Positions 1 through 64,000 of a DNA stretch of 64,000 nt are shown here, in pieces. The stretch comes from Desulfovibrionaceae bacterium (GTDB lineage Bacteria > Desulfobacterota > Desulfovibrionia > Desulfovibrionales > Desulfovibrionaceae). The stretch covers positions 1 to 64,000 of the forward strand of contig WRIL01000002.1 in NCBI GenBank assembly GCA_009782775.1, written 5' to 3'. Position numbers and translations under genes: made by a program. The notes beneath the pieces were generated by a model. That model saw only the letters and a program-made list of their open reading frames with translations. It was not told the origin of the DNA and made no database searches. The stretch's first letter is position 1, and every line of letters starts with the position of its first letter.

Positions 1-288
1 CAGGGGATTGGCCCCCAGCATGGCCACATCGTTGACCGTGCCGTGCACGGCCAGGCTCCCGATGTCGCCTCCCGGAAATTCCAGGGGATCAACCGTGTAG
101 GAATCCGTGCTCATGGCCAGGGGGCCGGATAGGTTCAGCAGGGCCGCGTCGTCCAGGCTGCGCAGCGCGGGGTTATCAAAATGGCGCAGAAATAGCCCGG
201 TGATCAGGCGGTGCGAGGCCCGGCCGCCGCTGCCGGCATCCAGGGTAAGGAATCCGCCGGGACCGGCGGAGGTGGTCGGTTGGGGCAT
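1..288 (-). CDS. hypE: Hydrogenase expression/formation protein HypE, N-terminal part, truncated by window edge
   Basis: Reverse translation from ATG at 288 gives MPQPTTSAGPGGFLTLDAGSGGRASHRLITGLFLRHF...DDAALLNLSGPLAMSTDSYTVDPLEFPGGDIGSLAVHGTVNDVAMLGANPL, with HypE signatures (GSGGR, FPGGDIG, GTVNDVAMLGA). Starts just after the hypD stop. Not in the ORF track. Confidence 0.93.
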   Translation of the reverse strand, partial: MPQPTTSAGPGGFLTLDAGSGGRASHRLITGLFLRHFDNPALRSLDDAALLNLSGPLAMSTDSYTVDPLEFPGGDIGSLAVHGTVNDVAMLGANPL

Positions 289-290
289 GG

Positions 291-1409
291 CTATCCTGCC
301 TGGTATTGATGGTAGGCGGCGCAGCTTCCCTCGGCGGAGACCATGCAGGCCCCCACAGGGGTGGCCGGGGTGCAGGCCTTGCCGAAGAGCGGGCAGTCCG
401 GCGGCCGGATCCGGCCCCGGAGCACTTCGCCGCAACGGCATCCGGGAGGAGGAGGGCTTTCCCGGACTTCTAGGCCGAAGACCCGCCAGGCGTCAAAATC
501 CGCATAGTCCGCACGCGGGATCAGCCCGCTGGCCGGGATGCGCCCCAGCCCGCGCCAGAGCGCGTCGCGGGGCTCGAAGATCTCGTCCAGGATCCGCCTA
601 GCCCTGGGGTTGCCCGCAGGGGACACGGCCCGGAGGTATTGGTTGAAGATGGCTGGCCGGCCGGCGATCAGCGATTCCAGGATCAGGATCAGGGACTGTA
701 AAATATCCGCTGCTTCGAAGCCGCTGATCACTCCGGGACGGCCGAATTCTTCCGCGATAAAGCTGTACGGTCCGACCCCCAGCACAGTGGAAACATGCCC
801 CGGCAGAATGAAGGCGGAGACGGGAGGGACGCCCTTTCCCCGATCCTCGGCCAGCAGGGCGCGCAGGGCCGGAGGCACCAGCTTGTGCAGGCTGAGGACG
901 AAAAAATTGCCTATTTTCTCACGCCGGGCCGACTGCAGGCAGGCGGCCACCGCCGGGGCGGTGGTCTCAAAGCCGGCGGCCAGGAAAACCACCCGGTCCG
1001 CTGGACGCCTTTGGGCCAGTTGCAGGGCTTCCAGCGGGGAATAGACCACCTCCACCCTTGCCCCTTTGCCCCTGGCTTCTTTCAGGCTGAGGCCACCCGG
1101 GCCTGGTACGCGCAGCATGTCGCCGAAGCTGGCCAGGATTAGATCTTTTTCCGCCAGACCGAGACAGGCGGCGATTTCACTATCATGGGTTACGCACACC
1201 GGGCAGCCGGGGCCGGAGAGATGGGTAAGGCCCGGGGGCAGCAGGGAACGCAAGCCGCTACGGAAGATGCTTACCGTATGGGTACCGCAGACCTCCATGA
1301 AACGCGCCGGCCGGCCGTAAGTTTCCAGGAGCTTGCCAAGTTTGTCCAGCAGGGCGCGCCCTAGGGCCGGATCCGCCAGGGCCGCGGAAATATTGATTGC
1401 TTTGCTCAT
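291..1409 (-). CDS. hypD: Hydrogenase maturation protein HypD
   Basis: RFMEVCGTHTVSIFRSGLRSLLPPGLTHLSGPGCPVCVT and the C-terminal Cys motifs are typical of HypD; adjacent to hypE. Confidence 0.96.
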   Translation of the reverse strand: MSKAINISAALADPALGRALLDKLGKLLETYGRPARFMEVCGTHTVSIFRSGLRSLLPPGLTHLSGPGCPVCVTHDSEIAACLGLAEKDLILASFGDMLRVPGPGGLSLKEARGKGARVEVVYSPLEALQLAQRRPADRVVFLAAGFETTAPAVAACLQSARREKIGNFFVLSLHKLVPPALRALLAEDRGKGVPPVSAFILPGHVSTVLGVGPYSFIAEEFGRPGVISGFEAADILQSLILILESLIAGRPAIFNQYLRAVSPAGNPRARRILDEIFEPRDALWRGLGRIPASGLIPRADYADFDAWRVFGLEVRESPPPPGCRCGEVLRGRIRPPDCPLFGKACTPATPVGACMVSAEGSCAAYHQYQAG

Positions 1410-1421
1410 GGCCCGGATAGC

Positions 1422-3275
1422 TTACTCCCGGTCAATGATCCTGGCAAGATGCCCGCGCAGTGCTTGCAGACGGGCCTGTCCCAGGCCGGGGATCTGGAGC
1501 AGGGAAACGTCCTCTGCCTGGCTCATGGCCTGGATAGAGCCGAATTTTTCCCAGAGTTTACGGATCAGCGCCGTCCCGAATCCGGGGATGCGTTCCAGCT
1601 CGCTTTGCAGTTGCAGGTTGGAACGGCTCCGGCGATGCCGTCCCAAGGCATAATCGTGGGCCTGGTTGCGCAGGTGTTGTAGGAAGAGTAGTTCTTCCGA
1701 GCCGGGCTTGAGGTTCAGGGGGTTGGAGCGTCCGGGCAGGAATACGCGGTCTTCCAGGTTGCCGGCTCGCCGGTCGCTACGCCCGCCGGCGGTTCTGCCC
1801 TTGGCGATGGCGGCCAGGGTAAATTCCTCTTTCAACCCCTGTACGGCCAAGGCGCGGCCGACGGCCTGGAGCTGTCCCTTGCCGCCGTCAATGAGCAGCA
1901 AGTCCGGCCAGGGAGGCCCTTCCGCGCCCCGGCGGGTGGCCCAGGCGCTGAGTGCTGCGTAATCGTCGCCGTGGTTGTTTTCAAAGGTGTAGCTGCGCCA
2001 GGCGTCCGGCGTGGCGCGGCCGTGGAGGAAGACCACCAGCCCCACGCGGGTGGAAGAGCCGGAGGTGTGGGAGACATCCACTACCTCAATGCGGTCCACC
2101 GGCTGCTCGCGCAGGAAGGCCCTGCCCAGCAGGGCGGGGAGGTTTATCCCTTTGCGACGGCGGGCTTGGTCCCGGGCATTGGCCGCGGCCAGGCCGATGA
2201 GTTCGGCCTCCGGGCCGCCTTTGGGAATGGACAGTTGTACCCGGCTGCCCCGTTGCTCGCTCAGAACTGCAGCCACCTCCCACAGGCTGAAGATCCCTTC
2301 CGCCTGGCGGCCAGGATCCCAGGGCAGCATCACCAGGGGAGGCGTGTTTTCGGTCCAGGCGTAGTACTGAGGCAGAAAGCTGGCCAGGAGTTCGGCGGCG
2401 TTTTCCAGGCCCAGGCCGGGCCAGAAATAATTCCGGCTGCCCAAGAGGCGTCCTCCGCGCACCATGAGCAGCCCGAGACCGAGGCCGTCCTCGTTCTCCA
2501 TCATCCCTATGGCGTCCAAGTCCACTTCTTCCGGCAGGACTACGGCCTGTTTTTCCAGGGTGTGCTTCACCGCCCGGATCTGGTCGCGCAATCCGGCCGC
2601 TTTTTCATATTCCAGCAGCGATGCGGCCCGGCGCATTTCTTCGGTCAACAAGCACAAGAGTTCGCTGGACTTGCCTTCCAGGAGCAGGATTACCCTGTCC
2701 ACCAGGGCCGCGTATTCTTCAGGAGGGACTTGCAGCACGCAGGGGGCTAGGCACTGCTTCAGATGATGGTACAGGCAGGGCCGGGAGCGGTTTTTCATGC
2801 CGCGATCCGTGCAGCGGCGCAAGGGAAAAGCCTTGTGCAGGGCCTTCCATGTGGCTTTGGCATCGCTGGCGGAGGAAAAAGGCCCGAAATGTCGGGGTTT
2901 TCCGTGGCCATATCCGCGCCCGGCCCGGCGTGTTATTTCCAGCCTGGGGTAAGGAGCTTCCGGGTCCAGGCGGAACAGGAGGTGGTCTTTGTCGTCCCGT
3001 AGCAGGATATTGTAATGGGGCCGGTGCTTTTTGATCAGTCCGGCTTCCAGCAGAAAGGCTTCGTTGTCCGTGCCCGTGCTGATGGTTTCCACCTGCCCGG
3101 CCCGCTCCAGCATGGCCCTGGTCTTGGGCGGCAGGCTATCTACAGGGCGAAAATAGGCGGCCAGCCGACGGCGCAGATTTTTGGCTTTGCCCACATAGAG
3201 AATTGTCCCCGGTCCGCTGGAGAAAAGATAAACCCCCGGGGTTTGTGGAATGCGGCTCAGGTCCGGTTTTTCCAT
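1422..3275 (-). CDS. uvrC: Excinuclease ABC subunit C
   Basis: GIY-YIG start (GVYLFSSGPGTILYVGKAKNLRRRL), UvrC homology region (VVDVSHTSGSSTRVGLVVF...DLLLIDGGKGQL), C-terminal HhH. Confidence 0.97.
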   Translation of the reverse strand: MEKPDLSRIPQTPGVYLFSSGPGTILYVGKAKNLRRRLAAYFRPVDSLPPKTRAMLERAGQVETISTGTDNEAFLLEAGLIKKHRPHYNILLRDDKDHLLFRLDPEAPYPRLEITRRAGRGYGHGKPRHFGPFSSASDAKATWKALHKAFPLRRCTDRGMKNRSRPCLYHHLKQCLAPCVLQVPPEEYAALVDRVILLLEGKSSELLCLLTEEMRRAASLLEYEKAAGLRDQIRAVKHTLEKQAVVLPEEVDLDAIGMMENEDGLGLGLLMVRGGRLLGSRNYFWPGLGLENAAELLASFLPQYYAWTENTPPLVMLPWDPGRQAEGIFSLWEVAAVLSEQRGSRVQLSIPKGGPEAELIGLAAANARDQARRRKGINLPALLGRAFLREQPVDRIEVVDVSHTSGSSTRVGLVVFLHGRATPDAWRSYTFENNHGDDYAALSAWATRRGAEGPPWPDLLLIDGGKGQLQAVGRALAVQGLKEEFTLAAIAKGRTAGGRSDRRAGNLEDRVFLPGRSNPLNLKPGSEELLFLQHLRNQAHDYALGRHRRSRSNLQLQSELERIPGFGTALIRKLWEKFGSIQAMSQAEDVSLLQIPGLGQARLQALRGHLARIIDRE

Positions 3276-3414
3276 TTTTTGAGTTTTAACCTTTGCCTTC
3301 TTTGGGCGTCAAGAAGGGGGAATATTATAAATCACCAAAGCTTGCCATTTTTTATATTCTATACGATAAAATTGACAGAATAACACAAAATACAGCCACG
3401 GCCAATAAGGCACG

Positions 3415-4980
3415 ATGTCAGGGGGCATTATGCGAAGGTCATTTTGCATTATTGCGGTTATTTCCACGGTCATTTCCTGCGGGATCGCCATGCTCGCTTT
3501 ATCCTTGGTCGGCGGCGGCATCTTGGTGGCCGGCTTGGCGTCCGTGCCACTGGTGGGCCTAGTGGTTTATCTGCTCCTGGTAAAATTTGTGGGCCGGAGC
3601 ATGGATGCGCTTGAACAGGCCATACTCTCCCTGGCGCGGAGCGATTTTAAAAGAAATGACGAACTGATGAATGTTCACGGCGATATGCAAAGATCATTCG
3701 CGGCCCTGGAGGAGCTGCGGCTAAAGAGCCGTGGCTGGTATGACCGCTTTCATGGCTTTGTGTCCGGCGTTTCCCAGCCCTTTTTCGTGACGGACACGGA
3801 AGAGAGAATCACCCTCACCAACGACTGGCTGATGGACATGCTGGAAATTGACGGACCCAAGGAAGCCCTGTACGGTCGCCTAGTGGGCGATGTCTTCTAT
3901 AATGAGCCCGGCCGCAAGACCCTGATCGGCAAATCCATGAAGACCCGCGAGATTTTCCACAATGTGGAGCTGATCGTCAATGGGCATAAGGGAAAAAAGA
4001 CCAATGTGATGACCGCCATACGGTATCTCGCGGATTCCGATGACCAGGTCTTCGGTTGCCTGGGTTTGTATTATGACATATCGGAGACCAGAAGGCAGGA
4101 GGAGCGGCTCAAGGGCAATGCCGAGAAATTTTCCGAAATCGCCAGGCAGAGCCTGGAAATTATAGATAAACTCAGTGAGACCACCGAAAGGCTGGATCAG
4201 GATGTCCAGGGCGTTACGGAAAAAGCGGAGATGCAGCAAAAAAGCACGGGCGCAACCTCGGCCATCATGGTGCAGATGAAAAATTCTCTGGAGCAGGTCG
4301 CCGAGAGCGCCGACTCCGCTTCCAAGCAGGCCGCTGCCGCCAGCGACCGGGTGAAGGTCGGGTCCGAGATGCTCGGAGAATCGGTCAGCACCATACAGAA
4401 TGCCCAGGATCTGGCCGCCGCCCTGCGTAAGGACATGGGAGATCTAGGTAAGAAGACCGAGGACATCGGGCAAGTGCTCAACGTCATCGCCGACATTGCG
4501 GATCAGACCAACCTTCTGGCCCTGAATGCCGCCATAGAAGCGGCTAGGGCCGGGGACGCCGGGCGTGGCTTTGCCGTGGTGGCCGACGAGGTGCGCAAGC
4601 TGGCGGAAAAAACCATGACCGCCACCAAGGAGATTGAAGCGGCCATCAAGGGCATGCAGGATAGCGCCAGGGGCAATGTGCGCAATACCGAAATCGCTTC
4701 GGACGCCATCCGCCATGGCACGGAAATGGTTGAGCGTTCCGGGGTCATTTTGCGGGAGGCGGTGAATTTTGTGGAAACAACCGCCGATGCTGTGCATGTG
4801 ATTGTTTCCGCCACCGAAGAACAGGCCGATGCCATCAACCACGCCACCCAGTCCACGGAGCAGATCCACAAGCTGGCGGAGGGGCTTTTCTTGTCCATGC
4901 AGCAAAGTGAACAGGTCGTGCGGGATGTGGAGGAAATCACTAAAAACCTGCACCAGGTCGTGGCGGATATACACAGCTGA
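3415..4980 (+). CDS. Methyl-accepting chemotaxis protein with PAS domain
   Basis: N-terminal TM segments, PAS-like region, MCP signalling hairpin [40 protein letters not shown]. Start may be 3430 rather than 3415. Confidence 0.95.
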
Positions 4981-5022
4981 CGAGTGGGCCGCTAGGACAT
5001 GCCGCCCTTACGGGCGGCGTTG

Positions 5023-5056
5023 GAAGCCATCTCAAAATCACTTTTGAGATGGCTTC
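5023..5056. terminator. Hairpin between convergent genes, probable bidirectional terminator
   Basis: GAAGCCATCTCAAAA-TCAC-TTTTGAGATGGCTTC: 15-bp stem between the MCP gene (+) and comM (-). Confidence 0.75.
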
Positions 5057-6586
5057 TTAGGTTCTCTCCCGGTCCAGGGCGCGGCAGTTGATGGCCTCGG
5101 CCAAGTGCCGTACCTCGAGCCGTTCCTCTTCGGCTAGGTCGGCGATGGTGCGGGCCAGACGCAGGATGCGGGTATGGGCACGGGCGGAGAGTCCGAGCTT
5201 TTGCATGGCCTGCCCCAGAAATTTATGGCTTGGTTCATCCAGGGCGCAATGTTTTTCCAGGAGGTTTCCGTACAGGTCCGCGTTGCTGCGGCAGACGGAT
5301 CCGGCGTAGCGTAGCCGTTGCAGTTCCCTAGCCCGGACCACCCGGACGCGCATCTGGGCGGAAGAAGCGCCGGGCGCGCGAGCTCGCAATTCCGCGTAAG
5401 GAACCGCCGGAACTTCGATGTGCAGGTCCAGGCGGTCCAGAAGGGGGCCGGAGAGCCTAGCGCGGTAGCGTAGCACTTCCTTGGGGGAACAGGCGCAACG
5501 GCGGGAAGGATCGCCATAATAACCGCAGGGGCACGGATTCATGGCCGCCACCAGCATGATCCGGGCCGGGTAGCTGACCGCGGCCGCAGCCCTGGACAGG
5601 GTGATCTTTCCGTCTTCCAGGGGTTGGCGCAGGGCCTCCAGGGTATGCTTGGAGAATTCCGGCAGCTCATCCAGAAAGAGCACTCCCCGGTGGGCTAGGG
5701 AAATTTCTCCCGGCTTGGGATTGGCCGCGCCGCCCACTAGGCCGGCGTAGGAAACGGTATGGTGTGGGGCGCGGAAAGGCTGGCGGCGGATCAGCCCTTC
5801 GCCCGCCTTAAGCTGCCCGGCTACACTGTAAATGCGGGTTACTTCTAGGGCTTCGTCAAAGTCCAGGGGAGGCAGGATGCCGGGCAGACGTTGGGCCAGC
5901 ATGGTCTTGCCGCTGCCCGGAGGCCCAAGGAGCAGGAGATTATGCCCGCCGGCGGCGGCCAGTTCCACGGCCCGTTTGGCATACTCCTGTCCCTTGATCT
6001 CGGCGAAGTCAAAAAGACATTCCCCACTGAAGTTTTCCCGGTTTAATTCCGCCCGCACGGGTTCAAGGGGGAGCCGTCCGGACAGAAAGGCCACGGCTTC
6101 CGAAAGATTGCGCGTCCCGTACACTGCCACCCCCGAGATCACCGCAGCTTCCTTGGCGTTATCCGCGGGCGTCAGCAAACCGCGCGCCTGGCGCTGGGCC
6201 GCCAGAGCGGCCATCGGCAAAACGCCGGGAACCCAGCGCAGTTCTCCGGTGAGGGAGAGTTCTCCCAGGCAGAAAAAGCCCTCCAGGGCCTCTGGAGGCA
6301 GGGTGCCGGTGGCGGCCAGCAATCCCAGGGCCAAGGGCAGATCATAGGCCGAGCCGGCCTTGCGGCAATCAGCCGGGGCTAGGTTGACGGTCAGCCGCCC
6401 GCCGGGGAGGGTGAAGCCGCAGTTGCGCAAGGCGGTGAAGACTCGGCCGCCGGCTTCCCGCACTGCGCCTTCGGCCAGACCCACTAGGCTGAAGCTGGGC
6501 AGCCCGCCGCGGGTGAAATCCGCTTCCAGGCTGATCTCGGTGGCTTCCACTCCCTCCAGGGCCGCGCAGGAAACTTTGGCTAACAT
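5057..6586 (-). CDS. comM: YifB/ComM family Mg-chelatase-like AAA ATPase
   Basis: GPPGSGKTMLAQRLPGILPPL, FLDELPEF, MNPCPCGYYGD. Confidence 0.95.
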   Translation of the reverse strand: MLAKVSCAALEGVEATEISLEADFTRGGLPSFSLVGLAEGAVREAGGRVFTALRNCGFTLPGGRLTVNLAPADCRKAGSAYDLPLALGLLAATGTLPPEALEGFFCLGELSLTGELRWVPGVLPMAALAAQRQARGLLTPADNAKEAAVISGVAVYGTRNLSEAVAFLSGRLPLEPVRAELNRENFSGECLFDFAEIKGQEYAKRAVELAAAGGHNLLLLGPPGSGKTMLAQRLPGILPPLDFDEALEVTRIYSVAGQLKAGEGLIRRQPFRAPHHTVSYAGLVGGAANPKPGEISLAHRGVLFLDELPEFSKHTLEALRQPLEDGKITLSRAAAAVSYPARIMLVAAMNPCPCGYYGDPSRRCACSPKEVLRYRARLSGPLLDRLDLHIEVPAVPYAELRARAPGASSAQMRVRVVRARELQRLRYAGSVCRSNADLYGNLLEKHCALDEPSHKFLGQAMQKLGLSARAHTRILRLARTIADLAEEERLEVRHLAEAINCRALDRERT

Positions 6587-6592
6587 AACACC

Positions 6593-9500
6593 TCAACCCT
6601 GGTCCTCATCCCTGGCGGTGCCGGGGAAGCAGAGGTCGTACATGGTCCGGATGTATTCACTGTTACGGTTCAGATAAAAAGACAGGGCCTTGGAAAAATG
6701 CTCGCCCACTAGGCCGTCCACGAACATCTGGCTGACCTCGTGCGTCCTGGAAAGGACCAGTTGAGACCTAGCCAGGATCAGGCGTTCTTCTCCGCTCATG
6801 TCTGCCACCAGGCGTTTCAGGGCTGGCTGTGCCTGGGGCAGATAATTCCAGAAATACATCAAATCCAAGGCGTTGGCGATGGAGGCCACCCGCAGGGGCA
6901 GGTTATTTTCCCTAGTCAATTCCAGCAGGTTTTCCGGGTGGACCAGGAGGCGCAGGATATGCTTTTCCGGGTAGGCCAGTTCAAGGCGGGTGTAGGTTTC
7001 TAGGAGCTGGCGGATCTTGTTGCCGTAATCCATAAAGCGCAAGCGCAGGTTATTTTGCCGGTCGGCCGTCCCTTCAATGATTCCGCCCACCGTGTCCGAG
7101 GCGGTCTTGGAGATGATGGCCGCGCCCAGTTGCAGGTAGACTTCCGGATTCAGAGCACCTAGGTGGTGCATGAGCATGAGCAGGAGATGGTGATAGAAGA
7201 TGGAGCAGGGGATGGCCAGGATGCTGCGGAACAAGTTGCCGACGGCCGCGGCTCGAGGCAGGCCGCGGTAGATGTTGTGCGAGGCGATATACAGACCGTT
7301 GCCCAGGGACATGGAGGCAAAAACCAGGGCCGGAGAGTTTTGCAGAGTGAGTCCCAGGTTTTTTTCCAGGAGCAGGTAACGCATGCCCAGTTCCAGCAGG
7401 GGGACGGAGAAACCCGTGTACATCAGCGAGTCGCAGATCCGCGATACATTGATGTAGTCGCTCCAGCGTAGGAGGGAACGGCGGAGCACCCCGCCGCCAA
7501 GCAGGGCTTGGGCGATATTGCGCAGGGCGGTAATCGTGAACCATATCAAGGCGCCGAACCAGGCCAGAAACCACCAGGGCTGGGTATATAGGAAGGTCAG
7601 CATGGCGGCGGTCAGCCCCAGCAGCACTTTCAAGCCGTTCAGGACGTGGTTATTCAGGTGGATTAAAGATAGCCGCGTCCCTTCGCCGTTCGCGCGGGGG
7701 GCGAAGCCGTTGTCCTGGGTATTGGCGATGCCGCCGATGGTGATGATGTTGCCCTGGCGGTTATAGGTGGCCATTTCGTTGTAAATCCAGCTCATTTTTC
7801 CGCGCCGCCACGGGCGCGTCCATCCGGCCAAGGCGCGGATAGGGGAGGAATTGAAGACGGAGTTCGCGGCTGGCGGTGGATAAGTGATTGTAGGGGTCAT
7901 TTCCAGATGGATGGGCAGAGGCATTATGCCGTCGTACCCTTTCATCCGGCGCCGAGCGCGGAGGGGCAGGGTTTCAGGCGCCAGAAGTCCCATGCCGTGC
8001 CGCATGCTGGCGTTGCTGGTGGAATCCGTGCCGATGCGCGAACCAAGGGGACGGCGCAGGTAGTGTTTTTGCAGGGCCGGGAGGTTTTGCAGGATTTCTC
8101 TCAGCTTGGCGCAGCCTTCCGGATCGCCGTTTTCCCGGAGTTTATCCTTGAGCATGGCCCGGACGATATGTTTCAGGGGGAGCGGGCTGGGGTTGTTCAA
8201 GGCCTGTTGGAGCAGGCTGATCTCTTCCAGTTGCGGGGTGCGGCCGCTCTGCCATTCCTTGAGGTTGAAATTTTCTAGGTGGCTTATGCGGCCCTGGCAA
8301 TCCCAAAGCAGTTCCAGCACCTCCTCGGGGGAGAGATCCGCCGGACTCAGCCGGATGCTGGACTTGTTCCGCAGCTCCAGGAGTTTTTCGGTCAGAAGCT
8401 GCGGCGGCAAAAAGGCCAGTTCCGGCAGATCGTTCGCGCCGGCGGAAGCTTCCGGCGGATGTTCATGCACTTCTTTCAGCCAGGTGTTCAAAAGCACTTC
8501 CGGAGTCAGGCCGTTCAAGAAGCGCATTCGTTCCCGCAGAGGCTCCGGATCGGGGTCCCCGTCTCCTGGCGGATCCGCCAATTTCTTTTCCAGGGCCAGG
8601 TAACGGGTCTTGAGCGCGGGGAGCATCTGGCGGTGAGCCATTTCGGCCAGGTGCAGGGTGGAGGCTTGCCCAGCGCCTACAAATTCCAGGAATTTACCCT
8701 GCTCCAGGGGGGCCAGCTCTAGGTCCAGCCTGCGCCGGATTTCCGGCAGGGCGACGGCATTCCAGTATTCCAGGAGGCGTATGACCTGCGAGGTATTACA
8801 GGCGCTGATCCCGCGGCCTTCTTCCATGAGCAGCCGGATGGGCTTTTCCTGAAGGAATTCCAGGGCATCATCCTTGTCCATCATCCCGGCCGGCTCCCAA
8901 ATAAGGCTTATCTGCCTGTTTTTAAAAGGCGCGCGGTATTCCAGGCCGATGCGGATGCGGATGCCCAGGATGGCCGCGGCGCTGAACAGTTCGTGGGCCA
9001 TTTCCGGACTGATGTAGTTGTAGTAGATGATGATCAGGTGGCGCAGCCCCTTGATCCAGGCATCCATTAGCAGGTGGGTGGGATTTTTGCGGCCCTTGGT
9101 GTTGGCGTCATGCACATGATGGTCCATGGAGGCCTGGGTCAATGTTTCCGGCATCTCCAGCAGCCGGTACTGCCGTAGAAATTGCCGGACGATGCGCGGA
9201 TTGCCCGTAGCCGCCCGGCGGAAATCGTGGACCAGCATCATCCGCCGCCGGGGGTTTTCCCTGGAGAGCACGATCTCCTTCATCATCTGGATAAGCACCC
9301 TGGCCGTATTGTAGCGAAAGCCGGTCTGGGCGGAATGCCAGACCTCGTCCAGCAGGCTGCGCAGGGCCATGAGTCGGTATTCGGCCCGCTTGGCTTCGAT
9401 ATTGGCCAGGAGATTGATTACCGCAAGGGCCATGCGTTCGGCGTGGGAGCCCGCCAATTCCATGATGCCGTTGGGATGGAGCGAGGCTCCGAAAAGGGTC

Positions 9501-9622
9501 CGGTTCCGCGGGCCTTCCCCCCAGGCTTGGTCAACGATGGCCAGCAGATCGTGATCTCTCTGGTTGAAAAAAAAGAAAGGGTAGTCTTTTTTCATTGCGT
9601 AAATGAATTTGAGATGGCTCAC
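6593..9622 (-). CDS. Large uncharacterised protein: N-terminal PHP-like region, C-terminal multi-helix membrane region
   Basis: 1009-aa ORF; DHHVHDANTKG...THLLMDAWIKGLRHLIIIYYNYISPEMAHELFSAAAILGIRIRIGLEYRA resembles the PHP-domain pattern; C-terminal half has hydrophobic segments (VLLGLTAAMLTFLYTQPWWFLAWFGALIWFTITAL). Confidence 0.8.
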   Translation of the reverse strand: MSHLKFIYAMKKDYPFFFFNQRDHDLLAIVDQAWGEGPRNRTLFGASLHPNGIMELAGSHAERMALAVINLLANIEAKRAEYRLMALRSLLDEVWHSAQTGFRYNTARVLIQMMKEIVLSRENPRRRMMLVHDFRRAATGNPRIVRQFLRQYRLLEMPETLTQASMDHHVHDANTKGRKNPTHLLMDAWIKGLRHLIIIYYNYISPEMAHELFSAAAILGIRIRIGLEYRAPFKNRQISLIWEPAGMMDKDDALEFLQEKPIRLLMEEGRGISACNTSQVIRLLEYWNAVALPEIRRRLDLELAPLEQGKFLEFVGAGQASTLHLAEMAHRQMLPALKTRYLALEKKLADPPGDGDPDPEPLRERMRFLNGLTPEVLLNTWLKEVHEHPPEASAGANDLPELAFLPPQLLTEKLLELRNKSSIRLSPADLSPEEVLELLWDCQGRISHLENFNLKEWQSGRTPQLEEISLLQQALNNPSPLPLKHIVRAMLKDKLRENGDPEGCAKLREILQNLPALQKHYLRRPLGSRIGTDSTSNASMRHGMGLLAPETLPLRARRRMKGYDGIMPLPIHLEMTPTITYPPPAANSVFNSSPIRALAGWTRPWRRGKMSWIYNEMATYNRQGNIITIGGIANTQDNGFAPRANGEGTRLSLIHLNNHVLNGLKVLLGLTAAMLTFLYTQPWWFLAWFGALIWFTITALRNIAQALLGGGVLRRSLLRWSDYINVSRICDSLMYTGFSVPLLELGMRYLLLEKNLGLTLQNSPALVFASMSLGNGLYIASHNIYRGLPRAAAVGNLFRSILAIPCSIFYHHLLLMLMHHLGALNPEVYLQLGAAIISKTASDTVGGIIEGTADRQNNLRLRFMDYGNKIRQLLETYTRLELAYPEKHILRLLVHPENLLELTRENNLPLRVASIANALDLMYFWNYLPQAQPALKRLVADMSGEERLILARSQLVLSRTHEVSQMFVDGLVGEHFSKALSFYLNRNSEYIRTMYDLCFPGTARDEDQG

Positions 9623-9756
9623 GCCGTGATTTGACTATAAAATAGTCCCTGCGGTGATAATCCGCAATATAAAATTGCCTTGCGCGGGGCGCTCTCATAG
9701 GCGGGCGGAGAAGATATTCCTATTGACTAGCCTGCGTTTGCACCGTACTTGTTACC

Positions 9757-10245
9757 TTGAGCAGCAAAGCGCGGGAGAGAGAGCTTGTGTTTGCCGTGAG
9801 TATGGCCGCGCCACCCCTGGAAGGCCGGGTTGAGTCTCAAGGGAACAGCCTTTGGGAGCGCTGGAGTTCCGCCGGTCTGCGCATCAGGCGCTTCCGCCAT
9901 GGGCGGGACGGGTTCCTGGCCGTCTGGCTGGAGCCCTGGGTGGAGGAGGAGATCGCGGAGATCTGGAACGCCTCCCCCGGTGACGGTTTTTACTGCCATA
10001 CTCTGGCCTCCCGGCTGTGCTGGACAGCGCTTAGGACCTGCGCCCCGGGCGCGGAGGGTTGCGCCCCCTTCCCGGAGTTCCGCCCTCCCCTGCGCCGCGT
10101 CCTGGAGGAAGAAGGCCTGCTTGCGGCAGGTGAGAGAGTTTTGCGCCGGCGCTATGCGTTGCTTACCTTTTATCCTTTTCGGCGGGGCTGCGCGCCTTGC
10201 GCCTTGCGTTCGGAATGCCCGCAAGGGCAAAGGACAAGTATATGA
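9757..10245 (+). CDS. Hypothetical protein with C-terminal Cys cluster (GCAPCALRSEC)
   Basis: Open frame ending in an ATGA overlap with the next gene; start uncertain (TTG 9757, or about 9786/9802). Same-strand operon context supports it over the antisense ORF. Confidence 0.6.
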   Translation: MSSKARERELVFAVSMAAPPLEGRVESQGNSLWERWSSAGLRIRRFRHGRDGFLAVWLEPWVEEEIAEIWNASPGDGFYCHTLASRLCWTALRTCAPGAEGCAPFPEFRPPLRRVLEEEGLLAAGERVLRRRYALLTFYPFRRGCAPCALRSECPQGQRTSI

Positions 10246-10775
10246 ATCTGCCTGGCAGCCTTAGTTTATTGGATCTGTTTTTGGTAATCGGGCTTTTGCT
10301 GTTGGCCCTGCGCGGCTGCTTTCGCGGCCTGGCGGCGGAACTGGCCGGACTTTTCAGCGCCTTGCTGGCCTTTTTGGTCACCAGCAACAGGCTTGTGCAT
10401 GATTCGGCGAAGGGCTGGCTGACCTCTCTTTTGGGCGACATGGATTTAAACGATTTTCTGGCATATGTGGGGGTCTTTGTCCTGGTTTGGGGGCTGAGCC
10501 TCCTGGCGCTGGAGTTCTTGGGCCGCATCTTTGCCAAGCGGGAGCCCAGTTGGGGGAGCCGTTTCCTGGGCGGACTGATCGCCCTGTTCAAGGGCGCGGT
10601 GCTGGCCAGCCTCGCGTTGTTGATTATTTCTTATCTGGCTCCGCAGAGCCGGATTTTGTACGATTCCGCCTTGGCGCCGCCCCTCGGTAACTTATGGCGC
10701 GGCCTGGATCGTCTGAGCGACGGTCTTCAGCATTGGCCGGTTCCGTCTCAGCCGGCGTCGCCTTTCGGTGGATGA
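10242..10775 (+). CDS. CvpA family membrane protein
   Basis: MNLPGSLSLLDLFLVIGLLLLALRGCFRGLAAELAGLFSALLAF fits CvpA; ATG at 10242 overlaps the upstream stop. The ORF-track start at 10197 is probably too early. Confidence 0.85.
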   Translation: MNLPGSLSLLDLFLVIGLLLLALRGCFRGLAAELAGLFSALLAFLVTSNRLVHDSAKGWLTSLLGDMDLNDFLAYVGVFVLVWGLSLLALEFLGRIFAKREPSWGSRFLGGLIALFKGAVLASLALLIISYLAPQSRILYDSALAPPLGNLWRGLDRLSDGLQHWPVPSQPASPFGG

Positions 10776-11595
10776 AGCCGGATTGAACATGCGTGACGAA
10801 GCGGAGGCGAACGGGCGGGCTCTGACCCGGCTCAACCAGGTGCTGGACCAGTTGCTTGGACCGGAAGGCTGCCCCTGGGACAAGGCGCAGAATCCGGAAA
10901 GCCTGTGTGTCTATGCCCTGGAGGAAATGTACGAGCTTATTGACGCGGTGCGCCGCCAGAATCCCGCCGACCAGCGCGAGGAACTGGGAGACGTTCTGTT
11001 CATTTTGTTGTTTATGGCCAGACTGTGGAGCGGAAACGGCTGCTTTACCCTGGCCGAGGCCATGGAAGAAAATCGGGGCAAAATGATGGGAAGGCACCCG
11101 CATGTCTTTGCCAAATTTGAACCTGTGGACAAAGACGGTCTCTTGTGCGCCTGGGAGGAGATCAAAAAGGCGGAAAAGGCCGGCAAAGAGTCTCGCCCCG
11201 GGGTCTTCGGCTCTCTGCCCGTTGGCCTGCCTGCCCTGCTTAAAGCCTACCGCATCCATTCCAAAAGCGCGGCCAACGGTTTTACTTGGGATACGGACAC
11301 GGACGCTGAGATGCAGGTGGAGGCCGAATGGCTTGAATTTATTGACGCCTGCCGGGAGCAGGATCAAGCGGCCATGGAGCATGAGCTTGGAGATCTGGTT
11401 TTCAGCTTGGTGGAATTGGGACGGCGCAAGGGACTCAAGGCGGAGGCGGCCCTGGAAAAGACCAATGCCCGCTTTTTGCGCCGTTTTGCCGGCATGGAGA
11501 CCTTGGCCGGCGAACGTGGGCTGGATTTCTGCTCCCTGGGCCAGGCGGAAAAGGACGCCCTTTGGGAAGAAGTGAAGGCCGGTGAAAGCCCATGA
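10768..11595 (+). CDS. mazG: Nucleoside triphosphate pyrophosphohydrolase MazG
   Basis: LLGPEGCPWDKAQNPESLCVYALEEMYELIDAV...REELGDVLFILLFMA and second EHELGDLVFSLVELGR module. Confidence 0.95.
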   Translation: MDEAGLNMRDEAEANGRALTRLNQVLDQLLGPEGCPWDKAQNPESLCVYALEEMYELIDAVRRQNPADQREELGDVLFILLFMARLWSGNGCFTLAEAMEENRGKMMGRHPHVFAKFEPVDKDGLLCAWEEIKKAEKAGKESRPGVFGSLPVGLPALLKAYRIHSKSAANGFTWDTDTDAEMQVEAEWLEFIDACREQDQAAMEHELGDLVFSLVELGRRKGLKAEAALEKTNARFLRRFAGMETLAGERGLDFCSLGQAEKDALWEEVKAGESP

Positions 11596-12857
11596 AACCG
11601 CTTCAGCGTCGGACTTATGACCAGCATACGGGGCGTTCCGCTCCGCATTTGGAAAGCCGTCCCGCCCGCCCGTCCAAGACGGCCATGTCCCCCGTCCCTT
11701 TTGACAGCCGGCGCATCTTTTATTTTTTCCTCTTTGCCATGCTCTTCCTGGCGCTGTACCTGACCTTGATGCTGATGTGGCCTTTCGGGGACGCCATTAT
11801 CCTGTCCTGTATCTTCGGCGCCCTGCTCCACCCCCTGTATGTCCGCATCCGCAAACGGACCGGTTTTGGAGACTACCTGGCCTCCGGGCTTACCCTGACT
11901 CTGGTGGTATTGCTCTTCTGCTTGCCCCTGGCCTTTTTTTTGTCTCAACTGATCCCGCAGGCCAGCAAGAGCATCCGGGATCTGGCTTTGTGGCTTTCCA
12001 GCAACAACCCGGACAGCCTGTTCAACGAGCGTATTTTGCCCTTGCTCGTCTGGGTGAATGAAAATTTGCTGTCCCCTTTAGACCTGGACATGGATCTGAG
12101 CGATTTGCGCTTCAACCTGCTGTCTTTTTCCCGTAGCGCCAGCCAGCAGATGGTCGGCTGGGGCACCGGCTTTGTGGTGGACTTCATTACCATCTTCGTC
12201 CATTTTATGCTCATGCTGCTGATTATGTTTTTCATGCTCAAGGACGGGGAGGGCATGGTCAGTAAACTGAAGCAGCTCAGCCCCCTGCGCGAGGAACAGA
12301 AGGAAAACATCCTGCAAGGTCTGCGGCGCATGGCCAACGCGGTGCTGGTGGGCGGTTTTGCCATCGCCGCCATCCAGGGGCTTGTGGGAGGGATCGGCCT
12401 AGCTTTGGTGGGCATACCGCCATTGTTCTGGGGTTCGCTCATGGCCGCCGCTGCCTTGGTGCCAGTCCTCGGCACCGGCCTGGTCTGGGGACCGGCGGTG
12501 CTTTACCTAATTCTGAGCACCCGTTACCAGGCCGCGATTTTTTTGTTCATCTGGGGCATCCTGGTTACCCTCATTGACAGCATCCTGCGCCCGATCATCC
12601 TGCGCGGCAATTCCAAGATTTCCATCCTTTTCCTCTTCATGTCGGTATTTGGCGGTATCAAGGCCTTCGGCCCTCTGGGGTTGATATACGGCCCGCTGAT
12701 TCTGGGTTTCGTCCTGGCCATGATCAATATCTATGCCACGGAATTTCGTAGCCTGACCAAGGATACCTCCGAGCTCCCCCTGTCTCCGCCAAGACCTCTG
12801 CAACGCCCCCGCTCGCGCAAGAGGCGGCCGGAGTCTGACAAGATATCCCATAATTAA
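11592..12857 (+). CDS. AI-2E family transporter (PerM-like)
   Basis: Polytopic; VPVLGTGLVWGPAVLYLIL, GILVTLIDSILRPIILRG...FGGIKAFGPLGLIYGPLILG. Start may be internal. Confidence 0.9.
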   Translation: MKPLQRRTYDQHTGRSAPHLESRPARPSKTAMSPVPFDSRRIFYFFLFAMLFLALYLTLMLMWPFGDAIILSCIFGALLHPLYVRIRKRTGFGDYLASGLTLTLVVLLFCLPLAFFLSQLIPQASKSIRDLALWLSSNNPDSLFNERILPLLVWVNENLLSPLDLDMDLSDLRFNLLSFSRSASQQMVGWGTGFVVDFITIFVHFMLMLLIMFFMLKDGEGMVSKLKQLSPLREEQKENILQGLRRMANAVLVGGFAIAAIQGLVGGIGLALVGIPPLFWGSLMAAAALVPVLGTGLVWGPAVLYLILSTRYQAAIFLFIWGILVTLIDSILRPIILRGNSKISILFLFMSVFGGIKAFGPLGLIYGPLILGFVLAMINIYATEFRSLTKDTSELPLSPPRPLQRPRSRKRRPESDKISHN

Positions 12858-12859
12858 CC

Positions 12860-14422
12860 TTAAAAATGCATTTCCGCGGCGAAGCGCCTGAGGAAGTTTG
12901 GTTGCTCTGGCAGGTTGAGTATTTGGACGCGGCTGGCCCAGCGGATAAGTTTCTGGCGCAGTTCCGGCTGTCGGCAGAGCAGGGTGGCTCCGCTGAGGGA
13001 GGTGTTGCCTGCGGTCCGGATCTTGGCGCTGCCGCCCGGTGGGATGAAGGCCAGAGCCTCCAGGTCGGCGGCAGAGGTGTGGCTGCCTAGGCTTCCGGCC
13101 AGGTAGAGGGCCTGGAGGTCCGCGAAGCCAAGGGAGGCCGCTTCCAGAAGGCTATGCATGGTCATGGTGAAGGAGGCCCGGATCTTGAGCATTTCTTCCA
13201 CGTCCGAGGCCGCCAGGTAGAGGGTCCCCTGGGGACCGATTTCCCAGATTTTTTCTTGGGGCGTAAGGCGTAGGCGCTTCGCCAGGCGCTTCCCCAGCGG
13301 GGTCGGCGGTTTTGTGGAAAAACCGCCGTCCGCCCGCAGGAGGTCGGCCTGGAGCAGACAGCGGATCAGGGAAAGATAGCCGCTGCCGGAGATGCCCAAA
13401 GCCGGCCCGCCCCAGTAGGCCGATGTAAAAAGAATTGGCTCCGGCCCTTGGGGAGAGAGGGTGAAACCGGTTACCACTCCTGGGCCGGCAGCGGCCCCGC
13501 AACACATGCCTGCCCCTTCCAGGGCCGGCCCCAGAGGGAGGCTCGCGGCCAAGGTTTCTTCAGGGGAAAGGGCCAGGATAAATTCGCCGTTGGTTCCCAG
13601 ATCCGCCAGCATAAAGGGGTAGGCCGCTTTTTTCCCGAAGGCCAAGGCCGCGTAGCCGGCGCTCAAATCGCCGCCGATGAACGGCCCGGACAGGGGGGCG
13701 ACCCATACCGGAGGCAGGTCCGGCAAGTGCGCGTAATCCCCTCCGCGATAATCCAGGTGGTAAGGGGCCGCAGCTAGGCCGGAAGGAATAAGCCCCAGAA
13801 ACAGATGAGTCATGGCGCTGTTGCCCGCCAGGCAGATTTCCCGCACCCCGCGTTTGTGCCGGTTTTGCGTTTGTTCCAACATGCGGGCCAGGGCCGCGCG
13901 GGAAAGGCGGCTCAAACGCTGTAAACCTTCCGGTTCCAGGGCGAAGGCCACCCGTGAAAGCACATCTCCTCCCGCTCCCATTTGCGGATTTATCAAAATT
14001 CCTTCCGCCATCTGAGGATCGTTTTCCTGGGGCAGAGCCGGGTCCACGGCGGCGAAATGCAGGGAAGAGCTGCCGAAGTCCACCGCCAGATCCATGGTTG
14101 GAGGATAATGAACGGGGTGGGCCGGGTTTGGGGAGATATTATCTGGTAGGCGCGTTCCTTTCGGCAGCTCCAGCTTGGTTCCGGGCAGGGGCGGGCGGCA
14201 GCAGGATAAACGCCAGCCCTGCTCCAGAAGTTCCTGGGACAGGATAGCCTTGTCCTGGGGCAGGACCGGAGAGGCATCGCCTGGAAAGCGCACCCGGCAG
14301 CGGCCGCAGCGGCCCATCCCGGTGCAGAGGGGCGGCGGTTCGGCCAGCCCTGAAAGATAGATGCTTTGCAACAGACTTTGGCTCGTACCGGGGTCAGGAG
14401 GCAGTTCAACCGTGATGGGCAT
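12860..14422 (-). CDS. ASKHA-domain ATPase with N-terminal 2Fe-2S ferredoxin-like region (reductive activator of corrinoid proteins family)
   Basis: CTGMGRCGRCRVRF plus MDLAVDFGSSSLHFAAVD, LADLGTNGEFIL, and the C-terminal GSAKIRTAGNTSLSGA. Confidence 0.85.
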   Translation of the reverse strand: MPITVELPPDPGTSQSLLQSIYLSGLAEPPPLCTGMGRCGRCRVRFPGDASPVLPQDKAILSQELLEQGWRLSCCRPPLPGTKLELPKGTRLPDNISPNPAHPVHYPPTMDLAVDFGSSSLHFAAVDPALPQENDPQMAEGILINPQMGAGGDVLSRVAFALEPEGLQRLSRLSRAALARMLEQTQNRHKRGVREICLAGNSAMTHLFLGLIPSGLAAAPYHLDYRGGDYAHLPDLPPVWVAPLSGPFIGGDLSAGYAALAFGKKAAYPFMLADLGTNGEFILALSPEETLAASLPLGPALEGAGMCCGAAAGPGVVTGFTLSPQGPEPILFTSAYWGGPALGISGSGYLSLIRCLLQADLLRADGGFSTKPPTPLGKRLAKRLRLTPQEKIWEIGPQGTLYLAASDVEEMLKIRASFTMTMHSLLEAASLGFADLQALYLAGSLGSHTSAADLEALAFIPPGGSAKIRTAGNTSLSGATLLCRQPELRQKLIRWASRVQILNLPEQPNFLRRFAAEMHF

Positions 14423-14427
14423 GGGAG

Positions 14428-15375
14428 TTATTGTTCCCAGGCCTTGTCCGAGACGGAGGCGTGGGAAGCTCTCCGGAACGCCCGTCCCGAGGGAGGCTGG
14501 CCGAGTCCGACCCAGCTCCCGGCCACTCCCAGCAAGGTGGGCACGGCCAGCATCAGCAGGACGATTTGGAGCGGCGGAAAACGGATCTCCAGCAAGATGG
14601 GGGGGAAATTGAGGATATGCTCCACATGCAGATGCAAAAAGCGCAAGATGAACAAGGACATGGCGCTGCCGACCAGTCCTTGCAGGCCACCGACGATGAG
14701 TAGGGGAATGCGGATATACCAGTTGAAGGCCCCCACCAGCCGGAGAATTTCCACCTCCCGCGCTTTGGAGAGCATGGCCAGGCGTACGGTATTGCCCACC
14801 ACCAAGCCGAGGATCAGGGTCAGAAAGATAATGGCCGGGCGCAGCACATAGCTATTGACCTTGCGCCAGGCCTGTCCGATCTCGTCGCGCAGAGGGGAAG
14901 AGGAAACCCGTTCAGCCCCTTCCAGACCGGCCAGGTAGGAAGTGATCTCCCTGAGCCAGCGCTCGTAGTCCTGTTCGTCGGGGGTAAAGGTTATCAGGGC
15001 GGTGGCCGGCAGAGGGTTCTGGTCTCTGAGGAAGGGAAAATTCTTGGCCGAACTCCCCCGTCCGATGCGACCTTCCAGTTCCCGTAAAGCTTCGGCAGGG
15101 GTGAAGGTTTTTATATGGAAGAAGCCGGGAAGCTGGCGTATCCCGTCCCATTGTTCGGCAATGCTTTGCGGATCCGCGCTTGGCCGCCAGTAAACCTGAA
15201 AGACGGTTTCACCCTTGCTGATGCTCAACTGGTGATCCAGGGTGGTGACGATCATCAGCCCCAGCCCCACTAGGAAGCTCACTAGGGTAACCGCGGCTAG
15301 GGTGAGGATCTGCGCCCAGGGGTTGAGGGAAATATCCCGCAGGGCCTGCCGGATCAGCTGAAAAAACATGGACAT
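14428..15375 (-). CDS. ftsX: Cell division permease FtsX
   Basis: FtsX-like topology; FLVGLGLMIVTTLDHQLSISKGETVFQVYW, FTPAEALRELEGRIG; next to ftsE. Confidence 0.9.
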   Translation of the reverse strand: MSMFFQLIRQALRDISLNPWAQILTLAAVTLVSFLVGLGLMIVTTLDHQLSISKGETVFQVYWRPSADPQSIAEQWDGIRQLPGFFHIKTFTPAEALRELEGRIGRGSSAKNFPFLRDQNPLPATALITFTPDEQDYERWLREITSYLAGLEGAERVSSSPLRDEIGQAWRKVNSYVLRPAIIFLTLILGLVVGNTVRLAMLSKAREVEILRLVGAFNWYIRIPLLIVGGLQGLVGSAMSLFILRFLHLHVEHILNFPPILLEIRFPPLQIVLLMLAVPTLLGVAGSWVGLGQPPSGRAFRRASHASVSDKAWEQ

Positions 15376-16103
15376 CAGTTTTTTCCCGTAGGAGCGAAGG
15401 CTGCGGCCATGGGATTGAAGAGGGCGGCTCCTTCCCAGTTGGACCGGGTAATGGCCCCCTGTTCTAGGCGCAGAGCCCGGCCTTCAGGATGGCGGCGTAG
15501 AAGCTCCGGATTGTGCGTGGCAATGATCATGGTCGTGCCGTAACGTTGGAAGAACTTAAAAAGCTCCAGCAAACGGCGGACGGAAAGTTCCGGGTCAAGG
15601 TTGCCGGTGGGTTCATCCGCCAGCACGACTTGCGGGTTGGTCACAAAGGCGCGGGCCACGGCTACGCGCTGTTGTTCTCCGCCGGACAGGTTGGCGCATG
15701 GATCCGCCAGCTTGTCGTGCAGTCCTAGGTGGCGGGTCACGGCCTGGATGCGGCGGTCCGCGTGTTGCTTGGCAATGCCGCAGACTCGCAGGGGCAGGTG
15801 GATATTGTTGTAAACCGTGTCCTGCGGCAGTAGAACGCGCTGGAAATCCTGGAAGATAAAGCTGACCTTGCGGCGGAGCAGAGGGATCTGTCCTGGTCGG
15901 ATCTTGTCCAGCTCAAAACCGGCTATCCTGGCCGTGCCGTACTGCAAAGGCAGGTCGGCGAAAAGCAGGCGGATCAGGGTGCTTTTGCCGGCACCCGAAG
16001 GGCCGGTGAGAAACATGACCTCGCCTTTATCCAGATGAAAGGTGCAGTCCCTTAAGGCCGGACGCCCGTTGAAATTGTGGTGTACATGCCTGAAATCGAT
16101 CAT
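15375..16103 (-). CDS. ftsE: Cell division ATP-binding protein FtsE
   Basis: FLTGPSGAGKSTLIRLL, NLSGGEQQRVAVARAFVTNPQVVLADEPTGNLD. ATG at 16103 (MIDFRHVHHNF) preferred over the 16352 ORF start. Confidence 0.95.
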   Translation of the reverse strand: MIDFRHVHHNFNGRPALRDCTFHLDKGEVMFLTGPSGAGKSTLIRLLFADLPLQYGTARIAGFELDKIRPGQIPLLRRKVSFIFQDFQRVLLPQDTVYNNIHLPLRVCGIAKQHADRRIQAVTRHLGLHDKLADPCANLSGGEQQRVAVARAFVTNPQVVLADEPTGNLDPELSVRRLLELFKFFQRYGTTMIIATHNPELLRRHPEGRALRLEQGAITRSNWEGAALFNPMAAAFAPTGKN

Positions 16104-16126
16104 TGCGTGCCGGGACCGGCCTGAAA

Positions 16127-17029
16127 TCAGTTCAGGATATAACGCAGGGGATTGACGCAGACCCCGCCCACCCGTACCTCGTAGTGCAGATGCGGGCCGG
16201 TGCTGCGGCCGGAGTTGCCCACCGATCCGATGACATCCCCACGGTTTACCGCCTGGCCGACCTTGACAAGGGAATTGTTCAGGTGTCCGTAACGGGAACT
16301 GATGCTGTTGCCGTGGTTGATGACTATACAGTTGCCGTAACCGCCATCCCAACCAACAAAGGTGACCACGCCCTGGGCCGGTGCGCGCACCGGCGTGCCG
16401 ACGCGGTTGGCGATGTCCACACCCTTGTGAAAATCCGTGCTGCCGGAGCCGAAGGGCGAGGTTCGGCGTCCAAAGGTGGAAGTAAGATAGCCGTCCGTGG
16501 GCCAGATGGATGGGGTGGAGGCCAGGATTTCCCGGTTTTCCCGCATGACGTGCAGGAGATCCTGCTGGCGCAATTCTTCCATCCGCGTATCCGTGCTCAA
16601 TTGATCCAGCATGCTGTGTACCCGCCGGGCCAGCAGCTCCTGTCTATGCAGGGGCAAAGGCTGCGTGGACGCGGCCAGGGGGCCGCCTATATTGCTGTTG
16701 ATGTCCGTGGGTTCTTTATCCATGTTCATCATGACGCGCAGCTTGGCGTCAAACTGCTGCACCCGTGAGAGATCGCCCTGCAACAGCCTGAGTTTGCCGT
16801 CCATGCTGGCGATCTGGGAGTTTTGCTCTTTGATGGTTTTTTGGGCGTCGTTAAGCTGATTTTCCAGGAATTCCGCCCGATAGTTAAAACCCCACAGATA
16901 GGCCGTGCTGACCGCGAAGCCCACCAGCAACAAAAACAAAAATACCCCCACCCAGCCCCGGAGTCGGAGCTGGCCGGAAACGCCATCCTGATCCCGCAGG
17001 ATGACAATATGATATCTTTTGAACAACAT
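16127..17029 (-). CDS. M23 family metallopeptidase (EnvC-like) with N-terminal TM and coiled coil
   Basis: FGRRTSPFGSGSTDFHKGVDIANRVGTPVRAPAQGVVTFVGWDGGYGNCIVINHG...SGRSTGPHLHYEVR; upstream of ftsEX in the same direction. Confidence 0.93.
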   Translation of the reverse strand: MLFKRYHIVILRDQDGVSGQLRLRGWVGVFLFLLLVGFAVSTAYLWGFNYRAEFLENQLNDAQKTIKEQNSQIASMDGKLRLLQGDLSRVQQFDAKLRVMMNMDKEPTDINSNIGGPLAASTQPLPLHRQELLARRVHSMLDQLSTDTRMEELRQQDLLHVMRENREILASTPSIWPTDGYLTSTFGRRTSPFGSGSTDFHKGVDIANRVGTPVRAPAQGVVTFVGWDGGYGNCIVINHGNSISSRYGHLNNSLVKVGQAVNRGDVIGSVGNSGRSTGPHLHYEVRVGGVCVNPLRYILN

Positions 17030-17112
17030 GCCGGATTTAGCCCCTAATTACTATACGGCAGAATATAATTCAGTTTTTTCAGCAAAATGGTTAACGCGGT
17101 CAAGCAGTTTCG

Positions 17113-17262
17113 TCAAGAAATAGTGATATAAGTAATTTTTTTTGTGGTGGCGGGGTTTTTACCCAAGACGCGCGCCAGGACATCGGTGAATTCCCGGATG
17201 AGGACAGCTTTTTGTTCCGCGTTGGGTGGATCGCCGGCCAGTTTTACATTTACCAGGGGCAT
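17113..17262 (-). pseudogene. Truncated 4-oxalocrotonate tautomerase-like ORF (49 aa)
   Basis: Reverse translation from ATG 17262: MPLVNVKLAGDPPNAEQKAVLIREFTDVLARVLGKNPATTKKITYITIS*. Starts like 4-OT but lacks the usual (P)xDNWGxGG C-terminus. Confidence 0.7.
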
Positions 17263-17266
17263 GATT

Positions 17267-18637
17267 TCAGAACTCCAGGTTATTGGGTGTGCGGGGAAAG
17301 GGAATTACATCGCGGATGTTGCCGATGCCGGTGAGCAGCATGATCAGGCGTTCAAAGCCTAGGCCGAAACCGGAGTGCGGGACACTGCCGAAACGGCGCA
17401 GGTCCAGGTACCACCAGTAATTCCTAGAATCCTGGCCGAGTTCGGCTAGGCGTTGCTCCAGGCGGGGCAGACGCTCTTCGCGCTGGCTTCCGCCGATGAG
17501 TTCGCCGATGCGGGGTGCGATGAGGTCCATGGCCGCCACCGTGCGGGCATCGTCATTGGCCCGCATATAGAACGCCTTGATTTCTTTGGGATAATTGAAC
17601 ACGGTCACCGGACCGCAGAAATATTCTTCGGCCAGAAAGCGTTCATGCTCGGTTTGCAGGTCCGCGCCGAAAAATACCGGGAATTCAAAGGATCGTCCGG
17701 ATTTAGCCAGTATGTCCACGGCCTCGCCGTAACTGATCCGCTGGTACGGGCCTTCGGCCAGGGTCCGCAGACGCTCCGGCAGACTTTCATCCACGAAGCG
17801 TTCGAAGAGATCCAGGTCAGGGGCGCAATGCTCCAGGACATGCCGGGTCACGAAGCGCAGCAAATCCTCGCCTAGGGCGATGTTGTCCTCCAAGTCGAAG
17901 AAGGCCGCCTCCGGCTCGATCATCCAGAATTCCGCGGCATGTCTGGGGGTATTGGAGTTCTCCGCTCTGAAAGTCGGCCCGAAGCTGTAAACCCGGCCAA
18001 GTCCCAGGGCCAGCGCCTCGGCTTCCAACTGGCCGGAGACGGTCAGGCTGCACTCCCGGCCGAAGAAATCCTCGGCAAAGGGGCGGACCGGGTCAGCCGC
18101 CGCTCCGGGCGGCAGGGTGGTCACCCGAAACATCTCGCCCGCGCCTTCACAATCCGCCCCGGTCAGCACCGGGGTCTGCACGCAGTAAAAAGCGCGGCCC
18201 CGAAAAAAGCTGTGGATGGCAAAGGCGGCCTCGGAGCGTAGCCGGAAGGCCGCACCATACTTGTTGGTGCGCGCCCGCAGGTGGGCGATGCCGCGCAGAA
18301 ATTCATCGGAATGGCGTTTTTTTTGCAAAGGATAAAGGGCCTGGTCGGATTCTCCCAATACCCGCAGGGTCTTGGCCCGGATTTCCCATTGCTGTCCCTT
18401 GCCGGGAGAGGCGGCCAACTCCCCGGCCACTTCCAGGGCCGCTCCGGTCTGGGCCTCCTGCAAGTTCGGAAGATTCTCTTCCGCCAAAACCTGCACATTT
18501 GACAGGCAGGATCCGTCATTCAGTTCCAGAAAGGAAAAGCCTTTGGAGTCACGTCTGGTTCGCACCCAGCCGCGCACCCGGACTTGGGATGCCGCCTCCC
18601 GCGCCGCCAGGGCTTCCGCTACCCGCATATTTCGCAT
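17267..18637 (-). CDS. asnS: Asparaginyl-tRNA synthetase
   Basis: VRVRGWVRTRRDSKGFSFLELNDGSCLSNVQV; FRAENSNTPRHAAEFWMIEPE; FGLGFERLIMLLTGIGNIRDVIPFPRTP. Confidence 0.97.
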   Translation of the reverse strand: MRNMRVAEALAAREAASQVRVRGWVRTRRDSKGFSFLELNDGSCLSNVQVLAEENLPNLQEAQTGAALEVAGELAASPGKGQQWEIRAKTLRVLGESDQALYPLQKKRHSDEFLRGIAHLRARTNKYGAAFRLRSEAAFAIHSFFRGRAFYCVQTPVLTGADCEGAGEMFRVTTLPPGAAADPVRPFAEDFFGRECSLTVSGQLEAEALALGLGRVYSFGPTFRAENSNTPRHAAEFWMIEPEAAFFDLEDNIALGEDLLRFVTRHVLEHCAPDLDLFERFVDESLPERLRTLAEGPYQRISYGEAVDILAKSGRSFEFPVFFGADLQTEHERFLAEEYFCGPVTVFNYPKEIKAFYMRANDDARTVAAMDLIAPRIGELIGGSQREERLPRLEQRLAELGQDSRNYWWYLDLRRFGSVPHSGFGLGFERLIMLLTGIGNIRDVIPFPRTPNNLEF

Positions 18638-18671
18638 AAGACCTCCGGAAATTCGCGGGGCGCTGCCACAT

Positions 18672-18704
18672 CCCCGTCAAAGGGGTTTGGGGCGGCAGCC
18701 CCAA
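18672..18704. terminator. Two adjacent GC hairpins directly downstream of hldD
   Basis: CCCC-gtcaaa-GGGG and TTGGGGC-ggca-GCCCCAA between the hldD stop and asnS. Confidence 0.5.
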
Positions 18705-18711
18705 AAAGTTT

Positions 18712-19728
18712 TTATAAGTAACCGTCTTCCACGGTCAGGTAATTTTGCACATAATCGTTCACGCCTTCTTCCAGCACGCGCGGAAGCGGCCTGTTCGGAC
18801 CCATGGCTCGCGAGAGGGCGCCCATGTCGGCCTGGGTGAAATACTGGTATTTACCGCGCAGGACTTCCGGCATCTCCACATATTCGATCCGGGGTTCCAA
18901 GTCCATGGCCGCGAAGACCGCGCAGGCCAAATCCCGCCAACTGCGCGCCTGCCCCGTTCCCAGGTTGAACAGGCCGTTCACCCCCGGACGTTCCAGCAGA
19001 TCCGCCAGGATCAGGGCGCAGTCCTTGACATAAATAAAATCGCGCAACTGTCCGCCGTCCGGGTATTCCTTTTTGTATGAGCGGAAGAGGCGGACGAAGC
19101 CCTGATCCCGGATCTGTTCCACGGCTTTGTGGACCATGCTGCGCATCTCGCCTTTGTGGTATTCGTTGGGGCCGTAAACATTGAAAAATTTCAGGCTGGC
19201 CAGGCTGTTCAGCCGCCCGGTGCGCCTGGCCCAGAGGTCAAAGAGGTGTTTGGAGTAACCATAAATATTCAAGGGCCGCAGGCGATCCAAATTCTCGGGG
19301 TTATCGGAAAAACCATGCTCCCCGCCGCCGTAAGTGGCCGCGCTGCTGGCCTGGATATAGCGGATGCCCCTGGTTTGGGCGTATATGCACAAGGCCTTGC
19401 TGTACTCCAGATTATTTTGCAGCATGTAATCCGTGTCCAATTCGGTGGTTGAAGAGCATGCTCCAAGGTGGGCTATGCCCTGAATGCGCCCCGGCGTTTG
19501 GCCGTACACGGATTCCGCAGCCAGGATTTCTTCCAGAGTGTCCTGCCGGAGATGCTTCGCGAAGAGTTCTTTGGGCAGATAGGCCAAGTAGCGCAGCTTG
19601 GAGAGGTTTCGCCATTTCTCCGAATATCCCAGATGGTCCACCACGAGGATCTCGGTGATTCCACGGCGGTTCAATTCCCAAATCAGCGCGCTGCCGATCA
19701 TGCCCGCGCCGCCGGTGACTATATACAT
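18712..19728 (-). CDS. hldD: ADP-L-glycero-D-manno-heptose 6-epimerase
   Basis: MYIVTGGAGMIGSALIWELNRRG; FFNVYGPNEYHKGEMRSMVHKA; RDFIYVKDCA. Confidence 0.95.
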   Translation of the reverse strand: MYIVTGGAGMIGSALIWELNRRGITEILVVDHLGYSEKWRNLSKLRYLAYLPKELFAKHLRQDTLEEILAAESVYGQTPGRIQGIAHLGACSSTTELDTDYMLQNNLEYSKALCIYAQTRGIRYIQASSAATYGGGEHGFSDNPENLDRLRPLNIYGYSKHLFDLWARRTGRLNSLASLKFFNVYGPNEYHKGEMRSMVHKAVEQIRDQGFVRLFRSYKKEYPDGGQLRDFIYVKDCALILADLLERPGVNGLFNLGTGQARSWRDLACAVFAAMDLEPRIEYVEMPEVLRGKYQYFTQADMGALSRAMGPNRPLPRVLEEGVNDYVQNYLTVEDGYL

Positions 19729-19742
19729 ACAGACTCCTTACA

Positions 19743-21026
19743 TTACAGAAATTCCGCCAGGGCCTCTACGGCCATACGGGTTCCGCCCCGGCGAGGGGCG
19801 AGGTAGTCCTCCAATTTTTGCCGCACCAGGGTTTTGTTCTCCCCTCCATGCAACAGCCGTAGCAGGGCTGGGACGAGTTCTTCGATGGAGTTTATCCGGC
19901 GGACCAGCCCCAGGTCAAAAATTTCTTTTCCAACCCAAGCGAAATTTTGCCAGGAAGGGCCGATACAGGGGATCAGGCCGCAGGCCAAAGGTTCCAGAAA
20001 GTTTTGCCCGCCCAGGGGGGCGAGGCTCCCGCCCACGAAGACGGCGGAGGCTTGGCGGTAGACTTGGTGCAGGTTGCCGAAACTGTCCCAGAGAAGGATT
20101 TGTCCTGGAGGCGGAGCGAGGTTTTGGAGGCTGCCAGCGCGGATGTATGGCAAATTCAGGGCTTGCAGGCGTTTTTCCCAGGCCTCCAGGCGGTGCAGGT
20201 GGCGGGGGGCCAGGGCGATGGCGCATTCGGGGGCTTGGGCCAGGAGTTCCGGTAGGCAGGAGACCAGGAGGGCCTCTTCTTCCTCGCGCACCGAGGCCAG
20301 GGCGATGAGGGAGCCGGGGACCACGGGGGGGGGGGCGTCCTCAAAGCGGATGCGGTCAAATTTGATATTGGGCATGAGGTCGCAGGGAGCGGCTGATCCG
20401 AAGAGGGAACGGAAGCGTTCCTGGTCCGCCGGACTGCTGGCCAGAATGCGCCTGGGGGGCAGATGGCGTAGGAAGGAGCGGAAGGGGTAGTAGGCGCGCA
20501 GGGATTTTTCTGTCAGCCGTCCGTTGAGGATGAGGGTGGGCAGATCGTATTCCCGGCAGGCCAGGAGCAGGCCAGGCCAGAGTTCCGTCTCCAGTAGGGC
20601 CAGGACCGCGGGCGAGGCCGGGCGTTGGGGTCCGAAGACCTGGCGTACGGCCCGGCGCATGATTTGGGGTTCATCTAGGGGCAGATAGGCGGGGAGGAGT
20701 TCCAGAGAGTCGGCCGGGCAATCTTTTTGGGCCTGCCGGAGTATCTCCAGACCCTGGTTGGTCAGGCTGGTGCAGAGCAGGGTGAATTTTGGGCGGGATG
20801 ATTGACGTGCAGCCAACTCCAGAGCCAGTTCGCGGATGAGGTAGGCCTCGCCCCCGGAGGCCCCGTGCAGCCAGAGCCGGCAGGGCGTAGCGGATGCGTG
20901 GCCAGTATGGATGCGTGGCCAGGGTGGAGGCGCAAGGCGTTCAGCGAAGCCTTCTCCCAGGCGGCGGTGTCTGCGCAGCAGGGGTCTGGCAAGCCTCCAG
21001 AGTAGTTGGTACAGGCGCGGCAGCAT
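19743..21026 (-). CDS. waaA: 3-deoxy-D-manno-octulosonic acid transferase
   Basis: WLHGASGGEAYLIREL, CREYDLPTLILNGRLTEKS, VFVGGSLAPLGGQNFLEPLACG. Confidence 0.93.
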   Translation of the reverse strand: MLPRLYQLLWRLARPLLRRHRRLGEGFAERLAPPPWPRIHTGHASATPCRLWLHGASGGEAYLIRELALELAARQSSRPKFTLLCTSLTNQGLEILRQAQKDCPADSLELLPAYLPLDEPQIMRRAVRQVFGPQRPASPAVLALLETELWPGLLLACREYDLPTLILNGRLTEKSLRAYYPFRSFLRHLPPRRILASSPADQERFRSLFGSAAPCDLMPNIKFDRIRFEDAPPPVVPGSLIALASVREEEEALLVSCLPELLAQAPECAIALAPRHLHRLEAWEKRLQALNLPYIRAGSLQNLAPPPGQILLWDSFGNLHQVYRQASAVFVGGSLAPLGGQNFLEPLACGLIPCIGPSWQNFAWVGKEIFDLGLVRRINSIEELVPALLRLLHGGENKTLVRQKLEDYLAPRRGGTRMAVEALAEFL

Positions 21027-21029
21027 GGA

Positions 21030-21983
21030 TCAGGCGCGGCGGGAGGCTAGGCCGAGGTCCAGGAGGCGGCGGAGGAGCTGGTCAAAGGAGATTCCGGCCG
21101 CGAGCGCGGCCTTGGGCAACAGGCTGGCGGTGGTCATGCCAGGCAGGGTGTTGGTTTCCAGGATAAGGAGCCGTTTTTGCGGGGTCAGGATAAAGTCCGT
21201 GCGGCTGTATCCGCAAAGCCCCAGGGCTTGGTGGGCGGCTAGGGCTAGACGGCGGACTTCCATAAGCAGTTCCTCGGGCAGCGGGGCGGGGCAAATCTCT
21301 TCGGCGCCGTCTTGGGAGTATTTGCTCGCGTAGTCAAAGAGTCCTTCGCTGTTGCTCAGGGGACGGATGAGAATGGGGGGCAGGGCCTGGGGAATCTCTG
21401 CGGTTTGTCCGTTTTTTTCCGTCAGTTCTCCGAGCACGGCGCAGGTGAGTTCTATTCCTTGGTGAAATTCTTCGACAAGAATCTCCCCGCCGCCGGCAAA
21501 GAGGCGGTCCAGGGCGTCGGCCAGTTCTTCAGGATCGTTGGCCTTGGCCAGGCGTAGGCTGGAACCGCCGGTATTGTGTTTGAGGATCAAGGGGTAGGAC
21601 AGGGAGGGGGTCCAGCCCGGTCCGGGGCGGTGGCACAGGAAGATCCATTCCGGGGTGGGGAGATCTGTCTGGCGGTAGAGGGTTTTGGTTGCGGCCTTGT
21701 TCAGGGCCAGGAAGGAAGCGGCCGGACCCGAGCCCTGGTAGGGCAGTCCCAAGCGTTCCAGCAGGCTCTGGGGTAGGCCGTCCTCGCCAGGGGCGCCGTG
21801 CAGGTGGATGAAGGCAAAATTTTGTCCCTTGGCCGCGTCTGGAAGGCCGGTAAAATCATGCTGCGGATCGTACAAGCTGATCCGGTGTCCCTGTCTTTCC
21901 AGGGAGGCGGCGATGCCTTTGGCACCGCCTAGGGATACTTCCCGTTCGTCAGACCAGCCGCCGGCGATCAAAAGTATATTCAT
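21030..21983 (-). CDS. ddl: D-alanine--D-alanine ligase
   Basis: MNILLIAGGWSDEREVSLGGAKGIAASL; HLHGAPGEDG; CGYSRTDFIL...LLILETNTLPGMTTASLLPKAALAAG. ATG at 21983 preferred. Confidence 0.94.
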   Translation of the reverse strand: MNILLIAGGWSDEREVSLGGAKGIAASLERQGHRISLYDPQHDFTGLPDAAKGQNFAFIHLHGAPGEDGLPQSLLERLGLPYQGSGPAASFLALNKAATKTLYRQTDLPTPEWIFLCHRPGPGWTPSLSYPLILKHNTGGSSLRLAKANDPEELADALDRLFAGGGEILVEEFHQGIELTCAVLGELTEKNGQTAEIPQALPPILIRPLSNSEGLFDYASKYSQDGAEEICPAPLPEELLMEVRRLALAAHQALGLCGYSRTDFILTPQKRLLILETNTLPGMTTASLLPKAALAAGISFDQLLRRLLDLGLASRRA

Positions 21984-22635
21984 ATAATGGCACTCCAGTG
22001 CGTTCCGAAAGCAGGTTTTCCAAGGTCTGTCCCTGGGCCATGGAGGCGTTGACGGACAGGCGGATGGCTTCCGTGTGTCCGTAACGCCGCAGCAAGTCCT
22101 CGGCGCGTTCTTGCAGGCTGACCACCCGGTCATGGCGCACTCTCTTGTCCGCATAGACCAGGAGCAGGACCGGCAGCATGTTTTCGTTGTCCAGGTCCAA
22201 GTCCCAGGGCCAATATACATGGTGCAGGATCATCTGTCCCACCTTGGGATGAAGTTCTTCCCGCACGATCCAGGCCGCGCCCAGTTGGGCGTGGTTGCCG
22301 CCGAAGCTTATGGTATAGGCCTTTGCGATATCGTGCAGCAGGCTTCCGGCCAGGAGCAGGGCGCGGTTCAGCCCGGATCCCCGCGTCCGCAGGAGTTCCC
22401 CTAGGATTTCCACGATCCGGGCCACCTGGTTGGAGTGAGCCCGGATGTGCGGGGGCATGTCGTACTTATCCCAGAGAGCGGCGCATTCTTCCAGGCTGGG
22501 GGTTTTTATGCCGAGTCCTTCCCATATGGTGAAATCCGGGGAGGCGGTTTTGGGAAAAAGGGCTGGCGCAAAAGGCGGGGCTGGCCCCCGCGCCGAGGAC
22601 TGGTTTTCACGGCCGCGCGGATGCTGTGCGAACAT
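21949..22635 (-). CDS. HD-domain phosphohydrolase
   Basis: HSNQVARI...LLAGSLLHDIAKAYTISFGGNHAQLGAAWIV; overlaps ddl by 35 bp. Confidence 0.85.
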   Translation of the reverse strand: MFAQHPRGRENQSSARGPAPPFAPALFPKTASPDFTIWEGLGIKTPSLEECAALWDKYDMPPHIRAHSNQVARIVEILGELLRTRGSGLNRALLLAGSLLHDIAKAYTISFGGNHAQLGAAWIVREELHPKVGQMILHHVYWPWDLDLDNENMLPVLLLVYADKRVRHDRVVSLQERAEDLLRRYGHTEAIRLSVNASMAQGQTLENLLSERTGVPLYEYTFDRRRLV

Positions 22636-22747
22636 CTTTGGAGCATAGCACGAAGCGGACAGAGGGGGAAGGGGCGGCCGGGGGCATTCCCGCTCTTGCC
22701 CTTGGAGGCGTTCTCAGGGTATGTTGCCAGGCGGATGGAGGTTTGCC

Positions 22748-23881
22748 ATGCAGCGGAAGATATTTGTGCGGCCGGCCGTGGAAGCCTTGGAAGCCTATTC
22801 GCCGGGATTGTCCATAACGGAGATCCGGGAGCGCTACGGAGTGGACCGGGTGGTCAAATTGGCCAGCAATGAAAATCCACTGGGGGTTTCACCCGGAGCG
22901 CTCGCGGCCCTGGAGCGGGCCTTTGGTTCTGTTTTTCGCTATCCCCAGTCAGGGTCGCCGCGCCTGGCCGGGGCCATCGCCGCAAGGCACGGAGTGAGTC
23001 CGGACTGTGTGGTGTTGGGGAACGGCTCGGACGAGATCATTGACCTGCTGATCCGTTGCCTGGCCGAGCCGGGGTGGCACAATGTGGTGACCTTCAAGCC
23101 CTGTTTCAGCATTTACGGTATCCAGAGCGGACTTTGCGGGGTGGAGCTGCGCGCGGCCCCCTTGCGGGAGGATTTTACCTTTGACTGGGAGGCGTTGCTC
23201 GAGCTGGTGGATGAGCGGACCTCCTTGGTGTTTGTGACCAGCCCGGATAATCCTTCCGGCTACTGCCCGCCGGCGCGGGAACTCGCGGCCTTGTCCGCCA
23301 GACTCCCCGAAGGGGCAATACTGGCGCTGGATGAGGCTTACATGGATTTTGCCGCTTACGAGGACGGAGATCCGGAGGCTAGGCTGGCGGAGTATTCCAT
23401 GTTGCCGCGCTTCAAAGAACTGCGCAACATCGTCATTTTGCGCACATTTTCCAAGAGTTACGGGCTGGCCGGCCTGCGCCTAGGTTACGCCATGATGCCC
23501 GAAGACCTGGCCGTTTACCTGAACCGGGCCAGGCTCCCGTTTTCCGTAAATATCCTGGCCGAGGCGGCTGGACTCGCGGCCCTGGAGGATGAGGACTTCC
23601 GCCTAGCCACCATGAAGGCGGTGGAAGAGGGCCGGAAGCAGCTTCAATGGGGGTTGGAGGATTCGGGTTGCCGGGTTTGGCCTTCCCGGGCCAATTTTTT
23701 GATGTTCGCTCCCCCTGTAAAGGCCAAGTTGGGCGGCGCGGATTTGTTCGAAGCCTTGCTTAGGCGAGGGGTGATTGTGCGCGGGCTGAAGGGCTATGAT
23801 CTTCCGGAATTTTTTCGGGTGAGCGTGGGGCGGATGGATGAAAACCTTTTCTTTCTGGATGTCCTGCGGGAGCTTTTGTGA
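22748..23881 (+). CDS. hisC: Histidinol-phosphate aminotransferase
   Basis: VVKLASNENPLGVSPGALAAL; VTSPDNPSGYCPP; RTFSKSYGLAGLRLGYAMM. ATG at 22748. Confidence 0.95.
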   Translation: MQRKIFVRPAVEALEAYSPGLSITEIRERYGVDRVVKLASNENPLGVSPGALAALERAFGSVFRYPQSGSPRLAGAIAARHGVSPDCVVLGNGSDEIIDLLIRCLAEPGWHNVVTFKPCFSIYGIQSGLCGVELRAAPLREDFTFDWEALLELVDERTSLVFVTSPDNPSGYCPPARELAALSARLPEGAILALDEAYMDFAAYEDGDPEARLAEYSMLPRFKELRNIVILRTFSKSYGLAGLRLGYAMMPEDLAVYLNRARLPFSVNILAEAAGLAALEDEDFRLATMKAVEEGRKQLQWGLEDSGCRVWPSRANFLMFAPPVKAKLGGADLFEALLRRGVIVRGLKGYDLPEFFRVSVGRMDENLFFLDVLRELL

Positions 23882-24561
23882 AATTCGGCGTCCCGCCTGT
23901 GCACATAACCCTGGACGGACCGGCCGGGGTGGGCAAGAGCAGTCTGGCCCGCCTGCTGGCGGAGAAGCTGGGCCTGCCTTTTTTGGATACCGGGGCCATG
24001 TTCCGTTGCATTGCCCTGCGCCTGGGAGAAAAAGGACTCGGGCTGGGGGGGGATGCCCTCGCGGGTGAGCTGCATAAATTGGACTTCGCCCTGTCCGGCG
24101 AAGGAGGGACCTTCGTTCTTTTGTGCAACGGCAAGGACCCAGGCCCGGCCATCCGCTCCGAGGCCGTGGGGGTTCTGGCCTCCAGGTTCGCAGCCTTGCC
24201 GGAGGTGCGCGAGTTCACCAGGGGCAAACAGCGGGCTATCGGCGAAGGTTTTTCCCTGGTGGCCGAGGGACGGGATTTGGGAACAGCGGTTTTTCCACGG
24301 GCCAGGGTTAAATTTTTTCTGGAGGCCCGGACGGAGGTGCGGGGCGCCCGCCGTCAAAAGCAGCTTGCGGCCCAGGGTAGCCGGGAAAGGCTGGAGGATT
24401 TGGTGGAACAGATCCGCAGGCGGGATGAACTGGATCGCGGCCGTTCTCTGGCCCCGCTGAAGCCCGCTGAGGACGCGGTGATCATTGATACATCGGATCT
24501 GAGCCTGGAAGAGGTTTTGGAAGAGCTTTTACAGAGGGCGCGCCCGGCCTGCGGGTTATAA
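23878..24561 (+). CDS. cmk: Cytidylate kinase
   Basis: ITLDGPAGVGKSSLARLLAEKLGLPFLDTGAMFR; VAEGRDLGTAVFPRA; GTGA overlap with hisC. Confidence 0.95.
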   Translation: MKFGVPPVHITLDGPAGVGKSSLARLLAEKLGLPFLDTGAMFRCIALRLGEKGLGLGGDALAGELHKLDFALSGEGGTFVLLCNGKDPGPAIRSEAVGVLASRFAALPEVREFTRGKQRAIGEGFSLVAEGRDLGTAVFPRARVKFFLEARTEVRGARRQKQLAAQGSRERLEDLVEQIRRRDELDRGRSLAPLKPAEDAVIIDTSDLSLEEVLEELLQRARPACGL

Positions 24562-27522
24562 TAACCCGTCCAGTAGCCGCATGGCTTCTTCAAATTCGAA
24601 CTGGTTGACCAGGCGTTCCAGGTCGCGCAGATCCTTTTCCGGGAGATCGGCTTTGAGCCCCGCCAGGTTTTCGGCCAGGAAGGCTTGGGCCGAGGCATCG
24701 TCATCTTTCATAAGCGCGTGCAGTTTACGCAGAATATCCTGGTTTTCCGGGGTATCCGTCTCGGAGCCGTCCGCGCCTCCGCGATAGCGGACGCATTCCG
24801 GTGAATCATGGCGGGCCAGCATGTCCTTGAGCAGTTCAACGGTAGTCGCCAGGTCTTCTCCGGCTTTGCGGATGGCCGGTTTGATCTTGAAATAATCCAC
24901 CACTTCGCCGGTCAGGTCCGCTTCCAGCAGGGCGAATTGCTCGGCCAAACCATCGGCACCGATGGAAGCGCATAGGCCTTTCATGGTGTGGGCGATGCGC
25001 CCGGCATCTTTGAGGCGGCCTGCGAACAAGGCTTCTTTCATCTGTTTGCAGTCCCCGGCATGGTCCCGCACAAAGCCCCGAATGGTCATATCCAGGAGAT
25101 TTTTTTTGTTCTCGTAGAGGGCCAGGGCCTTTTTGAAATCCAACCCCGGAAGGGCGGTGGTTTCCAAATCGCAGAAGCTCAGATCCTCGGCCGCGGTCGG
25201 AGGCGCGGGCCGGGGTTCTCCCTCCGCAATCCATGAAGGTTCGGTTGCGCTAGCTTCGGTCTCTACGGGTTCTCCCACATCCATAACCTCCAGGGTGGCG
25301 TCCAGGAGCAGGGAAGGGTTAACCGGTTTGTGGATGATGGAAACAATCCCGTTTTTGGCCATGTCTTCGTGGTCTTTAGTCTGGTCGAAGGCGGTAATCA
25401 GCATGATTTTGGGCTGCACACGCAGATTCATGTGGTGGGCGATGTAGTTGGCCGCTTCCACGCCGTCAATGTCAGGCATGCTCCAGTCCAGATAGATCAC
25501 GCTGTAGGGTTTGCCTTTTTCGTCGGCCATGGAAATAAGCTGATAGGCCTCGCTGGCCGAGGAGGTGGAGTCCGTCTGGAAGGAAAAGCTATTGAGCATG
25601 CCCCCGATGACCTGCCTGGCGGTCTCGTTGTCATCCACCAGCAACACACGCATCCCTTGCAGGCCGGAAGTGGAAAGGCGCGAAGACTGATCTAGATTTT
25701 CCTCCAGGAGGATGGTGAAAGTGACCTTGGTTCCCTGTCCTACGGCGCTTTCCACGTTAATTTCGCCGCCCATCAGTTCCACCAGGTTTTTGACGATCAC
25801 CAACCCCAGCCCGGAGCCGCCATAGCGGCGGGTCATGGAGCCGTCGGCTTGGGTAAAGGGCTTGAACAGCCTGGCAAACTGCTCTTCGGAAATGCCTATG
25901 CCGGTGTCCTGCACCACAAAATGCAAGCCCACGCACGAGCCGGACTCTGGTTTACGGGGCAAGGGCGAACAACTGACCATGATCTCGCCTTTGTCCGTGA
26001 ACTTGATGGCATTGGAGATCAGGTTTGTCAGAATCTGGTTTATGCGAAGAGGATCGCCCTTGAGATATTGAGGCACGCTGGGCGAGATGTAAAAGAGCAT
26101 TTCAATATTTTTTTCTTCAGCCTTGGGGGCCGATATTGCGCTGATGGTATTGAATACGTCATCCAGATGAAAGGCTAGGTTATTGATGCTGAAATTGCCG
26201 GTTTCCAGTTTGGAAAAATCCAGGATGTCATTGATAATGCCCAGAAGGGCGTTGCTGGAGTTGTAAATTTTACTGAGGTAGTTTTTCTGCCGCTCGTCCA
26301 GGTCGGTTTTCAGGGCCATGTAGGCCATACCGATAATGGAGTTTAGCGGGGTACGGATTTCATGGCTCATGTTGGCCATGAATTCGGTCTTGATCCGGTT
26401 GGCCTCGTTCGCTTCCACTCTGCCCGTGTTCAGTAGGTTTTCATGTTCTTCCAGGGCCAGGGCCATCCCTTCGAAGGCCTGTCCAAGCTTTCCAATTTCT
26501 CCGCCTAGGGCCGGGAGGGCGGCGCGCGCGGAAAAATCCCTTTGTCCAAAGGAAAGCGCGGTTGTGGTCATTTTTGCCAGCGGGTGCGCCAGGGTCCGCC
26601 AGCCGATGAACCAGGCCAAGATCATGCCGGCCAGAGCGGCAACGAGGAGGATCAATCCTTTGCTGGCCGCTTGTGTGTAAGCGTTGAAAAGGATGTCATT
26701 AGTTTCCACCACCATCATGAGGTTTAAATAGGGAAGCCCGAGGTATTCCCTGGTCAGGCGCTTGCCGACGAGCAGGCGCTCCTGCCCGTTTCTGTTCAAA
26801 ATCAGGGAAGAATCCGTTTCATTGCCGGGCAGGGAGAGCACAAAATCCCAGCGGTTGTCGCTGAGAAGGGTGCCGGCGGGAAAATAATTTTCCGGGTGGG
26901 AATACAGGCAGAGCCCCTTGTCATCCAGGGCCAGCATGGCGCTATAGGATTGGAAGTCATGATCCACGGGGTCTATATTATGCCCCAGGAGCAGCCCGGC
27001 CACCAGGATGCCTACCAGGTCGTTATTATGGTTGAATACCGGATAGGCGCAGTAGAGGGTGGGGAGCCCAGTGGAATAGCCTAGGGCGAATTCGTTGATT
27101 ACAAAGGATTTTTGTTCCCGTACCTTTTGAATATAGCTTTCGGATTGCAGGTTCATCTTCCTGATGTCCGCATGGGTGGAGGCCACGACCTCGCCCTGGG
27201 CATCCACGATGAAAAGGGCGGTGTAGTACTTGTTTATCAGCAGGGTGTCTTCGAGGATTTGCGCGCAGTGGGGCAGGGCCAGCTCGCGGACTTCCTCCAC
27301 CTGGGCCAGAGTGGCCAGGGTGGTCTGGGTGTGGGTGATCATCCGCTCCACTTGGGAGCTGACCATTTCCACCGATATTTCCGCGTGTTCCTTGAGGCTG
27401 TCACGGATGTAGCGCAAGTTTTGCAGTTCAGCGTACAGGATGGCGCCGAGGGCAGGCAGAAAGGCCGCGAGAATAATGAGACATAAAGTGCGACACACAC
27501 TGCCCCGGAAGAATTTTTTCAT
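24556..27522 (-). CDS. Hybrid sensor histidine kinase (periplasmic sensor, HAMP-like, HK, receiver, Hpt, C-terminal helical region)
   Basis: FMANMSHEIRTPLNSIIGM; HATPase_c GIGISEEQFARLFKPFTQADGSMTRRYGGSGLGL; receiver VIYLDWSMPDIDG; Hpt IAHTMKGLCASIG. Confidence 0.95.
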   Translation of the reverse strand: MKKFFRGSVCRTLCLIILAAFLPALGAILYAELQNLRYIRDSLKEHAEISVEMVSSQVERMITHTQTTLATLAQVEEVRELALPHCAQILEDTLLINKYYTALFIVDAQGEVVASTHADIRKMNLQSESYIQKVREQKSFVINEFALGYSTGLPTLYCAYPVFNHNNDLVGILVAGLLLGHNIDPVDHDFQSYSAMLALDDKGLCLYSHPENYFPAGTLLSDNRWDFVLSLPGNETDSSLILNRNGQERLLVGKRLTREYLGLPYLNLMMVVETNDILFNAYTQAASKGLILLVAALAGMILAWFIGWRTLAHPLAKMTTTALSFGQRDFSARAALPALGGEIGKLGQAFEGMALALEEHENLLNTGRVEANEANRIKTEFMANMSHEIRTPLNSIIGMAYMALKTDLDERQKNYLSKIYNSSNALLGIINDILDFSKLETGNFSINNLAFHLDDVFNTISAISAPKAEEKNIEMLFYISPSVPQYLKGDPLRINQILTNLISNAIKFTDKGEIMVSCSPLPRKPESGSCVGLHFVVQDTGIGISEEQFARLFKPFTQADGSMTRRYGGSGLGLVIVKNLVELMGGEINVESAVGQGTKVTFTILLEENLDQSSRLSTSGLQGMRVLLVDDNETARQVIGGMLNSFSFQTDSTSSASEAYQLISMADEKGKPYSVIYLDWSMPDIDGVEAANYIAHHMNLRVQPKIMLITAFDQTKDHEDMAKNGIVSIIHKPVNPSLLLDATLEVMDVGEPVETEASATEPSWIAEGEPRPAPPTAAEDLSFCDLETTALPGLDFKKALALYENKKNLLDMTIRGFVRDHAGDCKQMKEALFAGRLKDAGRIAHTMKGLCASIGADGLAEQFALLEADLTGEVVDYFKIKPAIRKAGEDLATTVELLKDMLARHDSPECVRYRGGADGSETDTPENQDILRKLHALMKDDDASAQAFLAENLAGLKADLPEKDLRDLERLVNQFEFEEAMRLLDGLL

Positions 27523-27623
27523 GTCATAATCCGCATAAAATAGGCAAAAGGCGAAGGTTACTTTTTATGACAATTTAGTTTACGCCTATTGCGGTGAAAA
27601 AGAAAGGGAAATCCGGCAGGCGC

Positions 27624-29621
27624 TCAGGGTTTTCTCCCCTGGGCATTGACCTGGGCGCGGTAAGCGGCCACGCCATTGCAGATACCCTCGGCCAGGGCCT
27701 GGAGATACTTGTCGTTTTTGAGCCTGGAGGCATCGCCGTCATTGGAGATATAGCCCATTTCCACCAGGATTGAGGGCATACGCGCTCCGGCCAGCACATG
27801 CAGTAGGGCGGAGCGTACCCCGTTGTCCCGCACCGGGAATCCGGCCTGCCGCAATTGGTTCAGGGCGGTCTGGTGCGCCAGGCGGGCCACGTTCAGGGAT
27901 TCTTCTTTTTTGTCGTTCAGGTTCAATTCACTGAGAATGATCTGGGCATAGCTGGTTTCATTAAGAGATATGCCGTTTTCGCGGGCGGCCACCTGGGCGG
28001 CGATGTCGTTGCGGGCCACATCCAGGTAATAGGTCTCCAGTCCGCTCAGGTTTTTGTTGTGGTTGTAGTTGGCATGGAGGGAAATGAAGAGGTCCACGTT
28101 TTTGGCATTGGCTAGGTTGGTGCGGTCGGCCAGCTTCATGAAGGAGTTGCCTTCCCTGGTGTAGAGCACGGCGAAGTCGCGGCGGCGCAACCCTTCGCCC
28201 AGCCTGTGGGCCAGATCCTGGGTCAGGGAGGCTTCGCGCAGGCCGTTGCCCGAGGCGCCGGGATCATGCCCACCGTGGCCGGCGTCCACCATGATGGTTT
28301 TCATGGTCAGCCCCAACTGCGCTGTCATGGCCGGGGCAACGGGGGAGGTAAGGCTTTCTCCGTCGGCCATGGTTTGGGAGGCGCTGATATCCACGCGCAG
28401 GCGGTAGGGGTCTCGCAGGACGGTGACCCTGTAGGAACGCGCCTCCCGGAGGTACAGATCCAGGCGGGTGTTTCCGTCGCCGGCGCTGGTCCTGATCCAG
28501 GCCAGGGGGCCTTCTTTTATGAAGATCTCCGGGGGCAGAGCATCGCCAAGTCCAGCGCCGAAAAGTTCCAGGCGCACACGCCAGGGAAGGGAGCCTTCTG
28601 GCCGCAGGGTGGAGCGCCGGTACTTGGCCCGGCCGGCCAGCCCCAGGGTAAGGGAGATATCTCCCGCATCGCCGGACCATTCCATCCAGGCCAGGGTCGC
28701 GCCTTGGGCCGGTTGAGCGAGGTTTTTGGAGCCGCTCATGCCGGAAATTTTGGCCTGAGGCGTTGCCGGGATTGAGGGGGGAGCCTGCGTTGGGGCCGGG
28801 GTGGAGTCCCGGCCTGAAGAGGCTGGTGGGAGTTGGGTTTGCGTCGGGGAGGGCGGCGTATCCAGAGTCGGCGGCAAGGTCGGTGTGTGAGATTGTTCCG
28901 GGGCCTGAAATCCAGGCGGGATTGGCGGACTTGGGGCGGCAGGCGGCAGGACCGGGGCCTGGGGTTGAGGAGCTGTTTGCGTCGGAGGAAGGATCTCCGC
29001 TTGCTCCGGGGCCTGAAACGGGAGAGACGTTGGAACTTGGGGTTGCGCCGGGGCTTGGGGAGGCGGCTGTATTGGCGCTCGAACCTGCGGTTGGGGCTGG
29101 GGGCCGCGCAGGCGGCCTCTCAGTTCCACGGCTTCCGCGCGCATGCTGCTTTCCGGAAAGGCCATGATGATGCCATCCAGGAGGTCCAAGGCCGTGGTCC
29201 GGGAACGCAACGGCCCAGCCAGGAGCACGGCTTGGTTGAAACGGGCGTTATCCCGCAGGGGGTGGCGGGGGTGTCTTTCGGCCAGGGCGGAATACAGATC
29301 CGCGGCGATCTGGTAATCTCCGGGATTTTTGGAGCGATCTCCCAGCTCTTCCATGGTTCTGGCCCGGTAAAAATGGGCCTCGGCCGCAAAGGCGTTCCCC
29401 TGGTTCTGGATGGAGGAAAAGCGTTTTTCCAGGTTTTCCCATTGATCCCGCCGCATTCCCCGTTGCTTGTCCTGTCCTAGGATTTCAAATTCCATGATGG
29501 CTTGGTACAGGGCTTCTTGCTGTTCGCCGGCCAGCGCCGGAACGCCGGGCAGAAGCCCTAGGCAGAGGCAGAGTGCTCCCAGGAGGAATTTGGAGAAGAG
29601 TTTGGGGAGGAGATTCAGCAT
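27624..29621 (-). CDS. N-acetylmuramoyl-L-alanine amidase with TPR-like N-terminus, Pro/Gln-rich linker and AMIN-like region
   Basis: IMVDAGHGGHDPGASGNGLREASLTQDLAHRL; LYTREGNSFMKLADRTNLANAKNVDLFISLHAN; ILVEMGYISNDGDASRL. Confidence 0.95.
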   Translation of the reverse strand: MLNLLPKLFSKFLLGALCLCLGLLPGVPALAGEQQEALYQAIMEFEILGQDKQRGMRRDQWENLEKRFSSIQNQGNAFAAEAHFYRARTMEELGDRSKNPGDYQIAADLYSALAERHPRHPLRDNARFNQAVLLAGPLRSRTTALDLLDGIIMAFPESSMRAEAVELRGRLRGPQPQPQVRAPIQPPPQAPAQPQVPTSLPFQAPEQAEILPPTQTAPQPQAPVLPPAAPSPPIPPGFQAPEQSHTPTLPPTLDTPPSPTQTQLPPASSGRDSTPAPTQAPPSIPATPQAKISGMSGSKNLAQPAQGATLAWMEWSGDAGDISLTLGLAGRAKYRRSTLRPEGSLPWRVRLELFGAGLGDALPPEIFIKEGPLAWIRTSAGDGNTRLDLYLREARSYRVTVLRDPYRLRVDISASQTMADGESLTSPVAPAMTAQLGLTMKTIMVDAGHGGHDPGASGNGLREASLTQDLAHRLGEGLRRRDFAVLYTREGNSFMKLADRTNLANAKNVDLFISLHANYNHNKNLSGLETYYLDVARNDIAAQVAARENGISLNETSYAQIILSELNLNDKKEESLNVARLAHQTALNQLRQAGFPVRDNGVRSALLHVLAGARMPSILVEMGYISNDGDASRLKNDKYLQALAEGICNGVAAYRAQVNAQGRKP

Positions 29622-31003
29622 GTTTTGGGCAGGGCTGCCTTCAGGGTATGTCGGCCGTGGCCGGTGATGACCGCCTCCAGCAGATCCCCGGGCGCGGGGC
29701 GGAGGGAGTCGGGGATCAGCAGATTGACGGAGAAACCGTGCTCTTCTCGGCCATGCCAGCTACGCCTTTTGCCTTGCACGGGATCCGTCGCCTTGGTATG
29801 GTTATTTTCAGGAAACGGTTCTTTCAGGCTAGGGCCTTCCAGGAGTACCCAGGCCTTTTGCCCATGTCTGGCGGCGAAAATGCGCCGGGAATTTTGATTT
29901 TGCCAGTCCTGGAGACGGGCTAGGCGTTCCAGAGCTAGGGGCGCTGGAACCTTGTCCGGCATGGAGGCGGCCTTGGTTCCCGGTCGATCCGAATAGGCAA
30001 AAGAGAAACTGGCGCAGAAATTAGCTTCCTGCGCTGTTTCTAGTGTTTCTCTAAAATTATTCTCGCTTTCTCCGGGGAAGCCGGTGATGATATCGGTGGA
30101 GATATGTATGTCCGGGCAGGCACGGCGCAGGGATCTGAGGATTTTCATATAGGCGGCCCGGGTATAGCCCCGGCCCATGGCCCGCAGGATGCGGTCGGAC
30201 CCGGATTGCAGGGGCAGGTGTAGACGCGGGGCCAATGCCGGGAGGCGTCCGAAAGCTTGGATGAGTTCCGGGGGCATGTCCTTGGGGTGCGAGGTCATGA
30301 AGCTAAGGCGCGCCAAACCCGGTATGGCGGCCACCTGTTCCAGCAGGTTGGTGAAAGATGTTCCGTCGCCCTGGCTGTCCTGGCCGAAGGAATTGACGTT
30401 CTGCCCCAGCAGGGTGATTTCCCGCGCTCCGCCGGCAATCCGGGCGCGGCATTCTTCCAGGATGGGCGCGCTCTGCCGGGATTTCTGGCGGCCGCGCGTC
30501 AGGGGGACGATGCAATAGGCGCAGAAGTTATCGCAGCCCTGCATGATATTGACCAAGGCCACCGGATCCTCCCTGCCTGGAAACTCCCGGCGTTCGGGGT
30601 ATTCATGGCTGAAGTCCAGGAGGGTAAGCCTTTGATCCGGATGGCGGAGCAGGTGTTCAATGGTCTCCGGGACCGCGGTCAGTCCATCGGTGCCGAAAAG
30701 CAGCCGGAGTTTCCGGGATCGGGTAAAGAGCTTCTCGCCCAGTTGCTGGGCCACGCAGCCGCCAACGCAGGCCAGGATTTCCCGCTCCGGATGCTCGCGG
30801 GCCAACAGGCGGATCCGCCCCAATTCCGTATAGACCTTGTTTTCAGGCTTGGCCCGCACCGAGCAGGTGTTCAGGATATGCAGGTCCGCCTCCTCCCGTG
30901 GGGCCGGAATATGCCCTCCGGCGGCCAGGGCGCGGGCCAGCCAAGCGGAATCGTTGGCGTTCATCTGGCAGCCGAAGGTCAGGATATGAAAGCGTTTGCC
31001 CAT
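29615..31003 (-). CDS. miaB: tRNA-2-methylthio-N6-dimethylallyladenosine synthase
   Basis: FHILTFGCQMNANDSAWLARAL; MQGCDNFCAYCIVPLTRGRQKSR; IITGFPGESENNF. Confidence 0.96.
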   Translation of the reverse strand: MGKRFHILTFGCQMNANDSAWLARALAAGGHIPAPREEADLHILNTCSVRAKPENKVYTELGRIRLLAREHPEREILACVGGCVAQQLGEKLFTRSRKLRLLFGTDGLTAVPETIEHLLRHPDQRLTLLDFSHEYPERREFPGREDPVALVNIMQGCDNFCAYCIVPLTRGRQKSRQSAPILEECRARIAGGAREITLLGQNVNSFGQDSQGDGTSFTNLLEQVAAIPGLARLSFMTSHPKDMPPELIQAFGRLPALAPRLHLPLQSGSDRILRAMGRGYTRAAYMKILRSLRRACPDIHISTDIITGFPGESENNFRETLETAQEANFCASFSFAYSDRPGTKAASMPDKVPAPLALERLARLQDWQNQNSRRIFAARHGQKAWVLLEGPSLKEPFPENNHTKATDPVQGKRRSWHGREEHGFSVNLLIPDSLRPAPGDLLEAVITGHGRHTLKAALPKTC

Positions 31004-31129
31004 GGACGGAGAGTAAGTTTTTTTAAGGTAAATTTCCAGCCGCGCCGTGGCTGGAAATATTGGCGCCCCCTGCTTGTGAAAGCAGCAGATTCACATCAGA
31101 GGGATAAAAATCTATCCAATCCAAAATTT

Positions 31130-31564
31130 TCATACCCGCAGGGATAAACGGTGGGCCTCAGCCTCGGCCAAGCTGAGCATGCGCAGTACGGGCTCAGGGT
31201 CCAGGGCTTGCAGGTGGAAGAAACAGAGGTCGCCGGTCCGTAGCGGGAAAGGCCGGGCCTTTGCTCCAGGCGGGGAGCTGGCCCCCCTAGTTTGCATGGC
31301 GGCCAGAGCCGGGGAGATCAGTTCTTGGGGCAGAGCGGCCAGCAGGGTGCTGTCATCGAAGTTGATCCAGGCCGTACCCGGCCTGCTCGCCTCCAGGCGC
31401 AGAAAGGTTCCCCGCACCAGATCTCCGGCCCGGCGGCCCCGCCGGAAACGGGCCAGATTTTCCTTTTGTTCTGCAGGATCCTGGTTTTTTTCCCTTCCTT
31501 GCCCGGATATGCGAATATCCCTTATCATGCCCCGAGTAAAACATATTCCGGCGGTCTTTTGCAA
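31130..31564 (-). CDS. Conserved-looking hypothetical protein
   Basis: 144-aa ORF; start may be an internal Met (MIRDIRISGQG); no recognised domain. Confidence 0.55.
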   Translation of the reverse strand: MQKTAGICFTRGMIRDIRISGQGREKNQDPAEQKENLARFRRGRRAGDLVRGTFLRLEASRPGTAWINFDDSTLLAALPQELISPALAAMQTRGASSPPGAKARPFPLRTGDLCFFHLQALDPEPVLRMLSLAEAEAHRLSLRV

Positions 31565-31679
31565 GGTTCAGGGCAAGGCCGCCGAAAGCGTTTTGACTAA
31601 TTGAATATAATTTGTTAGGCGATTACAAGATATTTCATAATTAATCTTTCACCGAAAAACGTGTTTTCGGCGCACTCCC

Positions 31680-31714
31680 GGCGGTTATGCCGCCGCGCCG
31701 CCATTACGGGCGGC
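31680..31714. repeat. REP-like double-hairpin GC element, copy A
   Basis: GGCGGttatgCCGCC-gc-GCCGCCattacGGGCGGC; shares most positions with 50902-50935; second half also at 5001-5018. Confidence 0.65.
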
Positions 31715-31745
31715 AGCCCATACAGAAAAGCGAAGGAGACAGGAC

Positions 31746-34700
31746 TTGGAGTCAATGTTGTGCGCACTCCTGGGGGTGATGGTCCTGGCGGCCGGCTTGG
31801 TCCTGGCCTGGAAGCAGCGGAGCGATGCCTTCCGGGTGTTGGCCGGGCTGATTCTGGTGGATTTCGGGCAGATCCTTCTTGGTTTCGGGTTCGGCTGGGC
31901 GGCCGGGCAGACCGGGGCTTTGCTGACTCTGGCGTATAACGGAGCGGCTAGGCTCCTGGCCTGGCTCTGCCTGTTGGAATTGCGGGCCTATGCCGAGGGG
32001 CGGGAGTTGCGGGGCATCAGCAAGGAACGGCCCTGGACCGCGCTACTTTTTTCTCTGGCCATGTTCGCCGGCCTGAAGGTCAGCCCCTTTTTCGCCCCGG
32101 AAAGCAAGTCCCTTATCCTATACGCGGGATTGGAGGCCGTGGAGTATCCTTTGGTGGCCCTGCTGACCCTGGGCAATGCCGTCATGGTCTTGTTCACGGC
32201 CATGATAGTGCAGGAAGTATGGATGGGCGGACCTTACCTGGCGGAGAAGCGCCGGAGTGAAGCCTCTCCCCGTCTTTACGGGTTGGTTTTGCTGGCAGCC
32301 ATTCTTGCTGCCCAAGGTCTTTTTCGGCATCAGATCACCGAGTTTACGGGTTCTTTGGTGGATCTGGGGGCGTTGCCGGAAATGGAGACGAAGGTGCATT
32401 CGGTGGTTTGGGTTATGTATGGCGGCGCCTTCGCGGTTTTCGCCCTGGGTTTCGTCAGCCATCGTTTGCGCAACCTGGCGGCGGTGGCACTGCCTGCTGC
32501 GGCCATGGGGATGCTGCTCACCGAAAGCGGAGTGTGGCCGCCAGCCCGCTTCTTCGGGGTTATCGTCACCGGGATGGGCTGCCTGGTGGCCCTTTATTCC
32601 TGGGGATATATCCATAAAAAAAACAGCAACGCCTATTACGGCTGCCTGACGCTCATGTTCGCTTCCCTGGCCGGGGTGGGCATGGCCGACGGGGTCACCG
32701 GCTTTTTCGTATTCTGGGAACTCATGACCCTGAGCTCCTACGTTTTGGTGGCCTGGGAGGATACGCCCGCGGCCCAGGCAGCGGCCCGCAAATACTTCAT
32801 CATGTGCAGCATGGCCGCGGAGCTGATGCTTCCCGGGCTGCTGCTCATTCCGATTTTCGGGTTCGTCATGCCCGTCTGGGCGATCCTGCCTTCGGCCCTG
32901 CTCATCCTTGTAGGCTGCGGAGTCAAGGCCGGTCTTTTTCCGGTGCATAGCTGGCTGCCTGACGCCCACCCGGCCGCGCCTTCCTCCATCTCCGGTCCCC
33001 TTTCAGGCGTGCTGACCAAGGCCGGCATTTTTGGACTGGCCCAGCTATTTATTCTGGTTCTCGGGTTGCGCACGGGGGAGATACCCGAACTTACCTGGCT
33101 GGGACTGCCCCTGCCCGGGATCATACTCACCGGTATGGGGTTACTGACCATGGCCTACGGCGAGATCATGGCCCTGCGCCAGACCGATGTAAAGCGTCTG
33201 TTGGCCTATTCCACCATGGGGCAGATTGGCGAGATCAGCATGACCCTGGGGCTGTGCGGCTGGCTGGCGGCCTCGGGCGCCCTGCTGCATGTGCTGAACC
33301 ACGCGGTGATGAAAGACTTGCTCTTTCTCTGCTCCGGCGCATTGATCCTGCGGGCGGGCGGGCGCGATCTCAAGGATCTGCGCGGTCTGGGCAAGGCCAT
33401 GCCCTTCACCTCCGCCTGCATGGTGGTAGGACTTATTTCCATTCTCGGTTTGCCGCCCTTTGCCGGTTTCATGAGCAAGTTCCTCATGCTTTACGCCCTG
33501 GCCGCGGTGAATCCGCTTTTGGCCGGGCTGCTGCTGCTGGCCAGTCTGGCCGGGGTGGTCTATTACACCAGGATCATCCGGACCCTGCTCTTTGAGCCAT
33601 ACACCGGCCCCCAGGTGGAGGAAGCCCCTTGGAGCATGCGTCTGCCTTTGGCCATCCTGGCCCTGCTCTGCCTGATCCTGGGGCTGTTTCCGCAAGTGGG
33701 GCTGAACAGCCTGGTGATGCCGATGGTCGAGAACCTTGGGCTTGCCGTCCAGGAAATGCCGAGACTTATGGTAGCCTGGCCCGCTCCCGTGCTGCTCTTG
33801 CTGGCCTCCTCTATGCTGCCGGCGCTGCTGCGCAAAAACCCCAAGCGTGCCGGTCAGGCTGCGGCTATAGCCCTAGCCTTGGCCGCCTGGTTGCTGCTGG
33901 CGGATCGTCAAAGTCTGGACACCCTCTCCCTCATGTTCGCCATGATTATCACCCTGGCGGGCTGCGTCAACATGCTCTACTCCGTGGTCTATATGGAACA
34001 CAGCCATACCCAGTGGAGGTTTTATTCCTTTTTCCTGTGCATGGCCGCCGGACTGGTAGGAGTGGCCGTCAGCACGGATCTCTTCAGCTTTTTCCTGTTC
34101 TGGGAGATCATGAGCTCCTGGAGTTTGTATTTCGTCATTGTTCATGAAGAAAACCAGGCTGCCCTGCGTGAGGGCTTCAAATACTTCTTTTTCAATGTTC
34201 TGGGCGCGGCCTTTATCTTCCTGGGCGTGGTCCTGCTCATCCATTGGTCCGGCGGGGCGGATTTCAGACTGGTGCGCGCGGCCCTGCCCCGGATGGAGGA
34301 CTGGCAGATCCTCTTCACGGTTTTACTGATGGGCACGGGCTTTATCATGAAGGCGGCGCAACTGCCTTTCCGCATAGATGTCCAGATGCATCCGGCTACC
34401 GCCCCTACTCCGGTTTCCGGGTATATCTCCTCGGTGTTGCTGAAAAGCGCCATTTTCGGTCTGATCCAGCTCTTTCTGCGCCTGGGAGGGCTCACCCAGC
34501 CCGGCAGCCTGGGACTTCCACAGGTCATGGATCTGGCGATCTGGGTGGGCGGGGTGACCATTGTAATGGCCGCGCTGTTCGCGGTGTTCCAGTCGGATGT
34601 GAAGCTGGTGCTCATTTATTCCACAGTCAGCCAGCTCGGCTACATGGTCACGGGTGTGGCCTTGGGGACTTCCCTAGGGGTGGCCGGCGGGCTCTTGCAC

Positions 34701-35417
34701 CTAGTGAACCATGTCTTCTTCAAGGATTTGCTCTTCCTGGTGGCCGGGGCGCTTATCGTCCGGACACACAGACAGTCCATGAATGAAATGGGTGGCCTGG
34801 GGCGGCGTATGCCCTATACCCTGGCCTTCTTCGCCATCGGCGCGGTCTGCGTCATAGGTCTGCCTCCCAGCAGCGGTTTCACCTCCAAGTGGATTATTTA
34901 TCATGCCCTGATGGAGCGTGGTTTCGTGCTGGTGGCCATTTTTTCCCTGGTGGGCAGCGTGCTCACCCTGGCTTACTTTGCCAAGATGCTGCACAGCGTC
35001 TTTCTAGGCCAGCCCGGTCCGGGCATGGAAGAGATCCGCGAGGCCCCGCGGGTCATGCTCATTCCCATGGGCCTGCTTGCCGCGGGTTGCGTGTGTACCA
35101 GCCTCTTTCCCGGTCTGGTGCTGGCGCCATTGAACAGCGTGCTGGCCGAATTCTCCATGAACCCGCTGGATGTGGCCCCTTGGGGGATCAATTCCGGCAG
35201 GGGGGCCTGGAACGCCACCCTCACGGCCGTGCTTTTCGCCTTGGCCTGGGCGGCCTCTGGTCTTTTGCTGAGACGCCTGAGCCGTAAGGAGCGGGTGACC
35301 GCCATCCATGTCTGCGGCACGGCCCTGGAGGATTTGAATCCGCGCACCCTGACCGGGGATATTTACAGCGAGCCGGCCCGTATGGCGCGGCGCAAACCCT
35401 CAACCAGCGCAGTTTAG
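31746..35417 (+). CDS. cooM: CO-induced-type hydrogenase membrane subunit CooM (two fused proton-antiporter-like modules)
   Basis: 1223 aa; paired motifs FFVFWELMTLSSY/FFLFWEIMSSWSL, GVLTKAGIFGLAQLF/SVLLKSAIFGLIQLF, NHAVMKDLLFLCSGALI/NHVFFKDLLFLVAGALI. TTG start with AAGGAG 8 nt upstream; first gene of cooMKLXUH order. Confidence 0.92.
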   Translation: MESMLCALLGVMVLAAGLVLAWKQRSDAFRVLAGLILVDFGQILLGFGFGWAAGQTGALLTLAYNGAARLLAWLCLLELRAYAEGRELRGISKERPWTALLFSLAMFAGLKVSPFFAPESKSLILYAGLEAVEYPLVALLTLGNAVMVLFTAMIVQEVWMGGPYLAEKRRSEASPRLYGLVLLAAILAAQGLFRHQITEFTGSLVDLGALPEMETKVHSVVWVMYGGAFAVFALGFVSHRLRNLAAVALPAAAMGMLLTESGVWPPARFFGVIVTGMGCLVALYSWGYIHKKNSNAYYGCLTLMFASLAGVGMADGVTGFFVFWELMTLSSYVLVAWEDTPAAQAAARKYFIMCSMAAELMLPGLLLIPIFGFVMPVWAILPSALLILVGCGVKAGLFPVHSWLPDAHPAAPSSISGPLSGVLTKAGIFGLAQLFILVLGLRTGEIPELTWLGLPLPGIILTGMGLLTMAYGEIMALRQTDVKRLLAYSTMGQIGEISMTLGLCGWLAASGALLHVLNHAVMKDLLFLCSGALILRAGGRDLKDLRGLGKAMPFTSACMVVGLISILGLPPFAGFMSKFLMLYALAAVNPLLAGLLLLASLAGVVYYTRIIRTLLFEPYTGPQVEEAPWSMRLPLAILALLCLILGLFPQVGLNSLVMPMVENLGLAVQEMPRLMVAWPAPVLLLLASSMLPALLRKNPKRAGQAAAIALALAAWLLLADRQSLDTLSLMFAMIITLAGCVNMLYSVVYMEHSHTQWRFYSFFLCMAAGLVGVAVSTDLFSFFLFWEIMSSWSLYFVIVHEENQAALREGFKYFFFNVLGAAFIFLGVVLLIHWSGGADFRLVRAALPRMEDWQILFTVLLMGTGFIMKAAQLPFRIDVQMHPATAPTPVSGYISSVLLKSAIFGLIQLFLRLGGLTQPGSLGLPQVMDLAIWVGGVTIVMAALFAVFQSDVKLVLIYSTVSQLGYMVTGVALGTSLGVAGGLLHLVNHVFFKDLLFLVAGALIVRTHRQSMNEMGGLGRRMPYTLAFFAIGAVCVIGLPPSSGFTSKWIIYHALMERGFVLVAIFSLVGSVLTLAYFAKMLHSVFLGQPGPGMEEIREAPRVMLIPMGLLAAGCVCTSLFPGLVLAPLNSVLAEFSMNPLDVAPWGINSGRGAWNATLTAVLFALAWAASGLLLRRLSRKERVTAIHVCGTALEDLNPRTLTGDIYSEPARMARRKPSTSAV

Positions 35418-35420
35418 ACC

Positions 35421-36401
35421 ATGCAAGAGAGCGGTGTCTATATCACTCTGGCCGGCTGGGCGATCTTTCATCTGCTGGTTTTTCCCGGCGGCCTCTTCGC
35501 CCTTGGTATCGGGTTGTTCCTCAAGGGGGCGGATCGTAAGCTGGAGGCCAGACTGCAACGGCGGGTGGGGCCGCCGTTGTACCAGCCTTTCCTGGACCTG
35601 ATCAAGCTTTCCGGCAAGGAGGCGATGATCCCGGCCAGCGCTCAGCGCCTTTTGTTCCGCATCGCGCCGTTGCTCGGCTTCACGGGCATGGCGGTCTGCG
35701 CCGCTTTGCTGCCGGTGCCCGGCGTTTATGCGGGGCTTCCGGACATGGGCGACATGCTGGTGTATTTTTATCTTCTGCCGCTGCCGGCCGTGGCCCTGAT
35801 CCTGGCCGGCTCCTCTTCCAGTTCTCCCTTTGGGGCATTGGGCTTTTCTAGGGAGATGACCGTCATGTTCGCCTACGAGATCCCTCTGCTCTTGGTCATC
35901 CTGGCAGTGGCTCTGCATGTTGGCGGTGGCCGGGGGGCGGAATTTTCCCTGGGCCGGATCGTCGAGCATCAACTGGAACATGGACAACTGGGTTTTAACT
36001 GGGAACTTATCCCGGCCTTTCTGGCCTACCTGTTTTTTCTGCCCGGAACCATGGGGGTGCCGCCCTTTGACATCCCGGAAGCGGAAACCGAGATTATTGA
36101 AGGCCCGTTGCTTGAATATTCCGGCGCCGCCCTGGCCTTTTTCCAGATGGCCGGCGCGATCAAAACCGTGGTGGTGCTGGGTTTCGGGGTGGCGCTCTTT
36201 TTTCCCGGCACGCTTCCGGGTGGCCCCCTGGTTAATATCCTCTGGTTTTTGGGCAAGTGCTTGGCGCTGATGTTTCTGACCATGACCCTGGTCAAGGCGG
36301 CCACCGGGCGTTTCCGGGTGGATCAGGCCTTTGCCTTTTATCTCAGATACCCCACCGCGCTGGCTGCCGTAAGCCTGATCCTGGTCTTGGCGCGTCTGTA
36401 A
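35421..36401 (+). CDS. cooK: Hydrogenase membrane subunit CooK (NuoH/HyfC-like)
   Basis: DRKLEARLQRRVGPPLYQPFLDLIKLSGKEAMIP; PFDIPEAETEIIEGPLLEYSG. Confidence 0.93.
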   Translation: MQESGVYITLAGWAIFHLLVFPGGLFALGIGLFLKGADRKLEARLQRRVGPPLYQPFLDLIKLSGKEAMIPASAQRLLFRIAPLLGFTGMAVCAALLPVPGVYAGLPDMGDMLVYFYLLPLPAVALILAGSSSSSPFGALGFSREMTVMFAYEIPLLLVILAVALHVGGGRGAEFSLGRIVEHQLEHGQLGFNWELIPAFLAYLFFLPGTMGVPPFDIPEAETEIIEGPLLEYSGAALAFFQMAGAIKTVVVLGFGVALFFPGTLPGGPLVNILWFLGKCLALMFLTMTLVKAATGRFRVDQAFAFYLRYPTALAAVSLILVLARL

Positions 36402-36411
36402 GGAGGCGGAA

Positions 36412-36885
36412 GTGGGTTTTTTAAGCAAGATAGCGGTGCGTTCACCCTGGCTTTACCGGATTAATGCCGGTTCCTGCAACGGCTGCGACGTGGAGCTGGC
36501 CACCACCGCCTTTATCCCGCGTTTCGATGTGGAGCGCCTGGGCTGCAAATATTGCGGCAGCCCGCGCCATGCGGACATCGTCTTTATCACCGGCCCTTTG
36601 ACCCTGAGGGTGAAAGACCAGGCGCTGCGGGTCTGGAACGAGATCCCTGAGCCCAAGATCACTATTGCCGTGGGAGTATGCCCGGTGAGTGGCGGGGTCT
36701 TCCGGGGCGGCCATTCCATTGAAGGGCCGGTGGACCGCTATATCCCGGTGGATATCAATGTGCCGGGCTGCCCGCCTAGGCCGCAGGCCATCATGGAGGG
36801 AGTGATCCTGGCCAGGGAGCTTTGGTTGCGCCGCCTGGAAAAGCTGGAAGCCGGAGGAGGGGAGAGACGTGCCGCGCTTTCTTAA
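36412..36885 (+). CDS. cooL: Hydrogenase small subunit CooL (NuoB-like)
   Basis: NAGSCNGCDVELATTAFIPRFDVERLGCKYCGSPRHADIVFITGP; VPGCPPRPQAIMEG. GTG start. Confidence 0.95.
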   Translation: MGFLSKIAVRSPWLYRINAGSCNGCDVELATTAFIPRFDVERLGCKYCGSPRHADIVFITGPLTLRVKDQALRVWNEIPEPKITIAVGVCPVSGGVFRGGHSIEGPVDRYIPVDINVPGCPPRPQAIMEGVILARELWLRRLEKLEAGGGERRAALS

Positions 36886-37411
36886 AATTCTCGCCCGCAA
36901 CCTGCTCAAGGGACCGTCCACTGAAGCCTTTCCCTTTAAGGAGGCCTTTACCCCTCCACGCTACCGGGGCAAGGTGGTCATGAATCCGAATCTCTGCGTT
37001 GGCTGCGGCATCTGTACCCATGTATGTCCGGGCGGAGCCATCATGATGAAGGAAAGCGAGGATCAAAACGGCTATTATTTCATGGTCTGGCACAATACCT
37101 GCGCCTTCTGCGGCTCCTGCCGCCATTATTGTCCGGTCAAAGCCATCAGCTTGAGCCAGGATTGGCACAACGCCCATTATCAATCCGAGAAATACCGGAT
37201 GGTGGAACACCACTTCGTGCCCTACCTGCATTGTTCCTCCTGCGGCGCGCACATCCGCAGGCTGCCACCGGCCCTGGCCGCGAGGATCTACTCCCACAGC
37301 TCGGTGGACCCGGCCACGATTATCCGTCTTTGTCCGGACTGTCGGCAACTGGCCACAGCCAAACGCGAAGGAGAGGTCCATGAGTCAAGCCCCGCTCCCC
37401 AACAGCCTTAA
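36869..37411 (+). CDS. cooX: Hydrogenase ferredoxin-like subunit CooX (two 4Fe-4S motifs, C-terminal Cys pairs)
   Basis: LCVGCGICTHVCPGGA and TCAFCGSCRHYCPVKA; CSSCGAH...LCPDCRQ. Confidence 0.93.
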   Translation: MPRFLKILARNLLKGPSTEAFPFKEAFTPPRYRGKVVMNPNLCVGCGICTHVCPGGAIMMKESEDQNGYYFMVWHNTCAFCGSCRHYCPVKAISLSQDWHNAHYQSEKYRMVEHHFVPYLHCSSCGAHIRRLPPALAARIYSHSSVDPATIIRLCPDCRQLATAKREGEVHESSPAPQQP

Positions 37412-38036
37412 AGAGAGCTTGGCCGGGGAAATAGCTTCCGTCCTGCCCGGGGAGATCCTCTGGAACGAGGATGCCTACGGCAATCCTTTCGGCTGGCTGG
37501 TTTTGCCCGTCCCGTCCCGGTTGCCGGAGATCATGAAAATCCTGGCCGGGCATAAGGCCCGTTTGTGCACGGTGTCCGCTTACGCCGAAGAACGGGATGA
37601 TCCTGACAAAAAGCGCGGCATCGCCTACCATTTCGTCTTGGGCCGCCTTCTGTTCACGGTGACCGTCCGCCTCTACAACCCGGAAACTCCGGAAGAGCTG
37701 CCCGTGCCTTCGATCACCCCCTGGTTCAGTAACGCCGACTGGAACGAGCGGGAATTCAGGGAAATGTTTGATATCAAGATCACCGGCAACCCCAATCCCC
37801 GCAGGCTTTTTCTGGACGAGCGCCTGGATGCCGGGATCATGAACAGCCTCATTCCCTTCTCGGCCATGGTGAACAGCGCCGGGAGCAAGGACCTCTGGGA
37901 AAGGCTCATGGCCGAAAAAACCGGGCATCTTTCCCACGCCGGAGCGGAACAACCTGTCTCCGAGCCCTCTTTTACCCCGGTGGCACGGGCGGAGCGGAAT
38001 GAACCAGGGCCGAAGGCGCGGGAGCAAAAGGATTAA
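37380..38036 (+). CDS. cooU: Hydrogenase subunit CooU (NuoC-like)
   Basis: PSITPWFSNADWNEREFREMFDIKITGNPNPRRLFLDE is the 30-kDa (NuoC) signature. Confidence 0.92.
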   Translation: MSQAPLPNSLKESLAGEIASVLPGEILWNEDAYGNPFGWLVLPVPSRLPEIMKILAGHKARLCTVSAYAEERDDPDKKRGIAYHFVLGRLLFTVTVRLYNPETPEELPVPSITPWFSNADWNEREFREMFDIKITGNPNPRRLFLDERLDAGIMNSLIPFSAMVNSAGSKDLWERLMAEKTGHLSHAGAEQPVSEPSFTPVARAERNEPGPKAREQKD

Positions 38037-38039
38037 GGC

Positions 38040-39143
38040 ATGAATACAACCCAGACCTGCGAACAGAAGAGTTTTACCCTGCCCATAGGCCCGGTGCACG
38101 TGGCCCTGGAAGAACCCATGTACTTCCGCCTGGAGCTTGACGGCGAGCGGGTCAGACATGTTGACATCACCTCCGGGCATGTGCACCGCGGCATGGAAGC
38201 CCTGGCCGCCAAACGCAATTTCTTTCAGAACGTGGTGCTGACCGAAAGAGTCTGCTCCCTTTGCTCTAACAGCCATCCTCTGACTTACTGCATGGCCGTG
38301 GAAACCCTAACGGGCATCAAGGTTCCCCCTAGGGCCCAGTATCTGCGCGTCATGGCCGAAGAGATCAAGCGCATCGCATCGAACCTGTTCAACGTGGGGA
38401 TCATGGCACATGTGATCGGCTACAAGTCGCTGTTCATGCACGTCATGGAGGTGCGCGAACTCATGCAGGACATCAAGGAATATATCTTCGGCAACCGTAT
38501 GGACCTTGCGGCCAACTGCATCGGTGGGGTGAAGTACGATATGGACGAGGAACTGCGGGAGTACGCCGATAAGAATTTGGAACAGGTGGCTATGCATCTG
38601 CGCGAAATTATTGATATATACCGCCACGATCCCATGATCCGGGCCAGAACTCAGGGGGTTGGGGTACTCCCTGTGCTGGAGGCGGAGCGCCTGGGACTGG
38701 TCGGCCCGGTGGCCAGGGGGAGCGGGATAAGGTTGGATGTGCGGCGCGATGCCCCCTACGCGGCCTATGCGGATCTGGATTTCCAGGTGATCACCGAGTC
38801 GGGCGGGGACGTGCATGCCAGGGCCATGGTCAGGCTGCGCGAGGCTGGTGAGGGCATAGGCATTGTGCGGCAAATTCTGCGGAAACTGCCGGAGGGCGAA
38901 CGTAGCGCGCCGCTGCAGCATGTTCCGGCGGGCGAGGCCGTGGCGCGGAGCGAGGCCCCCAGGGGCGAGCTTTTCTATTACTTGCGCTCGGACGGTTCCG
39001 ATGTTCCCTTGCGGCTCAAGTGGCGGGTTCCCTCCTATATGAACTGGGAAGCCCTGCCGGTGATGATGAAAGACTGCGCGGTGGCGGACGTCACCCTGAT
39101 TGTGAACAGCATCGATCCCTGCGTCTCCTGCACGGAGCGCTGA
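38040..39143 (+). CDS. cooH: Group 4 [NiFe]-hydrogenase large subunit CooH (NuoD-like)
   Basis: N-terminal Ni ligand motif ERVCSLCSNSH and C-terminal DPCVSCTER* (ends 3 residues after the last Cys). Confidence 0.95.
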   Translation: MNTTQTCEQKSFTLPIGPVHVALEEPMYFRLELDGERVRHVDITSGHVHRGMEALAAKRNFFQNVVLTERVCSLCSNSHPLTYCMAVETLTGIKVPPRAQYLRVMAEEIKRIASNLFNVGIMAHVIGYKSLFMHVMEVRELMQDIKEYIFGNRMDLAANCIGGVKYDMDEELREYADKNLEQVAMHLREIIDIYRHDPMIRARTQGVGVLPVLEAERLGLVGPVARGSGIRLDVRRDAPYAAYADLDFQVITESGGDVHARAMVRLREAGEGIGIVRQILRKLPEGERSAPLQHVPAGEAVARSEAPRGELFYYLRSDGSDVPLRLKWRVPSYMNWEALPVMMKDCAVADVTLIVNSIDPCVSCTER

Positions 39144-39514
39144 TGCACGAAAGCGTCCTGGCCTCCTCTCTGCTGTCCATTGTGCTGGAGGAGGCCGAAA
39201 AATACGCCGGCGCAGGGGCACTGCGGGTTATTTCCATTGATCTGGAACTGGGCCTGTTCTCCTGTGTGGAAGAGCAAACCCTGCAAGGCTGCTTCGCGCT
39301 TCTGGCCGAAGACAGCGCCGCCCGGGGAGCCCGCCTGAATGCGCGCCGCCGTCCGCTCCCCGGCCTCTGCGCAGGCTGCGGGGCGGAGCTGGAAATCCGC
39401 CGGAGGGATTTTGCCTGTCCGCGCTGCGGAAGCCGGCAGGTGGACTGGAAAGATGACGGCCATGCCATGCGGATTACGGGTATTGAGGTAAGTGAAAACC
39501 GAGGTGTCCAATGA
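39143..39514 (+). CDS. hypA: Hydrogenase nickel incorporation protein HypA
   Basis: MHESVLASSLLSIVLEEAEKYAG; zinc motif CAGCGAELEIRRRDFACPRCGS. ATG at 39143 in TGATG overlap with cooH; the ORF-track start at 39020 is too early. Confidence 0.94.
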   Translation: MHESVLASSLLSIVLEEAEKYAGAGALRVISIDLELGLFSCVEEQTLQGCFALLAEDSAARGARLNARRRPLPGLCAGCGAELEIRRRDFACPRCGSRQVDWKDDGHAMRITGIEVSENRGVQ

Positions 39515-40077
39515 ATTGGGAAGATTTCTCCATATATGCCGATGGCAGGCTGTGCAAGGGCTGCCTGAAGTGTGAACTTTCCTGCATCGTCGCGCATCAC
39601 GAGGGGATGACCCTCAAGGACGCGATTAAGGAGCGCAAGCATCTGCAACCCCGCGTGCATGTGGTGAAAAGCGGGGATGTGAAGATGCCGGTGCAGTGCC
39701 GACACTGCGAAGAGGCCCCCTGCGTACAGGCTTGTCCCACGCAGGCCATGTCCCAAGGGGAACGCGGCGAGATCCTCCTGTTGCAGGAATACTGCGCCGG
39801 CTGCGGCCTGTGCGTGATGGCCTGTCCTTTTGGGGCGGTCAGTCTGTCCTATGATGCCCACGTCCACAGCGGGTTTACCGAGCCGCACAAGGTCGCGGCC
39901 AACTGCGATCTCTGCCGGGAATGGCGGGCCAGGGAAGGCAAGGAAGTAACTGCCTGCATGGAATGCTGCCCGGCCCAAGTATTTCACCTGGTGCGCACCA
40001 AGGATCTGCATGAGGCCCTGCGGCAGGGGATTTCACCGCTGGAAATGGCCTCCAGAAGTAGCTGTGCCAAGGAATAA
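39511..40077 (+). CDS. cooF: Polyferredoxin electron-transfer subunit, CooF-like
   Basis: CKGCLKCELSCIVAHH, CRHCEEAPCVQACPTQAM, CAGCGLCVMACPFGAV, CDLCREW; ATGA overlap with hypA. Confidence 0.9.
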   Translation: MNWEDFSIYADGRLCKGCLKCELSCIVAHHEGMTLKDAIKERKHLQPRVHVVKSGDVKMPVQCRHCEEAPCVQACPTQAMSQGERGEILLLQEYCAGCGLCVMACPFGAVSLSYDAHVHSGFTEPHKVAANCDLCREWRAREGKEVTACMECCPAQVFHLVRTKDLHEALRQGISPLEMASRSSCAKE

Positions 40078-40101
40078 AGTATAAAAACAGGAATAGCGAA
40101 T

Positions 40102-40272
40102 ATGAAATATTGCGGCACGCTGATTTCAGTATCGGACATGGCAAAGTCCAAAAATTTTTATGAAAAGGTAATGGAGCAAAAAGCCATAATGGATTTAGGC
40201 GTTCATGTGTCTTTTGAAAACGGCCTTTACATGCAATCCAAAACTCTCTTTTTTAGATTCCCCAATACATAA
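40102..40272 (+). pseudogene. N-terminal fragment of a VOC/glyoxalase-like gene (56 codons), overlapping the feoB 3' end
   Basis: MKYCGTLISVSDMAKSKNFYEKVMEQKAIMDLGVHVSFENGLYMQSKTLFFRFPNT*: VOC-like start, terminated well short of a full domain. Confidence 0.6.
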
Positions 40273-42493
40273 GCAGACTACGGGCGGCGGCCGCGGCTCC
40301 GCCCGCCAGCAGGGTATTGAAGAGCAGGCTGAAGACGGCCCAGCCGGCGTGTCCACTTTCCTGGCGCAACACGGCCAGGGTGGCGAAGCAGGGGGAATAG
40401 AGCAGCACGAAGATCATCAGGCCTGCGGCCGTGGCCCGGTTCCAGCCAGGATCCCGCTTCAGGCGTTGCTGGAGGGGGAGGGATCCGCCTGGGTCCGCGG
40501 CATCCAGGGAATAGGCGGTGCCAAGGGTGGAGACAATGACTTCCTTGGCCCCCAGGCCGCCCAGAAGGGCGATGTTGACGCGCCAGTCAAAGCCCAGGGG
40601 GGCGGTGAGCGGCTCCAGTCCCGCGCCCAGGCGTCCGGCCCAGGAGTGGGCTAGGGTCAGGCTGTTCAGTTCATTTTTGGCCTGGGTCAGTTCTTTTCGC
40701 AAGCGGGCGCGGGTTTCTTCCTCTTTTTCCGGGAGGGCGGAGCAGGTCTCCTCCAGGACGGCCAGGCGGACGGCGTAGGTGGCGGCGCTTTCTTCGGGCG
40801 GGGCCGGGTAGGTCATGCCGGCCCAGACCAGCACGGAGATGGCCAGGATTAAGGTTCCAGCCTTCTTGATGTAATGCCAGACCCGTTCCAGGGAGTGGAT
40901 CAGCACCCCGAAGAGCGTGGGCAGGCGGTAGGGCGGCAGTTCCATGACAAAGGGGGTGGGAGCGCCCCGGATCAGGGTGAGGCGCAGGATTTTGGCGGCC
41001 AGGAGGGCTGTGGTCCAGGCCAGGAGCGAGAGGATCAGCATGACCAGGGTGGCGTCTTCGGGGAAAAAGGCGGCGGTGAGCAGCAGGAAGAGAGGGAGCT
41101 TGGCCCCGCAGACCATGAGAGGCAGGGTCAGGATGGTGCCCAGTTTTTCGCGCGGGCTGCGCAGGGTGCGGGCGGCCAGGACGCCGGGCACGGCGCAGCC
41201 GCCGGCGATGCCCCCGGAAATGATGTAGGGCATGACCGAAGATCCGTGCAGGCCGAAGGCGCGAAAGATCCTGTCCAGCATGTAGGCGGCCCTGGCCATG
41301 TAGCCGCTGTCTTCCAGGATCGATATGAGTATAAAGATAATCAGGATGAGCGGCACAAAGCTCAGCACCCCCCCCACCCCGGCCAAGATGCCGGAAAGGA
41401 TCAGGGATTTCAGCGCCCCCTCGGGTAGATGCTCGGCCGCAGCTTCACGCAGCAGGGCGAAAAAATTTTCCAGCCAGCCGGTGGGGATCTGCCCCAGGCC
41501 GAAGGTGATTTTATACATGCCGTAAAGGGCGGCCAAGAGGAGGATCGGCCCCAGGAGGCGATGGGTGAGGATCTTGTCCAGGTTTTCGGAAAAACGCCGG
41601 CGTTGGCGCGGATCTTCTTTGCTGCGCAGCACTTCCCGGCGCAACAGGGAAGAGATGAATCCGTAGCGGTAATCGGCGATGAGGCTCTCGGGGTCGGTTC
41701 CAGAGGTAAGCTTGAGATGCCTCGCGGCTTCCGTGGTTTTGCTGCGGATTTCTTCGGCCAGGGCCGGGTTGCCCCTTTGCAGCAGGGTCAGGATCTCGGC
41801 GTCGTTTTCCAGGCATTTAACGGCGATCCAACGCCGGGGATAGGCGTCCGGAAAACCGGCGAGGGGAGCGGATTTTTCCAGGATCAGGCATAATTCTTCC
41901 AGCAGGGCGTCAAGGTCCGGACCGTAAGAAAGGATCAGAGGGGCTTTGCCTTTGCCAGCCCTGGAGGCTTCGGCCGCCAGCGCTCCGGCCTCCAGGGCTT
42001 CGTTCAGCCCTAGGCCTTGACGGGCCACGGTCGGGAACACCGGCAGTTCCAGAAGTTCGGAGAGGCGGGGGATGTTGATCTCCAGCCCCTGGGTCTGGGC
42101 CTCGTCATACATGTTGAGCGCCAGCACCAGAGGTAAGCCCAGTTCCATGATCTGCACGGCCAGGTAAAGGTGCCGTTCCAGGGCTCCGGCATTGAGCACG
42201 CCGATGACCGCATCCGGGGGGTCCAGGGTCAGGCCGCGCCTAGCGACCAGCTCATCCTGAGAATAGGCGGTCAGAGCATAGGCGCCGGGCAGATCCAGGA
42301 TACGGATGCGCTCCTTGCCCCGGGTTTTTGCGAATCCTTCCTTAATTTCCACGGTGATGCCCGGATAGTTGGCCACATGTTGGCGCGCGCCGGTGTAATG
42401 GTTAAAGACGGTGCTTTTGCCGGAATTGGGATTGCCGGCCAGGGCGATGGTCAAGGGCCTGGATTCGGCGGAGAAAAGTGCGCTCATGGGCAT
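40253..42493 (-). CDS. feoB: Ferrous iron transport protein B
   Basis: IALAGNPNSGKSTVFNHYTGARQHVANYPGITVE; RILDLPGAYALTAYSQDE; Gate motifs. Confidence 0.96.
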   Translation of the reverse strand: MPMSALFSAESRPLTIALAGNPNSGKSTVFNHYTGARQHVANYPGITVEIKEGFAKTRGKERIRILDLPGAYALTAYSQDELVARRGLTLDPPDAVIGVLNAGALERHLYLAVQIMELGLPLVLALNMYDEAQTQGLEINIPRLSELLELPVFPTVARQGLGLNEALEAGALAAEASRAGKGKAPLILSYGPDLDALLEELCLILEKSAPLAGFPDAYPRRWIAVKCLENDAEILTLLQRGNPALAEEIRSKTTEAARHLKLTSGTDPESLIADYRYGFISSLLRREVLRSKEDPRQRRRFSENLDKILTHRLLGPILLLAALYGMYKITFGLGQIPTGWLENFFALLREAAAEHLPEGALKSLILSGILAGVGGVLSFVPLILIIFILISILEDSGYMARAAYMLDRIFRAFGLHGSSVMPYIISGGIAGGCAVPGVLAARTLRSPREKLGTILTLPLMVCGAKLPLFLLLTAAFFPEDATLVMLILSLLAWTTALLAAKILRLTLIRGAPTPFVMELPPYRLPTLFGVLIHSLERVWHYIKKAGTLILAISVLVWAGMTYPAPPEESAATYAVRLAVLEETCSALPEKEEETRARLRKELTQAKNELNSLTLAHSWAGRLGAGLEPLTAPLGFDWRVNIALLGGLGAKEVIVSTLGTAYSLDAADPGGSLPLQQRLKRDPGWNRATAAGLMIFVLLYSPCFATLAVLRQESGHAGWAVFSLLFNTLLAGGAAAAARSLLMYWGI

Positions 42494-42497
42494 ATTA

Positions 42498-42734
42498 TCA
42501 CAGAGGTCGCACGCTGATTAAGTCGGCTTCGTTGTTGCGCAGGGAGAGGGTGAAACCGTTGAGGCGCAGAGCCACCGGATCCTGAAGCGGCGCCCGGCCC
42601 AGGACCTCCAGCTCAGCCCCTGGAATCAGCCCCAGGTCGCGCAGACGGCGGCCCAATTCTCCCTCGGTCCGAATGGCCACAATGATCGCTTTCCGCCCTG
42701 TCTGCATTTGACGTAATGATATTGTTCCGGACAT
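42498..42734 (-). CDS. feoA: Ferrous iron transport protein A
   Basis: 78-aa SH3-like FeoA (LGRRLRDLGLIPGAELEVLGRAPLQDPVALRLNGFTLSLRNNEADLI) upstream of feoB. Confidence 0.93.
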   Translation of the reverse strand: MSGTISLRQMQTGRKAIIVAIRTEGELGRRLRDLGLIPGAELEVLGRAPLQDPVALRLNGFTLSLRNNEADLISVRPL

Positions 42735-42760
42735 TTTCCCCTGTCTTGTTTTGCGGATTT

Positions 42761-42791
42761 ATTGATAATGAAAAAGATAATGATTGTCAAT
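42761..42791 (-). promoter_or_regulatory. Fur-box-like operator overlapping a putative sigma70 promoter for feoAB
   Basis: Minus strand ATTGACAATCATTATCTTTTTCATTATCAAT; TTGACA-N17-TATCAA fits -35/-10, about 28 bp upstream of the feoA start. Confidence 0.7.
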
Positions 42792-42866
42792 ATAAATTGA
42801 TGCGGGAGATGATCCGCGCTTGACTGTGCCCCCGGAGGAGTTACTTAAAGGAAATGGAGTAAGCAA

Positions 42867-43793
42867 ATGGGCGTCGAATACAAGGATTATTACAAACTCC
42901 TCGGGGTACCGCGCAACGCCGACAAAGAGGCTTTGGGCAAGGCCTTCAAGAAGCTGGCCCGCAAGCATCACCCAGACCTGAATGCTGGGGACAAGGAGGC
43001 GGAGGCCAGGTTCAAGGACATCAATGAAGCCTACGAAGTCCTGAAAGACGATGAAAAACGCCGGCTTTACGATCAACTGGGTCCCAACTGGCAGCATGGG
43101 CAGAATTTCCAGCGGCCGCCCGGTTTTGAGAATTTTCGCTTTTTCGGCGGGGCTCGCGGCGGCATGGACGGTTTCAGCGAGTTTTTTGAGACCCTTTTCG
43201 GCGGGGCCGGGCGCGGCCAGAATTTCGGCCCTGACCCCTTTGCCAAGTTCAGCCGCAAACATGCTGGTCCGGTCCAGGGCCAGGATGTAGAGGCGGAATT
43301 GAATCTGACCCTGAACGAGGCTTACCAGGGCGGACGCAAGACCATCTCCACCAGCGGCCGGGGCGGAAAATCCCTGCAGGTGAACATCCCGGCCGGCATC
43401 AGGGAAGGGGCGCGCATCCGCTTAGCCGGCCAGGGCGGCTCCGTTCCCGGTAAACCCTTCGGGGATCTCTACCTCCGGGTGAAATTGCTTCCGCACAAGG
43501 ATTTTACTCTGGATAATAACGACATCATCTATGAATTGAACATGGCCCCCTGGGAAGCGGCCTTGGGCGCGAAAATCCGTGTACCTACCCTGGACAAGGC
43601 CGTGGAATTGACCATCCCGCCGGGCAGCGGCAGCGGGCGCAAGTTCCGTCTGCGCGGCAAAGGCTTGGGAAGCGACGAAGAAAAAGGCGATCAGTATGTG
43701 CGCCTAAGTATCCGTATACCTGAACAGTTGAACCCGGAAGAAAAACTGCTCTGGGAAAAACTGGCCGAAATTTCCGATTTTAAGGCTAGGTAG
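42867..43793 (+). CDS. DnaJ-class co-chaperone, CbpA-like
   Basis: KDYYKLLGVPRNADKEALGKAFKKLARKHHPDLN; DnaJ C-terminal domain, no Zn finger. Confidence 0.93.
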   Translation: MGVEYKDYYKLLGVPRNADKEALGKAFKKLARKHHPDLNAGDKEAEARFKDINEAYEVLKDDEKRRLYDQLGPNWQHGQNFQRPPGFENFRFFGGARGGMDGFSEFFETLFGGAGRGQNFGPDPFAKFSRKHAGPVQGQDVEAELNLTLNEAYQGGRKTISTSGRGGKSLQVNIPAGIREGARIRLAGQGGSVPGKPFGDLYLRVKLLPHKDFTLDNNDIIYELNMAPWEAALGAKIRVPTLDKAVELTIPPGSGSGRKFRLRGKGLGSDEEKGDQYVRLSIRIPEQLNPEEKLLWEKLAEISDFKAR

Positions 43794-43806
43794 GGGAAAG
43801 CAAGAC

Positions 43807-46416
<2,610 letters not shown>

Positions 46417-46419
46417 TAT

Positions 46420-47703
46420 TCATTCACGTTGCTTGAAGATACGCGCCGTGGGATGCGCGCAGGCGAAATATCCCAGGGAGGAAAAGAGCACATTGTTGGA
46501 AAAACTGGTGCCTGACAAGGAGTCTTCCGCTAGGGAAAAGACCAGAAAATGCACCAGCAACGGCCCCAAAGCTCCCATGCCGCCTTGCTTCAGGGAGGCA
46601 AGCAGGGGATACACAAGGATAATCAGCAGCAAGCCAAGTCCGATCAGTCCCCGCTCTGTGAATGTTTGCAGAAACAGGTTGTGCGGGCCAAGCATATAAA
46701 CGGTGTCATTGTCAATTATATTCCGGCCGTATTTTGCGCATAATTCTTCATAGTGCTCTTGCACAAAACTCGGGTGGGTTGTTCTTTTAAAACTTCCAGG
46801 ACCGTTACCCAGCATAGGTGATTTCCAGGCCGAATGCCAGGCGCTTTCCCAGAGAGGGCGGCGTGACTTGAAGGTGGGGTCATTCCAGGGCGCGTTTACG
46901 GCCTGCCTGACACGGGCCAAGGCGGGGCTGTCGTAGAGGCCAAGAGTGGGGGGCAGGTGAATAACGGCCAAGAAAAGGCCCAGCCCGGCAACGGCACACA
47001 GAATGGCGGTCCTGTTCTTTAAGCGGAAAAAGAGGGTAGCGGTGACTCCGGCCAAGGCTGCGGCCAGGGCGGTGCGCGAATTGCTCAGCCAGAGCATGGT
47101 TATGGCCGCCAAGCTCCCGGCCAGGGCCGGGCCTTTGCCGTTCAGCCATTCCAATACGCGTCTGATGTGTCCTTTAAGGCTGTCCGTGGAAAAAAAGGCC
47201 GGGATCTTTGGCCGGTCCAATATCCGGGCCAGACCGGCAATGAGAGGCGCCGAAGCCATGTAGCCGAAGCCGTTGGGGTGGCCGTCGAATAGGCGCAGCC
47301 GCTCTCCCAGGAAAAGCTTTTCCGGCCCGAACAGGCCGAATCCCAGTCCGGCCAGGGCCAGCCCCAGGGACGTAAGCAGGGCGGCGGGCAAGAGGTTCAG
47401 ATGCGCCGGATATTTTGCGCGTAGGGCGTAATATATGGCCGTTCCGCTGAAAAAAGCCAGGATCATGTGTCGGTGTCTGCCGCCGCTGAACAGCATATAA
47501 AGAAAAAAAGCCAGGCAGATCCAACCGTAACCGGAGAGGCGGTTTTTTTCCGGCAGAAAAAAGCTACACAGGCCGATGCCCCCCAGGATTATAAGCGGGA
47601 CAATATCCCGTATGCCCACCAGGGGAAAAAGCAGGATCGTGGGGGTCAGCAACAGGACGACCTGCTTGAGGTAAGCGTATATGCGCCTGCGGCCGTGAAT
47701 CAT
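46420..47703 (-). CDS. O-antigen ligase / Wzy-like polytopic membrane protein
   Basis: Polytopic; GNGPGSFKRTTHPSFVQEHYEELCAKYG...LGPHNLFLQTFTERGLIGLGLLL. ATG 47703 (MIHGRRRIYAYL) preferred. Confidence 0.85.
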   Translation of the reverse strand: MIHGRRRIYAYLKQVVLLLTPTILLFPLVGIRDIVPLIILGGIGLCSFFLPEKNRLSGYGWICLAFFLYMLFSGGRHRHMILAFFSGTAIYYALRAKYPAHLNLLPAALLTSLGLALAGLGFGLFGPEKLFLGERLRLFDGHPNGFGYMASAPLIAGLARILDRPKIPAFFSTDSLKGHIRRVLEWLNGKGPALAGSLAAITMLWLSNSRTALAAALAGVTATLFFRLKNRTAILCAVAGLGLFLAVIHLPPTLGLYDSPALARVRQAVNAPWNDPTFKSRRPLWESAWHSAWKSPMLGNGPGSFKRTTHPSFVQEHYEELCAKYGRNIIDNDTVYMLGPHNLFLQTFTERGLIGLGLLLIILVYPLLASLKQGGMGALGPLLVHFLVFSLAEDSLSGTSFSNNVLFSSLGYFACAHPTARIFKQRE

Positions 47704-48665
47704 GCTGCCGCCCCGGAAGTTCTGCGCGTCCAGGCTATTATTTTTTTCAACACCCGTAATGTTTTTGCCTGTAGGTACAAGGCGATATTGATAAAAAACC
47801 ATATCGCCGCCATAAGGCGTTCCTTGCCGTTTTGCAGCACAACCAGATGTGCGTATTTATCGGTGTTCTCCTGCACATGGCGCGGGAGTTTTTTAAGGCC
47901 GACAACAACGTAAAAATGATTGCGTCGGCCGTAAATATCCTGTCCGCGCACAACGGCTCGCCGGATACCGGCGGCATCGGCATTGGCGACTATAGCCGAG
48001 TAACGAGGTTCCTGGGTGTCGGCGATGGCATTCATTTTTTTCATTATGGCTTCGGCGCCGCCGCAATAGCTGAAATGCCAGCCGCCATCCCTGACGTGCG
48101 GCCCGTCACAGAAGCGAAAATAGGAAGGCAGGCCTTTTAGAGTAACGTAACGCGCCAGATTCGTTGGTACATCCTGCGCTGGGTCAAGGAGATCCGCGAA
48201 GCGCCCCATGCGTGTTCCGCGCCATATCGTACGTTTCCAGTTACGCATGTTCAGAAAATAGTACATCATTTGTTGCTCAAAAACCTTGACGCCGGGAACA
48301 TCGCTCCAGACGGGGATCTTCTCCGGGTTCGGGATCTCGTCCACATCGGATACCAGCACCAGGTCGTCCGGTCGACAATCCGCAAGGCCAAGCATGATGG
48401 CATCACGCTGATGATGCTCAAAAAAATAGATTTTATCGGAACTGCCTACCTGTTGTGTCGGAAGTGATGAAACAATATGGATTATCTTGCATCTGAACCG
48501 GGCGAAGCGGGCTTGGTTTTCCGAATAAAAAAGAGGCTTATTCTTCCCATGGAACGTTACGGGCGATTCAACAAGAACAAATTTGTCCACAACATCATTC
48601 AGGGTATGCAGGCGAATTTCCAGAATGTCCAGCTCATTGAAGAATGTAAAGCAATCGTAGATCAT
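47700..48665 (-). CDS. Glycosyltransferase family 17-like protein
   Basis: MIYDCFTFFNELDILEIRLHTLNDVVDKFVLVESPVTFHGKNKPL; DLVLVSDVDEIPN. ATG 48665 overlaps the previous stop. Confidence 0.88.
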   Translation of the reverse strand: MIYDCFTFFNELDILEIRLHTLNDVVDKFVLVESPVTFHGKNKPLFYSENQARFARFRCKIIHIVSSLPTQQVGSSDKIYFFEHHQRDAIMLGLADCRPDDLVLVSDVDEIPNPEKIPVWSDVPGVKVFEQQMMYYFLNMRNWKRTIWRGTRMGRFADLLDPAQDVPTNLARYVTLKGLPSYFRFCDGPHVRDGGWHFSYCGGAEAIMKKMNAIADTQEPRYSAIVANADAAGIRRAVVRGQDIYGRRNHFYVVVGLKKLPRHVQENTDKYAHLVVLQNGKERLMAAIWFFINIALYLQAKTLRVLKKIIAWTRRTSGAAA

Positions 48666-49849
48666 TTGTGCCCTTTTATAGAATCCGCAAAGCGCAGGAT
48701 CAGTCTTCTTAATATGCGACGCAGTAAATAGCGCATACAAATTGATATATATAATGTAAATTTATGAAGTAAAATATATAACGCGCTGTTTTTGTATATG
48801 TCGCATATATCTATATATACATGCTCTATATGTGCTATCGCCCTCGCGTTGCTGTATGTCTCACGGGCAAAGCTCTCGCCCTGGGCCGCAAGGCGCTGCC
48901 GCAAGTCCGGTTCAGCAAAGAGCCGCTTCAATTGCCGCGCGTATTCCGCCTCATTTTCCGCCCACAGCCCGCCCGGTCCCATGGTCTCCTTGTGCGCGTT
49001 GGCGCGGGCGGCATGGGCGAGGCAGGGCAGTTTGTGCATCAGCGCCTCAATGAAAACATAGCCCAAGGTTTCACCGTCCTTTCTACCGTGCGCGAAAATG
49101 TCCAGTGTACGCAAAAAGGAGGAAATGGTTCTCCGGTCGGCGGTATGGGGAAGCTGAAGAAAGTTTTTCAGGCCCAGGCGTGCGGCCTGTTCCCCATATT
49201 GGGCGCTGCCGCCCAGGATGATAAACCAGGAATTGTCCCTGGCAAGGCTGGCGAAAGCCTCAAGCGGCACAGGGGAAAAGATGTTGTCGTCCGCGCGTTG
49301 ATGGAACCCGGCCACCAGGGCGTTTTGGGGAATGCCGAGAGATTCGCGTATACCAGGGGCATCGGCGGGCTCTTCAACGCCGATGGCAACCACGGAACTG
49401 CGGCGCCGGCTTCCGCCCTGGGCAATCCAGCGCTTCCGCCACCAGGAACTCAGATGAAAAGTGTGATGCACATTCAGGCTGAAATCCACGCCGCTGTCAT
49501 AGGTAACGCACTGCGCCACGGGTTTGCGGAAGAGATAGTAAGGCCATTCCCGCCGTCCGGCAATGGCTGTCTGGATGATGTCATAGCGGCTTTCGTCGAA
49601 CTTTTTGAATAAATCCGTATTAACCCATTCGCCGCGGGAAGCGGTTTTGTCTTCCGCGGCGACCCGCACCAGACGCACACCATGCGACAAAAGAAATTTC
49701 TCCCGGTCCGGATCGCTTTTTCCTGTATAAAAATAGGTCGCCTCAAAGGCGTCTTTGTTCAAACAGGCGGCCACGCTCTGCAACCAGCGCTCCGTGCCGC
49801 CGGAAGCCAGTCCGTTGAATTTGATGAAAGCGATACGGATTTTAGGCAT
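48662..49849 (-). CDS. Glycosyltransferase, GT4/GT1-like (GT-B)
   Basis: IAFIKFNGLASGGTERWLQSVAACLNKD; FAHGRKDGETLGYVFIEALMHKLPCLAHA. Confidence 0.88.
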   Translation of the reverse strand: MPKIRIAFIKFNGLASGGTERWLQSVAACLNKDAFEATYFYTGKSDPDREKFLLSHGVRLVRVAAEDKTASRGEWVNTDLFKKFDESRYDIIQTAIAGRREWPYYLFRKPVAQCVTYDSGVDFSLNVHHTFHLSSWWRKRWIAQGGSRRRSSVVAIGVEEPADAPGIRESLGIPQNALVAGFHQRADDNIFSPVPLEAFASLARDNSWFIILGGSAQYGEQAARLGLKNFLQLPHTADRRTISSFLRTLDIFAHGRKDGETLGYVFIEALMHKLPCLAHAARANAHKETMGPGGLWAENEAEYARQLKRLFAEPDLRQRLAAQGESFARETYSNARAIAHIEHVYIDICDIYKNSALYILLHKFTLYISICMRYLLRRILRRLILRFADSIKGHK

Positions 49850-50012
49850 TGGTCAATTTGAATATGTCGGATTTTTTAAGAATGGCCTTCTCGCGGTGTT
49901 TTTGCATGACCTTGGACACAGCAAATTTAGGTTAGCGGATCACGCAGGTATCGGTTGATGGGATTCATGGTATTCTTTAGAGTTCATTCGGTCAAGCCAT
50001 AAAGCCCTTGAC

Positions 50013-50894
50013 ATGGGAGGGTTAATACATGAAATTTTAAAGATGCGTCGCCACCCTCTTGTGCATCTTGAAATGCACATAACCCATGCCTGTAACCTGG
50101 GTTGTAAATACTGTTCGCATTATTGCGATTTCGGGTATGCCGGCGAAGTGTCCTATGTCCAGGGCGAGGAATGGCTGCGCGCCTGGGCGGAGCGGCTGGC
50201 CCCGGAAAATTTTCGCCTGCTCGGGGGAGAACCGCTGCTGCATAAGGATGCGGCGAAATATGTACGGCTCTGCGCGGAGTTATTTTCCGAGGCCAAAAGG
50301 GATCTGGTCACTAACGGGCTTTTGCTGCGCAAGCGCGAGGATCTTCTTGCGGTGCTCATGGAAACCGGCACTAGGCTGAGCTTTACCCTGCACCCGCTCG
50401 TCTCCGGAAAACAGGAGGACGTGGTAAACGATGCGCTGGATCTGGCGTATCAATATAAAAAGAAAGGACTCCGGCTGCATGTTTCAAAAAGGACGGACAA
50501 GTGGATGAAAGGCTACCGGGGGGAAGGGGTCGCCATCCTGCCGTTCACGGATGGCGCTCCGGAGAGGAGTTTTCAGAGCTGCGGCAGCGCCATATGCAAG
50601 ACCCTGCACCAGGGCAAACTTTGGAAATGCCCCCCCTTGGCCTACTTGCCCTTGATCGCGGAGCAACTAGAAACGAAAGAGTCCTGGGAACCTTACCTGC
50701 GCTATGAACCTCTGGGGATTGACGCCTCCGACGAAGCTGTAGCCGCTTTTATCAAAGGGGACAGCCGGTTTTGCGATATGTGTCCAGCGCAGCCGCAGAT
50801 TGTCTCAGTGGAAGGCATTATCCCCCATAAAAGCAGGGGGGCGCGCTACCTGAAAAAGAATCTTAAGAAGGCCGTGGCCTTTTTCGCCGAGTGA
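50013..50894 (+). CDS. Radical SAM protein with C-terminal Cys-rich (SPASM-like) region
   Basis: HITHACNLGCKYCSHYCDFG (CxxxCxxC), LLGGEPLLHKD; later Cys residues SCGSAIC, KCPP, FCDMC. Confidence 0.88.
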   Translation: MGGLIHEILKMRRHPLVHLEMHITHACNLGCKYCSHYCDFGYAGEVSYVQGEEWLRAWAERLAPENFRLLGGEPLLHKDAAKYVRLCAELFSEAKRDLVTNGLLLRKREDLLAVLMETGTRLSFTLHPLVSGKQEDVVNDALDLAYQYKKKGLRLHVSKRTDKWMKGYRGEGVAILPFTDGAPERSFQSCGSAICKTLHQGKLWKCPPLAYLPLIAEQLETKESWEPYLRYEPLGIDASDEAVAAFIKGDSRFCDMCPAQPQIVSVEGIIPHKSRGARYLKKNLKKAVAFFAE

Positions 50895-50901
50895 GCCACA
50901 A

Positions 50902-50935
50902 GCGGCGGCTACGCCGCCGCGCCGCCCTCACGGGC
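50902..50935. repeat. REP-like double-hairpin GC element, copy B
   Basis: GCGGCGgctaCGCCGC-CGC-GCCGCCctcacGGGC; near-identical to copy A, between convergent genes. Confidence 0.65.
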
Positions 50936-51853
50936 AATGCTTCTTTGGTAATTCGCGCACCTTTCCAGCAGTTCTTCGTCACTGACAGTCCAAGAGCGCG
51001 CTTCCGCTTCCCTTTGGCGTTTGATTTCCTTCAGTCTCTTCAAGGTTTCCAGCAGGGCCAGCGGGGTAAGGAGCGCGAAGATCAGGCTTGAGAGCAGGAA
51101 TTTTTTGCTGGAGACATTCTTCCACATGAAGATGATGCGGTTTCTGCGGCCCAGGAACTTGGTGCGCCGGCTTTTTTTACTGTTGATGGTGGAGCTGTAT
51201 TTATGTAATGGTTTCAGGTCGTTGGCATAGGCTATTTCCCAGCCGCGTTTTAAGCCCCGGTATACTAGGTCGGTTTCCTCAAGGGCGTATGGTTCATATA
51301 ATTCATCAAAACCGCCGAGCACGGTGAATTTATCTTTTCCGCAAAAGAAATAGGCCCCTTGGACCCCGAAGGACGCATAGCTTTCAGCTGGTTTCAGGTT
51401 GGCATTAAGAATGTTCTTGGTGAACCTTAAAAAACCGCGCTTGAAGGAAATGAGCTTGAGGCCGTCCTGCTGCGCGCCGGTATGGAAATTATACCCGGCC
51501 GAGGCCACGGCGAACATGTCTGTGTGAAGGTATGGCAAAGCCTTTACAAAGAAGTCTTCTTCCAGGAAAACATCGTTATCAATAAATAAAAATATATTGC
51601 CTATGGCCTGACTGACTCCGGCATTGCGAACGGAAGAGGCCCCCTGTCGGGGATTTTTTACGGTCTTGATTTGCGGGTAGCTGTTGTGCAGGAAATCCAA
51701 GGTGGCGTCCGTGGAGTTGTCATCCGCCACGATGATTTCAACGGCGCAGGGGCTTTTTTCGACCGCCCGGCAGACCGAAGGCAGGCAGTCTCTTAAATGG
51801 ACAAGGCCGTTGAGGGTGGGGATGATCACGCTGATGCGTATCGGGGTTTCCAT
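50909..51853 (-). CDS. Glycosyltransferase family 2
   Basis: ISVIIPTLNGLVHLRDCLPSVCRAV; IIVADDNSTDATLDFL; FLFIDNDVFLEEDF. Confidence 0.92.
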   Translation of the reverse strand: METPIRISVIIPTLNGLVHLRDCLPSVCRAVEKSPCAVEIIVADDNSTDATLDFLHNSYPQIKTVKNPRQGASSVRNAGVSQAIGNIFLFIDNDVFLEEDFFVKALPYLHTDMFAVASAGYNFHTGAQQDGLKLISFKRGFLRFTKNILNANLKPAESYASFGVQGAYFFCGKDKFTVLGGFDELYEPYALEETDLVYRGLKRGWEIAYANDLKPLHKYSSTINSKKSRRTKFLGRRNRIIFMWKNVSSKKFLLSSLIFALLTPLALLETLKRLKEIKRQREAEARSWTVSDEELLERCANYQRSIAREGGAAA

Positions 51854-51875
51854 GCGGGCATCCTCGGGGGGTATC

Positions 51876-52706
51876 TCAGGTTCCGCTCAGGCGGCGGGCT
51901 GTTTCTGTGATTTTCCATCTCAGGCGTTTGCGCAGTCTCAGCAAGCAATGGGCGATCCGGCGTTGCGGAAGCGCCGGGATGTACTGCGCCCAAAAGTACG
52001 CGGCCGCTCTTTTGTGAAAGGCATGGCATCCAAAGGGCAGCCTGTGGCCGGTGATGGCGTGCAATTCTTCCAGTCTGCCCTGAAACGCGAAAAAAGCCGC
52101 TTCCACGGGAGTCGGGTTTTTAATTTGCGGCAAGAGAGAAAATATAGTCGCGAATTGAAGATCCTCGGCCCCTGGCGTCAACATGTACTTACTTGGAGGC
52201 AGGGGCGATGATCCGTCATTGGATATGCGACAGTCACGATCAAAGTATCCTGATAAAATCTGCATAAATGTCGGTACATTGCGCAACGAAAAACCACCAT
52301 TGCCCACGAGGTTGGTTAATTTTCCATTCTTATAAAATGGCGCTCCAATATAGGCGTACTCTTTATCACACCATGTATCAAGTTCGTCTCTGAAAACCCA
52401 CGCATCTAGCTGGTAAATTAGGATGTAATCGTATTCTTGGAAGTGTATGTAGAATTCGTAAGATTTAATAAAAGTGTTATATGACGATATACTTGTAAAA
52501 TATTTATCCGAAAAGGGCATTATTTTTATATTGACATTGTGCTCGTTTGTAATCGTATTATATTTTGATATATCGGCATTTTCTGGGCATACAATTATTA
52601 TTGTATGGTTACATAAAACAGTAAGACATTGTTTGAACGAGGCAAGCTCGATATCCGTCGGAGCAGGGGTATAGACGATAATACATACGGCATGGCGGGC
52701 GGACAT
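51876..52706 (-). CDS. DUF5672-like putative glycosyltransferase
   Basis: YDYILIYQLDAWVFRDELDTWCDKEYAYIGAPFYKNGKLTNLVGNGGFSLRNVPTFMQIL. ATG 52706 preferred; the ORF-track ATG 52754 lies in a palindrome. Confidence 0.8.
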   Translation of the reverse strand: MSARHAVCIIVYTPAPTDIELASFKQCLTVLCNHTIIIVCPENADISKYNTITNEHNVNIKIMPFSDKYFTSISSYNTFIKSYEFYIHFQEYDYILIYQLDAWVFRDELDTWCDKEYAYIGAPFYKNGKLTNLVGNGGFSLRNVPTFMQILSGYFDRDCRISNDGSSPLPPSKYMLTPGAEDLQFATIFSLLPQIKNPTPVEAAFFAFQGRLEELHAITGHRLPFGCHAFHKRAAAYFWAQYIPALPQRRIAHCLLRLRKRLRWKITETARRLSGT

Positions 52707-52723
52707 TTGAATTTCCCGGTTAT

Positions 52724-52771
52724 CCTGCCCAGCGCCGGCCTTGCCCATGGGCAAGACCGGCGCTGGACAGG
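52724..52771. terminator. 48-bp near-perfect palindrome between hflC and the glycan cassette
   Basis: CCTGcCCAGCGCCGGcCTTGCCCATGGGCAAGaCCGGCGCTGGaCAGG; 2 mismatched base pairs. Confidence 0.6.
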
Positions 52772-52775
52772 TTAA

Positions 52776-53627
52776 TCATTTGAAGTATTTCAGGAAGGAT
52801 TCGCCCGGCTGCATGATGATTCGGCCGTTTTCTTTCAGTCCTTTTTTGTAGGCCTCCAGGCTGCGGTAGAATTCATAGAAGTCCGGCGACTGGTTCAGAG
52901 CCTCGGCGAAGATGCGGATGGCCTCGGCGTCGCCTTCGCCGTGGAGGACCTCAGCCCGGTTGCGGGCCCCGGCCAGCATGATGATGACTTCACGATCCGC
53001 GCCGGAGCGGATCTTTCGGGCCTCTTCCTCGCCTTCGGAGCGGTATTGCTTGGCCTGGCGCTCACGTTCGGCCTGCATCCGGCCGAAGATGGCCCGCTGG
53101 TTTTCCTGGGGCAGATCCGTGCGCTTGATGCGCACATCGATCACCTCCACCCCGTATTCCTTCTTGCTCAACTCATTGGCCTTGTCCACGACCTGGGTCA
53201 TGATCTCCTGGCGCTTGGAGGAAACCACTTCTTCCAGGGTATAGCGGCCCACAACTACCCGCAGTTCCGAATACACGATATCCACCAGCCGGGCCTGGGC
53301 TTGGCGCACAGCGCGCAGGGTCTGGTAAAAGCGCAGGGGATCGACGATGCGCCAGCGGGCGTAGTTGTCCAGGACAATGGTTTTTTTGTCGCTGGTCAGG
53401 GCCTCGGCCGGGTTGGCGTCATAGGTGAGGATGCGCGCGTCCAGGTAAATGACGTTCTGTACAAAGGGTATTTTGAAGTGCAGTCCAGGAGGGACATCGC
53501 CGCGAATGGGCGAACCCAGTTGTAGGACAATGGCCCGTTCGGTCTGGTGCACGGTATAGATGCTCTGGCTGGCGGCCACTCCCAGCGCCGCCACCAGCAC
53601 CAGTATGCTTAAAAGACGTTTTTCCAT
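52776..53627 (-). CDS. hflC: FtsH protease modulator HflC
   Basis: SPHF/band 7; QSIYTVHQTERAIVLQLGSPI; MQAERERQAKQYRSEGEEEARKIRS; downstream of hflK. Confidence 0.94.
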   Translation of the reverse strand: MEKRLLSILVLVAALGVAASQSIYTVHQTERAIVLQLGSPIRGDVPPGLHFKIPFVQNVIYLDARILTYDANPAEALTSDKKTIVLDNYARWRIVDPLRFYQTLRAVRQAQARLVDIVYSELRVVVGRYTLEEVVSSKRQEIMTQVVDKANELSKKEYGVEVIDVRIKRTDLPQENQRAIFGRMQAERERQAKQYRSEGEEEARKIRSGADREVIIMLAGARNRAEVLHGEGDAEAIRIFAEALNQSPDFYEFYRSLEAYKKGLKENGRIIMQPGESFLKYFK

Positions 53628-54766
53628 CAGCGGCCTCCCTGGGGTTGTTCGGCGCGGTTCAGGGGCAGGAAGGGCAGCACGGCCCGCCCGGCCTCCCCGC
53701 CAATGATGACCTTCTCCATCCCCGGAGAGGAAAGGATTGCTTCCATGGTTTCAAGGTACATGCGTTTTTGGGTGACCTCCTTGGCCTTGTTGTACTCGGC
53801 CAGCACGGAAAGGAAGCGTTGGGCGTCGCCGTTGGCTTTTTCCGCCACGGCTTTTTTGTAAGCTTCGGCTCGGTTGAGGATTTCCGCGGCCTCACCCCGG
53901 GTGCGCGGCAGGATTTCATTGCTGTAGGCCTCGGCCTCGTTGATCGAACGGATACGATCCTCCCGTGCGCTGGCCACGTCCTTGAAGGACGCACTCACTT
54001 CCTGCGGCGGGGTCACATCCTGCAACTGCACCGCCTGTACCTGGATGCCAGAGCTGTAACGGTCCAGGATGTTTTGCAGCAAATCGCGGGTCTCCAGCTG
54101 GATCTGGTTTTTGCCGTCCGTCAGGGCTGAGTCGATCAGACTGCCGCCGATGACCTCGCGCATGGCCGCCTGGGCCGCGTTCTTCACGGTTTCTGAATAA
54201 ATATCCGCGCTGTTCAGGTTGGAAATCTGCAGATCCGCTTTAAACAAAAAATCCACCGGGTCCTTGATCTGGTACTGCACGATGAACTGCACGTTGACGA
54301 TGTTCTCGTCGCCGGTGAGCATGGCCGCTTCTTCCAGCACCCCCCGGACCACGGCCTGCCCGGTATTGGCCCGCACGTTGCGGAAGCCGATCTCCACCCG
54401 CTGCATATGCAGCACCTTGGGGGTCATGGCCTGTTCAATGGGGTAGGGCAGATGATAATGCGGCCCCGGATCCACCCTGCGGTTATATTTGCCGAAACGG
54501 GTGATTACCCCCACCTCTTCCGGGTTTACTATAAAAATTCCCGAGGCCAGCCAGCCCAGCAGCAACAACACCAGGAGAATTTTAAAAACCGGCAGACGGC
54601 TCCGGCGCAATTGCTTGAAGGCCTCATTCATCTGGCGAATTCCAGAATCACCACGTCCACCGCCATTTTCCGGGCCGAAAGGTCCTTCAGGCTCTTCCTC
54701 CGGTTTGCGGGAATTACCGCCCTGGCGGCGGCGCTTATCCTGCAATTTTTCCCAATCCCAATTCAT
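53627..54766 (-). CDS. hflK: FtsH protease modulator HflK
   Basis: MNWDWEKLQDKRRRQGG; GIFIVNPEEVGVITRFGKYNRRVDPGPHYHLPYPIE; ATG 54766 preferred. Confidence 0.94.
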   Translation of the reverse strand: MNWDWEKLQDKRRRQGGNSRKPEEEPEGPFGPENGGGRGDSGIRQMNEAFKQLRRSRLPVFKILLVLLLLGWLASGIFIVNPEEVGVITRFGKYNRRVDPGPHYHLPYPIEQAMTPKVLHMQRVEIGFRNVRANTGQAVVRGVLEEAAMLTGDENIVNVQFIVQYQIKDPVDFLFKADLQISNLNSADIYSETVKNAAQAAMREVIGGSLIDSALTDGKNQIQLETRDLLQNILDRYSSGIQVQAVQLQDVTPPQEVSASFKDVASAREDRIRSINEAEAYSNEILPRTRGEAAEILNRAEAYKKAVAEKANGDAQRFLSVLAEYNKAKEVTQKRMYLETMEAILSSPGMEKVIIGGEAGRAVLPFLPLNRAEQPQGGR

Positions 54767-54930
54767 CGTAACCTCCGGTAAAAACGCGTTATGTCGGAAG
54801 GCAGGATACACCTTTTTTGAGCGCTTTAACAGGAAATCTTGACGTCGTCATAAAAACGTGGAAATCATTTTCTAGATTTTTTCAGGTCTATCCGGAGCGG
54901 TATCCGGCAAACATTCGCAGGAGGCGGATT

Positions 54931-55518
54931 TTGTTCTTCCGTAAGTTACCGGGGCATCATCACCCCTCAGGGCATCATCACCTCTTGGGGCATCATCACC
55001 CCTTAGGACACCCTCATCCCTTGGGGCATCACCACCCCTCAGAGCATCATCATTCCAAGCCCAGCATCACTTTTTTGCGCCTCATACTTGTGCTCGGGCT
55101 GGTGTCACTCGTGGTTTGGGCCTTTTGGATCAACAGCGAGCGCTATGTTCACCGGTTCAACGCCGGGGCGCGCTTGGTGGATGAGTACGGCGTTTTCAGC
55201 AAGGACGAGAGCGAGGCTGTAGTCAGGATCATCGCCGGGCTGGAAAAAAGCTACAATATCAAGCTCCAGGTGCGGACCGCCAGCAAAATTTTCACTACCG
55301 CGGATGCCATGGCCGCGGAAATTGTTTTCGGCATCTGCCCGGAAAAGCAACAGGTGGCTATCTTCGTTCCTCCTTTCCTGCGTGGGGCTGTGGGGCCGGA
55401 TATAGCGGCCCAGATGCGCGAACAGGTGATTGCCACGCGTTTTGAGCCAGGCTGGCCGCAAACCGCCGTACGTTCCTTGTTGTTTCTGGAATCCCATTTG
55501 AAAAGCCTGCGTTCATGA
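54931..55518 (+). CDS. Membrane-anchored TPM-domain-like protein with His-rich N-terminal repeat
   Basis: GHHHPSGHHHLLGHHHPLGHPHPLGHHHPSEHHH then TM (FLRLILVLGLVSLVVWAFWI) and a TPM-like region. TTG 54931 with AGGAGG upstream; ORF track extends to 54817. Confidence 0.75.
   Translation: MFFRKLPGHHHPSGHHHLLGHHHPLGHPHPLGHHHPSEHHHSKPSITFLRLILVLGLVSLVVWAFWINSERYVHRFNAGARLVDEYGVFSKDESEAVVRIIAGLEKSYNIKLQVRTASKIFTTADAMAAEIVFGICPEKQQVAIFVPPFLRGAVGPDIAAQMREQVIATRFEPGWPQTAVRSLLFLESHLKSLRS
54952..55059 (+). repeat. Six in-frame 18-bp tandem repeats encoding GHHHPx units
   Basis: GGGCATCATCACCCCTCA / GGGCATCATCACCTCTTG / GGGCATCATCACCCCTTA / GGACACCCTCATCCCTTG / GGGCATCACCACCCCTCA / GAGCATCATCATTCCAAG. 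Confidence 0.95.
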
Positions 55519-55985
55519 TGCCGTTGGTGGAGATATTTACCGACGGCGCCTGCCTGGGCAACCCCGGCCCAGGCGGCTGGGCCGCGCTCCTGTGTTGTGA
55601 GGAACAGCGCCTGGAGATCTCCGGCGGTTTTGTACTGACCACCAACAACCGCATGGAGCTTATGGCCGCGCTGCGCGGGCTGGAAAGCCTGGCCAGGCCC
55701 TGTATCGTCACCCTGTATAGCGATTCCCGTTACCTTTGCGACTCTGTGAACCAGGGATGGCTGGAGACCTGGAGAGGCAACAACTGGAGGAAGGCCGATA
55801 AAAAGCCCGTCCTGAACCGGGATCTTTGGGAACGTTTATGTCCACTGCTGGAAAGATACCGGCCGACCTTCTCCTGGGTGCGCGGGCATAGCGGGCACCC
55901 GGAAAATGAGCTGGCGGACGCCTTGGCCAGGGCCGGCGCTTCCGCCGCGGATCTGCCAGCGGACCCTGGCTTTGTTCTGGAGTAA
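55515..55985 (+). CDS. rnhA: Ribonuclease HI
   Basis: VEIFTDGACLGNPGPGGWAALL; NNRMELMAALRGLE; WVRGHSGHPENELADALA. Confidence 0.96.
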   Translation: MMPLVEIFTDGACLGNPGPGGWAALLCCEEQRLEISGGFVLTTNNRMELMAALRGLESLARPCIVTLYSDSRYLCDSVNQGWLETWRGNNWRKADKKPVLNRDLWERLCPLLERYRPTFSWVRGHSGHPENELADALARAGASAADLPADPGFVLE

Positions 55986-55995
55986 TCGCTCCACC

Positions 55996-57351
55996 GTGCC
56001 TTACAAGACCTTGAGCGTGCTGTGCATCGCCTCCTTCATGGGGCCGTTTATGGGTTCGGCCTTTAATCTGGCCCTGCCGGAGATCGCCAGTACCTTTTCT
56101 TTCAATGCTGTGACCCTGGCCTGGTTTCCCTCCTCCTTCCTGTTGTCCACCGCCATCCTGCAAATTCCCTTTGCCCGGCTGGGGGATATGTTCGGCCGCA
56201 AACGCATTTATCTGGCCGGGCTTTCGGGACTCAGCCTCAGTATCCTGGCCTGCCCCTTTTCCCCCGGCGGCGGCGCGCTCATCGCCCTGCGCTTTCTTTC
56301 CGGCGTGTTCAGCGCCATGATGTTCTCCAGTTCCATTGCCATAGTGGTCTCAGTAGTTCCGCCGCCCATGCGTGGCAAAGCCCTGGCTCTGAACACCGCC
56401 TCGGTCTATATGGCCCTGGCCGCCGGGCCGGCCGCCGGAGGTTTTCTAACCTATTACCTTGGCTGGCAAAGCATCTTTTTTATTTCCGCAGCCCTCACCG
56501 CCTGCGCCAGGGTCCTAGCCGGTATGTTCATCAAGGGCGAATGGGCCGAGGCCAGGGGCGAACCTTTTGATGCCAAGGGCTGCCTTATTTTTGCCTGCGC
56601 CCTTTCCGGGTTAATTTATGGTTTTTCCAATCTGCCCCAAGTCCGGGGCTTTACCTTTGTCTGCGTTGGGCTCTTGGCCCTGGCCGCCTTTGCGGCTTTT
56701 GAAAAAAGGACCCTTTACCCTTTGCTGGATGTAAAACTCTTCTTTGCCAACCGGGTCTTCAGCCTGTCCTGCCTGTCCGCTTTGATCAGCTACGCGGCCA
56801 ATTCCGCCACCTCTTTCATGCTCAGCTTGTACCTGCAGTATGTCAAGGGGTTGGATGCCGATGTCGCCGGATTGGCGCTGATTACCCAGGCTCTGGTCCA
56901 GGTTTGCTCTTCCCTGGCCGCGGGCAGGTTATCCGTCAGTTACGCCCCGGCCCGCCTAGCCACCTGCGGCATGCTCCTTTGCGCCTTGGGGCTCTTTGCC
57001 TTGAGCCTGGCATGCGAAGGCGCCTCCTTGGTCTATCTGATCGCTTGTCAAATTATTATAGGCCTGGGTTTCGGGCTCTTCGCTTCGCCCAATACCAACG
57101 TGATCATGAGTTCCGTGGAAAAAAGGCATTACGGCCAGGCTTCGGCCAGCGCCGGCACCATGCGCATGGTCGGGCAGGCCTTGAGCATGGGGTTGGCGGC
57201 CATGGCTCTTTCCATCTTCGTTGGTGATCGCCCTCTCTCCTCCGCCCTTTACCCCCAGTTGGTCTCCAGTTTTCGCATGACCTTTGGGCTCTTTACCGTC
57301 CTCTGTCTGCTGGGGGCTTACGCCTCCCGCAGCCGGGATAAAAACGACTGA
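55996..57351 (+). CDS. MFS transporter (DHA2-like)
   Basis: Polytopic; ARLGDMFGRKRIYLAGL; GTG start at about 55996 preferred over the 55906 ORF start, which overlaps rnhA. Confidence 0.9.
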   Translation: MPYKTLSVLCIASFMGPFMGSAFNLALPEIASTFSFNAVTLAWFPSSFLLSTAILQIPFARLGDMFGRKRIYLAGLSGLSLSILACPFSPGGGALIALRFLSGVFSAMMFSSSIAIVVSVVPPPMRGKALALNTASVYMALAAGPAAGGFLTYYLGWQSIFFISAALTACARVLAGMFIKGEWAEARGEPFDAKGCLIFACALSGLIYGFSNLPQVRGFTFVCVGLLALAAFAAFEKRTLYPLLDVKLFFANRVFSLSCLSALISYAANSATSFMLSLYLQYVKGLDADVAGLALITQALVQVCSSLAAGRLSVSYAPARLATCGMLLCALGLFALSLACEGASLVYLIACQIIIGLGFGLFASPNTNVIMSSVEKRHYGQASASAGTMRMVGQALSMGLAAMALSIFVGDRPLSSALYPQLVSSFRMTFGLFTVLCLLGAYASRSRDKND

Positions 57352-57380
57352 AGGAACCAGGGTGAAGGTCTCCCTAGTGT

Positions 57381-59093
57381 TTACATCCACTTCCAGTCGT
57401 GGATGCCCAGTTCCACGGAGGCGATGCCGTTGTAGCGGTTGAGGCGCGGAGAGTAGGCCAGGCGCAGTTTGCGTCCTCGGTCTTCCTGGCTGAAGGTCTG
57501 CCTCCAGATCTTGCCCTTCAGGGTAAGGCCGCTTTGTTCATCAAGAATATCCAGGATGGAGAGGGAAGAGCGGGAGGATACGGCGCGGAGGATCACCGGG
57601 GGGGAGGCGAAGACCGGTTCATGGTTGCCGATGCCGAAAGGCTGTAACAATTCCAGTTCTTTCAGGGTGGTCAAGTTGGTGCTTTCGGCCAGGCCGGGTT
57701 CGCCGTCAATGGCGATTTTTTTGGCGGCCGTGGTTCCGCCGAGCCGGTCCTTGACCGTGTGGTCAAAGGCCTCCTGGAATTCTTTGAGGCGGTCGGGGTT
57801 CAGGCTGATGCCGGCGGCCATTTTGTGGCCTCCGAAATCGGCGAAAAGGGAGGAGCTTTCGGCTAGGGCGGCGTAAAGATCAAAGTCGCCGACGCTACGC
57901 CCGGAGCCTTTGAGCTTGGGTCCATTATCGCAGAGGATGATGGTGGGGCGGTGGAATTCCTCGGAAATGCGCGAAGCCACGATGCCGATTATGCCCATGT
58001 GCCAGTCCGGCTGGTAAAGCACTAGGCCCAAGCGCCCGCTGGCCGTCTGTTTCAGGGCCTGTTCCCTGGCCGCGTTCTGGATTTGTTCTTCGGCTCCGCG
58101 GCGTTCCCTGTTCAGCCCGTCTAGTTCCTTGGCCAGCTCCGCGGCTTCTTCCCGGTTTTGGGTGAGCAGGAGGCGCAGGGCGGTTTCGTTTTTGCCCAAG
58201 CGCCCGGCGGCATTGATGCGCGGACAGAGATTGAAGACCACCTGCCCTGCTCCCAGCGGGGCGTTGGGGGCATAGTTGCACACGTTCTTCAGGGCGGCCA
58301 GCCCCGGACGTTTGGCCTCGGCTAGGGCAAGCAGGCCGTTTTTGACCAGGATGCGGTTCTGGCCTGAAAGATCCGAGACATCCGCGAGGGTACCCAGGGC
58401 CACAAAATCCAGCAGGGAGCGGATATCCAGGCGGGGGAGACCCTGTTCCGCCAGCAGCCGTCCCACTCCGGCCATGAGCATGAAGGCCGTGCCCACTCCG
58501 GAAAGATGGGGGCAGGGGGAGGCGGCGATTGTGGGGGAACAGATGGCCTCGGCCTCCGGCAGGGGGAAGGGGGGCAGGTGGTGGTCTGAGATGATCACCC
58601 GGAGCCCCAGGCTGTGGGCGGCCTTGACTTCTTCATGGTTGCTGATGCCGCAATCCACGGTCAGGATCAGGCGGGCACCCTGGCCGGCCAGGATCTGCAG
58701 GTCCGGGATATTCAGCCCGTATCCGGCTTGCAGGCGGTTGGGGATATGGGTCAGAACCTCAACGTTGTGTTGGCGGAAAAAATCCGCCACCAGGGCGGTA
58801 GCGGTGATGCCGTCCACGTCGTAATCACCCCAGACGGCGATTTTTTCCCCGTCCAGAACAGCCTGGGCCAGGATGGAGGCGGCCGCGAAAAGCCCCGGCC
58901 AATTTTCCAGGGGGGAGAGATAACGCAGGCCGGGGTTCAGAAAAAGGGCCATGTCTTCCTGGCTGCGCAGACCTCTTTGCCAGAGCAGTGTCGCCAGAAA
59001 GACCGAGATTCCCAGGCTACCGGCCCACCCGGACAGGGCCGGCGGCGGTGGATCTGTCGGGGGATGGCGCGGTACCCAGGTATGCGGAATCAT
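57381..59093 (-). CDS. recJ: Single-stranded-DNA-specific exonuclease RecJ
   Basis: IAVWGDYDVDGITATALVADFF; LILTVDCGISNHEEV; VIISDHHLPP; FGGHKMAAGISL. Confidence 0.96.
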   Translation of the reverse strand: MIPHTWVPRHPPTDPPPPALSGWAGSLGISVFLATLLWQRGLRSQEDMALFLNPGLRYLSPLENWPGLFAAASILAQAVLDGEKIAVWGDYDVDGITATALVADFFRQHNVEVLTHIPNRLQAGYGLNIPDLQILAGQGARLILTVDCGISNHEEVKAAHSLGLRVIISDHHLPPFPLPEAEAICSPTIAASPCPHLSGVGTAFMLMAGVGRLLAEQGLPRLDIRSLLDFVALGTLADVSDLSGQNRILVKNGLLALAEAKRPGLAALKNVCNYAPNAPLGAGQVVFNLCPRINAAGRLGKNETALRLLLTQNREEAAELAKELDGLNRERRGAEEQIQNAAREQALKQTASGRLGLVLYQPDWHMGIIGIVASRISEEFHRPTIILCDNGPKLKGSGRSVGDFDLYAALAESSSLFADFGGHKMAAGISLNPDRLKEFQEAFDHTVKDRLGGTTAAKKIAIDGEPGLAESTNLTTLKELELLQPFGIGNHEPVFASPPVILRAVSSRSSLSILDILDEQSGLTLKGKIWRQTFSQEDRGRKLRLAYSPRLNRYNGIASVELGIHDWKWM

Positions 59094-59096
59094 CTT

Positions 59097-59930
59097 TTAC
59101 CCTTCTTCTCCAGTATCCTCAGTCTGTTCCAAGACACGCAGGTAAAGATCTCCCTCCAGTTTTCCAAGTTTTTTGCCCAGGCCGCGCAGGCGTATGGGAA
59201 TGCCGGGCTTGAATTCCGGGGGTAGATTGAATTCCACCACCCGGCCCTTGTCGGCAAAACCGTGCCGCACCTGCAAGCGCACCCGCGTTCCCGGATAAAG
59301 AGCCTCCGCAGGCAGAAACATTTCCTGTTCTTCGTCAATTTGCCGGCGTAGCCAGTCCCGCACCCCCCCCGCCCAGGCGTTTATTTTTCTGCCTGCGGCC
59401 AGGAGCAGGGGCCGGCCCGCCGGCCGAACGCCGACCTTGCGTTTTTTTTTCGGTTTACGCGGTGGGCTGGGGGCGGGTTTGTCGGGCTTGCCTTCATTGT
59501 AGCGCAAGTGGCTGTAAATATCCTCAAAAACATGCCGGGCAAAGGGATCATTCAAAAGATCCCGCAGCAGGTCTTCGCGTGTTCCCCGGCGTTCTCCGCC
59601 TGCCCGCGCTTCGCGTCCCGTTTCTCCTGAAGCGGCCTGCTGCCGGTAGGTTTTATGCGCTTCGGCCCTGGATTTTTCATCAGTGTCTTCCCCCGTGGCT
59701 TCCGTGGCTTCGCGCGGACCTCCGGCGCTGAAAGAAGTATTGGCATACTCCCGCATCAGGAGCACGTAGGCTTCGTTCAGGCGCTGGAACTGCTTGGCCG
59801 CATCCGGGAGATCCGGGTGCAGATCCGGGTGCAGCTCAAAGGCCATCCGCCGGTAAGCCTGCTTGATGGCATTCGGTCCGGCGGATGGGTCCAGCCGCAG
59901 AATCTCGAAACATTCCTTACGTGGGAGCAT
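59097..59930 (-). CDS. J-domain-containing protein
   Basis: ECFEILRLDPSAGPNAIKQAYRRMAFELHPDLHPDLPDAAKQFQRLNEAYVLL. Confidence 0.9.
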   Translation of the reverse strand: MLPRKECFEILRLDPSAGPNAIKQAYRRMAFELHPDLHPDLPDAAKQFQRLNEAYVLLMREYANTSFSAGGPREATEATGEDTDEKSRAEAHKTYRQQAASGETGREARAGGERRGTREDLLRDLLNDPFARHVFEDIYSHLRYNEGKPDKPAPSPPRKPKKKRKVGVRPAGRPLLLAAGRKINAWAGGVRDWLRRQIDEEQEMFLPAEALYPGTRVRLQVRHGFADKGRVVEFNLPPEFKPGIPIRLRGLGKKLGKLEGDLYLRVLEQTEDTGEEG

Positions 59931-59938
59931 GACCGGCT

Positions 59939-62884
59939 CTATTTTTTATCCAGAAGCGCCAGGGCCGAGTCAAATTCAAAGTGGGCCAGGCAGTTTTTAA
60001 CCTGCCCCAGCAGGTTCTGGTCCAGTAAGCTTCCCAGCAGCGTCTGCTTGGCTTCGTAGAAGGCCACGGCTTCGCCGTCGTCGTCCCTCAAGTAAGCTAG
60101 CAGAGTGTCCAGAGCGGCCTGGGCTTCGTACTTGTTTTCAGCCGAAGGAGGAGCGGCTTCCGGGGCCACCGGAGGGCTTTGGTTTTGCAGTCCCAGGGTT
60201 TGGGTCAGAAAGAGCTGCACTTCGCGCAGGCGCGAGAAACAGGTCTTGGCCAGATCCGGATGATTGATGTCGCCGTCCTTGTGCGCTAATTCCAAATCTT
60301 TGGCCTTTTCGAAAAGATCGTCCACCCCGATGGAGCCGGCCAGCCCCTTTAGAGTGTGGGCGATGCGGGTGGCTTCCTCAAGGTTGCCTGCGGCCACCGC
60401 GTTCTGGTAGGTTTCATCCATATTCTGGTAAAATTCCACGAACTGCACCAGGAGCTTGCGGTAGAGCTTCTGATTGTTGCCCAGGCGTTTCAGGGCATTC
60501 TCGTTGAAACCTGGCAAAGGCGGTAAAGATTCTTGCTGTTGGGTCATTGGTGTCCTCTCTGTTCTCAAAGTATTCACTTTGCGGGCATCTGCCGGCGCGG
60601 ATTCCCTTGGGGGGCTTTCCTGGGGCGGCAGCCAGGCCAGACGTTGTTCCGGGGCCGGCTTGGTTCTCGCCGGATCTTCCGGAATGGGAAAATGTCGCAC
60701 CAGGTCGTATATTTCACGCACTAGGCGCTCTTTTTTCACAGGCAGGCTGAAGCGTTTGTCAGCCGTATCCTGCTCCACCGGCTGGTCTTTACGCAAAATC
60801 AGCCGTGCTCGCGCCGGGGCACTGAGCAAAATGGGAGGAATCCAGTTTAGCCCCAAGTCCTGGCGGATATGCCGGATAATCATGTCCGTATCCAAGCTGC
60901 CGCTGGAATTTTCCAACCAGACAAGGCGGTATTTTTCGCTCTGGTCATAGTAGCGGAGCATCCTGAAGGCTTCCTGGGCCGTATGCGCTTTGTGCGTCCG
61001 CAGACCGAGGGCCAGGAGCTGTTTTTCCAGGGACGCGCTTTGCCTACCGTTTTTGCGGGTTTCCGTAAGCGCGGGGGACGCGTCCAGAAGCAACATAGGC
61101 ATGCCCGCAAGCTCCAAAACCATCCGGCCGTAAAGTAAATAATCCTCGCTTATGGATTGCAGCGGCAGTTTCAGGCGCACGCTGGTTCCCTCGCCTAGAC
61201 AGCTTTGGATATGGATTTCTCCGTCCATGAGGTCAAGCAGTTTGCGGCATAAAACCAGACCCAGGCCAGTGCCGCCGAACTTTCTGGTGGAGGATCCGTC
61301 CACCTGGGTAAAGGTTTGGAAGAGGCCCCCTACCTGTTCCTCGCTCATGCCGATGCCGCTGTCCCTTACTTCCAGCCGCAGGGCCACCGCGTCCCCAGGT
61401 TTTTTAATGTCCTCCAGGCGGCAGAGCACATCCACTCCGCCTTGTTCAGTAAATTTCAGCGCATTGCTCAACAAATTGCTGAGAATCTGCCCCAGGCGCA
61501 AGATATCGCCGCTCAGGAGCGGCGGTTTTTCCGGAGAGATGCTCCAGTTCAGGCGGATTTTTTTCTCAGCGGCCTGGGGCTGAAACTTGTTCAGAACAAA
61601 TTCCAGCAGGTTTTCCACCCGGAAAGGCGCGTAATCCAGGATAAACTGCTCCGACTCCAGTTTGGACAAATCCAGAATGTCGTTGATAATGCCGAGTAAA
61701 TTATTAGATGCTTCATGGATCTTATCAAGATATATTTTTTGTTTGGAGGAGAGATCCGTTTTGAGCATCATACCTGTAAGGCTGACGATGGCGTTGGTGG
61801 GCGTGCAGGTGCCCTGGTTCATATTGGCAAGAAATTCGCTTTTGACCCGGTTGACCGCCATGGTTTCATTGCTGGCCTGGGTTATTTCGCGGTTGCGCTC
61901 CGCCAGGGCCGTGCCCATATCTTCGTAAGAGCTGGCCAGGCGTTTGAAATCCTTGTTGAGCTTTCCCGCCGGGCCGAGGTCCGCGCCGTTTCGGCGCAAC
62001 AAAAGGTGCGCCGGCCTTAGCATGCCGAAGTAGCTCAGCAAGCCGACAAGGCTCAGGGAAGCCAGAATGGATAAGAAGATCATCGCCAGGTCAAAGGTAA
62101 AAAGCTGTTCAGTCCGTGGATAGGCCTGATCCGCGATCATGTACAAGATCAGGCCTTCGGCCAGTGGTATGCGCTGGTAAGCGGCCACCATGCGTCTGCC
62201 TTCCTTGCCTGCGGGGGTGGAAAAATCCGTCTCTTGCAAGGGTTGCTGCCGCAGTTCCCATAGGGAAGAGGCGATTTCCCCAGTTACATCGCTGCCCCCG
62301 GCCGGGTAAAGAGGCATGACACTGCCGAGCGCATCCAGGGCGAAGAGCTGTCCGTCCGCGAATATGCCTGTTGGTTTGTAATAGTCCAGAAAACCGGGAT
62401 TCACGGAAAGGAAGATCCGGCCGGGGGTTTCACCAGGTTCGTTCAGCCTGGGTGAGGCCAGGCGGAGTACGGTGCGCCCGGTGAAAGGATCCGGCAGAAA
62501 AAGGCCCGAGGCGTATTCCTGGAGAGGGATGTTGACGCCGGGCTGGAAGTTTTTGGCCGCGGCCAGGACGTTGCCGACCGAATCAGTAATGTAGATGTTT
62601 TCATAATACGGGCTGGCCGGCAGAAAACCCGCGAGTTTTGCTGAAGAAAGGTCCGGTAGGACGCCGGCGGCCGACATCAGGCCGCGGGCGTTCCGCAGAA
62701 CGGTTTCCGGGCTTAGAGACAGGAAATTCAGTTGCAGGAGATAATTCTGTTTCAGATTCGCGTCCGCCCCTAGCCGGAACGAGAGGCTGGAAAAAGCCAG
62801 GAAGCCCGCCATCGGGAACAGGCAAATCGCCAGGATCAGGTAAATGGCGGAACGTATGGAGTTTGGCCGTAACATCTCGTTCAT
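59939..62884 (-). CDS. Hybrid histidine kinase with degenerate H-box and degenerate receiver, plus Hpt domain
   Basis: HATPase_c GIGMSEEQVGGLFQTFTQVDGSSTRKFGGTGLGL and Hpt IAHTLKGLAGSIG are intact; H-box reads FLANMNQGTCTPTNAIVSL. Confidence 0.92.
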   Translation of the reverse strand: MNEMLRPNSIRSAIYLILAICLFPMAGFLAFSSLSFRLGADANLKQNYLLQLNFLSLSPETVLRNARGLMSAAGVLPDLSSAKLAGFLPASPYYENIYITDSVGNVLAAAKNFQPGVNIPLQEYASGLFLPDPFTGRTVLRLASPRLNEPGETPGRIFLSVNPGFLDYYKPTGIFADGQLFALDALGSVMPLYPAGGSDVTGEIASSLWELRQQPLQETDFSTPAGKEGRRMVAAYQRIPLAEGLILYMIADQAYPRTEQLFTFDLAMIFLSILASLSLVGLLSYFGMLRPAHLLLRRNGADLGPAGKLNKDFKRLASSYEDMGTALAERNREITQASNETMAVNRVKSEFLANMNQGTCTPTNAIVSLTGMMLKTDLSSKQKIYLDKIHEASNNLLGIINDILDLSKLESEQFILDYAPFRVENLLEFVLNKFQPQAAEKKIRLNWSISPEKPPLLSGDILRLGQILSNLLSNALKFTEQGGVDVLCRLEDIKKPGDAVALRLEVRDSGIGMSEEQVGGLFQTFTQVDGSSTRKFGGTGLGLVLCRKLLDLMDGEIHIQSCLGEGTSVRLKLPLQSISEDYLLYGRMVLELAGMPMLLLDASPALTETRKNGRQSASLEKQLLALGLRTHKAHTAQEAFRMLRYYDQSEKYRLVWLENSSGSLDTDMIIRHIRQDLGLNWIPPILLSAPARARLILRKDQPVEQDTADKRFSLPVKKERLVREIYDLVRHFPIPEDPARTKPAPEQRLAWLPPQESPPRESAPADARKVNTLRTERTPMTQQQESLPPLPGFNENALKRLGNNQKLYRKLLVQFVEFYQNMDETYQNAVAAGNLEEATRIAHTLKGLAGSIGVDDLFEKAKDLELAHKDGDINHPDLAKTCFSRLREVQLFLTQTLGLQNQSPPVAPEAAPPSAENKYEAQAALDTLLAYLRDDDGEAVAFYEAKQTLLGSLLDQNLLGQVKNCLAHFEFDSALALLDKK

Positions 62885-63981
62885 TACTCCGCGGCTGTAG
62901 CCTCAGGCCAGTAAGGCAGCAGGTGGGCGATAAAGCTGCCGGCTGTATCCCACTGCTGCTCGTCAATCAGGAGCCGCAATTTTTCCGAACGGCCGACACC
63001 CGCATAGCGGCGTAGAGCGCTGCCTCCCTTGTTGAAGAAAGCTCCCGCCTCGGCGTGGTCATTCTTCAGTCTCAGGTAAAGTTCACGCAGAAAACGTCCC
63101 ACTTGCCCGGACCTGTCCGGATGCATCGGCAGCCAGCGCCGCAAGACTGTAAAAAGGGCGCCCTGGTCTACGGGTTTGAGGACATAATCATCCATGCCGG
63201 CCTTCCGGCAGGCTACAAGCTCCTGGGAACTGCGGCCGGCTGTTAAAGCAATGATCGGGATGTGTCCGGCCCCCAGATAGTTGTCCTGGCGGATGCGCCG
63301 AGCGCTTTCAAAGCCGTCCATGTACGGCATCTGCGGATCCATGAGCACCATATCAAAGGGGCGGTCGCGTCTCGCGGCGGCAAGGGCTTTGAGGGCTTCA
63401 CTCCCGTTACCCACCGCGCACACCTCCATCTGGGCCGCAGTCATCAGGGATGCGGCAATTTGCTGGTGCAACTGGTTGTCTTCGGCCAGCAGGACCCGCA
63501 GGCCGGCAAAATCAGCCGGGTTTTCCCGGTATGGGTCTTCGCCCTTAGCGCCGTTGAGCAAAGTCAGGGCATCCAGCATCAAGGAAGCCTGGATGGGAGT
63601 GGGCAGGAAGGCGTCCGCCCCGAACCTTTCCACCATGTAACGGACCTCGCTGCGGCTGAATGAGGAGGTGACGATGATTTTGGGAATTTTTTCCAGGCGC
63701 ATCCGTTCGCGAATCTGCCGGATAATTCCCTCCAGGTCCAGGGTCGAGTTGCGCCAGCCCAGGATCAGAAAGTCGTACCCGTCGCCCTGGGCATCGGCCT
63801 CGACCAGCGCGCTCAAGGCGGGAGGAACATGTTCGAAGATGCTCACCCGCATGGAGAAACCGTTTAGAAGATTGGCGTGCAGGAGTCTGGAGGAGGAATC
63901 GGCATCGCAGAGCAGCACATGTTTATCCTCCACCAGGCTTGCGGTCTGGTGCTGGCTTTCCGCCTGGTATCCCAGATGCAC
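62884..63981 (-). CDS. Tandem-receiver response regulator (pseudo-receiver plus canonical receiver); may extend past the window edge
   Basis: REC2: VLLAEDNQLHQQIAASLM...VLMDPQMPYMDGFESARRI...LKPVD. REC1: FLILGWRNSTLDLEG without the usual Asp. Frame is open to the window end. Confidence 0.88.
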   Translation of the reverse strand: MHLGYQAESQHQTASLVEDKHVLLCDADSSSRLLHANLLNGFSMRVSIFEHVPPALSALVEADAQGDGYDFLILGWRNSTLDLEGIIRQIRERMRLEKIPKIIVTSSFSRSEVRYMVERFGADAFLPTPIQASLMLDALTLLNGAKGEDPYRENPADFAGLRVLLAEDNQLHQQIAASLMTAAQMEVCAVGNGSEALKALAAARRDRPFDMVLMDPQMPYMDGFESARRIRQDNYLGAGHIPIIALTAGRSSQELVACRKAGMDDYVLKPVDQGALFTVLRRWLPMHPDRSGQVGRFLRELYLRLKNDHAEAGAFFNKGGSALRRYAGVGRSEKLRLLIDEQQWDTAGSFIAHLLPYWPEATAAE

Positions 63982-64000
63982 TATGCAGGAGCAGATAGTG

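Follow-up and report, generated by a model that had tools for sequence, protein, structure and literature searches.

What does a bacterium do with a phosphoesterase-type PHP barrel in which part of the metal site has been replaced and which is built into a large membrane protein? This question is raised by an intact open reading frame in the stretch of 64,000 nucleotides from a Desulfovibrionaceae contig analyzed here (the window; Table 1). From its letters alone the product had been described as a membrane protein with a partly degenerate PHP-like domain, and the sequence quoted in that preliminary description, MDHHVHDANTKG...YYNYISPEMAHELFSAAAILGIRIRIGLEYRA, corresponds to residues ~166-230 and lies where it had been placed. 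Because conservation among homologues begins near residue 17, the ATG at residue 10 is suggested as the real start instead of the GTG. No Pfam or NCBIfam family covers the protein, a PDB sequence search with its whole length gave no credible match, the family matches no PADLOC defence model and was not found in plasmid records, and no description of it was met in the openly available literature on PHP domains fused to membrane parts. The ComM/Mg-chelatase-like ATPase gene on its downstream side is probably unrelated to it. On the other side lies a plus-strand open reading frame of 162 aa (9757-10245) without a Pfam match, in which a cysteine cluster near the C-terminal end, CAPCALRSECP, was noticed by eye and could be an iron-sulfur or zinc site. 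An ordinary TrpH-type gene (G000:C7) is present in the same genome.

Table 1. Features of the 1009-aa protein gene and its downstream neighbour, with positions in the window.
Feature	Position	Strand	Remark
Whole open reading frame	6593..9622	-	1009 aa, GTG start; likelier start ATG 9593-9595 (residue 10), by homology
Residues 17-155, N-terminal all-helical domain	9158..9574	-	family-conserved LHPxGI, NTARVL and EMPE motifs
PHP motif I, D167-x-H169-x-H171-D172	9107..9124	-	metal positions 1 and 2, kept in 133/133 sequences
Residues 174-192, NTKGRKxPTHLxMDAWIKG	9047..9103	-	R178, K179, D187 and K191 invariant
Residues 200-203, YYNY, at the canonical TDH(N/D) site	9014..9025	-	metal position 4
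Residues 226-228, GxE	8939..8947	-	metal position 5, Glu kept
Residues 250-420, long helical insertion in barrel	8363..8875	-	at the TrpH-type insertion place
Residues 318-324, GQxSxxH	8651..8671	-	aligned to GRPHIA in PHP proteins of the TrpH type
Residues 450-455, ExxNxK	8258..8275	-	E450 and N453 both invariant; corresponds in strand order to the TrpH 'GIEVY' strand
Residues 531-535, GTDST, motif IV-like (canonical SDxH)	8018..8032	-	register taken solely from the order of strands
Residues 565-640, short beta-rich linker domain	7703..7930	-	lower model confidence
Residues 658-883, membrane domain, about six helices	6974..7651	-	polar residues that both subfamilies conserve
Residues 885-1000, C-terminal helical domain	6623..6970	-	predicted model
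ComM/Mg-chelatase-like ATPase gene, downstream, 6 bases off	5057..6586	-	not a conserved neighbour

It is well supported that residues ~165-560 form a divergent PHP barrel homologous to PHP phosphoesterases of the TrpH/YciV type. An AlphaFold2 model built from 19 window and locus sequences (pLDDT 80, pTM 0.73) places strands at residues 165-171, 195-201, 222-233, 236-243, 422-426, 448-453 and 527-531, and the top five PDB matches of this model in Foldseek are all PHP proteins with a probability of 1.00: 3o0f and 3e0f (E 3-5e-5), then RNase AM (9etk), 2yb1 and 7ug9, with TMt values of 0.57-0.59 for the top four. Profile comparison led to the same fold. Against a profile of eight TrpH-type proteins taken from related genomes, the family profile scored 83% in hhalign, and 94.1% (E 1.3e-7, residues ~166-330) when the distant subfamily had been added, with 0.1-0.2% for reversed controls and at most 0.5% for the remaining parts of the protein. 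The order of strands and motifs also agrees with that of PHP proteins. Furthermore, residues 175-250 of a distant homologue (L119) resemble the first ~75 positions of the models for phosphoribosyl 1,2-cyclic phosphate diphosphodiesterase (NF041661, E 2.8e-4) and 3',5'-nucleoside bisphosphate phosphatase (NF041577, E 3.7e-4), although this homologue is not a member of either family because its scores of ~20 bits (best 19.7, for NF041577) are far below the curated cut-offs of 500 and 400, respectively. Pfam PF02811 (PHP) matches none of the 19 members at E up to 5, and no hhalign signal against PHP proteins comes from the barrel's C-terminal half; the motif register in that half rests on the strand order of the model because it cannot be aligned by sequence. 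A viral structure library gave no significant match, the PHP-like matches there being PHP domains of phage polymerases. Thus, the PHP-like domain of the preliminary description is borne out by Foldseek and by profiles with clean reversed controls, and the Foldseek, profile, Pfam, NCBIfam and PDB searches revealed no unrelated family matching the whole protein. The extent of the domain, however, was underestimated: it is not confined to residues 150-260 but reaches ~550-560, and the long helical middle that had been placed after it is predicted as an insertion within the barrel (~250-420).

The barrel shares its fold, strand order, HxH and GxE with TrpH/YciV (RNase AM) and Cv1693-type proteins (PDB 3o0f/3e0f, 9etk, 2yb1), and apparently also the position of the helical insertion with its GRPH or GQxSxxH motif. 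It differs from them in that five of nine metal ligands are replaced, in that the insertion is clearly longer, and in that the barrel sits within a membrane protein of ~1000 residues. TrpH-type proteins are recognized by a helical insertion with a GRPH motif before the fifth strand; GQxSxxH of the present family can be aligned to this motif, in an insertion that is longer.

How much of the metal site is left? The nine ligands of PHP proteins are H H D/H H E H C/H D/N H (PMC3666897, Table 1). Two subfamilies were aligned, a main one (n=125) and a distant one (n=8), and the main subfamily keeps positions 1, 2, 5 and 8 (H169, H171, E228 and D533) while replacing 3, 4, 6, 7 and 9. At position 3, Lys176 takes the place of Asp/His in 118/125 main sequences (Glu in 7/8 distant ones), and at position 4, Asn202 replaces His in 115/125 (His in 9; Asp in the distant subfamily). 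E228 at position 5 is found in 120/125 main and 8/8 distant sequences, with Ser in four. Position 6 is variable in the main subfamily, whereas its His is conserved in the distant one, by which the register is also supported. Position 7 is mostly Asn426 in the main subfamily. D533 at position 8 occurs in 121/125, the other four having Gly or Arg, and is replaced by Ala in the distant subfamily; at position 9 Thr535 replaces the final His in 116/125. The observation in the preliminary description that HxH and a late Glu are retained while the DHN-like site reads YYNY therefore holds for the family (HxH in 133/133, E228 in 128/133, YYN with N202 in 115/125), and a chance motif is excluded by the identity of H169, H171, D172, R178, K179, D187 and K191 in 125/125 main and 8/8 distant sequences. 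The full HHED set is present in 117/125 main sequences, and the distant subfamily keeps positions 1, 2 and 5 together with His at 6; HxH and Glu are the common core because both subfamilies retain them. In the structure of YcdX, positions 1, 2, 5 and 8 presumably hold one of its three metals jointly. In Mtb DnaE1, the equivalent of this Glu coordinates two zincs, one of which is also bound by the equivalent of the Asp (PMC5636811). The PHP domain of E. coli DNA polymerase III alpha likewise has five of nine ligands replaced and binds no metal (PMC3666897), but it loses the His of position 1 and keeps 2, 3, 6 and 8, and unlike it the present family has no polymerase and is membrane-attached. 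Because the main subfamily does not show the nine-ligand set of catalytic PHP proteins, sequence comparison does not support its membership among catalytic PHP phosphoesterases. The reduced site may work like that of such an enzyme.

The other half of the protein carries a membrane domain. A separate model of the C-terminal part built from 58 sequences (pLDDT 91.7, pTM 0.84) predicts a polar-cored domain at residues 658-883, whose hydrophobic helices account for the several hydrophobic segments noticed previously; the support for the proposed membrane tether comes from these predicted helices. Conserved in both subfamilies are R701, N702, S732, N775, Y778, H782, N783, R786, N796, R799, K839, S842, D843 and E850. 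Neither Foldseek (best E 0.52, probability 0.10) nor a sequence search with this domain found a match in the PDB; as modelled, it thus appears unmatched among solved structures, 'new fold' meaning new with respect to the PDB and the viral structure library. In full-length matches a single reading frame encodes this domain together with the PHP part, and a search of 357 genomes with the domain revealed no copy standing alone. The Lipocone superfamily, which has a His(H2)-Glu(H3)-Asp(H4) pattern in a four-helix core (PMC12419801), likewise has conserved polar residues, His among them, in its membrane helices. In a comparison by residue pattern, however, the helix following that of H782 has no conserved Glu and D843/E850 come one helix on, and no lipocone structure is among the PDB matches of the domain, so that residue pattern and structure matches do not support Lipocone membership. 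A GNL...P motif in the membrane part had pointed to SpecificRecomb (PF10136), which was rejected because the reversed hhalign control scored alike (1.7% forward, 1.9% reversed).

A homologue, mostly full length and of ~36-50% identity, is present in 41/59 related genomes. A pattern scan of species genomes (one per species) revealed 509 family loci, the best 80 of which belong mostly to Desulfovibrionaceae and other Desulfobacterota but also include Parasutterella and the candidate divisions KSB3 and CSSED10-310. In evenly drawn samples, the family was found in 32/297 genomes of the phylum and in about half (132/241) of those of one of its classes. Other Pseudomonadota sampled gave 1/150 and 1/349, the sole positive being the Parasutterella genome used as sampling centre. 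Parasutterella (Burkholderiales, gut; L049, L078) has full-length copies, which are absent from 149 other sampled genomes of the order; these look transferred because the family was not found in the other Pseudomonadota sampled, another gut bacterium being the probable source. Taxonomic groups are intermixed in the family tree, in which many taxon labels are only provisional. Several genomes (G014, G022, G032, G134, G167, G223, G248 and G611) have two full-length copies at distant sites, and therefore the paralogues may differ in role. The branch leading to the window copy is long (1.4 changes per column against a median of 0.29) and no copy was seen in 5/6 other genomes of its genus, which suggests either that it evolves fast or that the family is being lost in the genus. 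One fragmented gene with an internal stop (G564:C1:924952-929167) is apparently a pseudogene.

Do the neighbouring genes indicate a function? In a survey of 140 loci from 44 lineages (62% identity clusters), no neighbour was general. Glycerophosphate genes are adjacent in 4/44 lineages, one of them in another phylum, as a codirectional glycerophosphodiesterase (GDPD) gene spaced -1 to 68 bp from the family gene or as adjoining ugpBAE(C) transporter genes, with UgpB/A/E/C scoring above NCBIfam and the GDPDs above Pfam cut-offs. In the largest of these lineages, ugpBAE(C) genes converge on the family gene at a distance of 24-33 bp in one branch, and in a second branch a codirectional GDPD gene follows it immediately. 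In a KSB3 genome (L083:1369-9093), ugpB, ugpA, ugpE and ugpC immediately precede the family gene with the same orientation, as in an operon. GDPD is also directly upstream in two lineages of the distant subfamily; in one locus (L119:8416-12057) no base separates the GDPD stop codon from the family gene's start codon, suggesting translational coupling, and in L206, from another family, a codirectional GDPD gene likewise lies just upstream. Nevertheless, a general metabolic coupling of the family to GDPD was rejected because GDPD presence does not correlate with the family among 59 relatives (15/41 carriers, 7/18 non-carriers; Fisher p = 1.0). In the window organism's own genome, which is ~85% complete, no GDPD gene was seen. 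The significance of glycerophosphate neighbours was judged post hoc, and two more frequent classes recur, response-regulator/kinase genes (12/44 lineages) and acyl-CoA-synthetase-like genes (6/44), which were not accepted as partners because their arrangements are mixed and they belong to very large superfamilies. The link to glycerophosphate genes is thus suggestive only.

The family probably has a role somewhere in phosphate or membrane-lipid chemistry. We lean, tentatively, towards a phosphoester enzyme that depends on metal, is anchored in the membrane and has a glycerophospho-type head group as its target: H169, H171, E228 and D533 would coordinate a single metal ion in place of the classical three, invariant R178, K179 and K191 would bind phosphate, the membrane domain would hold a lipid or lipid-derived substrate, and the PHP barrel, on the cytoplasmic side, would cleave or transfer the phosphoester of the head group. 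The replacement of five of nine ligands argues against this, as do the facts that D533 and E228 are not universal and that most lineages have no glycerophosphate neighbour. A more specific version, with the membrane domain as a novel intramembrane fold in which a phospholipid is bound and from which its head group passes to the single-metal barrel, is rather unlikely. Nearly as likely as the enzyme is a pseudoenzyme sensor, whose non-catalytic barrel would bind a phosphorylated ligand through a remodelled but conserved pocket while the membrane domain executes or transmits the response. It would explain why the catalytic ligand set is broken and yet D172, R178, K179, D187 and K191 nearby are invariant, and the Lys that stands where Asp is a ligand is in line with the positive side chains that substitute for metal in variant PHP domains (PMC3666897). 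A pure binding pocket, however, need not retain the invariant HxH and the nearly invariant E228 of both subfamilies, and neither a signalling domain nor a regulator with a consistent link came to light, the kinase and regulator neighbours being heterogeneous.

Somewhat less likely than these two is the reading that the membrane domain is the working part, a transporter or intramembrane lipid enzyme, and that the barrel has the structural role of a scaffold, like the PHP domain of E. coli Pol III. Structural roles are known for variant PHP domains (PMC3666897) and the membrane domain has a dense conserved polar set of its own, kept in both subfamilies, but the strictest conservation in the N-terminal half is that of the PHP pocket itself and no solved transporter or membrane-enzyme fold matches the membrane domain. 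That the PHP resemblance arose by chance, the N-terminal domain being an unrelated barrel, is very improbable: the silence of PF02811 and of the second half of the barrel would fit, but four agreeing lines with controls (model strands, Foldseek, hhalign and NCBIfam PHP models) strongly disfavour it.

The architecture, a PHP-fold variant joined to a membrane domain, is new, whereas the fold itself is known, and it widens the range of architectures known to contain PHP domains. A family of membrane proteins of ~1000 residues that is spread over hundreds of sulfate reducers and related bacteria, and for which no Pfam or NCBIfam family or assigned function was found, is thus brought to light. An anonymous hypothetical protein becomes a testable biochemical question, now that one half is seen as a PHP barrel whose metal site is altered in a precise way and the other half as unmatched among solved structures. 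If the hand-over of a phospholipid head group to the barrel were true, the protein would be an enzyme of membrane-lipid remodelling that has not been described before and is widespread among sulfate reducers.
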